Source: a virus. Taken from it: 58,269 nt of DNA. How positions within the stretch are numbered: position 1 is the stretch's first letter; every line of letters starts with the position of its first letter. The notes below the pieces were generated by a model. It searched no databases. It saw nothing but the letters and a program-made list of their open reading frames with translations, and was not told the DNA's origin. This document shows positions 1-58,269 of this stretch, piece after piece. The stretch lies in the IMG/VR virus record IMGVR_UViG_3300028920_000079, positions 1-58,269 of that record. The stretch is one strand, 5' to 3'. The translations under genes were made by a program, and so were the position numbers.

Positions 1-126
1 GTGTCTGAACTTCTTCTGTCATCTCGCTTTACCCTTTCCGCTCGGTTTTAAAAAAAATGAGTCCTCGGTATGGGAGGTAAACATATATACGTGCGACAGG
101 GTGCCTGCTGAACGGTACCGGTTGGT
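1..126. repeat. Left copy of 126-bp terminal direct repeat
   Basis: These 126 bases are identical to 58127-58252. The first 22 bases hold the start codons (on the minus strand) of the gene complete at 57879-58148, so the contig closes into a circle through this repeat. Beyond the repeat the two copies differ: C-rich DNA follows at 127, but an almost pure G run follows at 58253. This could be a real terminal redundancy, or the overlap left when a circular or permuted genome is assembled with long k-mers. I favour the second, because the length is close to a common maximum k-mer and the unmatched tail looks like a poly-G artefact. Confidence 0.9.
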
Positions 127-150
127 CCCGCACCCCCACCCCCACCCCCG
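127..150 (-). other. G-quadruplex-capable tract next to terminase small subunit
   Basis: The plus strand reads CCC-G-CA followed by three runs of five C separated by single A. The minus strand therefore carries three G5 runs with one-base T loops plus a GGG run, which fits a four-tract G-quadruplex. It lies 60 bases beyond the end of the small terminase gene and exactly where the two contig ends stop agreeing. An open frame of 46 codons (29-169, minus) reads through it, but it has no convincing ribosome-binding site and I do not call it. A short hairpin (CCGT-TTCT-ACGG) sits at 177-188. Confidence 0.6.
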
Positions 151-211
151 CGCATACCGCTATTTTCATGAATTTGCCGTTTCTACGGATATATAATCCG
201 CGGCTAAGTGT

Positions 212-823
212 CTATACGTCAATGGCTTGACTGTTTTTATCCTGTTCAAGTAGCGGATTAGTAGCATTTGTGCCGGTCTGAATGCCGATATTGACAGTCA
301 TGCCACCGCCTTTGTGCTCGATCTCTTGCCGATCACCGTACTTCTCTCGGTCGTTCGCTTTCAAGAGCAATTCCATCAGCCTATCACTACTCTTGTGGAC
401 CAATATTGTGCCATGTTTAACCGGTATCTCTTCTGTCCAACCCTCAACCGCTCTGCGTTCGGCTTCGGATTCTCTAAGCTTTTGTCGTACAGTATTATAC
501 ATATCATCAATTGCACGTATCAACTCTCGGAATGTCGGATATATGCCACAATATGAGGATATTGTAGGCCATTGCACGCCAGACACTTCTGCAGCTATTC
601 GGTATGTTTTACCGTGCAGCCTGCTAATCAGATATTTGCATATTTGCGACCTAACGCGAGCCTTGGCCTTCGGTAAAACCGCTTTTAAGAATCTTTCCAT
701 CGGCACTTGCATATCCTCTTCAGGCAAAGCCTTTTGCAGTATTTTCTCTAACTGTACTTTGAAGTCCTTTTTGGCCAGTTTTTTAGTTCGCGGTTTTTGC
801 ACTTTTACGACATCGTTATTCAT
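212..823 (-). CDS. Terminase small subunit (TerS)-like DNA-binding protein
   Basis: 203 residues. Lys/Arg-rich N-terminus, then a helix-turn-helix-like stretch around residues 65-110 (RIAAEVSGVQWPTISSY...TFRELIRAID), then a C-terminal segment LMELLLKANDREKYGDR. That last motif is characteristic of phage small terminases of the HTH type. The family recognises the packaging site on concatemeric DNA and hands it to the large subunit. The large subunit is far away (48553-50064), so the terminase pair is split. The gene is transcribed away from the rightward block, and a candidate promoter lies at 920-948. The assignment rests on motif recollection, not a search. Confidence 0.65.
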   Translation of the reverse strand: MNNDVVKVQKPRTKKLAKKDFKVQLEKILQKALPEEDMQVPMERFLKAVLPKAKARVRSQICKYLISRLHGKTYRIAAEVSGVQWPTISSYCGIYPTFRELIRAIDDMYNTVRQKLRESEAERRAVEGWTEEIPVKHGTILVHKSSDRLMELLLKANDREKYGDRQEIEHKGGGMTVNIGIQTGTNATNPLLEQDKNSQAIDV

Positions 824-919
824 AAGCGGTTTCCTTCCAATGGTTTGCAGTTTATCGGAATAGCAGAATTGCCCTTTTGAAATGTTGCCGTATCAACATG
901 CCGGAAGAGTACACTATAC

Positions 920-948
920 TTTATACCGAACGCAAGAAAAAACTGCAA
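920..948 (-). promoter_or_regulatory. Candidate leftward promoter for terminase small subunit
   Basis: On the minus strand a TTGCAG box (943-948) is separated by exactly 17 bases from TATAAA (920-925). This is a good match to a sigma-70 -35/-10 pair and points at the gene starting at 823, leaving a leader of about 90 bases. Host sigma preference is unknown. Confidence 0.45.
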
Positions 949-966
949 GAATCTGCAATTCACAAG

Positions 967-982
967 CGCCAAAATTTTGGCG
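967..982. promoter_or_regulatory. 16-base perfect palindrome, candidate operator
   Basis: CGCCAAAATTTTGGCG is perfectly self-complementary. It lies just upstream of the -35 box of the leftward promoter and within the divergent control region, which suits a dimeric repressor or activator site. No protein can be matched to it from sequence alone. Confidence 0.45.
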
Positions 983-1120
983 ATAATCTGAGAAGTGATC
1001 TCTTTTTGCGCTCATAATAGTTTAATAATCGTATGTTGCGAAAACCGACAAAAAGAAAACAGTAAAAAGATTCATAAACTTAATTCCCTGACTGCCAACA
1101 TCTTGCATATCTTGCCTGAA

Positions 1121-1140
1121 ACATATCTCTACATATCTCT
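1121..1140. repeat. Tandem ACATATCTCT repeat
   Basis: Two perfect adjacent copies of a 10-base unit. A second short direct repeat (ATCTTGC) lies just upstream at about 1100-1116. Iterons of this kind mark protein-binding sites, but function is not shown. Confidence 0.4.
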
Positions 1141-1216
1141 ACGCTTGGCACAGTAGGTGCATGTATTAGTTGGCAGTTGAACAGAGTTAATCATTAACAG
1201 CACGGGAGGACAGGCA

Positions 1217-1396
1217 ATGACAGATAAACAGGCATTGAAGCGGGCACGCAAAATGTACGGTTTGCGTGCACGGACGTATAGCAATAAATTTATATGCGAA
1301 GTGGGCACTATTGAGCGCGGGCCTATGCCCTTGTATATTATTACAGGGCGCGGAAAAACATGGGAAGAGGCATTTGCGGACGCTGAAAGCAAATAA
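1217..1396 (+). CDS. Small protein, first gene of rightward accessory block
   Basis: 59 residues, starting MTDKQALKRARKMYG and ending GKTWEEAFADAESK. A strong ribosome-binding site (CGGGAGGA) lies eight bases before the ATG, inside the start-associated element shared with the next genes. The last third (ITGRGKTWEEAFADAE) looks like a small alpha/beta fold with an amphipathic C-terminal helix. No family recognised. It is the first gene downstream of the divergent control region and probably shares one transcript with the genes that follow. Confidence 0.65.
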   Translation: MTDKQALKRARKMYGLRARTYSNKFICEVGTIERGPMPLYIITGRGKTWEEAFADAESK

Positions 1397-1398
1397 TA

Positions 1399-1417
1399 CA
1401 CGGGAGGACACACAATG
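1399..1417 (+). promoter_or_regulatory. Start-associated element, plus-strand family (representative)
   Basis: The consensus CACGGGAGG-cAGGCA-ATG includes the start codon. Copies end at the ATGs at 1217, 1415, 1893, 2251, 2633 and 2941 (1201-1219, 1399-1417, 1878-1895, 2236-2253, 2617-2635, 2921-2943). The spacing and the non-SD bases are conserved, which is more than translation requires. Two copies share a longer upstream part (1180-1219 and 1855-1895). Confidence 0.7.
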
Positions 1418-1801
1418 AAGGCAACAATCAAAACCACGAAGGCAATCACCCGGCAAGCAGTTGAATCGATGAAATCCGAACATGCCGAATGGTACGACCA
1501 ACCGCACGGATTCCGTCGGCTCGATGGCGGCGTGGTATGTGGCTACACGGCCACGGCCACCGGTGGTGGATACTGGACCACCTCATCTGGTAATCAACTG
1601 GCGATTGAGTCAGATCCTGCCGGCGGAACGCTTATATCAATATCTGGTCGACGGCACGGCATTCCGTGGCGTTTCATCAACCGGCTTGTAGAGGTGGAAA
1701 ACCTGCAGGTGATTGACATGCAGTCGCAGGCAAGCGCTCCGCCGTGGTGCGACGGTTCAGGCAAGCCGCTTGTGCGGTTCGGGCGGCAGATCAGATTTTG
1801 A
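1415..1801 (+). CDS. Hypothetical protein, Gly/Trp-rich
   Basis: 128 residues. The N-terminus is Lys/Thr-rich. The centre has a Gly-rich aromatic stretch (TATATGGGYWTTSSG) and a predicted beta-rich region (TLISISGRRHGIPWRFINRLVEVENL). It ends with PPWCDGSGKPLVRFGRQIRF. The start at 1415 is fixed by the start-associated ribosome-binding site. No family recognised. It is followed by a GC-rich hairpin at 1809-1839. Confidence 0.65.
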   Translation: MKATIKTTKAITRQAVESMKSEHAEWYDQPHGFRRLDGGVVCGYTATATGGGYWTTSSGNQLAIESDPAGGTLISISGRRHGIPWRFINRLVEVENLQVIDMQSQASAPPWCDGSGKPLVRFGRQIRF

Positions 1802-1808
1802 AAACCAC

Positions 1809-1839
1809 AAGCCCGATGCCCAGCGGGTAAACTGGGCTT
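1809..1839 (+). terminator. GC-rich hairpin after the 1415-1801 gene
   Basis: GCCCAG (1818-1823) pairs with CTGGGC (1832-1837). An alternative register pairs AAGCCC (1809-1814) with GGGCTT (1834-1839). A short run TTGATTTT follows. It could be a weak terminator or an mRNA-stabilising hairpin between operon members; the U-tract is poor. Confidence 0.35.
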
Positions 1840-1892
1840 GATTTTCGGGAACAGAACAGAGTCACAATCATTAACAGCACAGGAGGCAGGCA

Positions 1893-2228
1893 ATGCAGGC
1901 AATGAAATTCACAGACACAGAGAAAGCAGAAGAACTCGCCCAATGGCTCGAAGACAAAAGCGCAGACATATGCGCGGATAATGAATGCACGGACGAAGAA
2001 CATAATTGCGATTCCGTCGCATATGGCACAGTGTACCTGTCGAAAGATGAGTCTGAAATTATAGACTGCGAAATACATGATATATGCGCTTCTGATTATT
2101 GGCGTGGATACTATGAGTGTGAGCGTACCGACGAAACGCAACACAGATATGAGTTTGTTATCTATTTGCCATTTGCAGGAAATTCTATCGACTTAGCGGC
2201 AGAGATTGAAACTGGGATTAACTGGTAA
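1893..2228 (+). CDS. Acidic hypothetical protein with Cys pairs
   Basis: 111 residues, strongly acidic, with seven Cys scattered through the first two thirds (DICADNECTDEEHNCDS, IIDCEIHDICASDYW, YYECERTD). This suggests metal binding or disulphides, although no standard zinc-finger spacing is evident. The C-terminal half (HRYEFVIYLPFAGNSIDLAAEIE) looks like a small alpha/beta domain. The start is set by the AGGAGG element ending at 1895. An alternative ATG follows three codons later. Unknown function. Confidence 0.65.
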   Translation: MQAMKFTDTEKAEELAQWLEDKSADICADNECTDEEHNCDSVAYGTVYLSKDESEIIDCEIHDICASDYWRGYYECERTDETQHRYEFVIYLPFAGNSIDLAAEIETGINW

Positions 2229-2250
2229 CACTAAGCACGGGAGGCAGGCA

Positions 2251-2613
2251 ATGAAGACATTAACACAAGCCATAGACTTGGCAAAAAAGGCTGACATGTG
2301 GACATGGTGGCGTGGCGACGGAACATATTCGACAGGGCAGCTCACAATATATCTTGACGATCACGATCGAGACACGCGCACAGTGTACGAAATCAAGTTC
2401 CGAAAGGGACGCAAGCCGGATATTAAAACAACGCATTTATCCGGATATGAAACTAGCCGAAACATATGGACAATATACAACCGACCGACGGAAAATATAA
2501 CGCTTGCCAACAAGCGCGGTGAAAAGGCGTTACGGGCATACGTTAAGGGCATTATTGCCGAAAATCACTTTTACCAGAACCCGGAAACGTACACATATTA
2601 CGCGAACAATTAA
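2251..2613 (+). CDS. Hypothetical protein
   Basis: 120 residues from the ATG at 2251, which directly follows the conserved CACGGGAGGCAGGCA element. An upstream in-frame ATG (2206) lacks a ribosome-binding site and lies in the preceding gene, so I reject it. The N-terminus MKTLTQAIDLAKKADMWTWW is helical. The middle (GQLTIYLDDHDRDTRTVYEIKF) is beta-rich. The C-terminus is Tyr/Asn-rich. No family recognised. Confidence 0.65.
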   Translation: MKTLTQAIDLAKKADMWTWWRGDGTYSTGQLTIYLDDHDRDTRTVYEIKFRKGRKPDIKTTHLSGYETSRNIWTIYNRPTENITLANKRGEKALRAYVKGIIAENHFYQNPETYTYYANN

Positions 2614-2632
2614 CAACACGGGAGAGCAGACA

Positions 2633-2920
2633 ATGCAAAACGACATACCAACAGTGACACTCGCGCAACTGGTACGGACAAAGCCACTGAATCAATGGCA
2701 GCGCAATTATATAGGCAATAAAATCAACCGAGAATTATACAACAGCAGAGGCAAAAGCACGCCGTATCAATATGCGGTCGGCTTGCCGATGATTGACACG
2801 ATAACAGGCACAAAAGGCATTATTCTGGAACGATACCGGGACAACGGGCATAATAAATACCGCATAGATGAAAAGGCAAGCGGTGGAATTCGGGAAAAAG
2901 ACATAATGCGGGTTGCATAA
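2633..2920 (+). CDS. Small basic hypothetical protein
   Basis: 95 residues starting MQNDIPTVTLAQLVRTKPLN at the ATG ending the element 2617-2635. Basic, with KGIILERYRDNGHNKYRIDE and C-terminal IREKDIMRVA resembling a short nucleic-acid-associated beta domain. This is an inference from composition only. Same operon as its neighbours, about 20-base intergenic gaps on both sides. Confidence 0.6.
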   Translation: MQNDIPTVTLAQLVRTKPLNQWQRNYIGNKINRELYNSRGKSTPYQYAVGLPMIDTITGTKGIILERYRDNGHNKYRIDEKASGGIREKDIMRVA

Positions 2921-2940
2921 CACGGAAAGGAAAGCAGACA

Positions 2941-3366
2941 ATGAAAAAGGCACGCAGAAAGTTAAGCCCGGCACAAGAAAAGAAACGAGCAGAGAAAAAG
3001 GAAAAGATCAGAGCACTAGCGCAACAGCTCAAAGCAATGCCAGACCACGACCGGGAACGGCTCGCAAGTCAAGTGCAGATCAGGAAAGCTACGGACGGTA
3101 GCTTTTACAGCGTAAAGAATCAATGCCTGATTGCATTCCAGAAAAGAGACGCGACACTTTGCGCCAGTTTTGACGACTGGAAAAAAGAAGGGCGCACGGT
3201 TAGAAAAGGCGAGCGCGGACTTATCGTATTCGTGCCGACGTTCATAAAGGAAAAGGCAAAAGAAACGGACGAGGAACGGGAAAGCCTGCGAGGATTTATT
3301 ACCGGTTATGTGTTCGATATTACGCAGACAGAAGCCATTGAAAAGGAAAACGAAAAGGCAGCATAA
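2941..3366 (+). CDS. ArdC-type N-terminal domain protein (ssDNA-binding, anti-restriction-like)
   Basis: 141 residues. After a Lys-rich lead (residues 1-45) the segment NQCLIAFQKRDATLCASFDDW...RTVRKGERGLIVFVP...GYVFDITQTEA matches, by recollection, the N-terminal domain of ArdC/DUF1738 proteins. That domain has the pattern sQxxLxxq...fxtWkklGrxVrKGEkgi...vFDvsQT. Full-length ArdC also has a C-terminal metallopeptidase domain, which is absent here. Plasmid and phage ArdC proteins bind single-stranded DNA and protect incoming DNA from restriction. The next gene is RadC-like, and the pair resembles a plasmid establishment module. Confidence 0.7.
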   Translation: MKKARRKLSPAQEKKRAEKKEKIRALAQQLKAMPDHDRERLASQVQIRKATDGSFYSVKNQCLIAFQKRDATLCASFDDWKKEGRTVRKGERGLIVFVPTFIKEKAKETDEERESLRGFITGYVFDITQTEAIEKENEKAA

Positions 3367-3380
3367 CAAAACAGGCACGG

Positions 3381-3405
3381 CTTGCCCGGCACTACGTCGG
3401 GCAGG
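3381..3405 (+). other. Hairpin before the RadC-like gene
   Basis: CTTGCCCG (3381-3388) pairs with CGGGCAGG (3398-3405), with one G-T wobble. The arm sequence GCTTGCCCGGCA recurs in the hairpin at 4611-4637, so this may be a small repeat family in the operon's intergenic gaps. No U-tract follows, so termination is unlikely. Confidence 0.4.
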
Positions 3406-3427
3406 CTTGCCGGAAAGCGGGGAATAT

Positions 3428-3883
3428 ATGTATCAAACAGCACTCGTCAACTTGCCGCTATTAGTACGGGAAAGCGGACCGACGAAACGAATAAGCACGC
3501 CGGAAAGCGTCAAAGAAGTATGCGCAGATATGGCAGACCTTGCGCAAGAATCAGTACATATACTATGCCTGAACACAAAAAACGGGTTAATACAGAGCGG
3601 GCGCGTTATGATTACTTTGGGAGTAGTTGACGCATCATTGTTACACCCAAGAGAAGTCTTCAGGCCTGCAATCGTGAACAGCGCAGCGGCAATTATACTT
3701 GTTCACAATCATCCGAGCGGAGACATGACGGCAAGCGCGGAAGATATCAACATCACAAGGCAACTAGTAGAAGCCGGGAAAATCGTAGATATTAAGATTC
3801 TAGATCATTGCATTCTCGGGCGCAATGAAGACGGAGAAGTAGATTGTTTAAGTATGCGCGAAAACGGAATAGTTGCGTTTTAA
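3428..3883 (+). CDS. RadC/JAB-domain metalloprotein
   Basis: 151 residues from the ATG at 3428; the in-frame extension to 3308 overlaps the previous gene and lacks a ribosome-binding site. The core motif HNHPSGDMTASAEDINITR and the following LVEAGKIVDIKILDHCILG are diagnostic of the RadC-like JAB (MPN+) fold. The His, His and Asp metal ligands are present. The N-terminal HhH domain of chromosomal RadC is missing, as is usual in plasmid and phage copies. The biochemical role of this family is unresolved. The ArdC-like protein lies just upstream. Confidence 0.85.
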   Translation: MYQTALVNLPLLVRESGPTKRISTPESVKEVCADMADLAQESVHILCLNTKNGLIQSGRVMITLGVVDASLLHPREVFRPAIVNSAAAIILVHNHPSGDMTASAEDINITRQLVEAGKIVDIKILDHCILGRNEDGEVDCLSMRENGIVAF

Positions 3884-3910
3884 CAAACAACAAAAAAGCG
3901 AGGGCAAGAC

Positions 3911-4114
3911 ATGACAATATATGAACAGGCAAAAGCGGCAGGACTAGAAATGGATCATCACGAAACGGACTTGTATTTGAAAGACTGCGAACAAGCGCGG
4001 AAACTGATTGCAGACTTTGAATTCAAGCAAAATGTTACGCGGTTCAAATCGCAAATAGACGGTTCTTTATGGTATGACATCCCGTTCTCATATGATCCGG
4101 CGTGGAAGAGATAA
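3911..4114 (+). CDS. Small hypothetical protein
   Basis: 67 residues starting MTIYEQAKAAGLEMDHHETD, preceded by a GCGAGGGC ribosome-binding site. Helical N-terminal half; the C-terminal half (LWYDIPFSYDPAWKR) is aromatic. Compact gene with a short gap on each side, in the rightward operon. No family recognised. Confidence 0.6.
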   Translation: MTIYEQAKAAGLEMDHHETDLYLKDCEQARKLIADFEFKQNVTRFKSQIDGSLWYDIPFSYDPAWKR

Positions 4115-4147
4115 CCGACAAATAACACAAGAAAGCGAGGCAAAACA

Positions 4148-4594
4148 ATGACACTAGCAGAACAGATCGACAATATGACAATGTGTTTCTATGTACCCGG
4201 TGACACAAGAATTGTAGACATGGCAAGAAACACTGGCCGCAGTTTATACCAACATGAAACGCTTGAAGAAATTCGAACACGTTATCCCGGCGCAGAGTTA
4301 ATGCCTTTTGAAGACGCTTGCGAACAGATCGACAAAGCAAGACATGCAAGCTATAAAGTTGGACAAGCGCAAGAAATAACCGAAGAGCGGTTTATTGAAA
4401 TGCTGGAAGTCTTGCCACCGAAACAATGGAAGCGCGCCGGTCACACAGAATCTTTCAAAATGGCAGAATTACTAGACGGTGACATAACGGGCTGCTATGC
4501 ACGAATAGGAAACCGATATTTTCAGGTCAACGGTTCAATTTCCGCAACACATGACTGGATCATCGCAGCATGTCAAAGCTGTGTGGATAACTAA
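4148..4594 (+). CDS. Hypothetical protein of plasmid/phage accessory type
   Basis: 148 residues. The C-terminal two thirds contain ITEERFIEMLEVLPPKQW, ESFKMAELLDGDITGCYAR and NRYF. I associate this pattern with uncharacterised proteins found near anti-restriction genes on plasmids and phages, possibly related to DUF1419; this is weak recollection. The start at 4148 is supported by AAGCGAGGC upstream. It is followed by a 10-bp stem hairpin (4611-4637). Confidence 0.6.
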   Translation: MTLAEQIDNMTMCFYVPGDTRIVDMARNTGRSLYQHETLEEIRTRYPGAELMPFEDACEQIDKARHASYKVGQAQEITEERFIEMLEVLPPKQWKRAGHTESFKMAELLDGDITGCYARIGNRYFQVNGSISATHDWIIAACQSCVDN

Positions 4595-4610
4595 CCAGAA
4601 CAGGACAAGA

Positions 4611-4637
4611 GCCGGGCAGGTTGAACGCTTGCCCGGC
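4611..4637 (+). other. 10-bp stem hairpin in intergenic gap
   Basis: GCCGGGCAGG (4611-4620) pairs with CTTGCCCGGC (4628-4637) through ten pairs including one G-T, with a seven-base loop. It shares its arm with 3381-3405. It sits 14 bases before the next start codon and could modulate translation. No U-tract follows. Confidence 0.45.
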
Positions 4638-4651
4638 AGAAGGGAAAGACA

Positions 4652-4900
4652 ATGCAATACGCAAGAGCGTACACCACAACAGCAAAACCGGCAGGCATAA
4701 GATTTGTCGGAAACTTTGACGACTGCTCGGAAGAGTGCGTGCATATCGACGAAGTGCGAAAATACGACAGCTACGAGGACGCGCACTCGGAAAAAGAACC
4801 GGGTGAATTCATTGTCAGGATCTGGCAGGAATACGACGAGAATCTGTCCGCAGACCTGAATGATAAGGTCTTTTGCTGGGAAGAGGAACAGAATGTATGA
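4652..4900 (+). CDS. Acidic hypothetical protein
   Basis: 82 residues with an acidic C-terminal half (DSYEDAHSEKEPGEFIVRIWQEYDENLSADLND). Ribosome-binding site AAGGGAAAGACA directly before the ATG. Its stop overlaps the next start by eight bases, implying translational coupling to the small membrane protein. No family recognised. Confidence 0.6.
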   Translation: MQYARAYTTTAKPAGIRFVGNFDDCSEECVHIDEVRKYDSYEDAHSEKEPGEFIVRIWQEYDENLSADLNDKVFCWEEEQNV

Positions 4901-5021
4901 ACTCATCGAAATCCTAGAAGAGTTCCTGCAGGATCTGCTCTGGGTAGAAGTTGTAATTATACTTGCCGGCATACTGGCGATTTCCATGCTGATAGGTTGT
5001 GCTATTGCGTGGATAATGTAA
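4893..5021 (+). CDS. 42-residue single-span membrane protein
   Basis: Starts MYELIEILEEFLQDLLW with an acidic amphipathic helix, then one transmembrane helix (VEVVIILAGILAISMLIGCAI) and a very short tail. It overlaps the preceding gene by eight bases, and AGAGGAACAG in that gene serves as ribosome-binding site. Possible roles include a small regulatory membrane peptide or an exclusion factor; nothing in the sequence decides. Confidence 0.55.
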   Translation: MYELIEILEEFLQDLLWVEVVIILAGILAISMLIGCAIAWIM

Positions 5022-5035
5022 AAGGAACGGAAGAA

Positions 5036-5353
5036 ATGACAAGAGAAGAATATGCGAAGCTGACGGATGAGGAAAAGCGAGTAAAGGTTGCTGAACATTG
5101 CGGTATCAAGAATATCGGGCGATATTCTAAATACAGTAGCTTAATGGGGGAGTTAGATGGTAGAACAGTTATGATTCTTGATTATCTCAACGATCTGAAC
5201 GCTTGTCATGAGTTTGAAGAATTCAAGACTATCGAACAGCATGATAAGTACGACACGCTACTTGACAGCATAACCCGTAAAGCAGGCATCCCTAGTTGGA
5301 ACGCAACAGCAGCCCAAAGAGCAGAAGCATTTGTACTAACACTGGAAAACTAA
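5036..5353 (+). CDS. Hypothetical protein with TREEYAKLTDEEKRVKVAE N-terminus
   Basis: 105 residues from the ATG at 5036, preceded by AAGGAACGGAAGAA. The first 20 residues form a short helical motif that recurs at the C-terminus of the 5383-5559 product (TREQWAKLSPEEQRIKVAEL). The remainder (MGELDGRTVMILDYLNDLNACHEFE...) resembles small phage alpha-beta-alpha proteins. Function unknown. The duplicated ribosome-binding segment (5022-5039 and 5558-5575) suggests a local duplication. Confidence 0.6.
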   Translation: MTREEYAKLTDEEKRVKVAEHCGIKNIGRYSKYSSLMGELDGRTVMILDYLNDLNACHEFEEFKTIEQHDKYDTLLDSITRKAGIPSWNATAAQRAEAFVLTLEN

Positions 5354-5382
5354 CTAACATAAAACGAGAAAGAGTAAAGAGA

Positions 5383-5559
5383 ATGACAAGATTAAGATCA
5401 GACAGGCTGAACCATCTAGCATATGGTAAAGAATTTCCGACAGAGGCACAAAAAGAAGCAAGGTTGAAACACTTGCAAGATTTGAATAGAGTAAATACAA
5501 GAGAACAATGGGCTAAGTTATCTCCCGAAGAACAGAGAATCAAGGTTGCTGAGTTATAA
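5383..5559 (+). CDS. Small protein ending in a motif duplicated from its neighbour
   Basis: 58 residues. The C-terminal TREQWAKLSPEEQRIKVAEL matches the N-terminus of the upstream gene's product (TREEYAKLTDEEKRVKVAEH). The frame then stops exactly where the neighbour continues into its main domain. The ribosome-binding site is weak (GAGAAAGAG). It may be a truncated relic whose downstream domain was replaced, or a stand-alone small protein. Confidence 0.5.
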   Translation: MTRLRSDRLNHLAYGKEFPTEAQKEARLKHLQDLNRVNTREQWAKLSPEEQRIKVAEL

Positions 5560-5571
5560 GGAACGGAAGAA

Positions 5572-6162
5572 ATGAAGATCAACCCGAATTACAAACTTGA
5601 GAAGATAGCATCAACAGATCCGAACCGCCATATATTAAACCACCTGCACATAAACAAGGCTCATCCTGTCTTGAAATGCCCAGCACTGGAAGCAACAGAC
5701 GGGCGCAGATACGTAGCGGTTCCGATTAAGCTAGAGAAAGGTGACAACTCAGAGTTTATACATCCGTCCTTGTTGCAAGCTGCGAGAATTGCACACAGAG
5801 CGATGAAGAAAAAACTCGGCAAAAGGAACTTCAACAAATACGAGATGAGTATAAAACTACGAAAGAGATGGACGCAGACCGAGGACCGGATCATTCGGCC
5901 ACAGGCAGACTTGCCTATTGATCCATATCCAAAAGTGTCGGAAGTTATGCCGCGATTAAGTGAAAACCTGAACAAGACACCGATTGAAAGGTCAGCAATT
6001 AACGCGCAGTTTCTTGCCGAGATGCAAGAGGCTATGAATGACGGAAGAAGACATACTGCTGGCGTCAAATTGACTTTCTACGGTGAACTTCAACCGATAG
6101 AAGTTGAACCGACTAATGTAGCGGATATGTGTTACGGCGTATTGATGCAGATGCGGATATAA
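5572..6162 (+). CDS. Half-size beta sliding-clamp-like protein
   Basis: 196 residues. ALEATDGRRYVAVPIKLEKG (residues 39-58) resembles the ATDGxR-A strand motif repeated in DnaN domains, and SEFIHPSLLQAARIAHRAMK resembles the following clamp helix. The last residues, YGVLMQMRI, mimic the DnaN C-terminus (YVVMPMRL in E. coli). A bacterial clamp subunit has about 366 residues and three domains, so this would be a one- to two-domain clamp relative. As no polymerase is encoded, it may tether or divert host replication proteins. This is inference from motif resemblance; alternatives cannot be excluded. Confidence 0.45.
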   Translation: MKINPNYKLEKIASTDPNRHILNHLHINKAHPVLKCPALEATDGRRYVAVPIKLEKGDNSEFIHPSLLQAARIAHRAMKKKLGKRNFNKYEMSIKLRKRWTQTEDRIIRPQADLPIDPYPKVSEVMPRLSENLNKTPIERSAINAQFLAEMQEAMNDGRRHTAGVKLTFYGELQPIEVEPTNVADMCYGVLMQMRI

Positions 6163-6181
6163 ACGGAAGGAACGAAAGACA

Positions 6182-6382
6182 ATGAGCTGGAAGAAAATAC
6201 CAGTTATCAGATGCCAAGTTATTACACATTCTTGGAATTATGGTGCTGAACTACCACATCAATGCTTGAATCGAGCTGTCTGGGAAGACAAAGACGGGCA
6301 CAAGGTGTGCTGGCAGCATAAATATTCAATCGACAATAAGAAACGGACTTTCAAATTCATAGAAAGGGAAGAAGCACAATGA
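6182..6382 (+). CDS. Small Cys/His protein
   Basis: 66 residues with CQVITHSW, HQCLNRAVWEDKDGHKVCWQHK. The Cys/His spacing would suit one zinc site. Ribosome-binding site GGAAGGAAC. Its stop overlaps the next start (ATGA at 6379), so it is coupled to the RHH protein. No family recognised. Confidence 0.6.
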   Translation: MSWKKIPVIRCQVITHSWNYGAELPHQCLNRAVWEDKDGHKVCWQHKYSIDNKKRTFKFIEREEAQ

Positions 6383-6564
6383 AAACGCAAAGAATCATCT
6401 TAAGCATAGACCTGCAGACAACTGAACGCCTGCAGGCACTGGATCTGTTTGTCGAAGAGGACTGCTCAAGCAGGAATGCGGTTATCCGGAAGCTGATCGA
6501 CAAAGAATGGGCACGGAAGCAGGAAGAGGCACGGATTAAGAGACAGGGAAAGGGTTCGGCATGA
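6379..6564 (+). CDS. Ribbon-helix-helix (CopG/Arc-type) DNA-binding protein
   Basis: 61 residues. The N-terminal strand RIILSIDLQTTERLQALDLF is followed by SSRNAVIRKLIDKEWARK, the strand-helix-helix pattern of RHH repressors. The basic tail EEARIKRQGKGSA may contact DNA. Small phage RHH proteins usually act as dimeric repressors of their own or neighbouring operons. Overlaps both neighbours by four bases. Confidence 0.65.
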   Translation: MKTQRIILSIDLQTTERLQALDLFVEEDCSSRNAVIRKLIDKEWARKQEEARIKRQGKGSA

Positions 6565-6683
6565 TCTTTCTAAAGCTATACTTTTTCCTGCAATGTCTAC
6601 CGTTCTTCTTTGCAATTTGCGTCGGATTACTTATTCTGGCTGTATCTATCAGCCGCGCACTGGAAAAGAAGAAGGGTGAATGA
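6561..6683 (+). CDS. 40-residue membrane protein, holin candidate
   Basis: A single strongly hydrophobic helix (FLKLYFFLQCLPFFFAICVGLLILAVSI) followed by a basic tail (SRALEKKKGE). The start overlaps the previous stop (ATGA). It lies two genes before a SleB-type wall hydrolase, so a holin or pinholin role is reasonable. A single span with a basic cytoplasmic tail is the only direct evidence. Confidence 0.5.
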   Translation: MIFLKLYFFLQCLPFFFAICVGLLILAVSISRALEKKKGE

Positions 6684-6684
6684 C

Positions 6685-6867
6685 ATGAAACGTGCTGAAA
6701 TGGAATTCGATACATTCAGGAAGTTCTGCAAACTACGATTATATAACGAAAGGGATGATTATTGTACGCATCATGAACAATGGAATTATGCAAATAAAGT
6801 CCCGTGTGACGTCGAAAAATGCCCGGTTTGGGAATACTTGAAGAAAGTAGAAAGGCGGTCGGCATGA
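6685..6867 (+). CDS. Small Cys/His protein
   Basis: 60 residues from the ATG at 6685 after GAAGGGTG. It contains CKLRLYNERDDYCTHHEQW and CDVEKCPVWEYLKK; the C-x3-C and CTHH groups could bind one metal ion. Stop overlaps the wall-hydrolase start (ATGA at 6864). Unknown function. Confidence 0.6.
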   Translation: MKRAEMEFDTFRKFCKLRLYNERDDYCTHHEQWNYANKVPCDVEKCPVWEYLKKVERRSA

Positions 6868-7235
6868 AATTAGAACTTCTGATAGCACTCACACTCTGGC
6901 TTGAAGCAGGCGGCGAACCACCGATAGGAAAGCTGGCAGTTGCGAGCGTGATATACAATCGAGCTGCCGGTGACACAAACAGGATTGAGCAGGTAATACT
7001 TGCGCCGAAACAGTTCTCGGTATGGAACAACCGTAACCCTGAGAAAATGCCGAAACCACCGAGAGGGAAAAGCTGGCGGCAATGCCAACAAATAGCAAAG
7101 AGCATGTTAAATTCAACATTTCAGCCGATGAATGACTGGAATCACTACTATGCTCCGGCTCTGTGCAACCCACAGTGGGGCCAGAAGCTGCAAAACAGGC
7201 GAATCATAGGCCGACATACGTTCGGGACGCTTTAA
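6864..7235 (+). CDS. SleB-type cell-wall hydrolase (endolysin candidate)
   Basis: 123 residues. ALTLWLEAGGEPPIGKLAVASVIYNRA (residues 7-33) followed by VILAPKQFSVWN matches the Hydrolase_2 (SleB/CwlJ) catalytic domain, where the Glu of WLEA-GE is the presumed catalytic acid. The enzyme cleaves the peptidoglycan glycan strand. There is no signal peptide, so export would depend on a holin; the membrane protein at 6561-6683 is a candidate. It lies in the accessory rather than the late block, so it could act in entry, lysis or competition. Confidence 0.75.
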   Translation: MKLELLIALTLWLEAGGEPPIGKLAVASVIYNRAAGDTNRIEQVILAPKQFSVWNNRNPEKMPKPPRGKSWRQCQQIAKSMLNSTFQPMNDWNHYYAPALCNPQWGQKLQNRRIIGRHTFGTL

Positions 7236-7266
7236 CGCCATATACGGGCAATGAGAGGGAAAGATA

Positions 7267-7503
7267 ATGATTAAATGTCCATACTGTTCAAGTGAATTAC
7301 AAGTGACCTTGGATTTACGCAAGACAAAGGACGGTGAAGTTCATATTACGCCAATCAAAGAAGAACAACGGTATCAGGCGTGTTACAAATGCAAAACGCA
7401 TACATTACAGATCAAGGACTATATCGGACAGGGAAAACATGTCGGTTTTCGTTGGAAATGTACGGTTTGCGGACACAGATGCCAAAAAGTTTGGACTAAT
7501 TGA
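7267..7503 (+). CDS. Zinc-ribbon protein
   Basis: 78 residues with three CxxC motifs: CPYCSS at the N-terminus, CYKCKT in the centre and CTVCGHRC at the C-terminus. This suits a treble-clef or double zinc ribbon. It has GAGGGAAAGATA before the ATG at 7267. It is the last gene before the structured region 7549-7652 and may be a small transcription or nucleic-acid factor. Confidence 0.65.
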   Translation: MIKCPYCSSELQVTLDLRKTKDGEVHITPIKEEQRYQACYKCKTHTLQIKDYIGQGKHVGFRWKCTVCGHRCQKVWTN

Positions 7504-7548
7504 AAAAACTTGTTGACATGACTAATACTTTCTGCCATGTTTGATACA

Positions 7549-7652
7549 GCAACAGAATATTCGATGTCTCTGCAAAAAAACATTGACCCTATAGGGATTG
7601 AATTCCGCCTTTTGTCGGATATTCTGTTGCCATCCCTGTAGGGTCTTTTTTT
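7549..7652 (+). terminator. Interleaved double stem with U-tract (terminator or regulatory RNA)
   Basis: Arm A (7549-7564) pairs with A' (7615-7630) through 16 pairs including one G-T. Arm B (7585-7598) pairs with B' (7632-7645) through 14 pairs including one G-T. Seven T follow B' directly. The order A-B-A'-B' is interleaved, so the two stems form a pseudoknot or exclude one another, as in an attenuator. B-B' alone is a sound Rho-independent terminator with a 33-base loop. A TTGACA box at 7513-7518 could start a short RNA. The HNH gene starts 13 bases downstream. Confidence 0.65.
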
Positions 7653-7664
7653 ATGAGGTGTATC

Positions 7665-8486
7665 ATGGCTGATTGGCGTGATGTTGTGGGATATGAGGGC
7701 TTATATAAAGTGTCTGATGATGGGAGGGTGTGGTCGCATAAAAGAAACAAGGTAATGCGAGGAAGTTGTCGCCGTGGTTATAGGCGTATATGTTTAACAA
7801 ACAAACGACGAAAAAAAAGTTATTTCATCCATAAACTTCTACTTATAGCATTCGTTGGGCCAAACCCAGAAGGAATGCAAACTTGTCATAATAATGGGAT
7901 ACGCGATGATAATCGGCTGGACAATTTACGTTGGGATACGCCGAAAAACAATGAGAAAGATAAACTTAGGCATGGAACACATCAGCGAGGCGAAAAGTCC
8001 GCAAACGCTAAATTGACCGAGAATGATGTTCGCCAAATTACGAATTTACATCAAGCAGGAATGAGTCATGCCGCCATTGCTAGAAAAGTAGGCGATATAC
8101 TACCAGAAACTATTGGCTTAATTATTAGAGGCAAAAATTGGTCATGGTTGACAAAAATTAAATATAAAAAAGGAAAACGGTATCGAAATAATCAGGGTTC
8201 GCACAATGGTCAATCTAAATTAACAGAAAAGGATGTATTGAAAATTTTGGAACTCTATTGTCAAGGCAAAACCCGTCAACAAATTGCAAATATCATAGGA
8301 AAAGTTAGACCAAATGCCATTGCGCACATTTTAACAGGCTCCCGCTGGCAGTCATTTACACATATTCCATACGAGAAAGGGCGAAATGCAAAACGAGAAA
8401 ACATACAATTGGCTTTCCGGAATTGTACGCAACAGACCCGAAACAGCACTATTGATTCATTGCTTATTGATTCAAGCGTTGCGTAA
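7665..8486 (+). CDS. HNH (NUMOD4-type) homing-like endonuclease
   Basis: 273 residues from the ATG at 7665 (ribosome-binding site GAGGTG); the ATG at 7653 lies in the terminator U-tract and is less likely. WRDVVGYEGLYKVSDDGRVWSHK is a NUMOD4 motif. HKLLLIAFVGPNPEGMQTCHNNGIRDDNRLDNLRWDT is the HNH_3 core. Two DNA-binding repeats follow (AKLTENDVRQITNLHQAGMS; SKLTEKDVLKILELYCQGKT), each with a helix-turn-helix. These free-standing endonucleases spread by cutting relatives lacking them. The last 33 codons overlap the next gene in another frame, suggesting recent insertion. Confidence 0.85.
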   Translation: MADWRDVVGYEGLYKVSDDGRVWSHKRNKVMRGSCRRGYRRICLTNKRRKKSYFIHKLLLIAFVGPNPEGMQTCHNNGIRDDNRLDNLRWDTPKNNEKDKLRHGTHQRGEKSANAKLTENDVRQITNLHQAGMSHAAIARKVGDILPETIGLIIRGKNWSWLTKIKYKKGKRYRNNQGSHNGQSKLTEKDVLKILELYCQGKTRQQIANIIGKVRPNAIAHILTGSRWQSFTHIPYEKGRNAKRENIQLAFRNCTQQTRNSTIDSLLIDSSVA

Positions 8487-8748
8487 AGGACATGTAACTG
8501 CTGAAGATGGACATCATATTGAGTGTACAAGTCCCAACTGCAGAGGAGCCGCCATGAAAATACTAGCGCGATGCGGCCTAACAAAAGACGGCGTAGTCCC
8601 GGCCAAAAAAGAGTCCAGTCATGGCAGGTGGATGTTCCTATGGAAATTAACCGACGCGCAGAAGGCGCAGGACGTGCTACAGCGGCTTAGAAAGGTCTTA
8701 CCCATGCCTGAACCTAGGTCAGAGACTCAGACGACGTTTAACCTGTGA
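8386..8748 (+). CDS. Hypothetical protein overlapping HNH gene
   Basis: 120 residues, starting MQNEKTYNWLSGIVRNRPET after GAGAAAGGG. It overlaps the endonuclease gene by 101 bases in a different frame. The centre has IECTSPNCRGAAMKILARCG and the C-terminus KLTDAQKAQDVLQRLRKVLP, helical and basic. The long overlap suggests the endonuclease gene inserted just upstream and now reads into this older gene. Its end overlaps the convergent gene 8738-8923 by 11 bases. Confidence 0.55.
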   Translation: MQNEKTYNWLSGIVRNRPETALLIHCLLIQALRKGHVTAEDGHHIECTSPNCRGAAMKILARCGLTKDGVVPAKKESSHGRWMFLWKLTDAQKAQDVLQRLRKVLPMPEPRSETQTTFNL

Positions 8749-8923
8749 TTCCGTGTTCTTTCGCCCTATCCCAAAGGTCTTCGGGCATAGTCCGGTATTC
8801 ATTCGGAATGATTACAAGCTGGCCCTGACCGTTACATCGTGAGCAAGGCAGGTATTGTTCTTTACCGTTGCATACTGGGCATGTCTTAAGTTGCAGCATT
8901 ATGATTTCAGGTTTGTTTGTCAT
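8738..8923 (-). CDS. DnaJ-like zinc-finger mini-protein
   Basis: 61 residues. CPVCNGKEQYLPCSRCNGQGQL contains two CxxC(x)G units typical of DnaJ-type zinc fingers, on an otherwise unrecognised small protein. Last gene of the leftward small-gene block; start overlaps the previous stop (ATGA at 8920). Probably a protein- or nucleic-acid-binding adaptor. Confidence 0.65.
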   Translation of the reverse strand: MTNKPEIIMLQLKTCPVCNGKEQYLPCSRCNGQGQLVIIPNEYRTMPEDLWDRAKEHGITG

Positions 8924-9162
8924 TCATACACCTCGCCCTTCTCAGTTTTCTTCGCCTTCCCCGGAAACATCAGCCAGTCACCGTCCGGTTGCAGCTCTTT
9001 ATGTGCTGGCACACACGTATTCAGACCCGGTGTGTCGCAGGGCATCAGGTCGATAACGCTGCATCCGCAGTCTATAGTCGGATCGCACAGGCCATCGTAT
9101 CCGTTGGCGATCAGCCATGCCGCGCAGATTGCAGGGATGGTTTTTGGTTGGTCGGTTCGCAT
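8920..9162 (-). CDS. Cys-rich hypothetical protein
   Basis: 80 residues starting MRTDQPKTIPAICAAWLIAN. It contains five Cys (ICAAW, LCDPTIDCGCSV, PCDTPGLNTCVP) and a Lys-rich tail. The ribosome-binding site GAAAGGACG lies inside the overlapping upstream gene. No family recognised. Confidence 0.6.
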   Translation of the reverse strand: MRTDQPKTIPAICAAWLIANGYDGLCDPTIDCGCSVIDLMPCDTPGLNTCVPAHKELQPDGDWLMFPGKAKKTEKGEVYE

Positions 9163-9305
9163 TTCTTCACGTCCTTTCGATGTATCTCAACCATAGTATC
9201 GTGTATTTTCGATAAACACAAAACCAAAGCACAGCCAATAGATATTACAGGTTCAGGATGAAGTGGTGAGAATGTTATTAGTATAAATGCAATGAAGAAT
9301 CGCAT
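9111..9305 (-). CDS. Small membrane or exported protein
   Basis: 64 residues from the ATG at 9305, nine bases from GAGAGG; an ATG two codons upstream is too close to that site. Hydrophobic N-terminus MRFFIAFILITFSPLHPEPV, then a second hydrophobic stretch (ISIGCALVLCLSKI), then a polar tail. It overlaps the next gene by 52 bases in another frame. Could be a two-span membrane peptide. Confidence 0.5.
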   Translation of the reverse strand: MRFFIAFILITFSPLHPEPVISIGCALVLCLSKIHDTMVEIHRKDVKKCEPTNQKPSLQSARHG

Positions 9306-9307
9306 GG

Positions 9308-9511
9308 TCATGATCCTCTCGCCGTTGTGTTATTCAAATCCGCTTTGATGCTCTCGCAGTATAAACAGATTTGAGTACAATCTGATTCATCGAAAAGTTT
9401 CTGCATTCTGTTGGCATCCGTTCTTATCTTTTGCCCGCACAGTGTCAAGACGCTGCCGTCAGGGAATCCGGCTGATATATCGTGGTATGGTGGCTGAATG
9501 ATGTTGGTCAT
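9308..9511 (-). CDS. Hypothetical protein with two CxxC-like pairs
   Basis: 67 residues from the ATG at 9511, six bases after GGAGG; the upstream in-frame extension runs through the start-associated linker. It contains LTLCGQKI and CTQICLYCESIKAD, likely a single metal site. Stop and next start are nearly adjacent. No family recognised. Confidence 0.55.
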   Translation of the reverse strand: MTNIIQPPYHDISAGFPDGSVLTLCGQKIRTDANRMQKLFDESDCTQICLYCESIKADLNNTTARGS

Positions 9512-9513
9512 AG

Positions 9514-9729
9514 TCATCCTCCCGCCGTCGTATCGCCCGTTTCGATCCGCGCCCACCAGCCGCCTGACGGCCATGATATTTCATTACCTGCTTCGATCAA
9601 CATCAAAATGCTTCGGAACAGTTCCACGTAGTAAGCGTGCAAAAAGCTGGGGTGACTTGTCTTGTTTTTTCGCCACAAATACCACCCTTCAGCGGTCGGC
9701 CTGTCTTTTGTCCAGTTGAGTGTCGGCAT
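9514..9729 (-). CDS. NWTKDRP...GGWWARIE domain protein (paralogue 1)
   Basis: 71 residues. The N-terminal LNWTKDRPTAEGWYLWRK and C-terminal GGWWARIETGDTTAGG are repeated in the next gene upstream (9732-10046). A fragment of the same start also opens the 10273-10563 product. The Trp-rich ends enclose a variable middle. The pattern recalls small phage proteins of the DUF551 type (W...DRxP..G.W), but this is only a resemblance. Start at 9729 chosen by distance from GAAAGG. Confidence 0.6.
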   Translation of the reverse strand: MPTLNWTKDRPTAEGWYLWRKNKTSHPSFLHAYYVELFRSILMLIEAGNEISWPSGGWWARIETGDTTAGG

Positions 9730-9731
9730 GG

Positions 9732-10046
9732 TCATGATCCTTTCGGTGTTTCGATCCGCGCCCACCAGCCACCTTTTGGCCTCGGCACTTTACACTGTAT
9801 TTCAAACAGCCAGACTGGTGCGTGCGGTGTTTTTTCCACAAAGTAAACGAGCCATTTTCGGATGTCGTTCACATTTTTCGCCCGTCGCCAGAAGTACCAC
9901 CCTTCAGCGTTCGGCCTGTCTTTTGTCCAGTTGATCGGCGCGGGTGTTCGGTTCCGCATCGCCTTCAACGCGGCCTTCAACTCAGCCTTCAACGCGGCAT
10001 TTTCTGATTCCAGTTCTTCGACCAGTTCACCTATTTTCATTGTCAT
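9732..10046 (-). CDS. Coiled coil plus NWTKDRP...GGWWARIE domain (paralogue 2)
   Basis: 104 residues. Residues 5-32 form a leucine-zipper-like coil (LVEELESENAALKAELKAAL). This is followed by INWTKDRPNAEGWYFWRR and GGWWARIETPKGS, homologous to the neighbouring gene. The coil is an addition relative to paralogue 1 and suggests dimerisation. Several consecutive ATGs follow GGAAGG; I choose 10046 by spacing. Confidence 0.6.
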   Translation of the reverse strand: MTMKIGELVEELESENAALKAELKAALKAMRNRTPAPINWTKDRPNAEGWYFWRRAKNVNDIRKWLVYFVEKTPHAPVWLFEIQCKVPRPKGGWWARIETPKGS

Positions 10047-10048
10047 CA

Positions 10049-10270
10049 TCATCCTTCCTCGCCCGGCAGCGTGGCGGTCGGTTGATATTGAGGCCATTCT
10101 TTGCTGGGCCTAATACTACTATTCAGCATACTACAATCACGCGGACTACATAAGAATCCGTCTACATGAGGACAATCATGCGCCAAATAACACACAATTA
10201 AGGGGTCTGGATATTTTCGCTTCCATTCAATTCGTCGCCTCCACATCTTATATTTTTTAATCCACTTCAT
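10049..10270 (-). CDS. Basic small protein with linker-encoded tail
   Basis: 73 residues. The N-terminus MKWIKKYKMWRRRIEWKRK is very basic and may bind nucleic acid or membranes. Central Cys/His groups occur in CYLAHDCPHVDGFLCSPRDC. The last residues (QYQPTATLPGEEG) resemble the tails of two other genes in this block. They are encoded by the conserved linker that also supplies the next ribosome-binding site. Confidence 0.6.
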   Translation of the reverse strand: MKWIKKYKMWRRRIEWKRKYPDPLIVCYLAHDCPHVDGFLCSPRDCSMLNSSIRPSKEWPQYQPTATLPGEEG

Positions 10271-10272
10271 CA

Positions 10273-10563
10273 TCATCCTTTCTCGCCCGGTGGCGTGGCT
10301 TTCGGTTGGTCAGTTATGTTCGGCGTGCTGTTCGGTAACGGAACTCCCGTGCCAACAATCTGTGTTTGCGTGTATCCGTCATGCTGAAATGTGACGCTGA
10401 TCGTAAACCTATTGACAGCATGAGCATCTACAAGTTTGGCATTCCGCAATGGTTTGATATGTTGCAGTGCGTGTTGTCGAACAATGGCCTTGATACGCCG
10501 GGGGTGACATGTACCTTTTTTTTCTTCAGCGGTCGACCTGTCTTTTGTCCAGTTGAGTTTCAT
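10273..10563 (-). CDS. Chimeric protein: truncated NWTKDR start fused to new sequence
   Basis: 96 residues. It opens with LNWTKDRSTAE, as in the 9514 and 9732 genes, but the homology stops abruptly at EEKKGT. An unrelated beta-rich segment follows (AVNRFTISVTFQHDGYTQTQIVGTG). The tail ITDQPKATPPGEKG is linker-encoded. This looks like a recombination chimera that kept a start site and swapped its body. Confidence 0.6.
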   Translation of the reverse strand: MKLNWTKDRSTAEEKKGTCHPRRIKAIVRQHALQHIKPLRNAKLVDAHAVNRFTISVTFQHDGYTQTQIVGTGVPLPNSTPNITDQPKATPPGEKG

Positions 10564-10724
10564 CGTGGTCCTTTCACCTTTTTTACATGAGCATCTAGCA
10601 CCGACATAATACCGCGCCAGAAGTTCGCCGCAGTGTTGTTCTGGTACATCAGATGAACCATTTCAATTATTGCTTCGCCGGTTGCACGTCCGGCACGTTC
10701 GGCTCTTGATAGTTTCTTGTTCAT
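10560..10724 (-). CDS. Small helical protein
   Basis: 54 residues starting MNKKLSRAERAGRATGEAII and ending HVKKVKGPR. Mainly helical and basic. Ribosome-binding site GGAAAGGAT lies within the linker at 10722-10752. Stop overlaps the next start (ATGA at 10563). A longer frame at 10663-10911 on the same strand is a shadow. Confidence 0.6.
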   Translation of the reverse strand: MNKKLSRAERAGRATGEAIIEMVHLMYQNNTAANFWRGIMSVLDAHVKKVKGPR

Positions 10725-10726
10725 GA

Positions 10727-10945
10727 TCATCCTTTCCCGCCCGGCGGCGTGTTCTCAGGAAACCACTCAGCACCTTCAGAATGCACCCGCACCTTGCCGG
10801 TCTTCGTAACATAAACTTGCAGTCTGGTCTTTGGCGTTTCGATTCCGAGCACGATCCATTTCCTTTTTTTATCGCTAGTGATTCTTGTGACTTTGGCAGC
10901 ACCGTATTCAAAGCCGTATTCTGTTTCAGCGTAGTGTATCATCAT
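10727..10945 (-). CDS. Small beta-rich protein
   Basis: 72 residues, starting at the ATGATG overlapping the previous stop. It contains KVTRITSDKKRKWIVLGIET and TRLQVYVTKTGKVRVHSEG, a run of predicted strands. The tail (EWFPENTPPGGKG) is linker-encoded. No family recognised. Confidence 0.55.
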   Translation of the reverse strand: MMIHYAETEYGFEYGAAKVTRITSDKKRKWIVLGIETPKTRLQVYVTKTGKVRVHSEGAEWFPENTPPGGKG

Positions 10946-11223
10946 AATCCTTTCCCGCCCGTCACCGTGGCAGTCTGTTGGTCCGTTCTGTCTACTGCAC
11001 TGTTGGGTTGCCTTCTGTTCCATGACTTGACGGCAGCCGCCTCAGTGCGCTCACCACCCATTGAGCAGAAGCAATTTGTATTGTTGCACTGCACCCAGAA
11101 CACCACCTTGGATGTTTTCATCTGAACGTCTGTTGTCCCGCAAAACGGGCAACCCAATAAGGAGTCCGAGCGTACCTCAGAAGGCCGCGTTTCTGGTTGT
11201 TCTTGAGTCTGTTGTGTAGTCAT
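10942..11223 (-). CDS. Lar-like (restriction alleviation type) zinc-finger protein
   Basis: 93 residues. GCPFCGTTDVQMK, then VQCNNTNCFCSMGGERTEAAAVKSWNRR matches the Lar family pattern (CPFCG...V.C..C...G....s..eAi..WN.R). Lar of the Rac prophage reduces type I restriction; many phage relatives are uncharacterised. The tail TDQQTATVTGGKGL is linker-encoded, like two neighbours. A second Lar-like gene is at 16412-16639. Confidence 0.7.
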   Translation of the reverse strand: MTTQQTQEQPETRPSEVRSDSLLGCPFCGTTDVQMKTSKVVFWVQCNNTNCFCSMGGERTEAAAVKSWNRRQPNSAVDRTDQQTATVTGGKGL

Positions 11224-11228
11224 TCGTT

Positions 11229-11447
11229 TTATCCTTTGCTGGCCTTCTGAGGCCGCTCAACTTGGTCGTTAGGATTACAGATAATGTCGCGCAGATCAGC
11301 CATTTTGAGCATGGCCTCGCTCAATTTGCCGTTCGCGTACTGCAACTGTTTCCATAGCCTGCGGTTCTCTGCCGCCATCTCAGCAAATTTCTGCTCGCGG
11401 CAATCGCAGGCGTGGTGATGCGTTGCACATTCTTTCGTGTTTTCCAT
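11229..11447 (-). CDS. Small coiled-coil protein with Cys/His N-terminus
   Basis: 72 residues from the ATG at 11447 (ribosome-binding site GGGAG). CATHHHACDC at residues 7-16 could bind metal. Residues 20-55 (EMAAENRRLWKQLQYANGKLSEAML) form a coiled coil. No family recognised. Upstream lies a 150-base gap (11448-11597) with one linker copy and no convincing gene. Confidence 0.6.
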   Translation of the reverse strand: MENTKECATHHHACDCREQKFAEMAAENRRLWKQLQYANGKLSEAMLKMADLRDIICNPNDQVERPQKASKG

Positions 11448-11597
11448 ATTGTTCTCCCGTCCTAGTGCCGGTAAGCCCCGCCTCCGCGCCGTTCTGTGTT
11501 TTGAGTTCTGCACTCAGCATCAATAAACCCGTCAGTGATATAAGTGCAGTATGGCGCTTTGGCGGGGCGGGCCACTCGGCTTTTCCCGGCGTTTTAG

Positions 11598-11768
11598 TCA
11601 GCCATCGCCATTGCCTGAGCCATCGCCTGCGCCTGAGCCATCGCCTGAGCCATCGCCATCGCCATTGCCTGAGCCATCGCCTGCGCCTGAGCCATCGCCT
11701 GAGCCAGAGCCATAGCCAGAGCCATAGCCAGCGCCAGAGCCATAGCCCGATTTTTTTACATTTTCCAT
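11598..11768 (-). CDS. (Gly-X)25 repeat protein
   Basis: 56 residues: MENVKK followed by 25 dipeptides in which every second residue is Gly and X is Ser, Asp, Tyr, Ala or Asn (SGYGSGAGYGSG... to ...DGSGNGDG). The DNA repeat runs 11601-11750. Start overlaps the end of the upstream gene by 13 bases, implying coupling. I recall similar Gly-X mini-proteins directly behind DUF6948-like genes in other phages and gut bacteria, so the pair may be a conserved unit. The period-two pattern suggests a polyglycine-II-like or disordered chain. A Trp/Arg-rich frame through the same repeat (11380-11784) is a shadow. Confidence 0.75.
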   Translation of the reverse strand: MENVKKSGYGSGAGYGSGYGSGSGDGSGAGDGSGNGDGDGSGDGSGAGDGSGNGDG

Positions 11769-12118
11769 ATCGGCACCTTTGCAATGTTGTCTTTTGCTGC
11801 TTGAGTGATATTTAATATCTCTATTGCATCCAGTAAAGTTACGGTTTCAACCTCACACGGAAACTTACAGGCACCCGGATTTTTTACACCTTCCATTGCA
11901 AGCTGAGAAAGGGATGCTGCACCAGACCAATACCATAAACGTCTGGCCTTTTTTATCGTGACTTCTTTGCCGTCTCTTTGGGCAAGGTATCCTGCAAATA
12001 CACCTGCTGAATATGTGCGTACGATGACATAAGGCATTTCCTCCATCGGTTCGGCTTGTTGTTGTATGGAACTTGCCTTTATGTATTTCTCTCCATTAAC
12101 TGTGATTTCTTCCTCCAT
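11756..12118 (-). CDS. DUF6948-like protein
   Basis: 120 residues. After a variable N-terminus, MPYVIVRTYSAGVFAGYL...GKEVTIKKARRLWYWSGAASLSQLAMEGVKNPGACKFPCEVETVTLLDAIEIL...AKVPIWK matches from memory the uncharacterised DUF6948 family. It appears to be a compact alpha/beta domain. It immediately precedes and overlaps the Gly-X protein. Ribosome-binding site AAAGGGACAG. No biochemical function is known to me. Confidence 0.7.
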   Translation of the reverse strand: MEEEITVNGEKYIKASSIQQQAEPMEEMPYVIVRTYSAGVFAGYLAQRDGKEVTIKKARRLWYWSGAASLSQLAMEGVKNPGACKFPCEVETVTLLDAIEILNITQAAKDNIAKVPIWKM

Positions 12119-12136
12119 TATCTGTCCCTTTCGTTT

Positions 12137-12175
12137 GTTGACCGGGCGGCCACTCGGCTTTTTCCGGCGTTGTTA
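12137..12175 (-). repeat. Start-associated linker family with GCCGG core (representative)
   Basis: Related copies lie at 11565-11597, 12137-12175, 12409-12433 and 12822-12846. Read leftward each begins TAACAACGCCGG and continues to a CCGGTCAAC or GCCGAGTGGC block, followed closely by a strong ribosome-binding site and ATG. They sit between genes that are otherwise unrelated. Confidence 0.65.
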
Positions 12176-12394
12176 TTCTGACAAATCTACTTCGGCAGGT
12201 TCAGGTATCGGTTCTCGTGGTTCAGGTTCAGGTTCTGGAATTTCCCTAATCTTAACTCTGAATGTACTATACCTTTCTTCTGCTATCACTTCGTATCCTC
12301 TCGGAATTGTATTCTTGAAGCGATATTGAAAATCCGCTTTGATCAATTCCAAAACATCCTCGGTTTTATATTCTACTTGCATTTCTATGTTCAT
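12173..12394 (-). CDS. Small protein with Pro-Glu repeat tail
   Basis: 73 residues. The first 50 form a small alpha/beta domain (VLELIKADFQYRFKNTIPRG, YSTFRVKIREI). The tail EIPEPEPEPREPIPEPAEVD is a Pro-Glu extended linker. Ribosome-binding site GGGAGG. No family recognised. Confidence 0.6.
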   Translation of the reverse strand: MNIEMQVEYKTEDVLELIKADFQYRFKNTIPRGYEVIAEERYSTFRVKIREIPEPEPEPREPIPEPAEVDLSE

Positions 12395-12430
12395 GTCATC
12401 CTCCCTTCGTTGACCGGCCTCCCGGCGTTG

Positions 12431-12766
12431 TTAATCATCCTTGTTTATCGCTGGTATATTCGTTGCTACTGTGTGGTCAAGCAAGTCTATTACATGCCCA
12501 CTGTTCATGATGTATCCGTACACTGATTTCTTTCCGTTGATGATTGAGGTAAAGGTAATCATATTGTTTAGTTTATCGGACGGAACTTCTATCTCGACAC
12601 GCGCCCGCATCTCTGCCAGCGTTATGACCTCATAGGGGTATCCATCCAATGAAACGAGTGGAATATCTTGGTGAACTACAGTCTCGTTGTTACACGATTT
12701 TGTACACACCAGACATGCAGCTACAATGTTTATCAGACAGCAGGAAACAACAGTTACATATTTCAT
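12431..12766 (-). CDS. Putative lipoprotein carrying a tail-fibre C-terminal domain
   Basis: 111 residues from the ATG at 12766 (AAGGGGAAATC). MKYVTVVSCCLINIVAAC is a signal sequence ending in a lipobox-like VAAC, so the mature protein may be lipid-anchored. Its last 45 residues (MITFTSIINGKKSVYGYIMN-SGHVIDLL) align with the late fibre protein at 36585-39527 (IMTFFANINGTKAQYGYIPN-SGQVYNIV). A small surface lipoprotein with a fibre-derived domain might block superinfecting phages. This is inference. Confidence 0.6.
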   Translation of the reverse strand: MKYVTVVSCCLINIVAACLVCTKSCNNETVVHQDIPLVSLDGYPYEVITLAEMRARVEIEVPSDKLNNMITFTSIINGKKSVYGYIMNSGHVIDLLDHTVATNIPAINKDD

Positions 12767-12857
12767 GATTTCCCCTTTGTCTTTTCCGACACCCATTCAT
12801 TCCCGTCCATGTCATCCCTCCGTTGACCGGCTTCCCGGCGTTGTTACCATCATCCCA
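12767..12857 (-). promoter_or_regulatory. Linker with 15-codon leader ORF
   Basis: The linker copy (12822-12846) plus GGAGGG drives an ATG at 12812 that opens a 15-codon frame (MDGNEWVSEKTKGKS). That frame's TGA overlaps the start of the lipoprotein gene (ATGA). It may be a translationally coupled leader peptide or the remnant of a gene lost between linkers. Confidence 0.4.
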
Positions 12858-13046
12858 TCACTCCTCCATCGCAATCAAAAAAAGCACCATCCCCGCCAGC
12901 CCCAGCATCAGGCCGCTGGGCAGCCACAGCGTTACGTAGTCGGCCGCGTCACACGTCCCGAACACCGGTTCAATGAGTACCATGCAGCCGAACATAATGA
13001 ACGTCAGGCCGACGAATGCGGTGATGATCTTTTCGGTTGTGGTCAT
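12858..13046 (-). CDS. Two-span membrane protein
   Basis: 62 residues starting MTTTEKIITAFVGLTFIMFG. Helices at about 8-28 and 43-60 (LPSGLMLGLAGMVLFLIAM) with a short loop. Ribosome-binding site GGGAAGG. Start overlaps previous stop (ATGA). Role unknown. Confidence 0.6.
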   Translation of the reverse strand: MTTTEKIITAFVGLTFIMFGCMVLIEPVFGTCDAADYVTLWLPSGLMLGLAGMVLFLIAMEE

Positions 13047-13300
13047 GGTTTGCCTTCCCATCTGTCACATACATTTCCCAGCCGTATGTCCGTCGTTTCG
13101 CAATTACTGACGCCCATCAACTTGCATTTGTAATATCGTTTATAGGCTTGTTTTGCGATCATCCATTTGCACGTTTTGCATCTATTCCCGCCCGGTATCG
13201 AACGGCGATATCTGTTGTCGAACTTCCACTGTTGGTATGGGCCGCGTTGTTTCTTTGCCGGTGCTATGTCCGAAACTTCTACGCCGAATAGGTCTTTCAT
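13043..13300 (-). CDS. Cys-rich zinc-binding small protein
   Basis: 85 residues. RCKTCKWMIAKQAYKRYYKCKLMGVSNCE...GNVCDRWEGKP contains five to six Cys with CxxC spacing at the start, a pattern common in small phage zinc proteins. Overlaps neighbours by four bases on each side. Confidence 0.6.
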   Translation of the reverse strand: MKDLFGVEVSDIAPAKKQRGPYQQWKFDNRYRRSIPGGNRCKTCKWMIAKQAYKRYYKCKLMGVSNCETTDIRLGNVCDRWEGKP

Positions 13301-13416
13301 GGTGTTCCGTCCTTGTTATTATCACCGTCATCGACCATACACGCGCATACGTACAGTATGCCGAGGATGATCACGGCGAGGCCCATTGAGAATAGTTGGA
13401 TGTTGGTGAATGTCAT
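13297..13416 (-). CDS. 39-residue single-span membrane protein
   Basis: MTFTNIQLFSMGLAVIILGI continues through one transmembrane helix to an acidic tail (DDGDNNKDGTP). ATGA overlaps at both ends place it firmly in the operon between the RHH gene and the Cys-rich gene. Function unknown. Confidence 0.6.
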   Translation of the reverse strand: MTFTNIQLFSMGLAVIILGILYVCACMVDDGDNNKDGTP

Positions 13417-13595
13417 AGCACCCCCTTCTGCCGCCTGATCTTATCCCTGTACGCGATCTTAATAGCGTCCTCGATTGCCGCAGACCTGTTGTTGTCTGTC
13501 AGCTTAGTGATATGATCCAGAAGCAGGTAAGACTGCAGGCTAATGCTTGCAGATATCCGCTTCCACCCGTGTTCTCTCTTGCGTAGTCTCTTCAT
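13413..13595 (-). CDS. Ribbon-helix-helix-like protein, first gene of leftward block
   Basis: 60 residues. WKRISASISLQSYLLLDHITKLTDNNRSAAIEDAIKIAYRDKIRR follows the RHH pattern (strand, helix, turn with N-x-S, helix). As first gene of the leftward operon facing a second RHH-like gene, it is a candidate regulator of the divergent region 13596-13720. Confidence 0.6.
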   Translation of the reverse strand: MKRLRKREHGWKRISASISLQSYLLLDHITKLTDNNRSAAIEDAIKIAYRDKIRRQKGVL

Positions 13596-13620
13596 GCCAT
13601 ACCCCTTTCAATTGTCCGGT

Positions 13621-13658
13621 AGTTTATTAAACTTTAATACCAGAGTCAAGCAATAAAC
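13621..13658 (-). promoter_or_regulatory. Leftward promoter with flanking inverted repeat
   Basis: TTGACT (13644-13649 on the minus strand) and TAAACT (13621-13626) are 17 bases apart. An inverted repeat GTTTATT (13622-13628) / AATAAAC (13652-13658) brackets the -35 box and could be an operator. The downstream gene starts at 13595. Confidence 0.5.
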
Positions 13659-13690
13659 CCTATATTTTTCAATCTTTTTTCTTGCGCTCG

Positions 13691-13717
13691 TACAGTAATA
13701 TACAGTAATATACTGTA
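13691..13717 (+). promoter_or_regulatory. TACAGTA operator cluster at rightward start
   Basis: TACAGTA occurs twice in direct orientation (13691, 13701) and once inverted as TACTGTA (13711-13717), giving TACAGTA-ATA-TACTGTA. The cluster ends four bases before the ATG at 13721. TATACT (13709-13714) lies one helical step from that ATG and no ribosome-binding site is visible, so the transcript may be leaderless. RHH dimers often bind such tandem boxes. Confidence 0.55.
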
Positions 13718-13720
13718 ACG

Positions 13721-13921
13721 ATGAAATGGAAGCAGATATCCATCAGTATACCGGAAGAGGCGTTACCGTACATTAAACAGGTAGCGAAGGAACAGAATAG
13801 AACGGTAGCTTCTCTCGGTGGATGGGCACTGCTACAGCTTACAGGTTGGTACGATAGACATCCGTTAAACATGAGTGAGTTCATAGAGAATGAAAGAATT
13901 GAACGTACAAACAGACGATAG
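13721..13921 (+). CDS. Ribbon-helix-helix-like regulator candidate
   Basis: 66 residues. KWKQISISIPEEALPYIKQVAKEQNRTVASLGGWALLQL resembles the RHH pattern with a short strand then two helices. Its start abuts the TACAGTA cluster, consistent with autoregulation. No ribosome-binding site precedes it. Together with the opposing gene at 13595 it could form the phage's decision switch; this is inference. Confidence 0.55.
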   Translation: MKWKQISISIPEEALPYIKQVAKEQNRTVASLGGWALLQLTGWYDRHPLNMSEFIENERIERTNRR

Positions 13922-14108
13922 AGACGTTATCATTAGAGGGCAGCAGATTGCTTCCCGCTGGGTAGAGTCTATTTCGCGGGATACTGTAACTGAAATGGCT
14001 CTGATCATGGCAAGACAGGAAAAAGTTATAGCGAAATGTACTGTTGAAATTGATCGGCTGACTAAAGAGATCAGGATACTTCAGCAGAAGCTGTCTTTAA
14101 CTGAATAA
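13890..14108 (+). CDS. Small coiled-coil protein
   Basis: 72 residues overlapping the previous gene by 32 bases. VIAKCTVEIDRLTKEIRILQQKLSL at the C-terminus forms a coiled coil. No clear ribosome-binding site, so it may depend on coupling. The 3' end overlaps the convergent gene (14071-14310) by 38 bases. Confidence 0.5.
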   Translation: MKELNVQTDDRDVIIRGQQIASRWVESISRDTVTEMALIMARQEKVIAKCTVEIDRLTKEIRILQQKLSLTE

Positions 14109-14310
14109 GCTTTGCCTGTCCTGCTTTGATCCGTTTCCGTTCACCGTACCGCTTTGCAATCATGTATTGATCATCGTCCAGTAGCTTTGCATTACTCTTA
14201 GCAGGCTTTTCCCACATCCCTCTGGACTTGTAATACCTTGGTCTTTCGTAGGTGCCGTCCCATACGGTAACGATACCGTCCTTGTCTCGACAATACCATA
14301 CAGTTTTCAT
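14071..14310 (-). CDS. Hypothetical protein with MKTVWYCRDKDGIVTVW start
   Basis: 79 residues. The N-terminal MKTVWYCRDKDGIVTVWDG and RPRYYKSRGMWEKP are aromatic and basic. The C-terminal half is a Lys-rich helix. Coupled to the resolvase by ATGA overlap at 14307, and its tail overlaps the convergent plus-strand gene. No family recognised. Confidence 0.6.
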   Translation of the reverse strand: MKTVWYCRDKDGIVTVWDGTYERPRYYKSRGMWEKPAKSNAKLLDDDQYMIAKRYGERKRIKAGQAKLIQLKTASAEVS

Positions 14311-14867
14311 GCTTCTGCCTTGTCCTTAAGCTGTGCTTGTGCTGTTAATCCTACACCTATAGCGGCCCATACATCCTTGCTTACACCGTACAGTGGTCCC
14401 GGCTTATGCTTCCAGCCTGTAGCATCGCACTCAGGGCACGGTTCATGGTCCCTGCCTACCCATGTCTTACCTTTACAACGCTGGCACTTCTTGCCGCCTA
14501 TAGCCTCTTCCTTGGTCGGGCCGTAATGGTCTATTATAGCCTGTCTAATAGTGCTATCGTTAGCCCTTGGGTTTTTGCATAGATGCAGCTTTACATCCTG
14601 ACGGTATATCTTGATCTTCTTGCCAGCTCGTGAGGCTTGCCAGAACCGGCCAGCCCAGAACACTGTCTCAAATGTAGACTTGCCGACGGGCATACCGTAA
14701 GAGGCAACCATTTCAACGGCTAGGACGGCGACAAAAGGCCATATGTTATACAACTCAGGCAGCATATCTTCGTTAGAAAGAAGTCCGAAGTCTTCTATCT
14801 TCGGCAAGCGATAATCTAGGACTGCATATGCCGACTGGTATGTACCGGGATCAATGGCTAAGATCAT
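14307..14867 (-). CDS. RuvC-like Holliday-junction resolvase with zinc insert
   Basis: 186 residues. ILAIDPGTYQSAYAVLDY (residues 2-19) is the RNase H-fold first strand with catalytic Asp. VLAVEMVASYG supplies the second acidic residue and the C-terminal DVWAAIGVG a third. A zinc-finger insertion (CQRCKGKTWVGRDHEPCPEC) with four Cys lies before the last motif. Phage RuvC-like enzymes resolve replication or recombination junctions ahead of packaging. Adjacent recombination genes (nuclease, RecT) support the role. Confidence 0.75.
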   Translation of the reverse strand: MILAIDPGTYQSAYAVLDYRLPKIEDFGLLSNEDMLPELYNIWPFVAVLAVEMVASYGMPVGKSTFETVFWAGRFWQASRAGKKIKIYRQDVKLHLCKNPRANDSTIRQAIIDHYGPTKEEAIGGKKCQRCKGKTWVGRDHEPCPECDATGWKHKPGPLYGVSKDVWAAIGVGLTAQAQLKDKAEA

Positions 14868-15124
14868 GTTGTTTCCTTTAACTCGTATCGCGACAAGGCT
14901 TGCTCTAACGTCACCTTACCGCGAGCAGCCCTATGCCACAGCAGCAGACCGACAACGCCAACCTGTTCAGGCTCTATATGCTCACAGTGGGCGGCTGCAA
15001 GCAAGCATTCATCTCGCGTGTACTCGGCAAGTTCCAGAGTCATCAACGGGACACGTTGCCTACGCCATCTCTCTTCACGCTTCCACAGAGCCGACCCTTC
15101 TTGTATCATCCGTACAAATTTCAT
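14864..15124 (-). CDS. Hypothetical helical protein
   Basis: 86 residues, starting MKFVRMIQEGSALWKREERW. Mostly helical; DECLLAAAHCEHIEPEQVGVVGLLLWH in the middle. Overlaps the resolvase start by four bases. The upstream GAGGGTAGGATTATG is a diverged copy of the SVAVRG linker found at 16092, 16405 and 16637. This implies the gene was adjacent to that cluster before the cassettes inserted. Confidence 0.6.
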   Translation of the reverse strand: MKFVRMIQEGSALWKREERWRRQRVPLMTLELAEYTRDECLLAAAHCEHIEPEQVGVVGLLLWHRAARGKVTLEQALSRYELKETT

Positions 15125-15133
15125 AATCCTACC

Positions 15134-15190
15134 CTCAAACCAGCGTCTACAGACGACGTGGATACACGCGCCTGAGACTTGTCGTTGACT
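15134..15190 (+). repeat. attC-like site 1 (left boundary)
   Basis: Elements in order: CTCAAAC (15134-15140), nine-base spacer, arm L'' (15150-15160), loop GATA, arm L' (15165-15174), nine-base spacer, GTTGACT (15184-15190). The arms form nine pairs with one A-C mismatch and one extrahelical A (15156) on the L'' side. The R''-like box overlaps the end of the start-associated linker, so this left site could be a chance or partial attC. GTTGACT would mark the start of cassette 1. Confidence 0.5.
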
Positions 15191-15209
15191 ATAAACTAAG
15201 GAACCATAA

Positions 15210-15488
15210 ATGAATAGAGAACCAGATTTGACGCTTAAAATACAGCAAGCGAATGTAGAACTGCGTCAATATATTTTTGCATTGGAAAAAGAAATTGCTC
15301 GCCTTCAAAAGCAGAATGCGCATCTCCAAGCGAAGGATACATCCAACCAATACAGGATCTCGCATCTTGAGCAAAGCATAGCCGACCTTCAGCGTAAAAC
15401 AAGGCTTCATGTCAACATCGGTTTGAGTTCGCAATCTACACCTCCTGATACACAATCAAGTCAACAAAAGAATCCAGCAGACGGATAA
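15210..15488 (+). CDS. Cassette 1 ORF: coiled-coil protein
   Basis: 92 residues. Residues 10-68 are a coiled coil (LKIQQANVELRQYIFALEKE...HLEQSIADLQRK). The tail is Ser/Gln/Pro-rich (SSQSTPPDTQSSQQKNPADG). Ribosome-binding site AAGGAACC. The 3' end of the gene runs into attC-like site 2, as is common for cassette ORFs. The coil plus polar tail recalls the N-terminal leader of some IS66-type transposases, but no catalytic part follows. Confidence 0.6.
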   Translation: MNREPDLTLKIQQANVELRQYIFALEKEIARLQKQNAHLQAKDTSNQYRISHLEQSIADLQRKTRLHVNIGLSSQSTPPDTQSSQQKNPADG

Positions 15489-15513
15489 ACCGCCGCTGAT
15501 CCATACGTTAAAA
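15459..15513 (+). repeat. attC-like site 2
   Basis: R'' AGTCAAC (15459-15465), nine-base spacer, L'' (15475-15484), loop ATAAA, L' (15490-15498), eight-base spacer, R' GTTAAAA (15507-15513). Arms make eight pairs, one A-C mismatch and an extrahelical A (15481) three pairs from the loop. The right half closely matches site 3: CCGCCGCT-ATC-A-ACGTTA. R'' is fully complementary to the start of cassette 1. Confidence 0.7.
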
Positions 15514-15528
15514 GACCAAAGGAATATC

Positions 15529-15774
15529 ATGCAAAAACCTGTATTTTTTGTTTCTGAACGTGAATATCCTAAGCTACAAGCTGCATGCCCTGACGACTTC
15601 CCGTGGAAGTACCAAGAATTTGTTGAGCGATTTCAAAGCCTTTTGAGACATGATCCTAGCATCATCAAGATCAACGTGCGCGTAGCCGATTTTCTCGACT
15701 GGTGCAACAAGACCAAGGTCAATCCCAATAATACCTCTCGTGCTAGATATGCTGCACTTCTTTTCGCCAAATAA
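15529..15774 (+). CDS. Cassette 2 ORF: small globular protein
   Basis: 81 residues: MQKPVFFVSEREYPKLQAAC, then YQEFVERFQSLLRH, IIKINVRVADFLDWCNKTKV and NNTSRARYAALLFAK. Ribosome-binding site AAAGGAAT lies eight bases upstream. I recall small proteins of this design (opening with a Y/F-PKL motif, ending FL-WC...) as typical anonymous integron-cassette products; this is only a recollection. Flanked by attC-like sites 2 and 3. Confidence 0.65.
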   Translation: MQKPVFFVSEREYPKLQAACPDDFPWKYQEFVERFQSLLRHDPSIIKINVRVADFLDWCNKTKVNPNNTSRARYAALLFAK

Positions 15775-15803
15775 TTTTAGTCTACTGTTCATACTTAATT
15801 CCT

Positions 15804-15857
15804 TTCTAATCATAAGTTGGAGCGGACGGAGTACCGCCGCTCATCTACACGTTAGGC
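15804..15857 (+). repeat. attC-like site 3 (right boundary)
   Basis: R''-like TTCTAAT (15804-15810), nine-base spacer, L'' (15820-15829), loop AGTA, L' (15834-15842), eight-base spacer, R' GTTAGGC (15851-15857). The arms form nine perfect pairs with one extrahelical A (15826) three pairs from the loop. GTTAGGC fits the GTTRRRY consensus. Its TTA is also the stop codon (reverse strand) of the MazG-like gene, so insertion occurred at that stop codon. R'' matches the complement of the cassette-2 start at five of seven positions. Confidence 0.7.
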
Positions 15858-16094
15858 AATATGATCTCCGTTCCAATGTTCCATCACCTGAAGGCACAGT
15901 GCCCCCAAATCTATAGCCTCAGCGTAAATCCTATCTTCATTTCCACCTTCGTGTTTATGTTGCAAAATTGCCTGAGCAAGTTCCCCTGTTTCTTCTGCAA
16001 CAGCAAGCCCAAGCGTCTCAACGTTTTGCTTTCCCCATTTCTTTAGATTGTTGCTTGCTCGTTGAATCAACATATCTACGTTTTTGACATTCAT
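15852..16094 (-). CDS. MazG-like NTP pyrophosphohydrolase domain protein
   Basis: 80 residues from the ATG at 16094 inside the linker. TLGLAVAEETGELAQAILQH carries the ExxE(G)EL metal-binding helix of the MazG/all-alpha NTP-PPase fold, followed by AEAIDLGALCLQVMEHW with the second acidic pair. Such phage proteins hydrolyse non-canonical or signalling nucleotides. Its stop codon coincides with the GTTAGGC insertion point of the cassettes. Confidence 0.7.
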   Translation of the reverse strand: MNVKNVDMLIQRASNNLKKWGKQNVETLGLAVAEETGELAQAILQHKHEGGNEDRIYAEAIDLGALCLQVMEHWNGDHIA

Positions 16095-16119
16095 AACCCT
16101 ACCCTCTAACCGCAACAGA
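16092..16119 (-). repeat. SVAVRG linker family (representative)
   Basis: Copies at 16092-16119, 16405-16432 and 16637-16664, with a diverged one at 15122-15141. Read leftward each encodes the last residues S-V-A-V-R-G and stop of one gene, then a GAGGGTAGGGTT leader and the ATG of the next. Three unrelated proteins thereby share the same C-terminus. Confidence 0.8.
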
Positions 16120-16407
16120 AGTTGTGTCAATCCTGTTCAATTTATCTATTTCAGATTCAGGAACCTCATCACGATGATATGCTAAATAATGTACAGCAAG
16201 ACTGTTTGTTATAGTTCCATCAGGAAGCACTAAATCATACGTTGTACTATGCTCGCCGCATACACAAGTATGCCATCCGCGCCAGCACGTACCTTTCTGT
16301 GCTACAGCAAGCAATGCTCTCATCTTCGCTGTAAGCTCATCTTCTACTGGTTTCTTGCTAGCTGGTTGTGTGGGTCGAATATAAAGCAATAAGTTATCGT
16401 TTGGCAT
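16099..16407 (-). CDS. Hypothetical protein ending in SVAVRG
   Basis: 102 residues from the ATG at 16407. MPNDNLLLYIRPTQPASKKP opens it. The centre has GTCWRGWHTCVCGEHSTTYDLVLPDG, with three Cys and His suggesting a metal site, then TNSLAVHYLAYHRDEVPESE. This resembles small phage proteins with a conserved WRGxHxCxCG motif. The terminal SVAVRG is contributed by the linker. Confidence 0.65.
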   Translation of the reverse strand: MPNDNLLLYIRPTQPASKKPVEDELTAKMRALLAVAQKGTCWRGWHTCVCGEHSTTYDLVLPDGTITNSLAVHYLAYHRDEVPESEIDKLNRIDTTSVAVRG

Positions 16408-16411
16408 AACC

Positions 16412-16639
16412 CTACCCTCTAACCGCAACAGACCAAAAACCGTCCCATGGCTCTTGTGTTGCATTGGCATAATGAATTTCACATATTGGTCCTTGATATC
16501 CGCATGACTGACAAATGACCGCAACCAGCAATCGACCATGTTTATTTTTAGAACCCATGCATGCTACAGTTAATCCCGACAACTGTCCTGCAATAGCTTT
16601 GCATTGCGGACATGGCTCAACATTGAATGCATCTGGCAT
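16412..16639 (-). CDS. Lar-like zinc-finger protein ending in SVAVRG
   Basis: 75 residues from the ATG at 16639. EPCPQCKAIAG and VICQSCGYQGPICEIHYANATQEPWDGFW give the CxxC...CxxCG...G pattern with a trailing EPWDGFW in place of the WN.R of Lar proteins. Possible restriction alleviation role. The final SVAVRG is linker-derived. Confidence 0.65.
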   Translation of the reverse strand: MPDAFNVEPCPQCKAIAGQLSGLTVACMGSKNKHGRLLVAVICQSCGYQGPICEIHYANATQEPWDGFWSVAVRG

Positions 16640-16643
16640 AACC

Positions 16644-17318
16644 TTATCCTCGTACCGCAACAGAAGTCTCGCTATACACCTTGACACCCGGTATATTCAT
16701 GTTGCCCTTCAACGCCTTTGCCAATTGTCCGAGCACCTTTGTATCCGGCTTAACACAATTCTCTGCCGCCTTACCCTCGGCTATCGCAGTACACAACAGC
16801 TTCATATCCTCAACCTCAGCCTTCCATATCTGTCTTGTACTGACACCCTCGGCCTGCGGTGCTTCCTCGACAGGCTTAACAACTTCGGGAACAATAGGCG
16901 TTTCGAGGATAGCGGCAGCCGCTTTGTCCGATCCGAACTTTTCCAGAGCTTCGGCCTCTTCGAGACGTGCAGCTTCAGCCTTGCGCATAGCCTCTTCTTC
17001 TGCCTTGCGCTGCGCTTCCTGAATCTCACGTTCTCGCTGCATCTTGTAGTCAGCAAGCTTTGCCTTGACCTGCCTTTCAGCTTGGTCTAACGGCTTATCA
17101 AACTTGTTTTCCAAAGCTTTCACTTCTTTCCAAGCTTGATGCGCTTGCTTTACGGCTGGGCCTATCTCTTGTTTTACGCGCTTACGCATAGCTCGTATCG
17201 CAACTAGTAGCTTGCCGCCGTCCTCATAGTTAGAATCCGTTGTTACTTCAAATGCCTGTGCCTGATACAATACTGGCGTGACTTCCTGCTTAACCTTGGT
17301 TTCCATTTCCGTGTTCAT
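16644..17318 (-). CDS. Recombination-module coiled-coil protein, native SVAVRG end
   Basis: 224 residues. Residues 40-120 are a Lys/Glu/Ala-rich coiled coil. The C-terminal domain (VSTRQIWKAEVEDMKLLCTA...LGQLAKALKGNMNIPGVKVYSETSVAVRG) matches a familiar small domain in phage proteins next to RecT-type recombinases, whose natural end is IPGVxVYSE-SV-R. It is therefore the probable source of the SVAVRG tail copied onto the two genes downstream. Function unknown, possibly ssDNA annealing support. Confidence 0.65.
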   Translation of the reverse strand: MNTEMETKVKQEVTPVLYQAQAFEVTTDSNYEDGGKLLVAIRAMRKRVKQEIGPAVKQAHQAWKEVKALENKFDKPLDQAERQVKAKLADYKMQREREIQEAQRKAEEEAMRKAEAARLEEAEALEKFGSDKAAAAILETPIVPEVVKPVEEAPQAEGVSTRQIWKAEVEDMKLLCTAIAEGKAAENCVKPDTKVLGQLAKALKGNMNIPGVKVYSETSVAVRG

Positions 17319-17908
17319 TCTACTGCTTCCTTTTCTCGTTGCTCATAATACTTATGCACCGCCTCCACAAACATAGCCTTATCATTCCTGCTTATATACG
17401 GCTCACTCAAAGAGAACTTGCCGTCAGAAGATAGATACAGATTATACCGCTCTATTATATCAGGATGCCCGTTCTCTTGCGCCAACAACTCATACCCTGC
17501 CGTCTGTAACTTATCTTTCGGCGACGGTACACCTGTCTTAATGTCCAGAAGTATACGCCTACCGAATAATCGGCCTATCCTGTCCCATGTCCCTGCATAC
17601 TTGTATACTTCCGAGTATGCCATCTGCTCAATACTCTCAGGCACAAAACACGTAGCCTGCTTGAAGAATGTATACGCACGTACATAAGGAACACAGACAG
17701 GATCGACCGACTTCCAGTCCAAGTCATGCTGATCGTAGAAAGCACAAGCCTGATGTACGAATGTACCTCTATCCTGAGCACGCTTGAGTGTAGCTTCAGG
17801 TATATGGCTGAAGTCTGTAGGATATACAGCCTGCAGGATCTGTGTTACGCTTGGAACTTCTTCACCGTTCCAGTAGTACGTGTGTGTCTGTTCGTTAAAA
17901 CTCAACAT
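17315..17908 (-). CDS. PD-(D/E)XK nuclease (phage exonuclease-like)
   Basis: 197 residues. YYWNGEEVPSVTQILQAVYP at the N-terminus, RGTFVHQACAFYDQHDLDW (the GxxxH helix), YAGTWDRIGRLFGRRILLDIKTG (catalytic G-x-D...D-I-K) and QTAGYELLAQENG (QxxxY-like). These are the ordered motifs of RecB/Cas4-type nucleases. Next to RecT it most likely supplies the 5'-3' resection for single-strand annealing. Start overlaps the following gene by four bases. Confidence 0.8.
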   Translation of the reverse strand: MLSFNEQTHTYYWNGEEVPSVTQILQAVYPTDFSHIPEATLKRAQDRGTFVHQACAFYDQHDLDWKSVDPVCVPYVRAYTFFKQATCFVPESIEQMAYSEVYKYAGTWDRIGRLFGRRILLDIKTGVPSPKDKLQTAGYELLAQENGHPDIIERYNLYLSSDGKFSLSEPYISRNDKAMFVEAVHKYYEQREKEAVE

Positions 17909-18227
17909 GAGATTCTAGTACCGCCCTATGTTTTTCCATTGTCTGTAGGAATTCGTCCGTAGCTTGCTCGGCATCCTGTAACGCCATATGTAGGCTGTTG
18001 TATAAGTCTTCTGCACTTTTCAGAATATCTGTATCACCAGAATATATAGGGAATTGTGCAAATGGATCATCACACTTCACATATAATCGAACTGATGAAT
18101 GATCACCTGCTTTGAACCGTTTCAAAGCCTTGCGCATAGGCTCGAATTCGACAGAAACAATTTGTATTTTTTTCAATAAATGTTTTATCTCAACTATTCT
18201 ACTATTCAATTCTTCCTTGCTTAACAT
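17895..18227 (-). CDS. Hypothetical helical protein
   Basis: 110 residues. MLSKEELNSRIVEIKHLLKK opens a long helical N-terminus. The C-terminal LHMALQDAEQATDEFLQTME is also helical. Ribosome-binding site AGGATAGCGAGG overlaps the end of the RecT -1 frame extension. Lies between RecT and the nuclease, so a recombination accessory role is plausible but unproven. Confidence 0.6.
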   Translation of the reverse strand: MLSKEELNSRIVEIKHLLKKIQIVSVEFEPMRKALKRFKAGDHSSVRLYVKCDDPFAQFPIYSGDTDILKSAEDLYNSLHMALQDAEQATDEFLQTMEKHRAVLESHVEF

Positions 18228-18232
18228 CCTCG

Positions 18233-18441
18233 CTATCCTTTCTGATTATCCGACATGATATTCTCAATGTACTCGAACAATAAGCTACCGGCCTCTTCCG
18301 TAGTCAAGTCTTCCAGCTTCTTGTCAATCGGAATCTTTGCAGCCTTACGACACTGAGCAATCTGATCAGCCGTCAGCTTAGCCTGCAAGTCTATCAAGTC
18401 ATTAAGATCCTGTTCGGCGATACCATCTTCAACTACTTTTT
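18233..18441 (-). other. Open -1 frame extension of RecT behind an A9 run
   Basis: The RecT frame ends ...gta-aaa-aaa-aag-tag. Nine consecutive A (minus strand, about 18437-18445) include the slippery heptamer A-AAA-AAG. The -1 frame continues open for about 67 codons (VVEDGIAEQDLNDLIDLQAK...LLFEYIENIMSDNQKG) and stops at 18233-18235. It has no ATG and no ribosome-binding site of its own, but has coding-like composition. Either programmed frameshifting or transcriptional slippage adds this helical tail, or the genome has lost one A (or a sequencing error did). Confidence 0.6.
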
Positions 18442-19224
18442 TTTTACGTCAGGCTCTTCAGGCGGCAGCACTTCTGTTTCCGGTTCCTTCTCAGGCTCAG
18501 GTGTAGACTCCGATGCACGTTGCGGTGCCATCAAGGGTTCCGAGACGTTCAGAGGCTCAATGTCTTTGAGGCTATCAAAATCTTTTCCAAGTGCGTCGTG
18601 AAACTCTGCCGACAATGGCAGTGTCTTTGAGTGCCTGCGGATAACTGTCTTCTTACACATCTCAGTGTAGTCTGTTTTCCAAGGCCCAGTAGTAGCAGCC
18701 TTAGAACGCTTACGTATACTTTCGCATTCATCCTTGGTCATTACGCAGAAGCTCTTTGAGTCATCCTTGAATATCGCACAGCTATAGACCGCATACATCT
18801 CACCTCTCGGCTTACGGAAATCTATTCTATGCTTTGTTACCTGTCCAAGATTGTAATCGAAGTCGTCATTCTCGCAGACTATCTCTGCATACCAGTCCTT
18901 CAACTGGCCTGACCTGCGGCCTAGCTCGATGAGACCCTTATAGTCAAAAATGAGTGTGCATTTATCCCCATATGGAATTAAATGCACGAGGCGTCCGTCT
19001 GGCGGCAAGCCAGAAGATGCGCAATCCATCATGCACGAAAGCAATGATTCTTGAGTACACTCGGCAAGCTTAGGTGTTTTGCTTAACATAGTCAGCATCA
19101 CCCTCGTGAACCGTTCAGCCGTTAGAAACTTCGGCAATGCCATTGCTATCTGCTGCCGCATTGTATCCTTGTTAATCAGTGCCTTGATTGAGTTTACCTT
19201 TGCGAGTCCTGTTTCCTGTGTCAT
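18433..19224 (-). CDS. recT: RecT-family single-strand annealing protein
   Basis: 263 residues from the ATG at 19224 (GAAAGGACAGAC). LPKFLTAERFTRVMLTMLSK, LAECTQESLLSCMMDCASSGLPPDGR, HLIPYGDKCTLIFDYKGLIELGRRSG and the central GEMYAVYSCAIFKD are the classic RecT/Red-beta family segments. The protein anneals resected strands to promote recombination. The C-terminal 40 residues are a Pro/Glu linker ending in KKK on a nine-A run; see the -1 frame extension. Partner nuclease at 17315-17908. Confidence 0.9.
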   Translation of the reverse strand: MTQETGLAKVNSIKALINKDTMRQQIAMALPKFLTAERFTRVMLTMLSKTPKLAECTQESLLSCMMDCASSGLPPDGRLVHLIPYGDKCTLIFDYKGLIELGRRSGQLKDWYAEIVCENDDFDYNLGQVTKHRIDFRKPRGEMYAVYSCAIFKDDSKSFCVMTKDECESIRKRSKAATTGPWKTDYTEMCKKTVIRRHSKTLPLSAEFHDALGKDFDSLKDIEPLNVSEPLMAPQRASESTPEPEKEPETEVLPPEEPDVKKK

Positions 19225-19250
19225 GTTGTCTGTCCTTTCTGTTATATTAC

Positions 19251-19661
19251 CTACTCTTCCGGCCATCTTTCCACCACACGAATACCAGTTCCTTCAACCA
19301 CAAACATATATCCGCAATCCCGTAGAGCCTCATTAACTACAGGAATTACCTTCTCGAATTCAGATTTCCACAATCGGTTTAATGCAGGAATCATTGCTTC
19401 AAGAACCAGTTTAGTCGTAGTGCTGCCAGCAGCCTGTTGTTCTTTCAGCATGGGAAGCTCATATATATGAAACTCATGTCTGTGAATTATTCCGTTCTTA
19501 TCTACGTAATCACACTGTAATAATGGAACAGCTTCAATCTTAAAACCTATAGGCATCATAGCGAAGTGTCCTCTTACAGTCATTGTTATGCCCATATAAG
19601 TAAACGTTTCACCAATACCTCGAAATGCTATTAGCTCTTCTATCTGTTTTTTTTCATTCAT
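19251..19661 (-). CDS. Hypothetical protein between integrase and RecT
   Basis: 136 residues: MNEKKQIEELIAFRGIGETF, then beta-rich ITMTVRGHFAMMPIGFKIEAVPLLQCDYVDKNG, then a long C-terminal helix-strand part (EAMIPALNRLWKSEFEKVIP, YMFVVEGTGIRVVERW). ATGA overlap with the integrase end at 19658. No family recognised. Confidence 0.6.
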   Translation of the reverse strand: MNEKKQIEELIAFRGIGETFTYMGITMTVRGHFAMMPIGFKIEAVPLLQCDYVDKNGIIHRHEFHIYELPMLKEQQAAGSTTTKLVLEAMIPALNRLWKSEFEKVIPVVNEALRDCGYMFVVEGTGIRVVERWPEE

Positions 19662-20761
19662 GGCATAATCCCAAAGTATTCCTCGCCCTCTTCCCTCGTA
19701 GCCAAGTTCCGGTAATGCTTGAACAACACACTGCTACTGTTGCCCATCATGCTGGTAGTCTTACTTACGTTCCCGTACTTGGCACAATGATACGTCGAAA
19801 AACTATGTCGAGTGATATTACTAGACCACTCTAATCCGTCCACCATAGCAACCAAGCTCTTCCTGTACTGATCAAACTCACGCCTGCCAACAAGCATATC
19901 ATCCGTAATAGAAGCATCCCAAGTAGCATCCAGCCAAGCAATCAGGTTATCTTCCATCTCAATATACCTAGACTGCCTGCACTTACTCACCTCTGGGTTA
20001 ATAAGTATAATACCTCTGGAACGCTGTATTTCGCCGTAGGATAACCTCTCGGCCTCAGATGAACGAAGGCCGGCAAATAATAAGATCGCGCCTTGTAGCT
20101 GCACTCTCGGCAATCCTTGCGCCCTTCTAAGCAGCATTTCAGCATGTTCAACGCTTAATACCTCTGGCATCTTCTCTTCTATGCTTGGTGACTGCAGTCT
20201 ATCGGTAGGCGTATCCTCTATGAAGCCTCGCTTTTTCGCAAAATTGAAAAAGACTTTAAGGTAACGCTGATCATTTGACTGTGTGATGAGACTAAGCGTG
20301 TGTCTCGTAGACAGGAAATGCTCTATCATATCCGGTGTAATCTGATCAACAGGTCGGTCGCCGCATATCTTAAGGAACCGTTTAAGGCTACATTCTGCAG
20401 TATCTATGCTACGTTGCCGTCTATTCATGTTCCGCATATCCTGAAGCAGCATCTCGTATACCTTCTGGGCACTGGGAATATAGTGTCTTGCCTTGTGGTG
20501 CTGATTGTAGAAGGATACTGCATCCAGTAAAGAACCGTCACCTAACATCTCGTAGGCTTGTGCCGCTGTTGCGAGTTGTTTCAGGGAAAAGTTCATTGCC
20601 TGCTCGCCGTACTTCTGCTGTTGTGTACGCAGGTGATCGGCAAGATCCTCGGCTAATTCTTGGGTCTTGCGCCGGTAGACTCTACGGTGATTGTCGATCC
20701 AGCCACAGTCTACTACCCATGAGCCGTTCTTTTCTTCTCTTATTCTCGGCCATTCTTTCAT
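19658..20761 (-). CDS. int: Tyrosine recombinase / phage integrase
   Basis: 367 residues from the ATG at 20761, directly after the previous stop. A SAM-like core-binding domain (about 90-190; RRQRSIDTAECSLKRFLKIC) is followed by the catalytic domain: Arg I in LLFAGLRSSEAERLSYGEI, box II SSNITRHSFSTYH, and GNSSSVLFKHYRNLA with the nucleophilic Tyr. Two usual His positions are replaced by Asn (NxxR instead of HxxR; GN instead of GH). I recall this variant from integrases of Verrucomicrobiota relatives. It implies site-specific integration and a temperate phage. The attP site is not identified; the gap 21093-21404 is a candidate. Confidence 0.85.
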   Translation of the reverse strand: MKEWPRIREEKNGSWVVDCGWIDNHRRVYRRKTQELAEDLADHLRTQQQKYGEQAMNFSLKQLATAAQAYEMLGDGSLLDAVSFYNQHHKARHYIPSAQKVYEMLLQDMRNMNRRQRSIDTAECSLKRFLKICGDRPVDQITPDMIEHFLSTRHTLSLITQSNDQRYLKVFFNFAKKRGFIEDTPTDRLQSPSIEEKMPEVLSVEHAEMLLRRAQGLPRVQLQGAILLFAGLRSSEAERLSYGEIQRSRGIILINPEVSKCRQSRYIEMEDNLIAWLDATWDASITDDMLVGRREFDQYRKSLVAMVDGLEWSSNITRHSFSTYHCAKYGNVSKTTSMMGNSSSVLFKHYRNLATREEGEEYFGIMP

Positions 20762-20762
20762 C

Positions 20763-21089
20763 TTAGTATCCCGTAATTGTAATTGCACCTACTAATACGC
20801 CAATACCACCCATGATTATTACTGTTGCAAAAAGGAAACCTAAAGCTGCCATAAGCAGTGAGCCAATACGTAAAACCCAAGGACTGCTTTGCCACTCGTC
20901 CTTATGTAGCATTGATAAATATGGTATCAAACAGACAATGGTAATGCCTGTGAATAGCAGCAAGGTGCTGCAAAGGCTTCTTACAAAAAGCTCATTCCAA
21001 TCAGTACCTGCAATAAGAGCATTCGATACGACTGTATTAGTTGCCACATCTACATAAGCCTTAGTTGCCATAGGATTCGTATATGTCAT
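20763..21089 (-). CDS. Membrane protein with fibre-like N-terminus
   Basis: 108 residues from the ATG at 21089 (a GTG precedes it). NPMATKAYVDVATNTVVSNA at the N-terminus mimics the fibre motif ATKIYVDTATN of the 36585-39527 protein. It is followed by hydrophobic helices (LCSTLLLFTGITIVCLIPYL; IGSLLMAALGFLFATVIIMG; IGVLVGAITITG). The mix of a fibre motif with two or three membrane spans is unusual. Adjacent to the integrase; stop immediately precedes its start. Confidence 0.6.
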   Translation of the reverse strand: MTYTNPMATKAYVDVATNTVVSNALIAGTDWNELFVRSLCSTLLLFTGITIVCLIPYLSMLHKDEWQSSPWVLRIGSLLMAALGFLFATVIIMGGIGVLVGAITITGY

Positions 21090-21092
21090 CAC

Positions 21093-21404
21093 TCGTCAAC
21101 GCCTTTCATCTTCCCACAACAAAGAAAGGGCAAGAACCTAATGCCTGATGTGGTTTTCGCAGTAGATTGACAAAAACAAGTGCAGGCAAAAAGGCTCTTG
21201 CCCAAAGTGTGCGCTTTTTGTGTGTGTCTGTATAGGAATTCTTGTCCTCATCAATCTACTGTCGGGTAATGTATCACAGCTCTTTGAATTCTGTCCACAA
21301 CTTTTTTCAACTTTTTTTGCAGGCACAAAAAAGGGAAGCATAGAAGCGAGGACAACTATGCTTCCCAGCACGGAAGAGAACGCGAAAAGGCTAACGCGTT
21401 GGCT
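21093..21404. other. 312-bp intergenic region with inverted repeats, attP candidate
   Basis: No credible gene; the 77-codon frame 21138-21371 has no ribosome-binding site. Contents: GGGCAAGA (21128-21135) / TCTTGCCC (21196-21203), interleaved with CAGTAGATTGA (21160-21170) / TCAATCTACTG (21251-21261), plus direct repeats TGCAGGCA at 21181 and near 21319. The late-operon terminator is at 21327-21366. The position next to integrase, with repeated arm-like sites, would suit attP, but no core duplication can be shown from one genome. Confidence 0.45.
21327..21366 (-). terminator. Rho-independent terminator of the late operon
   Basis: On the minus strand GGGAAGCATA (21357-21366) pairs perfectly with TATGCTTCCC (21333-21342), loop 14 bases, followed by six T (21327-21332). 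It lies 40 bases after the last late gene (21405-21770) and would stop leftward late transcription before the integrase. Confidence 0.85.
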
Positions 21405-21770
21405 CTATTCTTTCCAAGTCATAATCGTGTACATGTTGGTGCTTGTAGTATCGGAACAAGTAATAAGCACCTTGGCGTTCCTGTCAAGTTTAATGTCACC
21501 GTCTACGTATGCGGCTGTGTTTGTAACGTCATTCGATATATAGAATCTATTCGTAATGCTGTTGTGAATAACCGACATCGTAACATTGTTGCTACGGCCC
21601 GGCTGCATGGCAACAAAGATAGCCTTGATAGCCGGTATCCTGCCGGTTGCATTCGTATAGACAGTTGAGCCGCCGGTAAAGGTTTTGGTCTGTGTCTTTT
21701 CCCAGCCTGCCGCTATTGCCAGTCCTGCTACCAGTACTGCGATAGTTATGAGTGTGAGTTTCTTCTTCAT
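21405..21770 (-). CDS. Exported small beta-rich protein, last late gene
   Basis: 121 residues. MKKKLTLITIAVLVAGLAIA is a clear Sec signal peptide (cleavage likely after AIAAG). The mature part is Thr/Asn-rich and beta-predicted (TFTGGSTVYTNATG, SVIHNSITNRFYISNDVTNT, NMYTIMTWKE). It resembles the other signal-bearing late proteins of this phage in composition. Role may be a surface or periplasmic protein rather than a virion part. Confidence 0.65.
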   Translation of the reverse strand: MKKKLTLITIAVLVAGLAIAAGWEKTQTKTFTGGSTVYTNATGRIPAIKAIFVAMQPGRSNNVTMSVIHNSITNRFYISNDVTNTAAYVDGDIKLDRNAKVLITCSDTTSTNMYTIMTWKE

Positions 21771-21793
21771 TGCCCGTCTCCTGTGTGTTGTGT

Positions 21794-24700
21794 TTATTGC
21801 GCTCGTAGTTTGCGTAATCGCTGTATGCGTTTTGTTTTCTTTCTGCGTTTTGTGTCTTCTAAATATGGATCAAAAACTTGCTTAACATCCGCTCGTCGTG
21901 TCAATCTTTGCCTTAATCGTGATTGCTCTTTCTTGTTCGGTATGGCGTAAATGAAAGCCATAACATGCATAGGATCATACTCCCTCGTCATAACTTTAGC
22001 AATCATTTCATCTACCGTTTTATCATTCTTTCGCCTATCACGTAACACAGTCATACGATCTTGATAAAGCTCTTCGTATACCGGATTGAGTTTGCCTATA
22101 GAGTAGGGTGGCAGAATATCAAGCGGTGTACGTTCTGCAGGCTTACCTTCCGGCGTAAGATATGGCGGGATATATTCGCCAAGCAACTCACGCAAGAATG
22201 GAATATCCTTAACAAGAGCTTGCGTTGCAGTCTCAGGATTACGATAGGGTCTATCTATCCATTCATTAACGTAGCGTAGCAACCCACTTGCAGGAATAAC
22301 TTGCCCTGCAGTGAACCCAAAGTTCCGCGCAAAAGAATAGTCATCCATGTCAATAGCGTTAATGAATCCATTTAATGCAGCAAAAGGTGTCTGTGTTAAA
22401 TACCAACGATTCAAACCTTTGATAGCACCTGCGAATTTAGCAACATTGCTAGCATTTGCATACGTTGGATCATCTGCGACTTTATCGCGTATAGCTGCAG
22501 GAATTGCTAAAGCCAAGGCAAAGGGACCAAAAGTCCAAAGCGGTACATCATAGTCACCGATGCGAATTGAATACGGTTTTCTGCCCATATAAAAAGCTTT
22601 CTTAGCTTCAGGATCTCTAGGTGGTGCCCACGTAGTACGTCCGGCTATAGCCAACATCATACCAATAAAGCTAACAGTAGTACCAAATAAAGCCTGCCCT
22701 GTTCTAAGACGAATTTCATCATCAACTAAAATCTGTTGTTCTTTTGTTAGATTGTTGAACTTTTGCCCATACCGTTCTTTTGCTATACGATTTTTCGTTA
22801 ATGGTAACCCAGCAATGAAAGGCAAGAATGATGTATTCACACCTTCTTGTGCAATCTTTGTTGGCGTTCTAAGGAATCTAGCAAATGGCGCAAAGAATGG
22901 ACCTATGTACGGCATTGATCTCATCTTCTGTAACGAATAACCGAAAGCATCCAAGAAACGATTGATTACATTCTCGGTGGTATCCGTCATTGTTTCGCCT
23001 AATTCTTGACGGAACAATAATTTCTGAGCTTGTTCTTCAGCTTTTTGATAAGCTACTTCTGGCGTCACGCCCTTCTTAATTAAGCGTTGCGCGGCACTCT
23101 CTTTAAGTATGGTGCTGAAAAATTTATCCTGAGCTTCAAGAAAGCGTCCGATAAAAGTAACGGCAGCAGGTAAACGTTTATTGACTGCTTCGTCTAAAGT
23201 AGTTTCGCCGACCTCTTCAAAAAGTTTGGATGTATCATAACTATTCATCGCATTACGAAATTCTTGCCATGCTTGCCCAATATTTTGAACAGACGTTATG
23301 GCAAAACGAGCTGCTTCAACCGGTTGTCCAGCAAAAATCAAGCGTCCCGGTGCAAGAATACCAGTCATAATAGAATTGCCGACTATATTACGTTCATGAC
23401 TTTTAGGACTGGAAAGCATATTGCTATACAAATATGCACGCCAGAAAAACTTGGCCTTCTCTTTCCTTGGTAATTCTGCGACAATAGTATCAATCACATT
23501 TTGAACAGCCGCCGCTCGTGCATCAGCGTCTTCAATAGCTTCTGCTTGAGCAAATAATTCTGCTGCTCTATTCAACAACGCTTTAATTTTAGGTGAATCT
23601 GTTGAAATACGCCGATCTCGCATCCACTTTTTAACCACTCTCAAATGTAAGTCTGATCTACCTTCAGGCGTCAACAACTTAAACTCACGAGCAAAACGTA
23701 GTAATGTACCAGCAACAGTCCAGTCTTCCGCAGCAAGTTCTAATGCTTGACGCTTCGTTGTTTCATCTACGTTTTTGGCGTTAAGAATACCGGTCAACTT
23801 TGCAACACGATCATACGAGTCCTTTGTTTCTCTTGCTTCCTCAAGTAATCCTGCTGCATCTTGTGTTGCTTGCTCTGTGGCCTCTGCTACTTTCTGTGCA
23901 ATCGGTGTATTCTCCGCAAGATTAGTACCGGCATCACGGGTTTCTTTAACTGCCTGCCGAAACTCAGGGTCTTCTGAGGCACGAGTTATTGTTCGACGTT
24001 CGTGCATGCCTTCAGGAATATCAACCTCAATGTCGGGTTCTGCTTCAAAAGATTCTATTATAGATTCCAAGTGCTGACCGCTTGTGTCTGCGTCATAAAC
24101 AGGCGTTCCTTCTACCGTCTTAGCTGCAACCTCTTCCAGCACCGGCACAGCCTCTTCCGCAACAGGTTCCTCGACGGGTGCTTCCATCTTGGCGGGTTCA
24201 GTTGGTTTTCGTATAGCCTCGGCAAACAGCGGCATTTCAGATTCACGAGTATCAAACAGTTCACCCGTTAAATCACCGGCTGTACCGGCAATAGGCGCAC
24301 CAGCCCGTCGTTCAATCTCTGCCTGTTGCCTACGAGTCTCTGCTTCGGTTGCTAATTCCTTTTCTGTTGCCGCTTCTAATGCGAATGGTCGTTTCAAACT
24401 ACCCTTGTCAATACGAAACTCTTCATTAAGATCAGGCTCATACGGCAGGTATATATCTTCTTCTGGTCCTTTGATCTGAAGCGCAGTGTCGGTTTCCGCT
24501 ATGACTTCATGTGGCTTACCGTCGATAGTAAACGTGTCGCCAACCTGCATATCGGCTGCTATTACCTTATCTGTGCGTTCTTCTAACTCACGTTGTTTCG
24601 CTTCAGCTTCTGCTTGCAAAGCATCCCAATATGAATCGGGCATATCTTGAACAACACGTCCTCGACCTTTGCCTTGTAAAGCAGTAACTAAATCATCCAT

Positions 24701-27700
24701 AGAAGCATTTTCTGGTAACAAGCCAGCATTAACAACAGCCTGTAATGCCTCGTCTAATGTAGGTGCGTACGGATTTGAAGTCCTAAATACTAATGGAATA
24801 CGCTCAATCAGATCATAATACATGCCACGCTTTTCATCAGGCGACTTTCTGAATGATCGTATCTTGCCAACGTTACCGAGAATAAATTGCGGAATAGGAT
24901 CAGTCCATACATCACCAAGAAGTGCCGGTCTTCTTCCTTTTGCTAGCTCCTTTTCTTTCGCTTTCTTAACCCGTAATGCTTCTAAGTCAGATTCCATTTG
25001 TTGTTCATCAGCAAAGAATTGCTTGGCTGCTTGGGCTTGTGCTTTATCTTTGCTCTTCAGCTTCTTCTTAAATCGTGCAAGTCGTGCTGCTTTTTTACGA
25101 GTATGATTACGCGGGATCTGTGATAATTGTTCCAGCCAGTCTTGCTTTATCTTATCTACATTATCTTGTATTACGACATCTTCTACCTCGAAAGGTACTG
25201 CTTCCGGCGTAGGTTCAGGCGCAACGGCAGCCTCTTCCGCAGGTGTTGTCTTTACCGATTGCTCTCGAAGTGCTTTTACTTCAGGACTTTCAACATAATC
25301 TTTTCGGTAAACCCATTCGATTGCTTCGCGCATTGCCTCTCGTCTTGTAGGCATCGTGCCGCCTTTTTTGTTCCCATAAGCATCTACAGCTTGCCATGAA
25401 AATCCACGACCACCAAATTTATCCGTGGAAGGCTCAACACTAAGAACCTGACCTTTTGGCGTCGGCTCTTCTTTCGGCGGAACATACAGGTCGCCCTCGC
25501 GGGTCCAGCCTTGCAAAACATCGGGAACACTTTTTTGCAGAAGCTCTGCAGTTTTTGCATTGACCGGCTTTTTATTTCTAATCGCATCATAAACAACATA
25601 TTTATGAGACAAGAATTGTGTTACTTGAGATGCTTTCACGTTTCTATTAAGGCCTAACCAGTTTTCCATTGATCCGTGCATCGCATCTGTCGAAAGCCAT
25701 AAGTATAAATTGCCTTCCGAATCACGAGTAGATCGTGTTTTAGGTTCACCTTTAGGCGCGTCAGGATATTGCTCATCAAACTCGTTATTAAATACACCAT
25801 AATCTTCCGGCATAGGATTTTTAACAACGCGCACATCGACAGGGCCAATTTGAGCAACAAAGGATTCTCTAATGCCATCGCCTTTAGGTTCGGTTTTTTC
25901 ATATTCTTCTTGCGTCATCTGCTCAGGCGGCTTCTCAGGAACAGCCTCTTCCGCAACCTCTGGAATATCCGCAACCGGCGGCTCTTCGGAAAGTCTGTCT
26001 TGTCGATATTCCTGAAATAATCGTTCGGACTCAGCTTGTAAATCTCGCAACTCTTGACGTTTGGCATCATAATCATTTTTCAAACGATCTCTTTTTCGTC
26101 CAGTAATACCTGTGTTTTTCAATTGCTTACCGAGAGCGTTAATGTCTTTAGTTAACCTAGTTTCGGATTCTTCGTATCCTTCTAATTGTCCTTGAAAAAC
26201 ACCTAGATCATCAATCATAGGAATATCCGCAACCGGCGGCTCTTCTTGGAACCTGCCTTCAATTACAGGTGCTTCGGGTGCAGGCGGCTCAACTTCAGGT
26301 GCAGGTTCTACAGGCACAGGCTCTGGCTCGATAGGTGCAGCTTCTTCCTGCATTTGTGATTGTAATTGTTGCTGGATTCTTTGAAGATTTTCTTGAAGAT
26401 CTAAATAGGATTTCTCAACAATGCGGCCAGCCTTTTTTCGTGCGTCAACGATAAAATTAACCTTAGCTAGTTCGTGTTCAATAGATATCAACTCGTCGGC
26501 TACAGATTTCGGCTGTGTCGGGATAGGCGGTGGTTCTGCGGTGGGTGCCGCTTTAGGTGCGCCCGCTACTTGTTGCGTGATAGCAGAAGCAATTTTGCCG
26601 CCACCAAAAGTTGTTTTACCAAGCACATATCCTGCTAATGCGGCCTTCCATGCGTCCTTGTTAATAGTGCCAATGTCTAACGCATCAATTCGCTTCATAA
26701 CCTGATCACGTTCCGGTCCTTCAGGCAATGTTTGTGCATATTCTGTTAATGCTAATCCAGTAGCAACACCTTCTAGCATTGTCTGGCTATATTCTTCAGC
26801 ACCTTCCATTAAACCTGCCAGTTCGATTGCGCCTATACCCTTAAGAACTGATATCAAAGCCTTTTTCTGAAGTAAACCTGCGGCCTTGCCAACGGCCTTG
26901 GTTGCAACTTTCTTGCCTAAACCTGTCTTTGCTAATTGCTTGAATGGACCAATCAACACTCGTTCGCTTGCATACTCAATCATGCCGATTGTCGGTCCAA
27001 ACATATTGGTATACTTGTCTACTATTGCTTCATCCTTGACACCGCTTTGACGAAGACCGTTGGCAAAATCACCTGTTACATTTGCGATTAACACTGCCGC
27101 ACCTGCTGGATGTGCTGCGGATATAGTACGTGGCGCATTGTTCAAAAACATCACGGCAACTGCATCAGCCATGCGATTAACATGATTAAGATCCTTTAAC
27201 TTAGAAGGCTTCCAATTAGTCCAATCACTTATCAGCTCATTGGATTCCTGTGAGCTAACTCTAAATGGTTCTGGTACTGCTTCGCGCCACTTGTTTGCCA
27301 TCTCGACTGCTTCTGTACGGAACGATTGATCTAACTTCTTACGGGTAGATTCCGGCATAACCTTAACAACTTGGTTTAACACCTTTCTGTCAAGACCGCC
27401 CGGCGCAAACTCTAATGTTTTGATTAACGTCGGCAATGATTCGACAACGCCTGCACCCATATCTATCGTACCCGCTATACCTTGAGATAGCTTGTTTCCT
27501 ATCTCTTCAACGGTCTGGCCGATAACGAAGTCTGGATCTGTACGCAACCTACCTTCTTCAACCTTCGGCGCCGGTGCCTCTATCCGTTCCATAGGCACAC
27601 CCGGTAGAGCTGCCGGTGTAATCTCTGGCGTTGGCTCAGATGCCGGTGCAGGCTTAGGCATTGCGAAAGAAGGTGTCCCTGTCACTTCCGTTACGTCCGT

Positions 27701-27961
27701 CATGACATTGCTGACTGCCGGCATATGGGCAGGACGTGGTAATGCTAGGGCTTCTCGTTGCGGTGCAGGTCTAGGCTTCGCTGTAGCAAGACGACGAGCA
27801 AAAATATCATCCACTTCGGGATCTGTGCCTATAGATACACCTGAAGGTTGCATGTTAGAAATGGCAACAGGCTGTGTGGCCGCCGATTTTTGCATTAGCG
27901 CATTATTGAATATAGCGTCTACTTCAGGATCAAACCCTAAACTTGTAGCTTGTTGCGCCAT
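21794..27961 (-). CDS. Giant 2055-residue internal/ejection protein with LPD38-like C-terminus
   Basis: 2055 residues. N-terminus has two copies of a short motif (GFDPEVDAIF, GTDPEVDDIF). A helical domain follows, then several Pro/Glu linkers, with EEPPVADIP recurring, as in polyvalent proteins. A mid-region DMQVGDTFTIDGKPHEVIAE is a small beta module. The C-terminal ~550 residues (SSPKSHERNIVGNSIM..., MRSMPYIGPFFAPFARFLRTP, SFIGMMLAIAGRTTWAPPRD, WTFGPFALALAIPAAI) recall the large polyvalent-protein-associated domain LPD38, with membrane-compatible helices. Such proteins are ejected with podovirus DNA and may form the trans-envelope channel. Confidence 0.7.
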   Translation of the reverse strand: MAQQATSLGFDPEVDAIFNNALMQKSAATQPVAISNMQPSGVSIGTDPEVDDIFARRLATAKPRPAPQREALALPRPAHMPAVSNVMTDVTEVTGTPSFAMPKPAPASEPTPEITPAALPGVPMERIEAPAPKVEEGRLRTDPDFVIGQTVEEIGNKLSQGIAGTIDMGAGVVESLPTLIKTLEFAPGGLDRKVLNQVVKVMPESTRKKLDQSFRTEAVEMANKWREAVPEPFRVSSQESNELISDWTNWKPSKLKDLNHVNRMADAVAVMFLNNAPRTISAAHPAGAAVLIANVTGDFANGLRQSGVKDEAIVDKYTNMFGPTIGMIEYASERVLIGPFKQLAKTGLGKKVATKAVGKAAGLLQKKALISVLKGIGAIELAGLMEGAEEYSQTMLEGVATGLALTEYAQTLPEGPERDQVMKRIDALDIGTINKDAWKAALAGYVLGKTTFGGGKIASAITQQVAGAPKAAPTAEPPPIPTQPKSVADELISIEHELAKVNFIVDARKKAGRIVEKSYLDLQENLQRIQQQLQSQMQEEAAPIEPEPVPVEPAPEVEPPAPEAPVIEGRFQEEPPVADIPMIDDLGVFQGQLEGYEESETRLTKDINALGKQLKNTGITGRKRDRLKNDYDAKRQELRDLQAESERLFQEYRQDRLSEEPPVADIPEVAEEAVPEKPPEQMTQEEYEKTEPKGDGIRESFVAQIGPVDVRVVKNPMPEDYGVFNNEFDEQYPDAPKGEPKTRSTRDSEGNLYLWLSTDAMHGSMENWLGLNRNVKASQVTQFLSHKYVVYDAIRNKKPVNAKTAELLQKSVPDVLQGWTREGDLYVPPKEEPTPKGQVLSVEPSTDKFGGRGFSWQAVDAYGNKKGGTMPTRREAMREAIEWVYRKDYVESPEVKALREQSVKTTPAEEAAVAPEPTPEAVPFEVEDVVIQDNVDKIKQDWLEQLSQIPRNHTRKKAARLARFKKKLKSKDKAQAQAAKQFFADEQQMESDLEALRVKKAKEKELAKGRRPALLGDVWTDPIPQFILGNVGKIRSFRKSPDEKRGMYYDLIERIPLVFRTSNPYAPTLDEALQAVVNAGLLPENASMDDLVTALQGKGRGRVVQDMPDSYWDALQAEAEAKQRELEERTDKVIAADMQVGDTFTIDGKPHEVIAETDTALQIKGPEEDIYLPYEPDLNEEFRIDKGSLKRPFALEAATEKELATEAETRRQQAEIERRAGAPIAGTAGDLTGELFDTRESEMPLFAEAIRKPTEPAKMEAPVEEPVAEEAVPVLEEVAAKTVEGTPVYDADTSGQHLESIIESFEAEPDIEVDIPEGMHERRTITRASEDPEFRQAVKETRDAGTNLAENTPIAQKVAEATEQATQDAAGLLEEARETKDSYDRVAKLTGILNAKNVDETTKRQALELAAEDWTVAGTLLRFAREFKLLTPEGRSDLHLRVVKKWMRDRRISTDSPKIKALLNRAAELFAQAEAIEDADARAAAVQNVIDTIVAELPRKEKAKFFWRAYLYSNMLSSPKSHERNIVGNSIMTGILAPGRLIFAGQPVEAARFAITSVQNIGQAWQEFRNAMNSYDTSKLFEEVGETTLDEAVNKRLPAAVTFIGRFLEAQDKFFSTILKESAAQRLIKKGVTPEVAYQKAEEQAQKLLFRQELGETMTDTTENVINRFLDAFGYSLQKMRSMPYIGPFFAPFARFLRTPTKIAQEGVNTSFLPFIAGLPLTKNRIAKERYGQKFNNLTKEQQILVDDEIRLRTGQALFGTTVSFIGMMLAIAGRTTWAPPRDPEAKKAFYMGRKPYSIRIGDYDVPLWTFGPFALALAIPAAIRDKVADDPTYANASNVAKFAGAIKGLNRWYLTQTPFAALNGFINAIDMDDYSFARNFGFTAGQVIPASGLLRYVNEWIDRPYRNPETATQALVKDIPFLRELLGEYIPPYLTPEGKPAERTPLDILPPYSIGKLNPVYEELYQDRMTVLRDRRKNDKTVDEMIAKVMTREYDPMHVMAFIYAIPNKKEQSRLRQRLTRRADVKQVFDPYLEDTKRRKKTKRIQRLRKLRAQ

Positions 27962-27966
27962 AATGA

Positions 27967-29193
27967 TTACATTCCTATCCCGGCTTGCTGAATTTCATTT
28001 TGAGCATTGTTCTTAAGCGTTGATTTATACGCTTGCAAGATTGCTTTGTACTCTTCAACTAATGGTGCGGTTTGAGGATTTTGAGCATATGGACTATCTG
28101 ATTTCAATGCGCCTTTATTTTCAAGCACAAGTGCTTCTTTAATCTTTTGATCAGTTGCATCCCACACGCCATTATTATTCGAGTCAACTTCATCAAATGA
28201 TATAGGTATTTGATTCGCACCTGCAAGCTTAGACCATGCTTCCTTTTGTGCCATTGCCTGCTGTTCAGGTGCCGGTGGCGTAGGAACAGCCTGAGCAAGT
28301 GCCGAAGGTTCCGGTGGTGCTGCGGGTGTCGGTGCAGGTGCAGGTGTAAGTGCGCCTGCTTCCGGCGATGGTGCAAACTCATCCGGTTGAGCTTGAGCAG
28401 TTTTAGCTTGGCGATTACGAATCCTAATTAAGAAGTCGCGTTCCGTGTCTGTTAAAGAACGAGTACGCGCTGTTGCCGCCAATTCTTTTGCTGTCTGAAC
28501 ATCTTCAGGACTAGGCGGTCTAATAGCCTGCTGTGATCGGCCTAACCGTTGATCAATCTCTTGTTGCAAGAAGTCAGCTAAGGCATAATCTTTACCTTCT
28601 AACGCTGTCAACTTTAGTTGTGTCAGATCGTTAATTCGAGAAGTTCCTAACGTAGTCCCTGCATATGGACGTTGCGTTTTTTCTTGTTCTTTCGGTCTAT
28701 TCTTCTCGTACACAATAGAAGCCAACTGTCGTGTAACCGCTGTCTTATTAGGATGAGTAAACTTCGGATAGAACATGGATTGGTGCATGTCTACGCTGCC
28801 AACTTTGCGTTGACCGTCCGGCATAATAATCTCAATCTGATTACCCTGCTTAACAAACCGCGTACCCTCTGCTTCAAGCTGCTTCAAGACATTGGGAAAC
28901 TGAGCAGTCAAATCACCGTCCGGCATGAAGCGCATACTCTCAAGCATTAAGATGCTCTGCATAGCCTTCTGTTCTTCAGGCGTAATTACCTGCGGTGATA
29001 CGGTTTGCGGAGTCGGCTGTGCAAAACGAGCTTCTTCCAATGCCATACGCCGTTCCTGAAGATCCGCTGTACGTGCCGCTTCTTGTTGTCGCAAGGCCTG
29101 TTGCTGCTGTTTAGAACGTAACCCGCGTCCTGTCGTAAACCCTTTAGCAAAACCGGAAAGTCCTGCACCTAATGCGCCTTCAAAACTAGCCAT
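27967..29193 (-). CDS. Ala/Pro/Gln-rich internal virion protein
   Basis: 408 residues. The N-terminal GALGAGLSGFAKGFTTGRGL is a Gly/Ala amphipathic or membrane-active stretch followed by a Gln/Arg-rich helix. The middle carries VKQGNQIEIIMPDGQRKVGS. A long Pro/Ala linker lies around residues 275-320. Near the C-terminus FDEVDSNNNGVWDATDQKI resembles an EF-hand/dockerin calcium loop (DSNNNGVWDATD). Positioned between two other putative ejection proteins. Confidence 0.6.
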   Translation of the reverse strand: MASFEGALGAGLSGFAKGFTTGRGLRSKQQQQALRQQEAARTADLQERRMALEEARFAQPTPQTVSPQVITPEEQKAMQSILMLESMRFMPDGDLTAQFPNVLKQLEAEGTRFVKQGNQIEIIMPDGQRKVGSVDMHQSMFYPKFTHPNKTAVTRQLASIVYEKNRPKEQEKTQRPYAGTTLGTSRINDLTQLKLTALEGKDYALADFLQQEIDQRLGRSQQAIRPPSPEDVQTAKELAATARTRSLTDTERDFLIRIRNRQAKTAQAQPDEFAPSPEAGALTPAPAPTPAAPPEPSALAQAVPTPPAPEQQAMAQKEAWSKLAGANQIPISFDEVDSNNNGVWDATDQKIKEALVLENKGALKSDSPYAQNPQTAPLVEEYKAILQAYKSTLKNNAQNEIQQAGIGM

Positions 29194-29215
29194 TGTATTT
29201 ATCCTCGTTTTAGTC

Positions 29216-30151
29216 TTAGTACCAATCTAAGGGACTCAGCGAAGTTCGGGATGAACTTTGACCACCCAAACCTGTAAACAAACCAGCTATATTGCCAATC
29301 CCACCAATCATTGCTGCGCGATTTTGGGCACCTGCTTGTCGTAACTGCATAGATTCATTCATTCGCGCCAATTCCATTTGCTGTTGTCTATTTAATGCAT
29401 TTTCTTGTCCTGCAAATGCACGTTGCAAAGCATTCTGTTGTGCTTGTGCCGTAAGTCCTGCACTCTGACCAAGGGTACTAGCCAATCCACCAGCACCAGC
29501 CCCGTATGCCTGTGTCCCTAATGCCGCTGCCTGCAATGCCGGTCCCGGTGCCTGCATACCAAGTGCGACACCTTCAAGCTGGCGTTGCCGCTGTTGTTGT
29601 CGAACACCAGCTCTTGCCTGTGTTTTAGCACCAGCTTCTGCTGCTGCTCTGGCTAATGCCACATCGCGCTGCAATGCTTGTGATCGGGCTGACGTAGGTG
29701 AAATACCTAAACGTGAAAGCTGGCGTTCCTGTTGTTCAGGTATTGCGGCATATGCTTGCCTAACTTCCGATCCTGCTCTTTCTGCGGCCTGTTGCTGCAT
29801 AAGACCAATAGGTGCAAAAGATTCCTTAATAGTCTGTTGAATGTGTGGCTTGGCACTCGTGAACAGCTCGAACATCTCTCGCGCTCGCATAGCCTGCTCT
29901 TCGCCTGATGCTGTAGCAAACTCAAAGAACTTTCGCTGTGCTTCGATAGCTTCAAGCTCCTCTGGTGTCAGCTCGCGAGTCAAGTCAATAAAAATATTTT
30001 GTCCCGCATCTGCTCTATCTATTGCACCCGTTAAGCCCTTACCTAATCTTCCCATTTCTTCGGAAGTTAAAACAGGTGCATTCGGATCATTAGCATTATC
30101 GCCAATAGGCCGATAAATTGGTACTTGTTCGCCTTGTCCCGGTGTTACCAT
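29216..30151 (-). CDS. Ala/Gln-rich internal/ejection protein
   Basis: 311 residues from the ATG at 30151 (GGAGAATTGTT). Long helices rich in Ala, Gln and Arg (AAEAGAKTQARAGVRQQQRQ; LARMNESMQLRQAGAQNRAA) and a Gly-rich C-terminus (GGIGNIAGLFTGLGGQSSSR). Composition and position match podovirus pilot proteins such as P22 gp7/gp20, without detectable sequence identity by eye. Confidence 0.55.
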   Translation of the reverse strand: MVTPGQGEQVPIYRPIGDNANDPNAPVLTSEEMGRLGKGLTGAIDRADAGQNIFIDLTRELTPEELEAIEAQRKFFEFATASGEEQAMRAREMFELFTSAKPHIQQTIKESFAPIGLMQQQAAERAGSEVRQAYAAIPEQQERQLSRLGISPTSARSQALQRDVALARAAAEAGAKTQARAGVRQQQRQRQLEGVALGMQAPGPALQAAALGTQAYGAGAGGLASTLGQSAGLTAQAQQNALQRAFAGQENALNRQQQMELARMNESMQLRQAGAQNRAAMIGGIGNIAGLFTGLGGQSSSRTSLSPLDWY

Positions 30152-30161
30152 AACAATTCTC

Positions 30162-30740
30162 CTAATCGCTAACAATGTACTGGAAGTACAAGTTCAATTC
30201 ACCCGCAGTTAGATTTTCCGCCGCAAGCGTAAGGACGATATTCCTTGCCGCTGTTGAAATAGTGGTGAAATTGGCCGCTGTACCGTCAGGAACTGCATCA
30301 TGTGCACCTGCATCCCATACATTTCCACCTGCACTGATAGCTGTAGTATTGACTATACCGGTTGTATCATCAGTTCCTACACCTATTGCTATGGTTGCCG
30401 CATCAGTAGCCGACTGAAAAGTAGTCTCGACAATATAGAACGCTCGAACAATATAAGCATTATCAGGAATCTTCGGCCCTAATGTATATGGACTTGCCGC
30501 AACCGTTTTACCGGCAGTAGCATCAAAATTAGCCCTAACCCAAGGATTGCTGATCTGCGCCCACTGTAAGGTAGAATTGCTAATCAGTATCCAGAACGAT
30601 CCATCGTCTTCCTGCCTCGCAACCTTGCCAATATCAGAAGATGTCATAGTTGTGACAGCTTCTCGTTCTGCGGCATCGTCATACGAAAAAGCATGAAGGT
30701 TATGTAAGTTAGTCGTTACCAATTCTTTATGTAAGGCCAT
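30162..30740 (-). CDS. Tail or fibre-associated protein with C1q/jelly-roll-like part
   Basis: 192 residues. The N-terminal MTSSDIGKVARQEDDGSFWI and WAQISNPWVRANFDA are typical of short virion accessory proteins. The rest is Thr/Ala-rich and beta-predicted (AYIVRAFYIVETTFQSATDA, IVLTLAAENLTAGELNLYFQYIVSD). Probably a small tail or fibre component. Ribosome-binding site GGAAGAACAG. Confidence 0.55.
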   Translation of the reverse strand: MALHKELVTTNLHNLHAFSYDDAAEREAVTTMTSSDIGKVARQEDDGSFWILISNSTLQWAQISNPWVRANFDATAGKTVAASPYTLGPKIPDNAYIVRAFYIVETTFQSATDAATIAIGVGTDDTTGIVNTTAISAGGNVWDAGAHDAVPDGTAANFTTISTAARNIVLTLAAENLTAGELNLYFQYIVSD

Positions 30741-30758
30741 GGTCTGTTCTTCCTTAAA

Positions 30759-31079
30759 CTACGGTTGAATTGTGACAGTATTACCGTCATTATCTGTCAC
30801 AAGATTGCCATCTTCATCGAATACATTCAGATAATCACCCTCTACAAGTACATCCTGAAACGGTACAGGTGCCGCCAAATTCGGATTATATACGACATTA
30901 TTAGCGTCAACTCCGATAACACCTATATCACGTAATTGCTGTACTGTCAAAAAGCTATCGAGAAAATTCCCCTCCCTGCCTAATCCTATCTGCAGGATCT
31001 TGGACAACGCTTCAAGGATCTGACGTACCTTAAGATCCTCAATATGCGTTGCACTCGGAATACCTCTCTTTATAGCCAT
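30759..31079 (-). CDS. Small virion-module protein
   Basis: 106 residues: IEDLKVRQILEALSKILQIG, then QQLRDIGVIGVDANNVVYNP and an acidic Asp/Gly/Asn tail (DGNLVTDNDGNTVTIQP). The first helix could trimerise. Between the tail protein and the 30162 gene, with short gaps. No named family. Confidence 0.5.
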   Translation of the reverse strand: MAIKRGIPSATHIEDLKVRQILEALSKILQIGLGREGNFLDSFLTVQQLRDIGVIGVDANNVVYNPNLAAPVPFQDVLVEGDYLNVFDEDGNLVTDNDGNTVTIQP

Positions 31080-31082
31080 AGC

Positions 31083-33194
31083 TTACAAATCCTGCATACT
31101 CGTGCTCAGGACAATACTCTCTATCTCATCATCCGAAACAACCTCTATTTCCCACGTCTTCTCATCCCGTAACACCTTGAGCTTACGGGCTTTATCGTTG
31201 GTAACTGAAAGAGACAAGACGGCTGTAGCGTTCTCGTTGGCATATAAGTTAAGAGTAACTGGATATGTATTTGCTACCACCTGAGTCACGCTAGGCGACC
31301 ACCGTCTTGGAAGTTGATAAATCTTTCCGCGCCATGTACCTGTAAGATTAGACGAGCCTTGCCGCCAACCTTTAACAGCATCACCCTGTATCAGGTACAG
31401 TACATCCGTCTCATCGTCGGAATATAGACCGGCTGTAGTCTCATCAGTTTCAACCAAGGTTGAAGCACCTTCGCCGAAGTCAAAGATGATACCTGTGCTA
31501 TCTGTCCAGCCATGATATATCCCGTCATGCACTTCACCTATCATAGTATCAGGGTCTATTGCATTCCACTGCTCACGAGTATAGAAGGATTCGGTCACTA
31601 GAGTGCCTAGACCGGCCTGTACGGCCACTAAACCGTCCGGGCTAGGGTAAACTACGGTTTCGGCTATTCTCGCCATTCCTCGCTTGGATACGCAAGCCTG
31701 ACGGATACTGAGCTGGGCTACTGACATTGCATCGGGTTCGTAGCCGGTAATCGCATAGGGTATGCCTTCTGTGCCGACAACAAGTGTATTCTCGGATACT
31801 TGTAGCCCTACAATATCTTCGTCTATTGTAATGGCATAGTCTTCCGGCCATGCGTGAGGCTGATTTATTGCTGAGAAGAAGACTGTTTTACCCTTGAATG
31901 CGGCAAGAAACCCGCCGGGCATACTGACTACACCCTTCAAGCTTGAGTCAGGTGCATCCCAATTGGCTGAAGGTAGGACTTCATCTGTCTCGTCGTCTGT
32001 CAATGAATCGGTATACGAGGTTGTAGCAAGGTCTATCTCGGCAACGTAATAGTAGTCTGTACCGGCATTTGTGGTAACTGTCCGATATATCCGCTTCTTC
32101 GTTACATTGGCGTACCCGGTAACTGACGTGTCCATATTGCTTACCACAGCGTCCTGCGTTGGATCTATATCGACTGCGGTACTTGGACTGGAAGGCGGTC
32201 CTTCTTCGCCCCAATCGGTAACAAAGGTGTAAACATATGCTCTTGATACGGTATAGTCGGCAGCTCTGCTGGTATCGTATGTGATGGTAAGCGTACATTC
32301 GGGTGAAGTAGAGCTGTTGACCTGTGTTGATGTACCGCTTGCACCGTCCAGTACGAAGTCTGTATTGCTTGCATATTGGCTTGTTGCCGGATAACAGGTG
32401 CCTAAGCTTGCACCGTCTGCACTTGCGGCTGTAAACCAGAGAATGAACTTAGCATCTGCACTGGCTGTAGTCTTTGTAGGAATAGTCTCGATCCGATATG
32501 ATTTACCGGGTGTAACTTCATTGACATTAGTACCGCTGTAAGCACCCTCAGTAAGTGTACCTGTCTGTGATACTGTACCGTCCGGCTCTTCGTAGTAATA
32601 GTACCAGCTTCGCGTCCATGTAACAGAAGCTTTATCTGAGGCTGTAATCGTTGGTGTATTCGTCGGAACCGGCAGTCCAAGGGTATACTCTGACTCGTCT
32701 GCATCGACAAGCGTCAAGGATGTCATTTCCCATACAACTGTCCCGTCTGTAACGGTATCGCCTACACCTTTTCCGCTAATACTGGGTGCTGCTGCTGCGG
32801 AAGTACCACCGGTTGTAACTTCCCATACGGTTGTGCCGGTTTCCCATCGCGCTTTCTGGCCTAACGTATAGGCTGTAGAGTTCTCGCGGATAAGTACACC
32901 TCTAACCTTGGGTGCATCGTCTCCGGTATAATATATCCTTGCTCTCTGATCGTCGGCAATAGGACTTTTTACTACGTCTACATCGGTTGTCCAAGATAAC
33001 CATGCACCGTTGTATGAGTAGATAGATATACGGCTGGAATCCGGCAAGGTAGCAACATCGCTTAGACCGGCCAATGGTTTGATATTCCCTGATTTCAGGT
33101 CGAGGTTAGTAGCAACCTGAGCCTGCGTGTCCGATAATAGTCTCGGTGCTATCCTCGGAACAAGTCCTTGAAATCCTGTGAGTTTAATCTTCAT
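31083..33194 (-). CDS. Podovirus tail hub/stabilisation-type protein
   Basis: 703 residues. TGFQGLVPRIAPRLLSDTQA and TNLDLKSGNIKPLAGL at the N-terminus are typical of podovirus tail proteins in the P22 gp10 / T7 gp12 class (recollection). The body is beta-rich with fibronectin-like stretches (YTVSRAYVYTFVTDWGEEGP) and a beta-propeller-like part (MPGGFLAAFKGKTVFFS, GTEGIPYAITGYEPDAMSVA). It probably closes the head-tail channel and carries fibres. Confidence 0.6.
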   Translation of the reverse strand: MKIKLTGFQGLVPRIAPRLLSDTQAQVATNLDLKSGNIKPLAGLSDVATLPDSSRISIYSYNGAWLSWTTDVDVVKSPIADDQRARIYYTGDDAPKVRGVLIRENSTAYTLGQKARWETGTTVWEVTTGGTSAAAAPSISGKGVGDTVTDGTVVWEMTSLTLVDADESEYTLGLPVPTNTPTITASDKASVTWTRSWYYYYEEPDGTVSQTGTLTEGAYSGTNVNEVTPGKSYRIETIPTKTTASADAKFILWFTAASADGASLGTCYPATSQYASNTDFVLDGASGTSTQVNSSTSPECTLTITYDTSRAADYTVSRAYVYTFVTDWGEEGPPSSPSTAVDIDPTQDAVVSNMDTSVTGYANVTKKRIYRTVTTNAGTDYYYVAEIDLATTSYTDSLTDDETDEVLPSANWDAPDSSLKGVVSMPGGFLAAFKGKTVFFSAINQPHAWPEDYAITIDEDIVGLQVSENTLVVGTEGIPYAITGYEPDAMSVAQLSIRQACVSKRGMARIAETVVYPSPDGLVAVQAGLGTLVTESFYTREQWNAIDPDTMIGEVHDGIYHGWTDSTGIIFDFGEGASTLVETDETTAGLYSDDETDVLYLIQGDAVKGWRQGSSNLTGTWRGKIYQLPRRWSPSVTQVVANTYPVTLNLYANENATAVLSLSVTNDKARKLKVLRDEKTWEIEVVSDDEIESIVLSTSMQDL

Positions 33195-33675
33195 CTAATG
33201 ACTTTGGTAACGTGTATTCTTTGTTGTAATGATACCATGCAACCCACCCGCCTAGCCGGACACCTCTGTAAATGGACCAAGCTCTAAACTTGTTAGTGCC
33301 GCCTAAACGACAAGCATCGTAAAGAATCTCATCCCATTCCGCTCTACTCAAAATACATGAATATCCGGTCAATACGTTATAGCGAGGCTTAAATCTGTTC
33401 CGATAGCCGTGATCGTGGATAACTGCGCCGCAAGTCTCTCGCTTGTTCACGCCGTAAAAAATACGTAATAGCCTCGGAATGCTGGCTAGATCGGATAAGA
33501 AGCTATCTTCTATTTCTACGCCCCAGCCCCTCCTGCTTATATAAAGGAACGGTTTAGCAACTTTCCATTGCTTGTGCTCACCGAAAGGCGGATAAAGTAA
33601 AGGCTCGCCGCAAGGCAAACAACCGTAAGGCTGAAGCATTGAGGAATCATATTCACTTAAAAAAAGTTGCTTCAT
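33184..33675 (-). CDS. DUF1353 family protein
   Basis: 163 residues. DSFLSDLASIPRLLRIFYG, CGAVIHDHGYR and WDEILYDACRLGGTNKFRAW...YRGVRLGGWVAW are the hallmarks of DUF1353, a small phage family often near tail and lysis genes. Its conserved His/Asp residues (HDHGY) hint at an enzymatic or metal site. Overlaps the start of the tail-hub gene by 11 bases. Confidence 0.75.
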   Translation of the reverse strand: MKQLFLSEYDSSMLQPYGCLPCGEPLLYPPFGEHKQWKVAKPFLYISRRGWGVEIEDSFLSDLASIPRLLRIFYGVNKRETCGAVIHDHGYRNRFKPRYNVLTGYSCILSRAEWDEILYDACRLGGTNKFRAWSIYRGVRLGGWVAWYHYNKEYTLPKSLDED

Positions 33676-33708
33676 TTTAATCGCTTTTATATGAATTCTG
33701 CTGCAATC

Positions 33709-34131
33709 TTAAAATCGCACGAAGTAAATTGATTTACGCTCTTTATCAGACAGTTTCAAAAATCTACAAGTTTGCGGTTCAAAGAATCGAAGTTGAGCTT
33801 TCTTGCCTATAATGATAGCGTTAATAGCATGATGCCCACCTTTGTCCTGCTTAAACCATACTTCAGCAATAGCGGGACCGTCAGAACCTTTACCTTTCTT
33901 CTCCCACGCATAATACATCCGGGCCAGTGCGTGATACAGCCCCGCGAAATCGTCACAGTCCCAGTCATGCCGCCACTTGTCGAGATTGGCTTTCTTCAGC
34001 GTGTCCTTAAACCATGGGTTCATCTTGTTGCGGACCCACGATTCCGATACCGATTCATACTTTGCGTCGGCGAATCGGACCTGTTTGCCGGAAAACAATA
34101 ACTTGATAATGCTGGGTGATATAGTTGTCAT
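33709..34131 (-). CDS. Papain/transglutaminase-fold peptidase-like protein
   Basis: 140 residues from the ATG at 34131. The ordered motifs HDWDCDDFAGLYHALARM (Cys), QDKGGHHAINAIIIGKK (His) and RFFEPQTC (acidic/Gln) resemble the Cys-His-Asp/Glu arrangement of transglutaminase-like cysteine peptidases. Directly downstream of a coiled-coil/membrane protein and two membrane peptides, so it may be a cell-wall peptidase of a lysis cassette, or a virion protease. Confidence 0.55.
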   Translation of the reverse strand: MTTISPSIIKLLFSGKQVRFADAKYESVSESWVRNKMNPWFKDTLKKANLDKWRHDWDCDDFAGLYHALARMYYAWEKKGKGSDGPAIAEVWFKQDKGGHHAINAIIIGKKAQLRFFEPQTCRFLKLSDKERKSIYFVRF

Positions 34132-34427
34132 GGTGTCCACCATTCGAGGAAGTTCTTAAAGGCCGTAACAAACACTGCTGCGCCGCCACCGCCAAGTGCT
34201 GCGCCGCCGAACGAAATACCCCGGTTGCCATTCTCAACCTTCTTCAGCCGGTTGTGCAGCGTCACGCCGAAGCCACAGCCGTCCCGGTTCATCGTTTTCA
34301 CGTCTTCGACCAGTACCTTGACCGTATCGTGCGTGGACTTCAGACCGCCCTTGAGTTCCCCGATGTCCTCTTTTATGCCCATCAAGATGGCCGTAAGATC
34401 CTGTGTGCTTCCCCTGTCAGCAGCCAT
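34128..34427 (-). CDS. XhlA-like coiled-coil membrane protein (holin-associated candidate)
   Basis: 99 residues. N-terminal coiled coil (LTAILMGIKEDIGELKGGLK...TVKVLVEDVKTM), then NRLKKVENGNRG and a C-terminal Gly/Ala membrane segment (FGGAALGGGGAAVFVTAFKN). This layout resembles XhlA-type lysis accessory proteins of Bacillus prophages. Overlaps the peptidase-like gene by ATGA. Confidence 0.55.
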   Translation of the reverse strand: MAADRGSTQDLTAILMGIKEDIGELKGGLKSTHDTVKVLVEDVKTMNRDGCGFGVTLHNRLKKVENGNRGISFGGAALGGGGAAVFVTAFKNFLEWWTP

Positions 34428-34445
34428 ATTATCCTCTTTTCCCCT

Positions 34446-34553
34446 TTATCGTATGCCGAGTATAAATTCATAAGCCAGCCCGATAAGTACCCCGATCATC
34501 ATCAGGCCGAACAGTATCTCAATCAATATCCAAGCTGGATCTTTTTGCGTCAT
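34446..34553 (-). CDS. 35-residue membrane peptide
   Basis: MTQKDPAWILIEILFGLMMI continues as one hydrophobic helix ending AYEFILGIR. Start overlaps the stop of the upstream 27-residue peptide (ATGA). The longer frame to 34697 is a shadow of the beta-helix gene. Possible holin or antiholin subunit in the cluster 34128-34633. Confidence 0.5.
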   Translation of the reverse strand: MTQKDPAWILIEILFGLMMIGVLIGLAYEFILGIR

Positions 34554-34633
34554 TGTCCATACACCATTATGTGAGCCAGTACACAGAAGAAGGCAATAAT
34601 CAACAACACCAATATGGTCCACGCTATTTTCAT
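34550..34633 (-). CDS. 27-residue membrane peptide
   Basis: MKIAWTILVLLIIAFFCVLA followed by HIMVYGQ: one short hydrophobic helix. It starts inside the end of the beta-helix gene (ATGA with 34630) and its stop overlaps the next start. ATGA links on both sides support a real, coupled gene despite the size. Confidence 0.5.
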   Translation of the reverse strand: MKIAWTILVLLIIAFFCVLAHIMVYGQ

Positions 34634-35715
34634 GGTAAGTACTCGTCATAGCCATGCAGTTTGTTTGATCCGTCGATGTATGCATTGTCCGAGTCAACGT
34701 ACACTCGAAATGACGGGATGTGCTGGTCCGCGCCGATGTCCCATGTGTCGTTTTCGGCGTCCCGGTCTCTGCCGTCGATGTCGATATTTACGCCTGTGGG
34801 TGTTGTTCCGAGATCCTGACCCGCATGAACAAGTTTCGCTCCCGGTTTAAGGTGCAAATCTTCAGAACCTGTGACAGTCGAAACAAACGTGTTTGCTGGA
34901 ATAACGCCTGTAAGAGTGTTGGCACCCTTGCCGCTGATCGTACCATCCTCATCAGCATTGTTGCTGAAGTTTGCGTAACCGCTGCCGGAATTGATTACCC
35001 AGTCCGCGCCCTCATTGCCACCTGAATAAACATTGCGATATTCGGAACCTCCATTGTAATTGAGTCCACGATTAACACCGCTTGAACCATGGCAATGAAA
35101 GATCACACAGTTAAAAATGTTGCAGCCTGAGCCACTGGCAGACATTACCGAGTTTGCATTGGATTGACCTGTATTGTTCTCCATGTGATAGGCTATGCAA
35201 TTAGCTGCAATGTCATTCGGATAGAAACAAGAGGTTGTTGTTGAAGATGTTTTGCGAATTCCGTGAACTATCAAATTGTAAAAGTCAGCACCGGCTGTTC
35301 CCCGAACAGCATAAGTCACATTTTGCAAATTCGCATCGACTTCCAACCATCTAATCTTTGCAAGAGCAACACTGGCAAACAGGATGTCAGTCACGCCGCC
35401 TGTGGATTTGACTATTCTTGCACCTGTTCCCGCCGTTCCGTCGTGCCGATCTGCCGCGACAACAGTCAATGTTACTGATACTAATCCGACAGTACCACCG
35501 CCGTTGATAGTGACAGATTCATTAAATGCGCTATCGTTGTAGCATTCACCTACAGCAGCATCACCCGCTGAATAGATGTTCGTCTTGTCCAAATCGGCCT
35601 CCCATAGGGTTATCGTAGAATAATCCCGGCCAGACGTTCCAATGCTCTTCGTAACCGTTGCAGCCCTGCACTGCACCGCCACCATCACCAACAGTATGAC
35701 AACCCATCGCTTCAT
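34630..35715 (-). CDS. Signal-peptide-bearing right-handed beta-helix protein
   Basis: 361 residues. MKRWVVILLVMVAVQCRAAT is a Sec signal peptide. The body is Ser/Asn/Gly-rich with parallel beta-helix style strands (YNLIVHGIRKTSSTTTSCFY, NIFNCVIFHCHGSSGVNRGL, YRNVYSGGNEGADWVINSGS) and a closing DRDAENDTWDIGADQ. That motif ends many secreted beta-helix proteins (choice-of-anchor type). Could be an exported polysaccharide-binding or depolymerase-like protein. An export signal is unexpected for a phage tailspike. Confidence 0.65.
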   Translation of the reverse strand: MKRWVVILLVMVAVQCRAATVTKSIGTSGRDYSTITLWEADLDKTNIYSAGDAAVGECYNDSAFNESVTINGGGTVGLVSVTLTVVAADRHDGTAGTGARIVKSTGGVTDILFASVALAKIRWLEVDANLQNVTYAVRGTAGADFYNLIVHGIRKTSSTTTSCFYPNDIAANCIAYHMENNTGQSNANSVMSASGSGCNIFNCVIFHCHGSSGVNRGLNYNGGSEYRNVYSGGNEGADWVINSGSGYANFSNNADEDGTISGKGANTLTGVIPANTFVSTVTGSEDLHLKPGAKLVHAGQDLGTTPTGVNIDIDGRDRDAENDTWDIGADQHIPSFRVYVDSDNAYIDGSNKLHGYDEYLP

Positions 35716-36572
35716 CGTATCACCTCGACCGCTTTTGCTTTCAGAACGTTCTTGAGTTTGATCGCTGACTTCGTTTTGCGATAGTCTTTCTTCTTGCTCA
35801 CATTCTCAATGTCAGCCTTTTCTGCCTCCGAAAAGCCCAAATCATTCTTGTAGTCGAGCCTGTTCTTGCGCTTCTTCAACATCACCGGTTCTTCGTCTTC
35901 ATCTTCCGGTTCGCTCATCAGCGGTGCCATTGCATCGGAAGCTTCTGCATCCGTCATATCGTCAACCTTCAATGCTAGATGCTGCTTTAATTCACGCTCG
36001 GTATACGGAAACTGCGTATAGTCTTTCCGGTCATACGCCGTGTTCTGCTCGATCAGATCCCACATGACATTCAGATCATCTTGACTTGGCGTAACCGCAC
36101 CACCGTACCAATACTCTGCACCGGGTGTTCCGAAGATAAGATGCTGCTTCGATTTCAACCTGCGTTGAAGAAATAAAGGCACATTCATATACTCGCCGTC
36201 TGAATTCGGCTTGTTGCTCAACACCTCAACCGCATCGGTCGCCAACGTAACACGCTGGATCTCATACTTGCTTATGCGCCGAAAGACATACTTGGAACGC
36301 TTCTGCATCCATGCGTCAAGCACTGTGCCTGCCGCTCGCAACCCGTGTTTGTTGAATCCAAAATTACGCTTGTTGCAGATGTTACTGACATGCACTTCCG
36401 CAATACGCCGATCATTAGCAGCATGTAGAATATCGCCGTCCTTGTATTGCGGACCATTGCCAACGTGTACTATGACGTCAGCCGCAGATGCAAACAAGAG
36501 ACACATCTTGATGATGCTCAGAATCGTGACTGCGTAAACGATCATTAGTGTGACTGTGTATCGTGATCTCAT
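35712..36572 (-). CDS. Signal-anchored basic protein of the fibre module
   Basis: 286 residues. Hydrophobic N-terminus (MIVYAVTILSIIKMCLLFAS-AADV) acts as signal or anchor. Next, IVHVGNGPQYKDGDILHAAN, a His-containing ICNKRNFGFNKHGLRAAGT, and EVLSNKPNSDGEYMNVPLFL. The C-terminal third is highly charged (EPEDEDEEPVMLKKRKNRLD; KKKDYRKTKSAIKLKNVLKA). I recall close relatives in uncultured tailed phages but no function. Overlaps the beta-helix gene start by ATGA. Confidence 0.55.
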   Translation of the reverse strand: MRSRYTVTLMIVYAVTILSIIKMCLLFASAADVIVHVGNGPQYKDGDILHAANDRRIAEVHVSNICNKRNFGFNKHGLRAAGTVLDAWMQKRSKYVFRRISKYEIQRVTLATDAVEVLSNKPNSDGEYMNVPLFLQRRLKSKQHLIFGTPGAEYWYGGAVTPSQDDLNVMWDLIEQNTAYDRKDYTQFPYTERELKQHLALKVDDMTDAEASDAMAPLMSEPEDEDEEPVMLKKRKNRLDYKNDLGFSEAEKADIENVSKKKDYRKTKSAIKLKNVLKAKAVEVIR

Positions 36573-36584
36573 ATCGTGTTATCC

Positions 36585-39527
36585 TCAGAATGCGTAGTGA
36601 ACCTGAACATGCTCAACTGCGTTCGTGTACGGAACAACGTTCGTCTGGGAATCGTAAAAGATGCCTGTGTGCTCATTCAAGGTATAGCCGTCCTTGACGC
36701 GCCACTGCCATGTGCTTGCAATTATCTCATTAGTAGTCAGTCCCACTTCAGGATTGACCTGATACCGATTAACATAGGTAGAGTACAAGTCGTTCGTTGT
36801 AATGGGCGTAATGTTCGTTACCATGGTTCCGGCCACTATGTTATACACCTGACCGCTATTAGGAATATAACCGTACTGTGCCTTCGTTCCATTGATATTG
36901 GCGAAGAAGGTCATAATGCCACCCAACTTGCTAGGTGGTATATCACGCTTGGCAAACTCTACGATTTCCGGCAACGTCGTTATTTCGTAGTGGACATACT
37001 TCGGGTCGGTGCCGCCGGAGAATGTCGCTTTGCCGGTTACGCGCATGGTGCCGTTGACGTCAAGTCCATAGGATGGGGTTGTGTCATTGATACCAACATA
37101 GCCCGGATTATCCAAGGTCAGAACAGTTTTTGAATCACCATCATCCTGTATTTGAAACATCATCCTCGAATCTTCTGTTCCCGTGGTAACATCCTCTGTG
37201 ATAACAAGTATCTCTGCCATTTCCTGTAATGTTGTATCAGTAATTGAATGATTAAAGATTAACCGTCCAACCGTATCACCATCAGCAGGAGATGGAGTAA
37301 CTTTATCGAAGGAAATAGCCGCGCCTCCTGTGCCAGAGATATTAGCAGCAAGTCTCATCATCGTACTGCTACTACTCTCTACTTCAAAAGTTGTGCTTGG
37401 TGGATTCGTCCCAATCCCCACCATGCCATTCGTCACATACAGCGTGTCGTCAATGTTTGCAGTGCCGTTGACGTGCAGCTTGGCTTCGGGCGAGGATGTG
37501 CCGATTCCGACCTTGCCATTCAGATCAATAATCAATCCGTTGACGCTTGCGCCCCAGCTTAATCCCGTAACGAACTTGAATACATCCAAACTATCGTCGT
37601 AACCAGCCCAGCACCATCTATTGTCACTTTCCGAATCGGTCCGGAATTGCAAAACAGAATCATTAGTACTCGTATTAGTAATCCTGATATATTGTGGAGT
37701 TGAACCGCTAACCTCAAGATGCGTTCCCGGACTTGCAGTCCCAATCCCCACGTTACTGTTCGTCACATACAGCGTGTCGTCGAGATTAAGCCGCCCCGTC
37801 TGATCGTCAATCTTGCCACCCTGCATCAGCAGTTGACCGGACAACTTCTGCGATCCGACAACATGCAGGTTCGTACTGGGTGTCGTCGTTCCGATTCCGA
37901 CATGGCCGTGATTATTGATCCGCATACGTTCTTCAGGTGCTGTTTGGGGTTGCTGATGAAAACGATCTTCTGGCGTAAAGAATGCCAATGCCATATCATC
38001 ACCATAATTATACTCAGAGAAACAAACAATACGACACCGCTTGAAGTCATTATCTTCATCAATTTGAAAATCTAATGAAATGCCAGCATTCGTTGTATCT
38101 TGATGATGCGTGTTCTGCAATCGAATGGCCTCCCAAATAGTTGCTTCATCTTTTTGTATATGCAGCGATTCACGCGGTATGTTCGTCCCAACGCCAACAT
38201 TGCTATTCGTCACATACAGTGTGTCTCCGAAGTTCGCAACCGTTGCTTCAACCGGACTGCCCTGCCTGAGTATCTGTCCTGAACTAACTGTATCGCTCGC
38301 TATAAGAACACCGTTGCTGCTCCAAATACGGTTTGCACCATAATAAGTCGAGCCAGTGGCCCCAAGGAACGTATTCAAGTATGGCGTGATAAATGATCCT
38401 AATGATAATGTGTTGCTACCATTCGGAAAAATGTCGCCACCGACGGTAAACCCTGCATCCCGCTCAGCCGTCCACACTGGATCAATCTCATCGCTCGACC
38501 CGAAACCGGGTGTCTCAAGGCGTGTGTGATACGGATGGCCCAAGTATGTCACCACCGTCGCACCGGCCCCCTGTGCGGCGCGCACCAGATAATAAGTCAC
38601 GCCGACATACAGACTGCTGTTCGTAATCGCCGTATCATTCGCCGCGCTCACGCGGTATTCAGCAATCGCCCCGCCGATCTCGCCGCTCAAATTGGACGTA
38701 TCAATGATGTTCGTTGTTGCGCCATTGTCATCGGAATAAAATAATTCAATGTATCCCTGAACAGTGCTATTTCCCACTGTTTTTTCAGCCGCAAAGACAC
38801 CCTCGTAATTGCCTTGCTTTATCACTTCGACAGGATTAGTATAAATAAAACTTCCTATCAAATTAGTGCCAGCACCCAACACGTTCGTCACAGCCGTTGC
38901 CGTTTCGTGAGCAGTAATCAGCGAACTCGCCCCGGCAATCACCGGATGCGCCGTCAAACTGCCGTACAGATCCAGAACCGACAGATCCGCGAACAGATCA
39001 TAGACCTGTGCCCTATTGATCAACTGGTTCGTCACGCTGGCATACGGACCGTACAGCCCGATCGTCAACGTGTCGCCGTCATCCAGCTTATTCGTGCAGG
39101 CCGTGTCAGCGTAAACTTTCGCCGTGTCAAGCGTCGTGTTCGTAGCCGTCGCAACGGTGGTATCGGTGTATGACTTGGCCGCGGTCAGCGTGGTATTTGT
39201 TGCAGTCGTTACAGTAGTATCAGTGTACGACTTCGCCGCGGTCAGCGTCGTGTTCGTCGCCGTATTGATCGTTGTATCAGTGTATGATTTCGCCGTAGTC
39301 AACGTCAGGTTCGTAGCTGTATCAACATAAATCTTCGTTGCCGCATCGTTAGTGGCAACAGGTTCGCCTAGTCCCGTAATCTTATAATCGTTCAATTTAA
39401 GATCCTCGGTAGCATCAATACCCGTTGCTCTAATCAACTGCCGCCCGTCCTTTAGACTTATGCCCGCATTCACACCTGCAACAATTGCGAGTAACAGAGC
39501 AAATCCACAAAGCGTTTTGACTATCTT
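36585..39527 (-). CDS. Long fibre-type protein with Sec signal peptide
   Basis: 980 residues from the ATG at 39527. MKIVKTLCGFALLLAIVAGV-NAG is a signal peptide. Fibre motifs follow: ATKIYVDTATN, then 19-residue repeats built on TATNTTLTAAKSYTD (57-bp DNA repeats, about 39115-39330). The middle has five or six GIGT-P repeats (LYVTNSNVGIGTNIPRESLH) typical of tail-fibre shafts. The C-terminus (IPPSKLGGIMTFFANINGTK...YGYIPNSGQVYNIV) recurs in the lipoprotein at 12431-12766. Probably the receptor-binding fibre or a surface-exported decoy. Confidence 0.7.
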   Translation of the reverse strand, partial: KIVKTLCGFALLLAIVAGVNAGISLKDGRQLIRATGIDATEDLKLNDYKITGLGEPVATNDAATKIYVDTATNLTLTTAKSYTDTTINTATNTTLTAAKSYTDTTVTTATNTTLTAAKSYTDTTVATATNTTLDTAKVYADTACTNKLDDGDTLTIGLYGPYASVTNQLINRAQVYDLFADLSVLDLYGSLTAHPVIAGASSLITAHETATAVTNVLGAGTNLIGSFIYTNPVEVIKQGNYEGVFAAEKTVGNSTVQGYIELFYSDDNGATTNIIDTSNLSGEIGGAIAEYRVSAANDTAITNSSLYVGVTYYLVRAAQGAGATVVTYLGHPYHTRLETPGFGSSDEIDPVWTAERDAGFTVGGDIFPNGSNTLSLGSFITPYLNTFLGATGSTYYGANRIWSSNGVLIASDTVSSGQILRQGSPVEATVANFGDTLYVTNSNVGVGTNIPRESLHIQKDEATIWEAIRLQNTHHQDTTNAGISLDFQIDEDNDFKRCRIVCFSEYNYGDDMALAFFTPEDRFHQQPQTAPEERMRINNHGHVGIGTTTPSTNLHVVGSQKLSGQLLMQGGKIDDQTGRLNLDDTLYVTNSNVGIGTASPGTHLEVSGSTPQYIRITNTSTNDSVLQFRTDSESDNRWCWAGYDDSLDVFKFVTGLSWGASVNGLIIDLNGKVGIGTSSPEAKLHVNGTANIDDTLYVTNGMVGIGTNPPSTTFEVESSSSTMMRLAANISGTGGAAISFDKVTPSPADGDTVGRLIFNHSITDTTLQEMAEILVITEDVTTGTEDSRMMFQIQDDGDSKTVLTLDNPGYVGINDTTPSYGLDVNGTMRVTGKATFSGGTDPKYVHYEITTLPEIVEFAKRDIPPSKLGGIMTFFANINGTKAQYGYIPNSGQVYNIVAGTMVTNITPITTNDLYSTYVNRYQVNPEVGLTTNEIIASTWQWRVKDGYTLNEHTGIFYDSQTNVVPYTNAVEHVQVHYAF
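39115..39330 (-). repeat. 57-bp tandem repeats in fibre gene
   Basis: Three to four diverged copies of a 57-base unit encode 19-residue repeats (SYTDTT-TATNTTLTAAK). Third-position differences show they are not recent. The repeats likely form a trimeric shaft and may expand or contract by recombination. Confidence 0.7.
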
Positions 39528-39553
39528 CATAATTCCCATTCCTTTATTTGTTC

Positions 39554-40615
39554 TTATTCGGCAAGTCGCCATATACCAAAAAATACATTGTTCAATCCAA
39601 CGATTGCATTTGTGCTTCCATCGGAATTCGCATGAATAGTGACATTATAATCAGTAAATAGCTGAACAGGCCCATATAGCATAGCAATATCTTTAGAATC
39701 GTCGGCAGTCATAGGTGTGCGCCACCGAACCATTTGTTCTCCATTTGTATAAATATAACCATACAATGCTTGTGATCCGGGGTTTTCAGTAAATCGAAGA
39801 CGAGCATTAACCATATAATAACCATCTTGACTTACTTCGTATAAATTTGTTCCGTTATAGTTTCCATCAGTATCGGTTACTTCGGTTTCAAAATTCACAC
39901 GAGTAATAACACCATTAGCGATATTTTGCTGAGTGCTTTTAGTTGCAAAGAAAAATGGCGTATTCGCTTCATCCGAACTGTTCGTATCCAAGGCAGGATA
40001 GGCATTAGTCATATCATCAGCTAGTGTCGTCTTGTCGGTATACAGATCCGAATACGCATTAGTCATCCAATCGGCCATGTTGTTCGTTATACTAACCGTT
40101 GTGCTGTAGTTGGAAAAGGTTGATACCATTTCGTTAGACAATGACGTTACCTGAGTATTGACATATGTCACAGAAGCCAATGAATCCGTAACAATAGCAC
40201 CATCACCTATGTCATACTGCCCGGTATCGCCCCAGTCGGGCCAACGATAAATGAATGAAGCCGTACCTGTAGCATTACCATTACCCTTGAAAATCAAGTA
40301 AGGACCAGCAACAAGCGGATTAGTGTTGAATCTGACAATACAGTTATTCGTAATATCAAGGCAACTATCGTCAGTAACGCAAACAGTGATATTCGATGGA
40401 AAGGTTACGTTGGTAGTAATAAGCCAATCACCGCCGTCCAGTACGAAACGTGCATCTCTTGTGCCGAATTTTGTAATCATGTTCGTAAGCGTTGTCGCAT
40501 TCTTGCTTCCGTATTCCTTAACAGAAATCCAGCTAGAAGGCGTCGTGTCGCTACTCGCTACAACCAGTCCAACAATTGCGTACAGCGTGATAAGAAGAAT
40601 TAAAGCTTTTTTCAT
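39554..40615 (-). CDS. Signal-peptide-bearing fibre/spike protein with C1q-like end
   Basis: 353 residues. MKKALILLITLYAIVGLVVA-SSD is a signal peptide. Residues 30-130 (WISVKEYGSKNATTLTNMIT, RFVLDGGDWLITTNVTFPSN) match the opening strands of pectate-lyase-type spikes. A coiled linker follows. The last 130 residues (QQNIANGVITRVNFETEVTD, VSQDGYYMVNARLRF, ALYGYIYTNGEQMVRWRT) look like a C1q/TNF-like trimeric head, as found on phage fibres. Confidence 0.65.
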   Translation of the reverse strand: MKKALILLITLYAIVGLVVASSDTTPSSWISVKEYGSKNATTLTNMITKFGTRDARFVLDGGDWLITTNVTFPSNITVCVTDDSCLDITNNCIVRFNTNPLVAGPYLIFKGNGNATGTASFIYRWPDWGDTGQYDIGDGAIVTDSLASVTYVNTQVTSLSNEMVSTFSNYSTTVSITNNMADWMTNAYSDLYTDKTTLADDMTNAYPALDTNSSDEANTPFFFATKSTQQNIANGVITRVNFETEVTDTDGNYNGTNLYEVSQDGYYMVNARLRFTENPGSQALYGYIYTNGEQMVRWRTPMTADDSKDIAMLYGPVQLFTDYNVTIHANSDGSTNAIVGLNNVFFGIWRLAE

Positions 40616-40627
40616 TTGTGCCCTCTA

Positions 40628-40984
40628 TTATGCAAAGGTTATTGCCGAAGATACGCCAACAGGACCAAGTACAACGCCTGCCAAGTACCATGTCCCTGTC
40701 CCGCTATGCGTAAAGGTTTTTGTCAGTACACCGCTCGAATTAGTTACTTCGTACCAAAGCGTCTCTGTATCGCCGTCAGGTGGAACCGCACTCAGTTCGC
40801 CGGGCGTAGTCGAAGCGTCGATAAGCCAGAGCCTAAGCAGATAATATCCCGTCTCGTCCACTGTTATCGTAACTGTAATCGAATCTGAAGTCTCATCACC
40901 GACACTGATAATGAATGGTGTATTCGGCGAAACAGTGCTGGCCCTGACCGCAAGACCTGTTAATGTATCTGAACAGCATGACAT
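40628..40984 (-). CDS. Ig-like/beta-sandwich virion protein
   Basis: 118 residues. SCCSDTLTGLAVRASTVSPN, then alternating strands (DSITVTITVDETGYYLLRLW, TLWYEVTNSSGVLTKTFTHS, GTWYLAGVVLGPVGVSSAIT). A single beta-sandwich domain without signal peptide. Next to the BppU-N-like protein, so probably a tail accessory. Confidence 0.55.
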   Translation of the reverse strand: MSCCSDTLTGLAVRASTVSPNTPFIISVGDETSDSITVTITVDETGYYLLRLWLIDASTTPGELSAVPPDGDTETLWYEVTNSSGVLTKTFTHSGTGTWYLAGVVLGPVGVSSAITFA

Positions 40985-40998
40985 ATCGGCTCTCCTAT

Positions 40999-41364
40999 TT
41001 AGAAATCATCTACTACTTTGACAGGGAACGTCGATGCCGTGTCCGACGAGGCACCGTCCCAATAATAGTAATTAACTGTCTGTATCTCACCGTCAAACGA
41101 AACAGATAGTTCTATTTCGTAATTACCCTCGTCTACATCCAAAGTGTCTGTATCCCAATCCATCTGGACCCAGCCGGTAGCACCTGATCCAACCTTGCTG
41201 CAGGTAATCGTATCGAGCACTGTGGTTGTACCCTTCTCTCGAAACTTTGCGGTAATAGAAGTCGTAGACGGACTCAGGTCAACAGCAACATCTGCTTGAA
41301 TATCGCGGATTTGAAGATAAAGTGACGGCCTGTCATCACCTGCATGTACTCGTAGTTTATCCAT
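40999..41364 (-). CDS. BppU-N-like beta-sandwich protein
   Basis: 121 residues. HAGDDRPSLYLQIRDIQADV, TTSITAKFREKGTTTVLDTI and YEIELSVSFDGEIQTV match from memory the N-terminal domain of baseplate upper proteins (phage_BppU_N), an Ig-like module common in tail and fibre genes. In podoviruses it is often a stand-alone attachment protein. Confidence 0.65.
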   Translation of the reverse strand: MDKLRVHAGDDRPSLYLQIRDIQADVAVDLSPSTTSITAKFREKGTTTVLDTITCSKVGSGATGWVQMDWDTDTLDVDEGNYEIELSVSFDGEIQTVNYYYWDGASSDTASTFPVKVVDDF

Positions 41365-41378
41365 TGTATAGTCCCTCG

Positions 41379-42005
41379 TTAAAAGCTATCGGTATTAACC
41401 GCTCTCGACCTCGGTACAAAACCAAATGCAGGTTGTGCCCGCAAACCAACATTCAAGCTTCCGCGTGTTCGCTCGATGTTAGCCGCTGACATTCCGCGTA
41501 TCCAAAATTGTCTGTGGAAAGTTGAACCTTCTTTGTCAGTCCATGTCTTGTTGGGATATGCCTTAAGGTACATAAGAACGCCGTGTACCCATGATCGGCG
41601 GTAATCGGCATACTGTCTGTCGCATACTTTGGTAGCAGTAGACTTTAGCCGTAACGCAACTTTGACTACAAGACCGCTGGCTATATCTGCCTGCGGTTCA
41701 TCTTCCAGTTCTATAGTTGTCTTGGTTCCAACCTTGAGCTTGTAGTCTTCTACTTCCTGCAGGTATGTGTCCTGTTGCTTGACAGAGCGTACAAGGAAAA
41801 TCTCTGCACAACTCTCTGGACTGTCTAGTTCGTATTCTGTCTTATCTTCGCGGATATTGATTGCGTCTAAAGTAGCTTGCCAGTTAAGCGTTTCTTCATT
41901 GAACTCAATGATAACGTCTCGAATAACATCGAGCATCAAGGCTTGAGGACAACCCGGTAATTCGGTAACAAGGTACTTGTACAATGAAGATAGTTCTGTA
42001 GCCAT
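41379..42005 (-). CDS. Head-tail adaptor / tail tube-like protein
   Basis: 208 residues. LSSLYKYLVTELPGCPQALM, AIFLVRSVKQQ-like adaptor strand region and RQYADYRRSWVHGVLMYLKA. Helical ends with a beta middle, as in podovirus adaptors (P22 gp4-type or T7 gp11-type). Start overlaps the previous stop. The location two genes after coat supports the role. Confidence 0.55.
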   Translation of the reverse strand: MATELSSLYKYLVTELPGCPQALMLDVIRDVIIEFNEETLNWQATLDAINIREDKTEYELDSPESCAEIFLVRSVKQQDTYLQEVEDYKLKVGTKTTIELEDEPQADIASGLVVKVALRLKSTATKVCDRQYADYRRSWVHGVLMYLKAYPNKTWTDKEGSTFHRQFWIRGMSAANIERTRGSLNVGLRAQPAFGFVPRSRAVNTDSF

Positions 42006-42340
42006 TATGCTAACTCTCCCGCAAAGTAGGTACGATACGTAGCCGCAAGATTCATGTTGACACTATCTTCTGAATCTTTGGATAAAGCGCGAAAGGCTAC
42101 ATAGTACAGTAACGTATCTATGTAGTCATCGCTGATAGATAGAATATCATCGGTCTCTGTAATGGCACTAGGTGCCGTTGTTGTTACAGAGCTTACGTAG
42201 AAAGCTTCTGGATGCCGACGCCAAATCTGATTCTGACCATCCGTAATGTAGGTCATCAGTTCTGTATCGTCATAACGATACTCTTCTACTTCGTCAGATA
42301 TGAGTTCTCGAACACGAGAAATAAAACCTGAAACAAGCAT
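42005..42340 (-). CDS. Head-tail adaptor protein
   Basis: 111 residues. ISRVRELISDEVEEYRYDDT and ELMTYITDGQNQIWRRHPEA match the common start of small phage adaptors. The C-terminal YIDTLLYYVAFRALSKDSED...AATYRTYFAG is helical. Likely forms a ring on the portal together with the 41379 product. Confidence 0.65.
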   Translation of the reverse strand: MLVSGFISRVRELISDEVEEYRYDDTELMTYITDGQNQIWRRHPEAFYVSSVTTTAPSAITETDDILSISDDYIDTLLYYVAFRALSKDSEDSVNMNLAATYRTYFAGELA

Positions 42341-42352
42341 TTAACCCTCAAC

Positions 42353-42898
42353 TCAAGTTGAGGCTTCGGCAAGAGAAATCGCAGCTTTGAGCTTATCTGC
42401 ACTAAGACGACAATCTATCTCAAGACCTTTGTCCTGAATGTATGTAACAAGATCAATTTTGCTCATACCGGCAAAACGATCTTCTTCTGTGTTTACAGAT
42501 ATTGCATCTAGTACAGGTTCTACAACAGGTGCTTCCGTCTCTTCGGATTCCTCTTCGGGCTTCTCGTCGTCTTTAATAGACGATTCGTAAGCCTTGATTG
42601 CATCCTCTTGGAACTGCTTCTGTTGTCTCGCTTTGCGAATCTGATCCTCGGATCGGCCACCTCTAACCGCCTCTATCCTCTTCAGCTCTTTGCCGATTCG
42701 CAATAACGCCTCTTCATCCGAAAGTGGCGACATGTCCGAACCTGCGTGTTCTATGCGAGCTAAGTGATGGGGATCAGCCTTATGCACTCGGCCTGTTGCC
42801 TTGATAAGTACATAATTGATATGCCCATATTTCAGTTTTACTTCCTGCATCAGGGGGTCTTTTCTGAATTCTACCGAATCGAAGTCTGCCATAGCCAT
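42353..42898 (-). CDS. Acidic head-module protein with SAP-like tail
   Basis: 181 residues. The N-terminal part (YGHINYVLIKATGRVHKADP) is compact. Residues 85-135 are highly charged (DDEKPEEESEETEAP). The C-terminus (MSKIDLVTYIQDKGLEIDCRLSADKLKAAI) resembles a short LEM/SAP-like helix pair. Between decoration protein and adaptor; possible head completion role. Confidence 0.5.
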   Translation of the reverse strand: MAMADFDSVEFRKDPLMQEVKLKYGHINYVLIKATGRVHKADPHHLARIEHAGSDMSPLSDEEALLRIGKELKRIEAVRGGRSEDQIRKARQQKQFQEDAIKAYESSIKDDEKPEEESEETEAPVVEPVLDAISVNTEEDRFAGMSKIDLVTYIQDKGLEIDCRLSADKLKAAISLAEAST

Positions 42899-42923
42899 GT
42901 TATATAACTCCTAGTTAGCAGGA

Positions 42924-42945
42924 GCCGGAAGTGTTGGCTTCCGGC
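42924..42945. other. 8-bp stem hairpin between decoration and head-module genes
   Basis: GCCGGAAG (42924-42931) and CTTCCGGC (42938-42945) with a six-base loop. No U-tract on the minus side. Might set the relative expression of coat/decoration versus downstream genes by partial termination or RNA processing. Confidence 0.45.
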
Positions 42946-42960
42946 CCCCAACCGTATTCT

Positions 42961-43380
42961 TTAGGCAGCTATGTCAACAACCATAAGACGTATTGTCAGC
43001 TTCATCGTGTCTGCAGCATTATTTACCGTTACCAGTATATAATCAGCCGCGTCGTACAATTTGCTAACCGTAGTCGTTACAGTTGTACCGTCGCCACCAT
43101 CACCCATTTTATAGGTGCCGGAATTGCCGTTAGCACCGGTCAAGAACGTAGTAGCAGCATCACTATCGCCTACTTCAAACGTCATTGTCCCGCCTTCCAG
43201 CGTATCAACAATAGCAACCAGCCCGATAACGTAGCTGCCTGCCGGAATCGTAATGTAACGATCCGTATCAGACGCACCCGCGTTATTAGCGGAATAGTCT
43301 ATTGTGTTTTCCAGCACATTTATCCGTCGATGTCCTGTATAAGGTGCACCAGCTTTTACAAGTGAAGTCCTATCAGTCAT
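42961..43380 (-). CDS. Head decoration-like protein
   Basis: 139 residues. DRYITIPAGSYVIGLVAIVD, GGTMTFEVGDSDAATTFLTG, KMGDGGDGTTVTT and YILVTVNNAADTMKLTIRLM form a beta-rich small domain. Directly after the coat gene with an 80-base gap, the normal place for a cementing protein. Function inferred from context. Confidence 0.6.
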   Translation of the reverse strand: MTDRTSLVKAGAPYTGHRRINVLENTIDYSANNAGASDTDRYITIPAGSYVIGLVAIVDTLEGGTMTFEVGDSDAATTFLTGANGNSGTYKMGDGGDGTTVTTTVSKLYDAADYILVTVNNAADTMKLTIRLMVVDIAA

Positions 43381-43419
43381 TTTTTTACTATCCTCTCTGT
43401 GATGTTAATTTACTTGTAA

Positions 43420-44355
43420 TTAGCCCTTATAGGCGTAGAGCCAACCAAGAGCTTCGGCCTTTACAACCTTATACCCGTAGACCTGAAGACCACGATGCAG
43501 TGTTCCAAATCCATTCGGATTAGGCAGCACTTCATTTTCGGTCAACTGACTAGCGAATGTAATCGCGTGATTTGTCCCGAATATGATATTCGTCGCTGTC
43601 TCACCACCGCCATCCGCTGTAGTCGTAAGCAGATTGCTTGAATACAACATGAAGCGATCAATCATACCAACCTTACCATTGCGAGCGATAGACACGCTAT
43701 CACCTGCAAGGGAAGCATCCTTCAGGTCACTCTTCTTGATCATACCCAAGAACCAAGGCGGAACCACCATAAACCTACCGGACTGCGGTACATTCTCTTC
43801 GTCGAGAACGGTGCCACAATCGGTAATAACGTCTATGACGTTAGCGGCAGTTACTTCCAACGGACTACCGGAAACACCAAGGTTGATGTCACCAGACTTG
43901 CGTCCAGCAGTAGAACCCTGATTATCAGAATCAGCATTCGAATAGACGTTCGCAAGAATCTGCGTGTCTATCGTAATCTTCATCTGCTCGGCGGCATCAC
44001 TGGTCCACTTATCAACGTAATCCTTGATGTCGGTCTGTGCAAGATCAACACGATCTGCAACAAACGACCAGCTCTTACCCTGATCTATGTCAAGCGAAGT
44101 CGCCGTGCTTTCCGGCTGTTCGTAGTCAAGAGTCTGACCTTTACGATGCGTATTGATCGTAATATCCGGCAAAGTTCTGATATGAACCTTGTCGCCCTGT
44201 TTTGTTATTGCTCCTTCGTAGTCTGTATTGGTTATATCGCCCAATACCGTATTGTCGTAGAACTTAATTAAAAGTTCGCCAGCCCATACTTCGGGAATGT
44301 AGTCCATAGTTGAACTACCAATGTCCCTAAATCCCGCTGCTGCAGAGTATCCCAT
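43420..44355 (-). CDS. Major capsid (coat) protein
   Basis: 311 residues from the ATG at 44355 (GAGAGG); an in-frame ATG three codons upstream is too close to the ribosome-binding site. IPEVWAGELLIKFYDNTVLG and HIRTLPDITINTHRKGQTLD begin it. QMKITIDTQILANVY is the spine-helix region. FMVVPPWFLGMIKKSDLKDA and GLQVYGYKVVKAEALGWLYA are typical of P22/Gp5-like HK97-fold coats. It follows the scaffold gene. Confidence 0.8.
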   Translation of the reverse strand: MGYSAAAGFRDIGSSTMDYIPEVWAGELLIKFYDNTVLGDITNTDYEGAITKQGDKVHIRTLPDITINTHRKGQTLDYEQPESTATSLDIDQGKSWSFVADRVDLAQTDIKDYVDKWTSDAAEQMKITIDTQILANVYSNADSDNQGSTAGRKSGDINLGVSGSPLEVTAANVIDVITDCGTVLDEENVPQSGRFMVVPPWFLGMIKKSDLKDASLAGDSVSIARNGKVGMIDRFMLYSSNLLTTTADGGGETATNIIFGTNHAITFASQLTENEVLPNPNGFGTLHRGLQVYGYKVVKAEALGWLYAYKG

Positions 44356-44398
44356 TATCCACATCCTCTCTTATACAGCACCGGTTTCCCTGCAAGAG

Positions 44399-45436
44399 TT
44401 AAGCTACTCGCTGTTCTGCCGCTGCTGTTAGAATTTGTTGTCTAATAGCTTCAGCCTCAGCTTCACGACCACGGTATCTTCCTTTGGAAAGATCCTCGTA
44501 GAACTTCTGGATTTCAACCACACTCAAGATCGGTTGCGTCTGTTCCTGTACAGGTGCATTCGCTTTGACTTGACCGGGATCAATCTGTTTCGCTCTTTCG
44601 TCGTTTGCTAAAGCTTTTGCTTTATCATCATTCCCAATACCCTTTTCAGCATTGTAAGTCTTGAAGAAGTAGGCAACGCGATCTGTATCAAACTTAGCAA
44701 CGGCATCACTTAAAAGCTGCTGTCTCGATAAGCCTGAACTCGTCTCTTGATGATTCAGCCATTCTAAGAAGTCTGGATCACGGTTGAGATCAAGCGCGTT
44801 AGGAACCTGAGCTACCAGCACTCGCCGCAAGGATTGTTCTTTGATCTGATTTATCTCGTCCTGAGTTTGTTTCTCAATCTGAGCTATTCGATCATTGATT
44901 GGCCCAAGCTTGCTGCCGATAATGTCTTCGGTAACGCCCTTGGCAATTCTCGAATTAAGATCAATTTCTTCTTGCAGCTCATTCGCTTCTTCAGGCTTCA
45001 AATATCGCTTCTCGCCGGGAACTACTGGAACTGCGGTTTCAGCTTTCTTTAAGCTGCCCTGCAAATTCTGCACTTCCTGTCTGAGTGACGATATCATCCC
45101 TGACATTTCGCTAACTTGTGCGTCAAGTTTACCTCGACGGCCTATTTCCGACGAAAGCTTGTGTTCCGCTTGCTTCAACATCTCTCGCAAATCTTCGGCC
45201 TCTGAAGCTGCTTGAGTCTGTTGAGTATCAGGAACAACAGGCTTTGGTTCTTTTGGCGTTATGTCAGGCTTTGGCTGAGTCTGCTCATCAGTCTTCTTCG
45301 GAATCAAACTTTCCAACGGTTGAGTTACAACCTTGTCGGTCTGATCCTCTGATGCCTGCTTCTGCTGCTCACTCAATTCCTCTAGTTTTTTCCTACTTTC
45401 CTCTGCTTGTTTACGTACTGCTGAAGGTACTGCCAT
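44399..45436 (-). CDS. Scaffolding protein-like
   Basis: 345 residues, almost entirely helical and charged. N-terminal RKKLEELSEQQKQASEDQ, a long Gln/Glu/Lys coiled coil (AEDLREMLKQAEHKLSSEIG; MISSLRQEVQNLQGSLKKAE), and a C-terminus EIQKFYEDLSKGRYRGREAE. Size, charge and position immediately before coat are those of an internal scaffold. Ribosome-binding site GGAGAGACAA. Confidence 0.75.
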   Translation of the reverse strand: MAVPSAVRKQAEESRKKLEELSEQQKQASEDQTDKVVTQPLESLIPKKTDEQTQPKPDITPKEPKPVVPDTQQTQAASEAEDLREMLKQAEHKLSSEIGRRGKLDAQVSEMSGMISSLRQEVQNLQGSLKKAETAVPVVPGEKRYLKPEEANELQEEIDLNSRIAKGVTEDIIGSKLGPINDRIAQIEKQTQDEINQIKEQSLRRVLVAQVPNALDLNRDPDFLEWLNHQETSSGLSRQQLLSDAVAKFDTDRVAYFFKTYNAEKGIGNDDKAKALANDERAKQIDPGQVKANAPVQEQTQPILSVVEIQKFYEDLSKGRYRGREAEAEAIRQQILTAAAEQRVA

Positions 45437-45505
45437 TTGTCTCTCCTATTGCGCGTTTCTAACGGGCAAGTTAATAACTGGAATTGCCTAAACGGGTTTC
45501 CAGTC

Positions 45506-45760
45506 TTACGATGTTTTCTCTTGGACTCGCAAAGCTTCGTCGAAGAGCCTTAAAAAATCCTCTAATGCTTGTGCATATCCTTGACCGGTGAAAATGTCGT
45601 CCTTCGATGCACGTCTATTTCGTTTGTCTTGTTCCCTTAAACAGTGTTCAGCCCAACTGTGTATTTCCAAAAAATCCCTGTTCTGCATCAAGTTTATAGC
45701 GGCCTTAAGTATCCTCGCCTGTCTATTCTCTGGCTCTCTGCTGTTTGGAAGATCGAACAT
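45506..45760 (-). CDS. Small helical head-module protein
   Basis: 84 residues from the ATG at 45760; a TTG at 45790 lies inside the preceding terminator hairpin and is unlikely. AINLMQNRDFLEIHSWAEHC and GYAQALEDFLRLFDEALRVQ are helical. No family recognised. First gene after terminator 45781-45815, so it may have its own start signal or depend on read-through. Confidence 0.5.
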   Translation of the reverse strand: MFDLPNSREPENRQARILKAAINLMQNRDFLEIHSWAEHCLREQDKRNRRASKDDIFTGQGYAQALEDFLRLFDEALRVQEKTS

Positions 45761-45780
45761 ATTTTCGCTTACAAGCAAAA

Positions 45781-45815
45781 AGAAAGGCAATACAGTGACA
45801 CGGCACCGTATTGCC
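45781..45815 (-). terminator. Terminator between portal and scaffold subclusters
   Basis: A 12-bp stem (45786-45797 with 45804-45815, one G-T) and a six-base loop, followed on the minus strand by TTTCTTTTTG. It could reduce read-through from the portal transcript into scaffold and coat, or act as a processing site. Confidence 0.65.
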
Positions 45816-45876
45816 CTTCTTCGATATTCATCGCAGATAAAGTAGCTAGCTCTATCCGCTTGCTTGAGTTTTTTTG

Positions 45877-46383
45877 TTAATTATTAGTTACGCGATTCAC
45901 CTCATACCACAAGTTCGTTGTAGGTGCTCTAAGCTCAATCACAGAGCCATTGTCGCCTACAAAATCACCATTCAGTACCAGATTAGCATCCGTTTCTTTC
46001 AACTGAATCAGATTCGTTGTAGTGCTTGACAACATCAAGCACAGCCATTTACCAGCCGTACCGGGATTGGGAAGCGTAATGGTATTCGTAGCGTTATTCG
46101 CGCTACCTATACCGCTAACAACGTAACAATTCTTTGCAACAGCTACAGTGGCATTGTTCGTCAGTGACTGTGTGCCGACAGCATTGATATTGTGTCCTTC
46201 AAACGTCAGAGCACTAGCAAACGTAGTAGCCGCCGATTTGTCCACAAGGTTCGTAGTTTTAACCCACGTCCCGTCAGACAAACCAATCTCATTGATACGT
46301 ACTCGCTGTCTCCATGCCGCTTCGGACACAATGCAGCTTACAGCAATAAATGCCAAAGTGCATACTATTTTGGTCCACTTCAT
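45877..46383 (-). CDS. Exported fibre-like protein in head cluster
   Basis: 168 residues from the ATG at 46383 (TAGGAGATC). MKWTKIVCTLAFIAVSCIVS-EAA is a Sec signal peptide. The mature part is Asn/Thr-rich beta (LTFEGHNINAVGTQSLTNNA, TNTITLPNPGTAGKWLCLML, TTNLWYEVNRV), resembling fibre tips. A signal peptide directly behind portal is unexpected; the product may act at the cell surface rather than in the virion. Confidence 0.65.
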   Translation of the reverse strand: MKWTKIVCTLAFIAVSCIVSEAAWRQRVRINEIGLSDGTWVKTTNLVDKSAATTFASALTFEGHNINAVGTQSLTNNATVAVAKNCYVVSGIGSANNATNTITLPNPGTAGKWLCLMLSSTTTNLIQLKETDANLVLNGDFVGDNGSVIELRAPTTNLWYEVNRVTNN

Positions 46384-46393
46384 ATTTGATCTC

Positions 46394-48448
46394 CTAAGCC
46401 GCTTGTCCTTCACTTGAGGCCTGAGCTTGAAGTTGAGCAACTTGCATTGCTTGTTCTTTTTGTTCTATTTCTTCTTCAGACGGTATCAGCCCTTCTACGG
46501 GAATGTCAACACTGTCAAACGTATCGCGTAACAGCTTTGCCCTTCCGGTAAGACCAAGTATCTGCATATCGACTGGATTATTAGTCGTGTTAAGGACTTC
46601 CATTCGACGCACGGCCATCTGCTCTTGCATAATGGCCGCAAGTATTCCACGAGGCCGAACTTTAACATCACCCTTAATCGTGTTGTCCGGGTTGTACAGC
46701 ATATTCCTGTCAACGCGGTTCTGCACGATGGGTTGTATCACATCTTCATCAATCTGTGCAATGATTGTTTTTATCCCTTTTGCCGCAGAGGACATTAGCA
46801 TGGATAATCCCGAACTCGTTCGAGCTGCTCCGGGCACATTCAAATTGCCATGAGTGAAAGCCGGGACGCCGGTATGATCATCTGCCATCTTCGCAAATGC
46901 CTGATAAACAGCCATAAGCTCTGCAGCATGAGACGGTATATCAAACACTGAAAGCGGTAATCCGGTTGTCCCGTCAAGGGAAGGCTTAAATTGCCAAACC
47001 TTTCTGGGATAGATATTTGTGACTTGTTCTTCTGCTGGAATGCGGTTGATATCGTTGATTGCTATCTGCGGGCCTGCAGCAATACCCATGTTGTTCATCA
47101 ACTCTCTGGCCGCTGAATTGCATATCGCCTGTATGTCCTTCATCTTGTCAGGGATACCCAAGCCCCAGAATGAACCGGGAACCTTCTCGAAAGACGTGGT
47201 GTAAAATGGCCTAGCGTCAAGTGGATCATCGTTCAGGGATACCTTAACTAGATAATTACCAACAACATACGCAATTGTCTCAACTTCTTCGTGCGGATCT
47301 AGGTCAAATGCTTCCTTAACACCCCATTCTATGAGCTGACTGGCAGGCAGAGGACCGTAGAAAATAAGCCCTTCGATCATGTTGTCGTAAATAGCACCGC
47401 CTTCATCTGGTCCCTGCAAGTTCTCAAGATCAGCTCTTGTATCGGCAATATGGTCTGGATATGAGAAACCGTCCTTGCCGTAAAGCTCTAGTACATAGTC
47501 GATTGAGTTCTTATCGTAACCCGATTCCTGCTTCATGTTGTTGAGCTGCCTGCGATTATACCGTACACGCTGAATAAGATTGCCGTCATTGATGCAAGTA
47601 GCGTCAGGCGAAGGATATATGTCGAATGGACTAACTCTCTCGTATTCCTCGACAATCTGTAGCTTCACATCGACCTTGTAGGAACCGTCGTCCTTCTGTA
47701 CGTACTTCTTCTGCTTACGTTTACGTACTATCGGACCTTTGATAAATGCGTTCTTGAATGTGGTGACATCGGCAATAAAATCGTTGAATACCTTTTCAAA
47801 CCCGACTTGTTCCAGATCGTCGAAGACTTGTACTTCCATTCGCTCGGCACGTTCTTCGGCTTCCATCTGCATCAGGCGCATTGTCTCGTCTTTGAGTTCT
47901 ATGGCCCGTTCAAAGATAGACTGCATCTCTTCTGGACCGATAGGCATAGCATCCGGTTGACGCTGTTGCAAGAATTCCATTGCGGCCTTATCCGCAACCT
48001 GTTGCTGGACCGGTCTAGGTAGCTCTGCTATAGGCGTTGACGCAAGCTGAACAGAGTTTTTACCAGCGGCACCCATCACGTCTTTGATCCAAGACTCTGC
48101 GGCTAAAGACTTTACAGAAGTCAATCGCATATAAACATCTTGACCACCTTGCTGTTCTATCAATGTTTTTGTCGCCTTATCGTACTCGCCTTTACGCTGT
48201 CGCAGGTTGTCAAGTAGCTCTTCATCAATGTTTTCGGTCAGCTTATGGCGTTTATTGCGCTCAAATTGATTGAGAACCATCTTGGCAAGATTGGTAATCG
48301 GGGGTGAATTCTGGGTTTGCAGTGCTTCTCGACGATTCTGAGCTGCATCTTCCATCTCTTTTGTGGACACAAAGCGGATAAATGGCTTGGATGCAGGTTC
48401 AACAGTCTCGAATGAAACTGCTTTACTTGGCGGTAGGCGTAATGTCAT
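46394..48448 (-). CDS. Portal protein, P22-type
   Basis: 684 residues, close to the 725 of P22 gp1. YERVSPFDIYPSPDATCIND, LELYGKDGFSYPD and FYTTSFEKVPGSFWGLGIPD (residues about 355-390) are characteristic of large podovirus portals. RNMLYNPDNTIKGDVKVRPR follows. The Gln-rich C-terminus (AMQVAQLQAQASSEGQ) forms the crown/barrel-like helix. No good ribosome-binding site precedes the ATG. Promoter candidate at 48489-48517. Confidence 0.8.
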   Translation of the reverse strand: MTLRLPPSKAVSFETVEPASKPFIRFVSTKEMEDAAQNRREALQTQNSPPITNLAKMVLNQFERNKRHKLTENIDEELLDNLRQRKGEYDKATKTLIEQQGGQDVYMRLTSVKSLAAESWIKDVMGAAGKNSVQLASTPIAELPRPVQQQVADKAAMEFLQQRQPDAMPIGPEEMQSIFERAIELKDETMRLMQMEAEERAERMEVQVFDDLEQVGFEKVFNDFIADVTTFKNAFIKGPIVRKRKQKKYVQKDDGSYKVDVKLQIVEEYERVSPFDIYPSPDATCINDGNLIQRVRYNRRQLNNMKQESGYDKNSIDYVLELYGKDGFSYPDHIADTRADLENLQGPDEGGAIYDNMIEGLIFYGPLPASQLIEWGVKEAFDLDPHEEVETIAYVVGNYLVKVSLNDDPLDARPFYTTSFEKVPGSFWGLGIPDKMKDIQAICNSAARELMNNMGIAAGPQIAINDINRIPAEEQVTNIYPRKVWQFKPSLDGTTGLPLSVFDIPSHAAELMAVYQAFAKMADDHTGVPAFTHGNLNVPGAARTSSGLSMLMSSAAKGIKTIIAQIDEDVIQPIVQNRVDRNMLYNPDNTIKGDVKVRPRGILAAIMQEQMAVRRMEVLNTTNNPVDMQILGLTGRAKLLRDTFDSVDIPVEGLIPSEEEIEQKEQAMQVAQLQAQASSEGQAA

Positions 48449-48488
48449 ATCGAGTCAACCATAGAGAATTTTCCTACGAATTGACGCG

Positions 48489-48517
48489 AACTTACCACAA
48501 GAAGAAAATTATGTCAA
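48489..48517 (-). promoter_or_regulatory. Candidate late promoter before portal gene
   Basis: On the minus strand TTGACA (48512-48517) and TAAGTT (48489-48494) are exactly 17 bases apart, in the 104-base gap between the large terminase and portal genes. The predicted start is about 35 bases before the portal ATG. Confidence 0.55.
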
Positions 48518-48552
48518 ACGTATTTTTGCATTTTTTCTTACATTTGCAAAAC

Positions 48553-50064
48553 CTAGACCCATTTGCGGGTGACAATAGGTTTCTTGCGAACGTTGTGATA
48601 ACCGGAACCGTCCTGCCCGGCATATGAGTTCATAGCGCCGTGATCCATGCCTACAGCCGCGTATTGGCAAGCCTCGACGATATGTGACCACTTGTTCTTG
48701 CTCGGCTCGTCGTGGTAACGCTCGTCGCCTGCAACTCGGATTCGCCGGAAACAGTAACGACCCATCAAGCCTTGTCTCAGCATTTCGCATTTTGGCGAAA
48801 CCAGAAACGCTTCTTCGCCGTCGCTTGATTTGCGGATCATGTACTTGACCAACGATTCACGGCGATGTGGGAATCTGTTGCTTGTACCCGCTGGCAAGAC
48901 AGGGACACCGCATTCCTGCAGAAGCTGTACATACGTCTTGGCATCTGAGGCCGACTGTTGTGTGCCGGCAGGATCGCAGTACCGTACAAACTGTGCGCCG
49001 TGATAGTTATTCATGCAATGCGGTCTGAGAAGATCCGTAGCGAATTGCCGTAAGCTCATGTTCTCGGTAACAATCTCGTCGATAACCCTGAACTGACCGG
49101 ATGGACTGATCTGACAAAATGCCGCGGCTGGTGTAAGACCTAAGTCAATTCCGATGATGATCGGTATGCCGTAAAAAACATCCAACTCTTCTTTCGCCCT
49201 ATGCACTGTGTCGTGGTATTCCGGATAGACAGGTTTGCCGTCAACAACTGTCCCGTATTCGTTGAGGACATAAACGTTGATCCATTCCTCGGTCTTGCCG
49301 CCAACCATGTTGAGATAGTATTGATACCCGCCGGAAAGATGATCTATGTTTTCTGCAGGCAGTACGCCTTTAACCTGTCCGCGATTCGGAATGTATTCTG
49401 GAAATTCTTTGCCCTCGGTCTGAACCCGGAACAGAGCAGGCGGTTGAACAAATTGCTTCCAGTTCCTCGGACATTCTTTCTCGAAGATCCGATACCACCA
49501 GTGATCTGTATCCGGTGGGTTGGTGTCCATAATAACACCTGTCCATGTCGGACCACCTGCATCGACAGGCGGGTAACGATTCACACGTTGCGTTACACCG
49601 TCAAGAATAGCTTTCGGCAATTCTCGCGCTTCGTTGATCCATGCACCAGTCAACTCTAGCGATAAAAGTTTTTTCATGTCGTCGGCTTGATCCAACGCAA
49701 GAAAAAGAACTTCCATTTCCATCCGCGTACCGTCGGACAAATCCTGCTTCAAGTTCGCTGACAAAAACGGTGTTTGTCGAATGACGCAATGAGTCTCTGG
49801 AAACCATTCCTTCCAACTTTTCAAGACGGTTGTATGTAACTGCGAGAATGTGTTTCGTATACCCGCCCATCGGGTACTGCGTATACCGTTGAACGGCTTC
49901 TGTTCTTGTGCTCGCCTGAATAAATCAAAGATGCAAGTAACAGACTTTCCTGATCCGACTGGTCCACGCAAGCCCTTGACAAACGAATCGTCAAGCATGA
50001 ATGCGTTAGACGTAGGGCTAGGCATGTAGTTGATGTTTACATGGCCGTCAACGACTTTGTACAT
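48553..50064 (-). CDS. Terminase large subunit
   Basis: 503 residues. GLRGPVGSGKSVTCIFDLFR (residues 33-52) is the Walker A region. The ATPase motif continues with EVLFLALDQADDMKKLLSLE and LTGAWINEARELP (Walker B/catalytic Glu region). The nuclease begins IIGIDLGLTPAAAFCQI with the first metal Asp. It powers DNA packaging through the portal. The separated small subunit is at 212-823. Ribosome-binding site AAAGGATAATCC. Confidence 0.9.
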   Translation of the reverse strand: MYKVVDGHVNINYMPSPTSNAFMLDDSFVKGLRGPVGSGKSVTCIFDLFRRAQEQKPFNGIRSTRWAGIRNTFSQLHTTVLKSWKEWFPETHCVIRQTPFLSANLKQDLSDGTRMEMEVLFLALDQADDMKKLLSLELTGAWINEARELPKAILDGVTQRVNRYPPVDAGGPTWTGVIMDTNPPDTDHWWYRIFEKECPRNWKQFVQPPALFRVQTEGKEFPEYIPNRGQVKGVLPAENIDHLSGGYQYYLNMVGGKTEEWINVYVLNEYGTVVDGKPVYPEYHDTVHRAKEELDVFYGIPIIIGIDLGLTPAAAFCQISPSGQFRVIDEIVTENMSLRQFATDLLRPHCMNNYHGAQFVRYCDPAGTQQSASDAKTYVQLLQECGVPVLPAGTSNRFPHRRESLVKYMIRKSSDGEEAFLVSPKCEMLRQGLMGRYCFRRIRVAGDERYHDEPSKNKWSHIVEACQYAAVGMDHGAMNSYAGQDGSGYHNVRKKPIVTRKWV

Positions 50065-50067
50065 GGA

Positions 50068-50262
50068 TTATCCTTTCTTCTCGGCATACACCTGATTGAT
50101 ACGACTGGCCTGCCGTTCGCGTTTAGCTTTCATCTCTGCGGTGCTACCCGTCTTTGCAGTACCGCCGTCTACCGGATTGCCTTTTGCCGTCATTGCGATT
50201 CTGCCTGTGTCTGCTTCAATAAGGCGATAGAGTCCGTTAATCTTTCGTACTTTTACTGGCAT
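50068..50262 (-). CDS. Small basic protein before terminase
   Basis: 64 residues from the ATG at 50262 (AAGGGGAAATCC). MPVKVRKINGLYRLIEADTG is a short beta-hairpin-like start also seen in other phage small proteins. The C-terminus is Lys/Arg-rich and helical (AEMKAKRERQASRINQVYAE). Stop is four bases from the terminase start. Confidence 0.6.
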   Translation of the reverse strand: MPVKVRKINGLYRLIEADTGRIAMTAKGNPVDGGTAKTGSTAEMKAKRERQASRINQVYAEKKG

Positions 50263-50272
50263 GGATTTCCCC

Positions 50273-50398
50273 TTATCGTTTCGGACACTTCTGACCTGCA
50301 GCTCTACGCCTGCCAACTTTCTTACGTTCGTCTTTAACCCGCCTGCTGTTTGCATACGGCCCTGTCCCGTCTCGCTTACCTCGTACTGTTCTGCTCAT
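50273..50398 (-). CDS. 41-residue highly basic protein
   Basis: MSRTVRGKRDGTGPYANSRR opens it, then RVKDERKKVGRRAAGQKCPKR. Net charge is strongly positive, suggesting nucleic-acid binding. Ribosome-binding site GGAAAAACAC. I recall similar 40-residue basic proteins near terminases in other phages. In-frame extension of the neighbouring frame (50355) is a shadow. Confidence 0.6.
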   Translation of the reverse strand: MSRTVRGKRDGTGPYANSRRVKDERKKVGRRRAAGQKCPKR

Positions 50399-50415
50399 GT
50401 GTTTTTCCTTTCCGC

Positions 50416-50664
50416 CTAAAACGGCAAGTTGTCGTCTTTCACTTCCTGCTGCTCACCTGCTAACGGTCGCTGTTGTGCTTCCTCGTTCATTTGCTCGTAC
50501 TCTTGCGCCGATAACGACAGGTACTTGTCGCCGTTCTTTGTCTTGTTGACCCACCCGGCCAAGCGATACTGGATTCCAAGGATCGAAATCCGCCCTGTAT
50601 ACTCTGGCGAATTCTCGTTCTTTTTCTTCTCGTTCCTGAACAGGCTTCCGCGCATGTCTTTCAT
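50416..50664 (-). CDS. Small ssDNA-associated-like protein (OB-like pattern)
   Basis: 82 residues. GSLFRNEKKKNENSPEYTGRISILGIQYRLAGWVNKTKNGDKYLSL matches a common phage/plasmid small protein with an OB-like beta barrel (DUF736-like, recollection). The acidic Phe-ended tail (QEVKDDNLPF) is like the C-terminus of single-strand-binding proteins that recruit partners. It overlaps the gene at 50453-50971 over 212 bases in another frame. Confidence 0.7.
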   Translation of the reverse strand: MKDMRGSLFRNEKKKNENSPEYTGRISILGIQYRLAGWVNKTKNGDKYLSLSAQEYEQMNEEAQQRPLAGEQQEVKDDNLPF

Positions 50665-50971
50665 AGCTTGTCTTTCTCTTGTATGTTTCCCCGTAGAACA
50701 TACGGGCTTGTGCTTCTTTCTTCGTGTAACCGCAGCGTATTAAACCCTGCTTGATTTGCTCGGCTGAAACAGTATCAGATCGCTTCCAGTCTGTCAAGTA
50801 CCGATCAAACCAGTCTACCCGGTTGATCGCTAAACGTCGTGAAAAATGATCCCACCAGATAACTGCCGCAACCGCATTCCTAACCTTCCGATCTTCTATC
50901 TCGTCTAGTATCGCTTGCCATCCTTCCTTTGTTTGTTGTTTGATCCATTCTATGTTGTCATTTTTTTTCAT
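50453..50971 (-). CDS. Hypothetical protein with long out-of-frame overlap
   Basis: 172 residues. Residues 1-100 look genuine (NIEWIKQQTKEGWQAILDEI, RNAVAAVIWWDHFSRRL, CGYTKKEAQARMFYG). The last 70 are encoded within the SSB-like gene in another frame and have low-complexity Arg/Glu composition. Either the genes truly overlap or an ancestral stop was lost near 50670. Confidence 0.6.
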   Translation of the reverse strand: MKKNDNIEWIKQQTKEGWQAILDEIEDRKVRNAVAAVIWWDHFSRRLAINRVDWFDRYLTDWKRSDTVSAEQIKQGLIRCGYTKKEAQARMFYGETYKRKTSYERHARKPVQEREEKEREFARVYRADFDPWNPVSLGRVGQQDKERRQVPVVIGARVRANERGSTTATVSR

Positions 50972-51276
50972 TGGCTGTCCTTTTTCTCGGTAACAATCTT
51001 AATCGTCCGACCCTTGAAGACAAAGTAGTTCTCTTCCAGAACAACACCGCTCTCATTCGTCATCGTATCCGTGTCAACGTACAGCAATGTGTTGTCGCGT
51101 AAAAACACTGCGGTTTCATATGCACGTTCTGATTGAAACGCAATCTTGTCCAACCCTTCCTCGACTTCTTCACGCGCCCAGTCTATCCGATGATTGAAGT
51201 CAGTCATAATCAAAACGTGTATGACCACTACGATCATAATCCCAATGTATGCCAGTATCTTTTTGTCGTCGCTCAT
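50968..51276 (-). CDS. Membrane-anchored protein (spanin-like topology)
   Basis: 102 residues. N-terminal helix (ILAYIGIMIVVVIHVLIMTD) and a periplasmic-type domain (DWAREEVEEGLDKIAFQSER...NTLLYVDTDTMTNESGVVLE). Type II anchor topology. Overlaps the previous gene by ATGA. Could be an envelope protein of the lysis or exclusion kind. Confidence 0.55.
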   Translation of the reverse strand: MSDDKKILAYIGIMIVVVIHVLIMTDFNHRIDWAREEVEEGLDKIAFQSERAYETAVFLRDNTLLYVDTDTMTNESGVVLEENYFVFKGRTIKIVTEKKDSQ

Positions 51277-51282
51277 GTTATT

Positions 51283-51387
51283 TCATCCTTTCATCCGAAT
51301 ACTCCAAAGCAATCCGATGATAAATGACAACAGTATTCCGATATACTTTAACAGCCATATCATTTCTTTTGCGTAGGCGTCGGTCAT
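51283..51387 (-). CDS. 34-residue membrane peptide
   Basis: MTDAYAKEMIWLLKYIGILL continues to FIIGLLWSIRMKG: one helix with a basic end. The start is fixed by AAAGGGATAACAGC. The longer frame (to 51513) is a shadow. Possible holin/antiholin peptide next to other envelope genes. Confidence 0.5.
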   Translation of the reverse strand: MTDAYAKEMIWLLKYIGILLSFIIGLLWSIRMKG

Positions 51388-51400
51388 GCTGTTATCCCTT

Positions 51401-51784
51401 TCATTCCTCAACCAGCTCGCGGACCGGCGTGCCGTCGGGTTGTACGTAAGTACTCTCAAAATAGTCCCACGATACACGATCGCGACTAATACGGACATAA
51501 TCTGGGCTAGCATGAATTATCATAGAACATCTACCATCACGAGCTTCCTTATTCCGCACCACCTTGCCGACCGCCTCTTCCGGCGTCCACCGGCGGTACT
51601 TCGGTTCGGGTGGGTCGGGTACAACCCAAAAATCAGTATGCTCCCAGTCCCATTTTGGTTCTTCCGTTTTTCCAAGATGATAAACTGTTGGGTATTTTTT
51701 ATCATGTGACTTACCCGCAATTCTCTTACCCTCAGCCCAGAGTCTCATGACCTGCGCCGCTTCGAGTGTTCGTTTTTCGTTCAT
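51401..51784 (-). CDS. Hypothetical protein with RRWTPEEAVGK motif
   Basis: 127 residues. MNEKRTLEAAQVMRLWAEGK, then WEHTDFWVVPDPPEPKYRRW and TPEEAVGKVVRNKEARDGRC, a beta-rich C-terminus (VRISRDRVSWDYFESTYVQP). The RRWTPEEAVGK segment is familiar from small phage proteins with modular ends. No function known. Confidence 0.6.
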   Translation of the reverse strand: MNEKRTLEAAQVMRLWAEGKRIAGKSHDKKYPTVYHLGKTEEPKWDWEHTDFWVVPDPPEPKYRRWTPEEAVGKVVRNKEARDGRCSMIIHASPDYVRISRDRVSWDYFESTYVQPDGTPVRELVEE

Positions 51785-51972
51785 ACCTTCCCTTTCGTCT
51801 TTAATCGCTCAACCAGCCGCCAGCACCTACCCGGTAACTGTGCAATCACAATCACCAACTCCGCTATCGCCATTAAAAAAAACAGTATGCCGAAGATAAT
51901 CACCATAGCAAGAAACCGTAGGTAGTCTATCACCTGCACACTGTGATCGCATTCTGCTGATTCATAACTCAT
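51781..51972 (-). CDS. 63-residue membrane protein
   Basis: MSYESAECDHSVQVIDYLRF precedes one long hydrophobic segment (LAMVIIFGILFFLMAIAELVIVIAQL), then a basic amphipathic tail (RCWRLVERLKTKGKV). Long enough for one tilted or two short spans, so a holin is possible. It overlaps the u-spanin candidate by ATGA. Confidence 0.55.
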   Translation of the reverse strand: MSYESAECDHSVQVIDYLRFLAMVIIFGILFFLMAIAELVIVIAQLPGRCWRLVERLKTKGKV

Positions 51973-52331
51973 GCCGTTCCCTTCCCGTTTTTCTTCTTCT
52001 CGTCCCGCAACCTCTTCTGCAACCACATCAGCACACTCGCAAGTATCGCCGCTACTGCCTTGCCGTAGTGCTGTAACATAACACGCAGTACCGAACGATA
52101 ATCGCTCGGAAACTCTTGGTCCAAAACCTGCATCGCCTCCCGCCGAATAAACTGTCGCGTCTCATCGTCCTTCAACTCGTTCTTGAAACGCCTGTGAAAT
52201 TGCCGGTCCAATACCTCGCCAGCTTCCTTCTGAATCGAACGCTCTGTTTCGTGCTTTACCATCCGGCAGCTTACGAGTAAGAGTAGAACAAGACATGCCA
52301 ATGCTTTGAAGAGTTTTATAAACTCAGTCAT
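51969..52331 (-). CDS. Unimolecular spanin (u-spanin) candidate
   Basis: 120 residues from the ATG at 52331. MTEFIKLFKALACLVLLLLV-SC carries a lipobox (LLVSC), predicting an outer-membrane lipoprotein. A charged helical ectodomain follows (ETERSIQKEAGEVLDRQFHR...RQFIRREAMQVLDQEFPSDY). A C-terminal hydrophobic segment (YGKAVAAILASVLMWLQKRL) and a basic tail end it. Lipobox at one end and a membrane helix at the other is the T1 gp11-type u-spanin design that fuses the two membranes in lysis of Gram-negative hosts. The function is inferred from topology. Confidence 0.6.
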   Translation of the reverse strand: MTEFIKLFKALACLVLLLLVSCRMVKHETERSIQKEAGEVLDRQFHRRFKNELKDDETRQFIRREAMQVLDQEFPSDYRSVLRVMLQHYGKAVAAILASVLMWLQKRLRDEKKKNGKGTA

Positions 52332-52860
52332 GTAAATGCTCAAACTTTTTACGCATCGCGGTATCATACGCTTGTAGTAAACGACGATCATCTAAGACCG
52401 GCCATTTATCATGGTCACCACAGGTATGATTCATTACATCGCCCCAGCCATTAACACCGTCCTCAGCGCAATAAGAAATATAACATAACCCATCACATCT
52501 TCGACATGGCGCGAATAAAACATACGCTTGATGCTCGCCTCCAATATATGCTTTGTATTTACCATCGGCAGGCAAGCCTTGGATTAACCATAAAGATTCA
52601 TTGTTGTTTTCAAATTTTCTGATTAGTCTTTCTACACGCTGTTGATCTTGATCGGAAATGTCAGTAGGTTTTATCTCAACAAACACATCGTCTTCCGGTA
52701 ACCGAAAATCGGGCAGATAGCGTTCGCCGTCTATATCCCAACCTTGTTGTTCGTAGACCCATTTAATTTTCATAGCGTCAAACCAAACTGCCCAACGTGC
52801 TTCTAACCGTGATCGGAAAAAACACCCATTATACTTTGTCTCTATTGCCTTGATCGTCAT
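52324..52860 (-). CDS. PD-(D/E)XK nuclease-like protein with zinc-binding C-terminus
   Basis: 178 residues. FRSRLEARWAVWFDAMKIKW, then RYLPDFRLPEDDVFVEIKPT contain the ordered E...PDF...ExK catalytic set of small phage nucleases. The C-terminal CRRCDGLCYISYCAED has clustered Cys for a zinc site. Between spanin candidate and primase-helicase, overlapping both by a few bases. A role in replication-junction or host-DNA cleavage is possible. Confidence 0.75.
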   Translation of the reverse strand: MTIKAIETKYNGCFFRSRLEARWAVWFDAMKIKWVYEQQGWDIDGERYLPDFRLPEDDVFVEIKPTDISDQDQQRVERLIRKFENNNESLWLIQGLPADGKYKAYIGGEHQAYVLFAPCRRCDGLCYISYCAEDGVNGWGDVMNHTCGDHDKWPVLDDRRLLQAYDTAMRKKFEHLHD

Positions 52861-54653
52861 ATCTCTTCACCTTCCTCGTTTAGCCAATCCTCTTCATGGG
52901 TTGGCGGTTTGTTTTCCAACATTGTCCTTGGTTTCTGATGATCGTTATCCAAATACTGATGGCAGTCCTGATGATACCATAACGAAAGCTTCCCTTCCCA
53001 ATCATAATACCGTTGCTTCTGAACTTGAAGATATGCATCACCCTGATCTTCTGATCCGCCTGCGCCTTCTTCTTTTGGCTTATTGCGCCATACAGCAACA
53101 ACGTTATCGGCCATATCTGTTATGCCACCGGTTCCCTTAACGTCCATCTTTCCCGGCGTACTTGATTCGTTAATGCCTTTCCTGTCGTGATTGACTAAAT
53201 GCAAATGAATAGCTTTGTCTCGGCAAAAATCAGTCAGCTTATCGACAAATTCTTTTTGCCCATTGTAATCGTCTTCAGCAAAACCACACTTACTGAGTGA
53301 GTCTATGATGCCATGCTGGACGCCGTACCGGTGATATGAATAATCCATCATCTCAAGAACTAACTCAGCCTTGGCAGTTCCTTGAATGTTGACAATCCAA
53401 CACTGGTCGATAAACGCCTCAGTGATTTGATCTATATAAAGTTCGCTCGGACATTCTATCGCACCATATTGCTGATACATTCTTGCCAATAACTTCACAG
53501 CAGGTATTTCCATGCTGGCAATCGCAAGCTTACTTCCTTGCGAAATCAAGTAACTTGCAATCATCGACAAGACCATGCTTTTTCCGTGACCGCTGAAGCC
53601 ATGCCATATCGTAAGCTCGCCGGGCCGTAAACGAAACTGTGCATCTGATTTGGGCCATGGTAATGCGTCGCCCTGAGTATCTTGATCGCCTGCAAAGTAA
53701 TTCTTCAGTTCATCGCTGAATGTTTCGGCAGCACGCAACTGCGGTGGATCTACATACTTGGCCTTCTGAATAAACTCGTCTAAATCATGTCCGGCAAGCA
53801 AAGTATCGTTTGCATCCTTAACCGGCAACGAAATAATCTTGCATCGGTGGTGCCCTAAACGTTCCAACACTGGACCAATGGTTTCTTGTCCAGCCGTGTC
53901 CATGTCAAACGACAAATAAATCGTATCGAATTGCTCAAGCCGTTCCCAGTCTAATTCAATCCACTTGAGTTTATAGCCTCCGCCAGAACCCATCGGTAAC
54001 GACAACGCAGGAATGCTGTGTTGTGCATAAGCCAACGCATCAAACTCACCCTCGGTAATGACAACTTCACGAGCATCTTCCGGTATTGCCTGCCACCCAA
54101 ACAAAATTGGCGTACTGCCTTTACTGCAAGACCACCGTTCTTTTTTAGGTTTCGTCATGTTCAAATACTTGATGTGATAAACCTTGTCTTCGGCGTAATA
54201 CGGGAAATTGATCATAACGCCATTGTTTGTGATCTTAAAAGCGTCGAGTACAGCTTTAGAAATGCCACGCTTCTTGAACCACTTCTCAGCAGCAGTTCCA
54301 ACATCACCGCCTTTTGGCGGATCAATCGTTTTCGGTTCAGGTGCTTTTGGATGAACATCAAACTTGTCGCATCGAATACCTAAAAAATCTTGCGCCCAAG
54401 CTTTAGCATCATTGACGCCGCAATTTTGTACGGCCTTATACAAGCCAATCAAATCGCCTTTAATGTCAGCATCAAAATCAGACCATCTTCCAGCTTTAGG
54501 TCCCGCCAAGCGGATTTTCATAGATTGGCCGGGTTTCCCAGACACGTCACCAACAAGCCATTCAGCACCCTTTTTCTCGCCTTGTGGCAAAAGCTGACGG
54601 CATATCGTTTCGACATGAGGAATCAGCAATTTATTTAATTCAGTCGGCCTCAT
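52857..54653 (-). CDS. Primase-helicase (Toprim plus DnaB-like ATPase)
   Basis: 598 residues. Toprim motifs EVVITEGEFDALAYAQHS (about 195-212) and TIYLSFDMDTAGQETIGP. RecA-fold helicase with Walker A WHGFSGHGKSMVLSMI (about 350), an acidic SMEIPA, and Walker B VQHGIIDSLSK. There is no obvious N-terminal zinc-binding domain, unlike T7 gp4. It unwinds and possibly primes the fork. Start overlaps the initiator gene's stop. Confidence 0.85.
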   Translation of the reverse strand: MRPTELNKLLIPHVETICRQLLPQGEKKGAEWLVGDVSGKPGQSMKIRLAGPKAGRWSDFDADIKGDLIGLYKAVQNCGVNDAKAWAQDFLGIRCDKFDVHPKAPEPKTIDPPKGGDVGTAAEKWFKKRGISKAVLDAFKITNNGVMINFPYYAEDKVYHIKYLNMTKPKKERWSCSKGSTPILFGWQAIPEDAREVVITEGEFDALAYAQHSIPALSLPMGSGGGYKLKWIELDWERLEQFDTIYLSFDMDTAGQETIGPVLERLGHHRCKIISLPVKDANDTLLAGHDLDEFIQKAKYVDPPQLRAAETFSDELKNYFAGDQDTQGDALPWPKSDAQFRLRPGELTIWHGFSGHGKSMVLSMIASYLISQGSKLAIASMEIPAVKLLARMYQQYGAIECPSELYIDQITEAFIDQCWIVNIQGTAKAELVLEMMDYSYHRYGVQHGIIDSLSKCGFAEDDYNGQKEFVDKLTDFCRDKAIHLHLVNHDRKGINESSTPGKMDVKGTGGITDMADNVVAVWRNKPKEEGAGGSEDQGDAYLQVQKQRYYDWEGKLSLWYHQDCHQYLDNDHQKPRTMLENKPPTHEEDWLNEEGEEI

Positions 54654-55417
54654 AATGCTTTTGCCAAATCTCGGTTATGTGCATCCCATTGTTCTCGCGT
54701 CATTCCGGCTGGTATGTTCAAAGGTTTACTACTAGCTTCTTTGCTTTGTCTTGCCTGCCACCCACCTATCGAACTATGCCAACACTTCATCTTGTTTTTT
54801 CCAACCATCCAATTCTTGCTTGCGTAAAACGAATGGAACTCTACAGCATCCACAGTGTATTCCATTTTTGCGATATACGCTTTTATCTCATCAACAGTTG
54901 GTGGTACAAAGACTTTACTAGATTTTGAATCTTTCTCCCTCTCAGACTCTCCCTCTTTCTTAGTATCCTTATCCTTATCCTTATCCTTATCCTTATCCTT
55001 ATCCTGTAGGCTCCTATCGGACCCTACTATAGGAGCCTTCATAGAAGGCTTTGTAGTAGCCTTTGGAATTATTTCCAAGCCTTCGCATTTGTCTATCAGG
55101 TTATGTGCTGTAAGTGCTTTAATTACTGAAACATGTACAGTGCTGTTTTCCGATAAGACACCTTTGTATTGAAATTTAACGAATTTCGTAAGCCACCACT
55201 TATCTTCGCTGAGTTTCTTAATTCTGTCGCCGAAAACAGCCATATCTTCTTCAGAAAAGGTTGTCTTCGCGATAAATGATGCTGAACTGAAACTCGTCTT
55301 CCATATCCCAGCATGGTCACATTTGCAGCATAAATACATCCATAACCATTGATGCTTCAAGTCCAATTGGCAGAACCAATCATGCTCCCAAATTTCAGTG
55401 TCTATAAATCTTTTCAT
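54650..55417 (-). CDS. Replication initiator / helicase-loader-like protein
   Basis: 255 residues from the ATG at 55417 (GGGAGGCC). N-terminal winged-helix-like part (DTEIWEHDWFCQLDLKHQWL, HVSVIKALTAHNLIDKCEGL), a (Asp-Lys)n linker (LQDKDKDKDKDKDKDTKKEG) from hexanucleotide repeats at 54965-55005, and a C-terminal domain (AVEFHSFYASKNWMVGKNKM...SIGGWQAR) of the DnaT/DnaD-associated type. It directly precedes the helicase. An attenuator lies upstream. Confidence 0.7.
   Translation of the reverse strand: MKRFIDTEIWEHDWFCQLDLKHQWLWMYLCCKCDHAGIWKTSFSSASFIAKTTFSEEDMAVFGDRIKKLSEDKWWLTKFVKFQYKGVLSENSTVHVSVIKALTAHNLIDKCEGLEIIPKATTKPSMKAPIVGSDRSLQDKDKDKDKDKDKDTKKEGESEREKDSKSSKVFVPPTVDEIKAYIAKMEYTVDAVEFHSFYASKNWMVGKNKMKCWHSSIGGWQARQSKEASSKPLNIPAGMTREQWDAHNRDLAKAL
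54965..55005. repeat. Hexanucleotide microsatellite in initiator gene
   Basis: Six and a half copies of ATCCTT on the plus strand encode alternating Asp-Lys on the minus strand. The unit is a multiple of three, so copy changes keep the frame but alter linker length. Confidence 0.85.
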
Positions 55418-55430
55418 CGCGGCCTCCCAT

Positions 55431-55504
55431 AAAAAAACCCGGCATAGCCCTAGAACATCGAGCGATAAGAAAGATGTCCGGTTCCGAAGAACCACTATGC
55501 CGGG
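55431..55504 (-). terminator. Three-way-junction terminator/attenuator before replication genes
   Basis: Minus-strand RNA: outer stem CCCGGCATAG (55495-55504) with CTATGCCGGG (55438-55447), ten perfect pairs, followed by seven U. Inside it are two hairpins: GGTTC-TTCG-GAACC (55480-55493, UUCG tetraloop) and a seven-pair stem (55473-55479 with 55453-55459). The promoter is about 55 bases upstream. A leader frame from an ATG at about 55530 reads through the hairpin. This looks like a regulated terminator controlling the replication genes. Confidence 0.75.
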
Positions 55505-55563
55505 TAAATTGTAGTCGTGTGAATAATTTCATTTATCGCTGCCAACTTCCTAGGTTGCCGCGT

Positions 55564-55592
55564 ACTCTATCACCTCCCTTCCCGTATGTCAA
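55564..55592 (-). promoter_or_regulatory. Candidate early promoter
   Basis: Minus strand TTGACA (55587-55592), 17-base spacer, TAGAGT (55564-55569). A full -35 consensus with correct spacing. The spacer contains GGAGGTGA. Transcripts would pass through the three-way-junction attenuator into the initiator and helicase genes. Confidence 0.6.
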
Positions 55593-55612
55593 CGGTTTTT
55601 TTCAACTTTTTT

Positions 55613-55831
55613 TCAATCATACACCAGCTTCGCATCAAACTCAAGTATACGCGCCGTCATTAACTCACTCGCCAAGCGTTCCAGTAACTCAATCTGTTGC
55701 TGAACCGATAGCGGAGAACAGCTTGATATCCGTATCAAAGCTTCCAGTAATCGGATCAACTCGTCCCTGCTGATCCCGCTTGCATGCTGAAACTCTGTAA
55801 CCAGTTGCGTGTAATCTACTTCTGTCTTCAT
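55613..55831 (-). CDS. Small helical protein
   Basis: 72 residues. MKTEVDYTQLVTEFQHASGI, then two Leu-rich helices (LIRLLEALIRISSC; QQQIELLERLASELMTARIL). ATGA overlap with the previous gene. Likely a small oligomeric protein; no family recognised. Followed by a run of T (55590-55615) that may end the upstream transcript. Confidence 0.6.
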   Translation of the reverse strand: MKTEVDYTQLVTEFQHASGISRDELIRLLEALIRISSCSPLSVQQQIELLERLASELMTARILEFDAKLVYD

Positions 55832-56055
55832 ATCTCCCAGCCATCCATCATTATCCGTTCGAGTTCCTCGTAGGTTTCAACTGATATGCTGATGTACTGG
55901 TCGGGGTGAAAACCAGCACCGTATTGGTCCGATTCGCATACCAGTTTCAACGTAGATAGAGGCACGATATATGTCGATTGATCCACGTCCTTGAATTTAA
56001 CACATACATCGTGGTTCTTACTGTACGCCCCGCCTACTTTTACTTCGTCTGACAT
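55828..56055 (-). CDS. Small beta-rich protein
   Basis: 75 residues from the ATG at 56055 (GAAAGGCAAACA). VGGAYSKNHDVCVKFKDVDQ, STYIVPLSTLKLVCESDQYG and YISISVETYEELERIMMDGW form a compact alpha/beta fold. The C-terminal pattern is similar in style to the 56339-56518 product (HWTISKETWEKIAELLA), so the two may be distant relatives. Function unknown. Confidence 0.6.
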   Translation of the reverse strand: MSDEVKVGGAYSKNHDVCVKFKDVDQSTYIVPLSTLKLVCESDQYGAGFHPDQYISISVETYEELERIMMDGWEI

Positions 56056-56303
56056 TGTTTGCCTTTCTTGTTTTGCCGCTCTTCTGCTGCCTCTAGTATA
56101 CAGCGATCTGTCGCTGCTGCCATTTGTCGTGCCGCCTTCTGTACCCACTCATTGCTCTCTCGCTCAGCCTGTGTATACTCGCCGCGCTCAAGTCTATCGT
56201 GTTCGTCCTTAATGATTTGCAGAGCTTGCATCTGCCGATCTTCCGATAGCGTTCCCAGAAACTTGCTTAAGCGCGATACGCCTGTTATGGGATGGTCTGA
56301 CAT
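56040..56303 (-). CDS. Small helical protein
   Basis: 87 residues: ITGVSRLSKFLGTLSEDRQM, ALQIIKDEHDRLERGEYTQA, QMAAATDRCILEAAEERQNK. Helical and charged. It starts downstream of a copied 23-base element (56315-56337) that also forms the end of another gene (56525-56547). Overlaps the following gene's start. Confidence 0.6.
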   Translation of the reverse strand: MSDHPITGVSRLSKFLGTLSEDRQMQALQIIKDEHDRLERGEYTQAERESNEWVQKAARQMAAATDRCILEAAEERQNKKGKQCQTK

Positions 56304-56314
56304 TTATAGTCCTT

Positions 56315-56337
56315 TCCCTAATTCAACCTCGTCCCAA
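56315..56337 (-). repeat. Copied 23-base gene-end/start element
   Basis: Identical to 56525-56547. In the 56525 copy, read leftward, it encodes the last residues (V-G-T-R-L-N and stop) of the 56528-56740 gene plus GGGA of the next ribosome-binding site. At 56315 it is non-coding, between a stop and a start. This is the same principle as the SVAVRG linkers. Confidence 0.75.
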
Positions 56338-56338
56338 A

Positions 56339-56518
56339 TTACAAGTCTTTCACCTCGCTAGCAAGTAATTCCGCTATCTTTTCCCATGTTTCCTTTGAGA
56401 TAGTCCAATGTGTGATCTGTGTATGTTTTCCCGGCGACTGAGAATCATCAGATACTGTGACTATATTCTTATCACCCAAGGATGTAACAAAAACATTCAT
56501 CTTAATGTAGCCAGACAT
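56339..56518 (-). CDS. Small hypothetical protein
   Basis: 59 residues: MSGYIKMNVFVTSLGDKNIV, then DDSQSPGKHTQITHWTISKE and TWEKIAELLASEVKDL. Flanked on both sides by the 23-base element, as if inserted between two copies. Ribosome-binding site GGGAGC. No family recognised. Confidence 0.65.
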   Translation of the reverse strand: MSGYIKMNVFVTSLGDKNIVTVSDDSQSPGKHTQITHWTISKETWEKIAELLASEVKDL

Positions 56519-56527
56519 ATCAGCTCC

Positions 56528-56740
56528 CTAATTCAACCTCGTCCCAACAACCTGCACCAACCTGTCTTCCGATATCTTCTCCATGATAGTCCTGCTCGCC
56601 ATAGCCCCAAACCTAAACGCCCTCTGCGTCTCGTCCCGCTGCGTCGGTCCCGCATCCTTCGGTATAGTCTCGAAGTAATCCTTCCACGCGTTCTGTAACG
56701 ATCTCAGATATAACGCTTTTTCGCTCTTGTTCATGTTCAT
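56528..56740 (-). CDS. Small helical protein
   Basis: 70 residues from the ATG at 56740 (AGGAGTTG). SEKALYLRSLQNAWKDYFET, DETQRAFRFGAMASRTIMEK, ISEDRLVQVVGTRLN. Mostly helical. The coding end is the 23-base element. No family recognised. Confidence 0.6.
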   Translation of the reverse strand: MNMNKSEKALYLRSLQNAWKDYFETIPKDAGPTQRDETQRAFRFGAMASRTIMEKISEDRLVQVVGTRLN

Positions 56741-56744
56741 GTCT

Positions 56745-56999
56745 TCAACTCCTCTTATCCGGCGGTTCGAACTCCAAATCAATATACCCCGTCGCTATTG
56801 TAAACCCTTGCATAACAACAGGTGGCTCGCATGTAATCTTGACTGTCCGTGAGTATATAGCCCAAGAGCCAACTGCTTCCAGTACACTGGCACCGCGACC
56901 CACAACGTATGAGCCGCAACTACCTTCTTGTATGCAGTCAAATCGACCAGCCTTGTTTTGCGTAATACGTAACTGTTTCTCCGTATCGCTTGTTTTCAT
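56745..56999 (-). CDS. Hypothetical protein
   Basis: 84 residues. QLRITQNKAGRFDCIQEGSC, YVVGRGASVLEAVGSWAIYS, then VKITCEPPVVMQGFTIATGY. The central piece looks like a short beta-alpha module found in small phage proteins (GxSxxEAVGxWAI). ATGA overlap with the preceding gene. Confidence 0.6.
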   Translation of the reverse strand: MKTSDTEKQLRITQNKAGRFDCIQEGSCGSYVVGRGASVLEAVGSWAIYSRTVKITCEPPVVMQGFTIATGYIDLEFEPPDKRS

Positions 57000-57187
57000 A
57001 ACCGCAACTCCTCCTGCACCCCCACGCCAAACATCCTGTACAATACCTGTTCCTTCGCCGCCTTCTCCGCCGCCGCCCGGTCCATACCCGCCTCGTATTC
57101 CAAGATGGCCGCCCTCTCCTCGAACTCGTCCCGATACCGCTCGTCCTCTTGCGCTATCACCTCCAGTAATCGCTTGCCTTTATGCAT
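56996..57187 (-). CDS. Small charged helical protein
   Basis: 63 residues from the ATG at 57187 (GAGGGTTTGGGG). GKRLLEVIAQEDERYRDEFE and AAILEYEAGMDRAAAEKAAK are helical with strong charge. First gene downstream of the promoter/palindrome region 57235-57275. No family recognised. Confidence 0.6.
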   Translation of the reverse strand: MHKGKRLLEVIAQEDERYRDEFEERAAILEYEAGMDRAAAEKAAKEQVLYRMFGVGVQEELRL

Positions 57188-57234
57188 CCCCAAACCCTCG
57201 CTTTCAGCCCTCTCCGAACACCAACCAACGTTTC

Positions 57235-57275
57235 CTGCGCGCACGCGCAGTATAGAATATATATATTTATATATA
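57235..57275 (-). promoter_or_regulatory. Promoter region with GC palindrome and AT tract
   Basis: A perfect 7-bp inverted repeat CTGCGCG-CA-CGCGCAG (57235-57250) abuts an A/T tract of about 25 bases. On the minus strand a TATACT box lies directly upstream of the palindrome, so the palindrome would cover the transcription start, as an operator would. A -35 box is not obvious. Confidence 0.5.
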
Positions 57276-57303
57276 TAGGCCTACCGTAGTATGCATACAA
57301 CCG

Positions 57304-57495
57304 TTATGTATTGATCTCCCTTCTTAACCACCTCAGTATCCTTCTCAACCTACTACTACCAGAAACCAAAATTTGAATATAAAAAAATAATCCTTCCTTA
57401 TGCTCGTCTTCAACCAAGCTATCTACTTCCCAGATATACCCGCCTTTAGCTTTCCCAGCCAAAAAATTATTTTGCCAGATCCGTTGCTCTATCAT
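57304..57495 (-). CDS. Small hypothetical protein
   Basis: 63 residues. WQNNFLAGKAKGGYIWEVDS, LVEDEHKEGLFFYIQILVSG, RLRRILRWLRREINT with a basic amphipathic C-terminus. Overlaps the previous gene by 29 bases; ribosome-binding site GAGGTGGAGG. Likely expressed but weakly supported. Confidence 0.5.
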   Translation of the reverse strand: MIEQRIWQNNFLAGKAKGGYIWEVDSLVEDEHKEGLFFYIQILVSGSSRLRRILRWLRREINT

Positions 57496-57736
57496 CCTCC
57501 ACCTCTAAGGGTCCATGCCCACCCTTGTATACACCAGTACAGCAGCTCTGTTTAACCTTCTTCATCACGTCTTCAACCGAGTCATGAACATATACCGCTT
57601 TTCGACCTGATATGAGAATAACCGTCAATGCTTCTTCGTCTTCGTCTACCTCTTCAGGCAATACAGCCACAATAGTATCGGCGTCTATATATCCACGCTT
57701 GCCGTCACCAACTGTCACGTCTATGAAACTCGTCAT
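57467..57736 (-). CDS. Small hypothetical protein
   Basis: 89 residues from the ATG at 57736 (GAGGGTAAAGAT). FIDVTVGDGKRGYIDADTIV, EEVDEDEEALTVILISGRKA and VYVHDSVEDVMKKVKQSCCT. This arrangement (short strands, the GYIDADTIVAV motif, strand, V-D-S-VEDVM helix) resembles the flagellar/FlhX-like or LytTR-like small phage proteins that carry a single beta-sheet domain. No confident family. Confidence 0.6.
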   Translation of the reverse strand: MTSFIDVTVGDGKRGYIDADTIVAVLPEEVDEDEEALTVILISGRKAVYVHDSVEDVMKKVKQSCCTGVYKGGHGPLEVEDDRATDLAK

Positions 57737-57878
57737 ATCTTTACCCTCCCTCTCATAACTACCTCCCATATCCGCCTAATTAGCCTCACCAGTGCCCTAA
57801 ATCGCCCTCCCACGGTCAAGTTCTAACAAACCTATACCTAGACATGGGTTTTGCCTAGATCGGGACGTATAGAGCCTC

Positions 57879-58148
57879 TCAGGGCTTCGGAAGGTATAAA
57901 CCAAACCCGTCCGTTACGATAGAATTATGGCGCATATTAGCCAACTTTAGCGCATGCTCATAAAACACCTTGTAACTTTTCTCATCACTAGGCTTGTATA
58001 TGTCCGACAATGTGTCAATGTCGTCCAGTAATGTGTACATCGTCTCTACAAGCCGCAATAGCTGCTCATGTGTACAGGATGATACAGGATTGCCTAAGTT
58101 ATCCGTAATACGCTCACTTATACCTTGTGTCTGAACTTCTTCTGTCAT
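57879..58148 (-). CDS. Small helical protein spanning the contig join
   Basis: 89 residues. EEVQTQGISERITDNLGNPV, CTHEQLLRLVETMYTLLDDI, DEKSYKVFYEHALKLANMRH. Helical. Ribosome-binding site AAAGGGTAAAGCGAG. Its first seven codons lie in the terminal repeat and recur at 1-22, which shows how the contig closes. On the circle it is the first gene after the small terminase. Confidence 0.65.
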   Translation of the reverse strand: MTEEVQTQGISERITDNLGNPVSSCTHEQLLRLVETMYTLLDDIDTLSDIYKPSDEKSYKVFYEHALKLANMRHNSIVTDGFGLYLPKP

Positions 58149-58252
58149 CTCGCTTTACCCTTTCCGCTCGGTTTTAAAAAAAATGAGTCCTCGGTATGGG
58201 AGGTAAACATATATACGTGCGACAGGGTGCCTGCTGAACGGTACCGGTTGGT
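58127..58252. repeat. Right copy of 126-bp terminal direct repeat
   Basis: Identical to 1-126. The following 17 bases (58253-58269), nearly all G, do not match the C-rich DNA after the left copy. They are probably a read artefact at the quadruplex-forming tract. Confidence 0.9.
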
Positions 58253-58269
58253 GGGGGGGGGGCGCCGGC

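Follow-up and report, generated by a model that had tools for sequence, protein, structure and literature searches.

A 667-bp segment (positions 15185-15851) of an uncultivated tailed phage genome is very probably an integrase-less array of two integron gene cassettes, which may have been gained through the integron integrase (IntI) of a host. Integrons are bacterial gene-capturing platforms, and an attC array that lacks an integrase is called a CALIN. The locus is a two-cassette CALIN with clean borders, a kind of element known from phages since 2023. This assignment draws on direct observations, namely the layout of the array, the covariance scores of its sites 2 and 3, the agreement between each R'' box and the first bases of the cassette that it terminates, and the lack of intI in the record. 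The initial annotation, which had read the locus as two captured integron cassettes, is supported.

The window analysed here is the entire virus record (58,269 bases). Its gene content is that of a tailed phage, with terminase, portal, major head protein, primase/helicase, RecT and exonuclease genes, and nearly all of the phage genes are carried on the minus strand. IMG/VR lists the record without end repeats, and it may be incomplete and represent only a fragment. The array with its terminal sites (15133-15857) is flanked by a MazG-like gene and a gene for an 86-aa protein (Table 1). The MazG-like gene product matched Pfam MazG with an E value of 0.0036, which is under the gathering score, and phrog_1247 with an E value of 1.9e-6. 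A repeated gene leader, GTTAGAGGGTAGGGTTATG or a near variant of it, stands 5' of four consecutive phage genes (15122-15140, 16092-16110, 16405-16423, and about 16640). The leader GTTAGAGGGTAGGGTTATG doubles as coding sequence, specifying the C-terminal tail SVAVRG common to three of the preceding proteins. Low-complexity sequence was observed at 11551-11768; one strand codes for glycine/serine/aspartate repeats and the opposite strand for PEPSPEPSP repeats.

Table 1. Features of the cassette array and of the phage genes discussed in the text.
Feature	Positions	Strand	Remarks
86-aa phage gene, left of array	14864-15124	-	Repeated gene leader (15122-15140) lies upstream
Site 1, attC-like hairpin at left border	15133-15190	+	attC geometry; covariance score at background
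Cassette 1	15185-15507	+	323 bp; begins at the TT that follows the left G and ends at the site 2 G
Cassette 1 ORF (ORF1)	15210-15488	+	92 aa, coiled-coil-like; AAGGAA before ATG
Site 2, attC of cassette 1	15459-15513	+	26.1 bits (model R1), 25.1 bits (model R2); bottom strand folds
Cassette 2	15508-15851	+	344 bp
Cassette 2 ORF (ORF2)	15529-15774	+	81 aa; AAGGAA before ATG
Site 3, attC of cassette 2	15804-15857	+	34.8 bits (model R1), top place in the window; 29.2 bits (model R2)
MazG-like phage gene	15852-16091	-	Stop codon immediately to the right of the crossover
Phage tyrosine recombinase	19658-20788	-	phrog_1 integrase, E 1e-22; XerD, 54 bits; not an integron integrase

The array consists of two units, each with a GTT start, a single plus-strand ORF and a terminal hairpin of attC geometry; GTT boxes are located at 15184, 15507, and 15851, and the cassette limits assume crossover between G and TT. 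The initial annotation had proposed that three sites share one architecture, and the hairpins, spacings and boxes were all where it had placed them. Site 2 comprises R'' AGTCAAC (15459-15465), arms at 15475-15484 and 15490-15498 with one extrahelical base, the loop ATAAA and R' GTTAAAA (15507-15513). Site 3 comprises R'' TTCTAAT (15804-15810), arms at 15820-15829 and 15834-15842 with an extrahelical A, the loop AGTA and R' GTTAGGC (15851-15857). The two sites are similar over 22 nt (86%).

The R'' boxes relate to the cassettes that they terminate. In a captured cassette, R'' is expected to be complementary to the opening bases of the cassette it belongs to and not to the box that follows. Cassette 1 starts with GTTGACT, and the claim that AGTCAAC of site 2 complements it exactly proved correct at all seven positions. 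In cassette 2, R'' agreed with the start of its own cassette at five of seven positions, and both R'' boxes agreed with the box after their own attC at only four of seven. Since each R'' box matches its own cassette start better than the following box, the topology is that expected of captured cassettes, in which R'' complements the first bases of the cassette in its circular form. At the right junction, GTTAGGC falls on the stop codon of the MazG-like gene, as the initial annotation had it; the gene would therefore be left uncut by an insertion at this crossover. At the left border, recognizable phage leader sequence reaches to about 45 bp from the crossover. Both borders appear to fit IntI-mediated insertion better than capture of a random array fragment.

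Covariance analysis was used to score the sites. No Rfam match was detected anywhere in the window. A model (R1) was built from seven class 1 integron attC sites from plasmids (bottom-strand, long loops trimmed, no window sequence) and the whole window was scanned with filters off. Site 3 (E 9.7e-7) and site 2 (E 1.9e-4) were the top two places in the 58 kb, and the third-best place scored 13.2 bits. Held-out plasmid attC sites of other cassettes scored from 16 to 46 bits with R1. When R1 was applied to 1.1 Mb of other phages' loci, three places passed an E value of 5; two of these are the attC pair of contig L087, described below, and the third scored 15.4 bits. A wider model (R2, 98 attC sites) gave similarly placed matches at sites 3 and 2 (Table 1); on phage TJE1 it scored 34.6 and 25.2 bits at places that may differ from the attC sites recombined experimentally. 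Folded as single-stranded DNA and compared with shuffled sequences, the bottom strands of sites 1, 2, and 3 gave z values of -2.2, -2.8, and -2.9, and the top strands -1.5, -1.8, and -2.8, respectively. Sites 2 and 3 thus each contain R'', L'', L' and R', an extrahelical base and a bottom strand that folds. They deviate from the attC consensus in the degenerate R'' of site 3 (TTCTAAT for RYYYAAC) and in R' of site 2 (GTTAAAA). The class 1 integron of L120 has an orf cassette with nearly the same core as sites 2 and 3.

Site 1 is attC-like and was described as the weakest of the three sites. Its parts are arms at 15150-15160 and 15165-15174, the loop GATA, a spacer at 15175-15183 and GTTGACT at 15184-15190. 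The covariance check held for sites 2 and 3, which were well above background, but not for site 1, whose score of 8.0 bits is background, albeit in the right register; on this score a full attC was ruled out for site 1. A geometry score was also calculated, its layout following that of class 1 sites (6+3 arms and one extrahelical base, spacer of 8-10, loop of 3-12). By this score alone, the three GTTs were rank 1 and joint ranks 2-4 among 2115 in the window, a guide and not a strict probability, as the ranges were chosen with the window sites already in view. Among the 19064 GTTs in 643 kb of other phage DNA, 18 reached at least 8.6 and one reached at least 9.0; roughly one GTT in 1000 from other phages scores as high as site 1. 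The R''-like part of site 1 is the phage's own repeated gene leader, which is also present 5' of cassette-free genes. Site 1 may be either a decayed attC or an attC-resembling phage sequence that was used as a target.

Each interval contains one plus-strand ORF with its own ribosome-binding site (15210-15488 and 15529-15774), as annotated. The stop codon of ORF1 falls within site 2, and the search for sigma-70-type promoters gave nothing above chance for the cassettes; each unit holds one promoterless ORF ending near or in an attC. Both ORFs oppose the direction of the phage operon. The statement that they run against all neighbors holds for the adjacent genes but not for two small plus-strand ORFs 1.1-1.5 kb to the left (13721-14108). 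ORF2 had a weak match (E 1.3e-5) to phrog_4753, a family without known function, relatives of which were not detected in 18 other attC-bearing virus records. The structure model of ORF2 is helical and of low confidence, and this low-confidence model gave no structural match. Relatives of ORF1 and ORF2 were detected neither in 50,697 phage records nor by pattern scans of IMG/VR; relatives of ORF2 were not detected in 72,556 plasmid records. The same phage records and IMG/VR scans yielded no phage with both cassette genes but without the hairpins. No homologue of either ORF was found in known integrons. Matches of the cassette ORFs to defense profiles were dismissed as coiled-coil noise.

The record does not contain a complete integron. 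It encodes no integron integrase, in agreement with the initial annotation, as its sole tyrosine recombinase scored 31 bits on the integron integrase model, whose cut-off is 265. With two attC sites 344 bp apart and no intI over the cut-off in this possibly incomplete record, the locus is classified as a CALIN. It is very improbable that the phage's own tyrosine recombinase (19658-20788) captured the cassettes. The gene lies only 4 kb off in the same record, but its product fits phage- and Xer-type models better than the integron integrase model, and tyrosine recombinases from all 14 control genomes also gave matches below the cut-off. The phage integrase was thus dismissed as the capturing recombinase by its profile score. 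If the record is a fragment, an intI gene could lie in a missing part. A host IntI acting in trans would be the simplest source of capture. No close relative that might carry an empty site was found by a DNA search of phages or by scanning IMG/VR for MazG, RuvC-like, terminase and repeated-leader matches, and it is for this reason that we infer capture in trans by a host IntI. Relatives found through RuvC had no neighboring genes in common with the window, except for distant RecT matches in two loci.

The cassettes could have been gained while the phage was in an integron-bearing host, whose IntI would recombine circular cassettes via their folded attC bottom strands. The target would be the GTT beside the phage mazG stop codon, and crossover between G and TT would give base-exact borders and leave mazG uncut. 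The empty target would read CTTGTCG/TTAGGCAATATG, with site 1 directly joined to GTTAGGCAATATG. The cassettes would then be carried by the phage, and excision or transfer would be possible in any IntI-bearing host. In its most specific form, which we put forward tentatively, host IntI placed the cassettes directly and precisely into the phage beside a stop codon, the target being an attC-like hairpin (site 1) with GTTAGGC at its end. If this is true, integron capture acts on phages directly, and phages are more than carriers of arrays that they acquired by other recombination.

It is rather unlikely, although less so than the other alternatives considered, that genuine cassettes entered as a piece of a host array by homologous or illegitimate recombination, not through IntI, with site 1 being the decayed attC of a mostly lost third cassette. 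Such a route has been proposed for phage CALINs (Qi et al., 2023; PMC9892861), and site 1 does have attC geometry in the right register. Moreover, with the cassettes removed, about 60 bp would still separate mazG from the next gene, which is more than at the other gaps of this tightly packed operon. However, both borders are exact at the expected crossover base and the mazG stop codon is kept at the right, and the background score of site 1 and the origin of its R'' part in the phage leader argue against this route.

The hairpins could also be native to the phage and not attC sites, serving two small phage genes, for example as transcription terminators or regulatory hairpins. Hairpins at gene ends are common in phages, and the ORFs have no relatives in known integrons, but we consider this improbable. 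None of the hairpins has a T-run and a terminator scan detected none of the three, while the extrahelical base, spacers and GTT box are those of attC and the covariance scores are far over the phage background. Native hairpins would also leave the match between R'' and the cassette start without a reason.

Sites resembling attC were detected elsewhere. The window has a lone attC-like site at 11152-11274, with 12-bp perfect arms (CCTCAGAAGGCC and GGCCTTCTGAGG) that are 54 nt apart and extended by GAGCG/CGCTC; it has a 9-base spacer and GTTAGGA and scored 16.0 bits (E 0.2) with R2. Its arms fall within the terminal part of one minus-strand ORF and the beginning of the following one, whose product looks by eye like a Lar-type zinc ribbon protein. 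L087 is a phage contig with a related terminase and two attC sites (39.8 and 37.6 bits) that lie 320 bp apart at 10-388 and flank an 85-aa ORF; we read this pair as a real array. Its second attC adjoins the start of a Mom-family DNA-modification gene (385-990; PF25680, E 2e-37). At 1908-2152 of phage contig L111, two attC sites (28.6 and 25.0 bits) flank a 64-aa ORF; next to them is a gene that, by eye, resembles a broken ASCH-domain gene. Two matches to the core pattern of sites 2 and 3 were dismissed, L110 for want of an attC score and L112, a bacterial contig, as the matching stretch is part of a reading frame that has a GGDEF motif.

One narrow attC pattern retrieved 31 IMG/VR stretches (L130-L160), showing that such arrays are not rare in IMG/VR; R1 found 119 places in these stretches at an E value of 0.5, many of them in arrays. 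Among 18 attC-bearing virus records (16 of L130-L160 together with L087 and L111), an intI over the cut-off was present in three and a terminase was detected by one profile in eight. Some of the remaining records listed as viruses may be host DNA.

The phage described here is one more uncultivated phage among those known to have integron cassettes. Its exact borders make the route of entry testable, as action of IntI at an attG-like target vs. other recombination. Captures of this kind could let viruses acquire and pass on integron genes, and the attC of L087 beside a Mom-family gene fits the idea that phages acquire counter-defense genes by cassette capture. A broader survey of cassettes in uncultivated viruses seems worthwhile.

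Compared with class 1 plasmid arrays, the locus has the same attC geometry, and the L120 orf cassette has nearly the same core (CAGCGGACGG...CCGCCGCTG...CACGTTAGGC); unlike those arrays, it has no intI or resistance gene and apparently no attI. Bacterial genomes are also reported to carry cassettes inserted at attG sites (Loot et al., 2024, as cited in PMC12901181). The cassettes here resemble attG insertions in lying at a lone GTT target outside any integron, with no intI and apparently no attI nearby, and differ in the phage target, in the attC-like hairpin on the left and in that recombination is here deduced from sequence. CALINs were described in Tetrasphaera phage TJE1, Pseudoalteromonas phage PH101 and Polaribacter phage P12002L, and two TJE1 attC sites recombined with attI1 (Qi et al., 2023; PMC9892861). 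The initial annotation overrated the novelty of the locus, as phage CALINs and recombination assays were published in 2023 (PMC9892861). Like these CALINs, the array lacks intI and has small ORFs set between attC sites, of which there are at least two, and its covariance scores are in the same range as those of TJE1. Unlike them, it is carried by a new phage without close relatives and encodes small proteins of no known function instead of methyltransferases. Illegitimate recombination was discussed as the entry route of the published phage CALINs (Qi et al., 2023; PMC9892861), whereas the borders of the array described here are exact.
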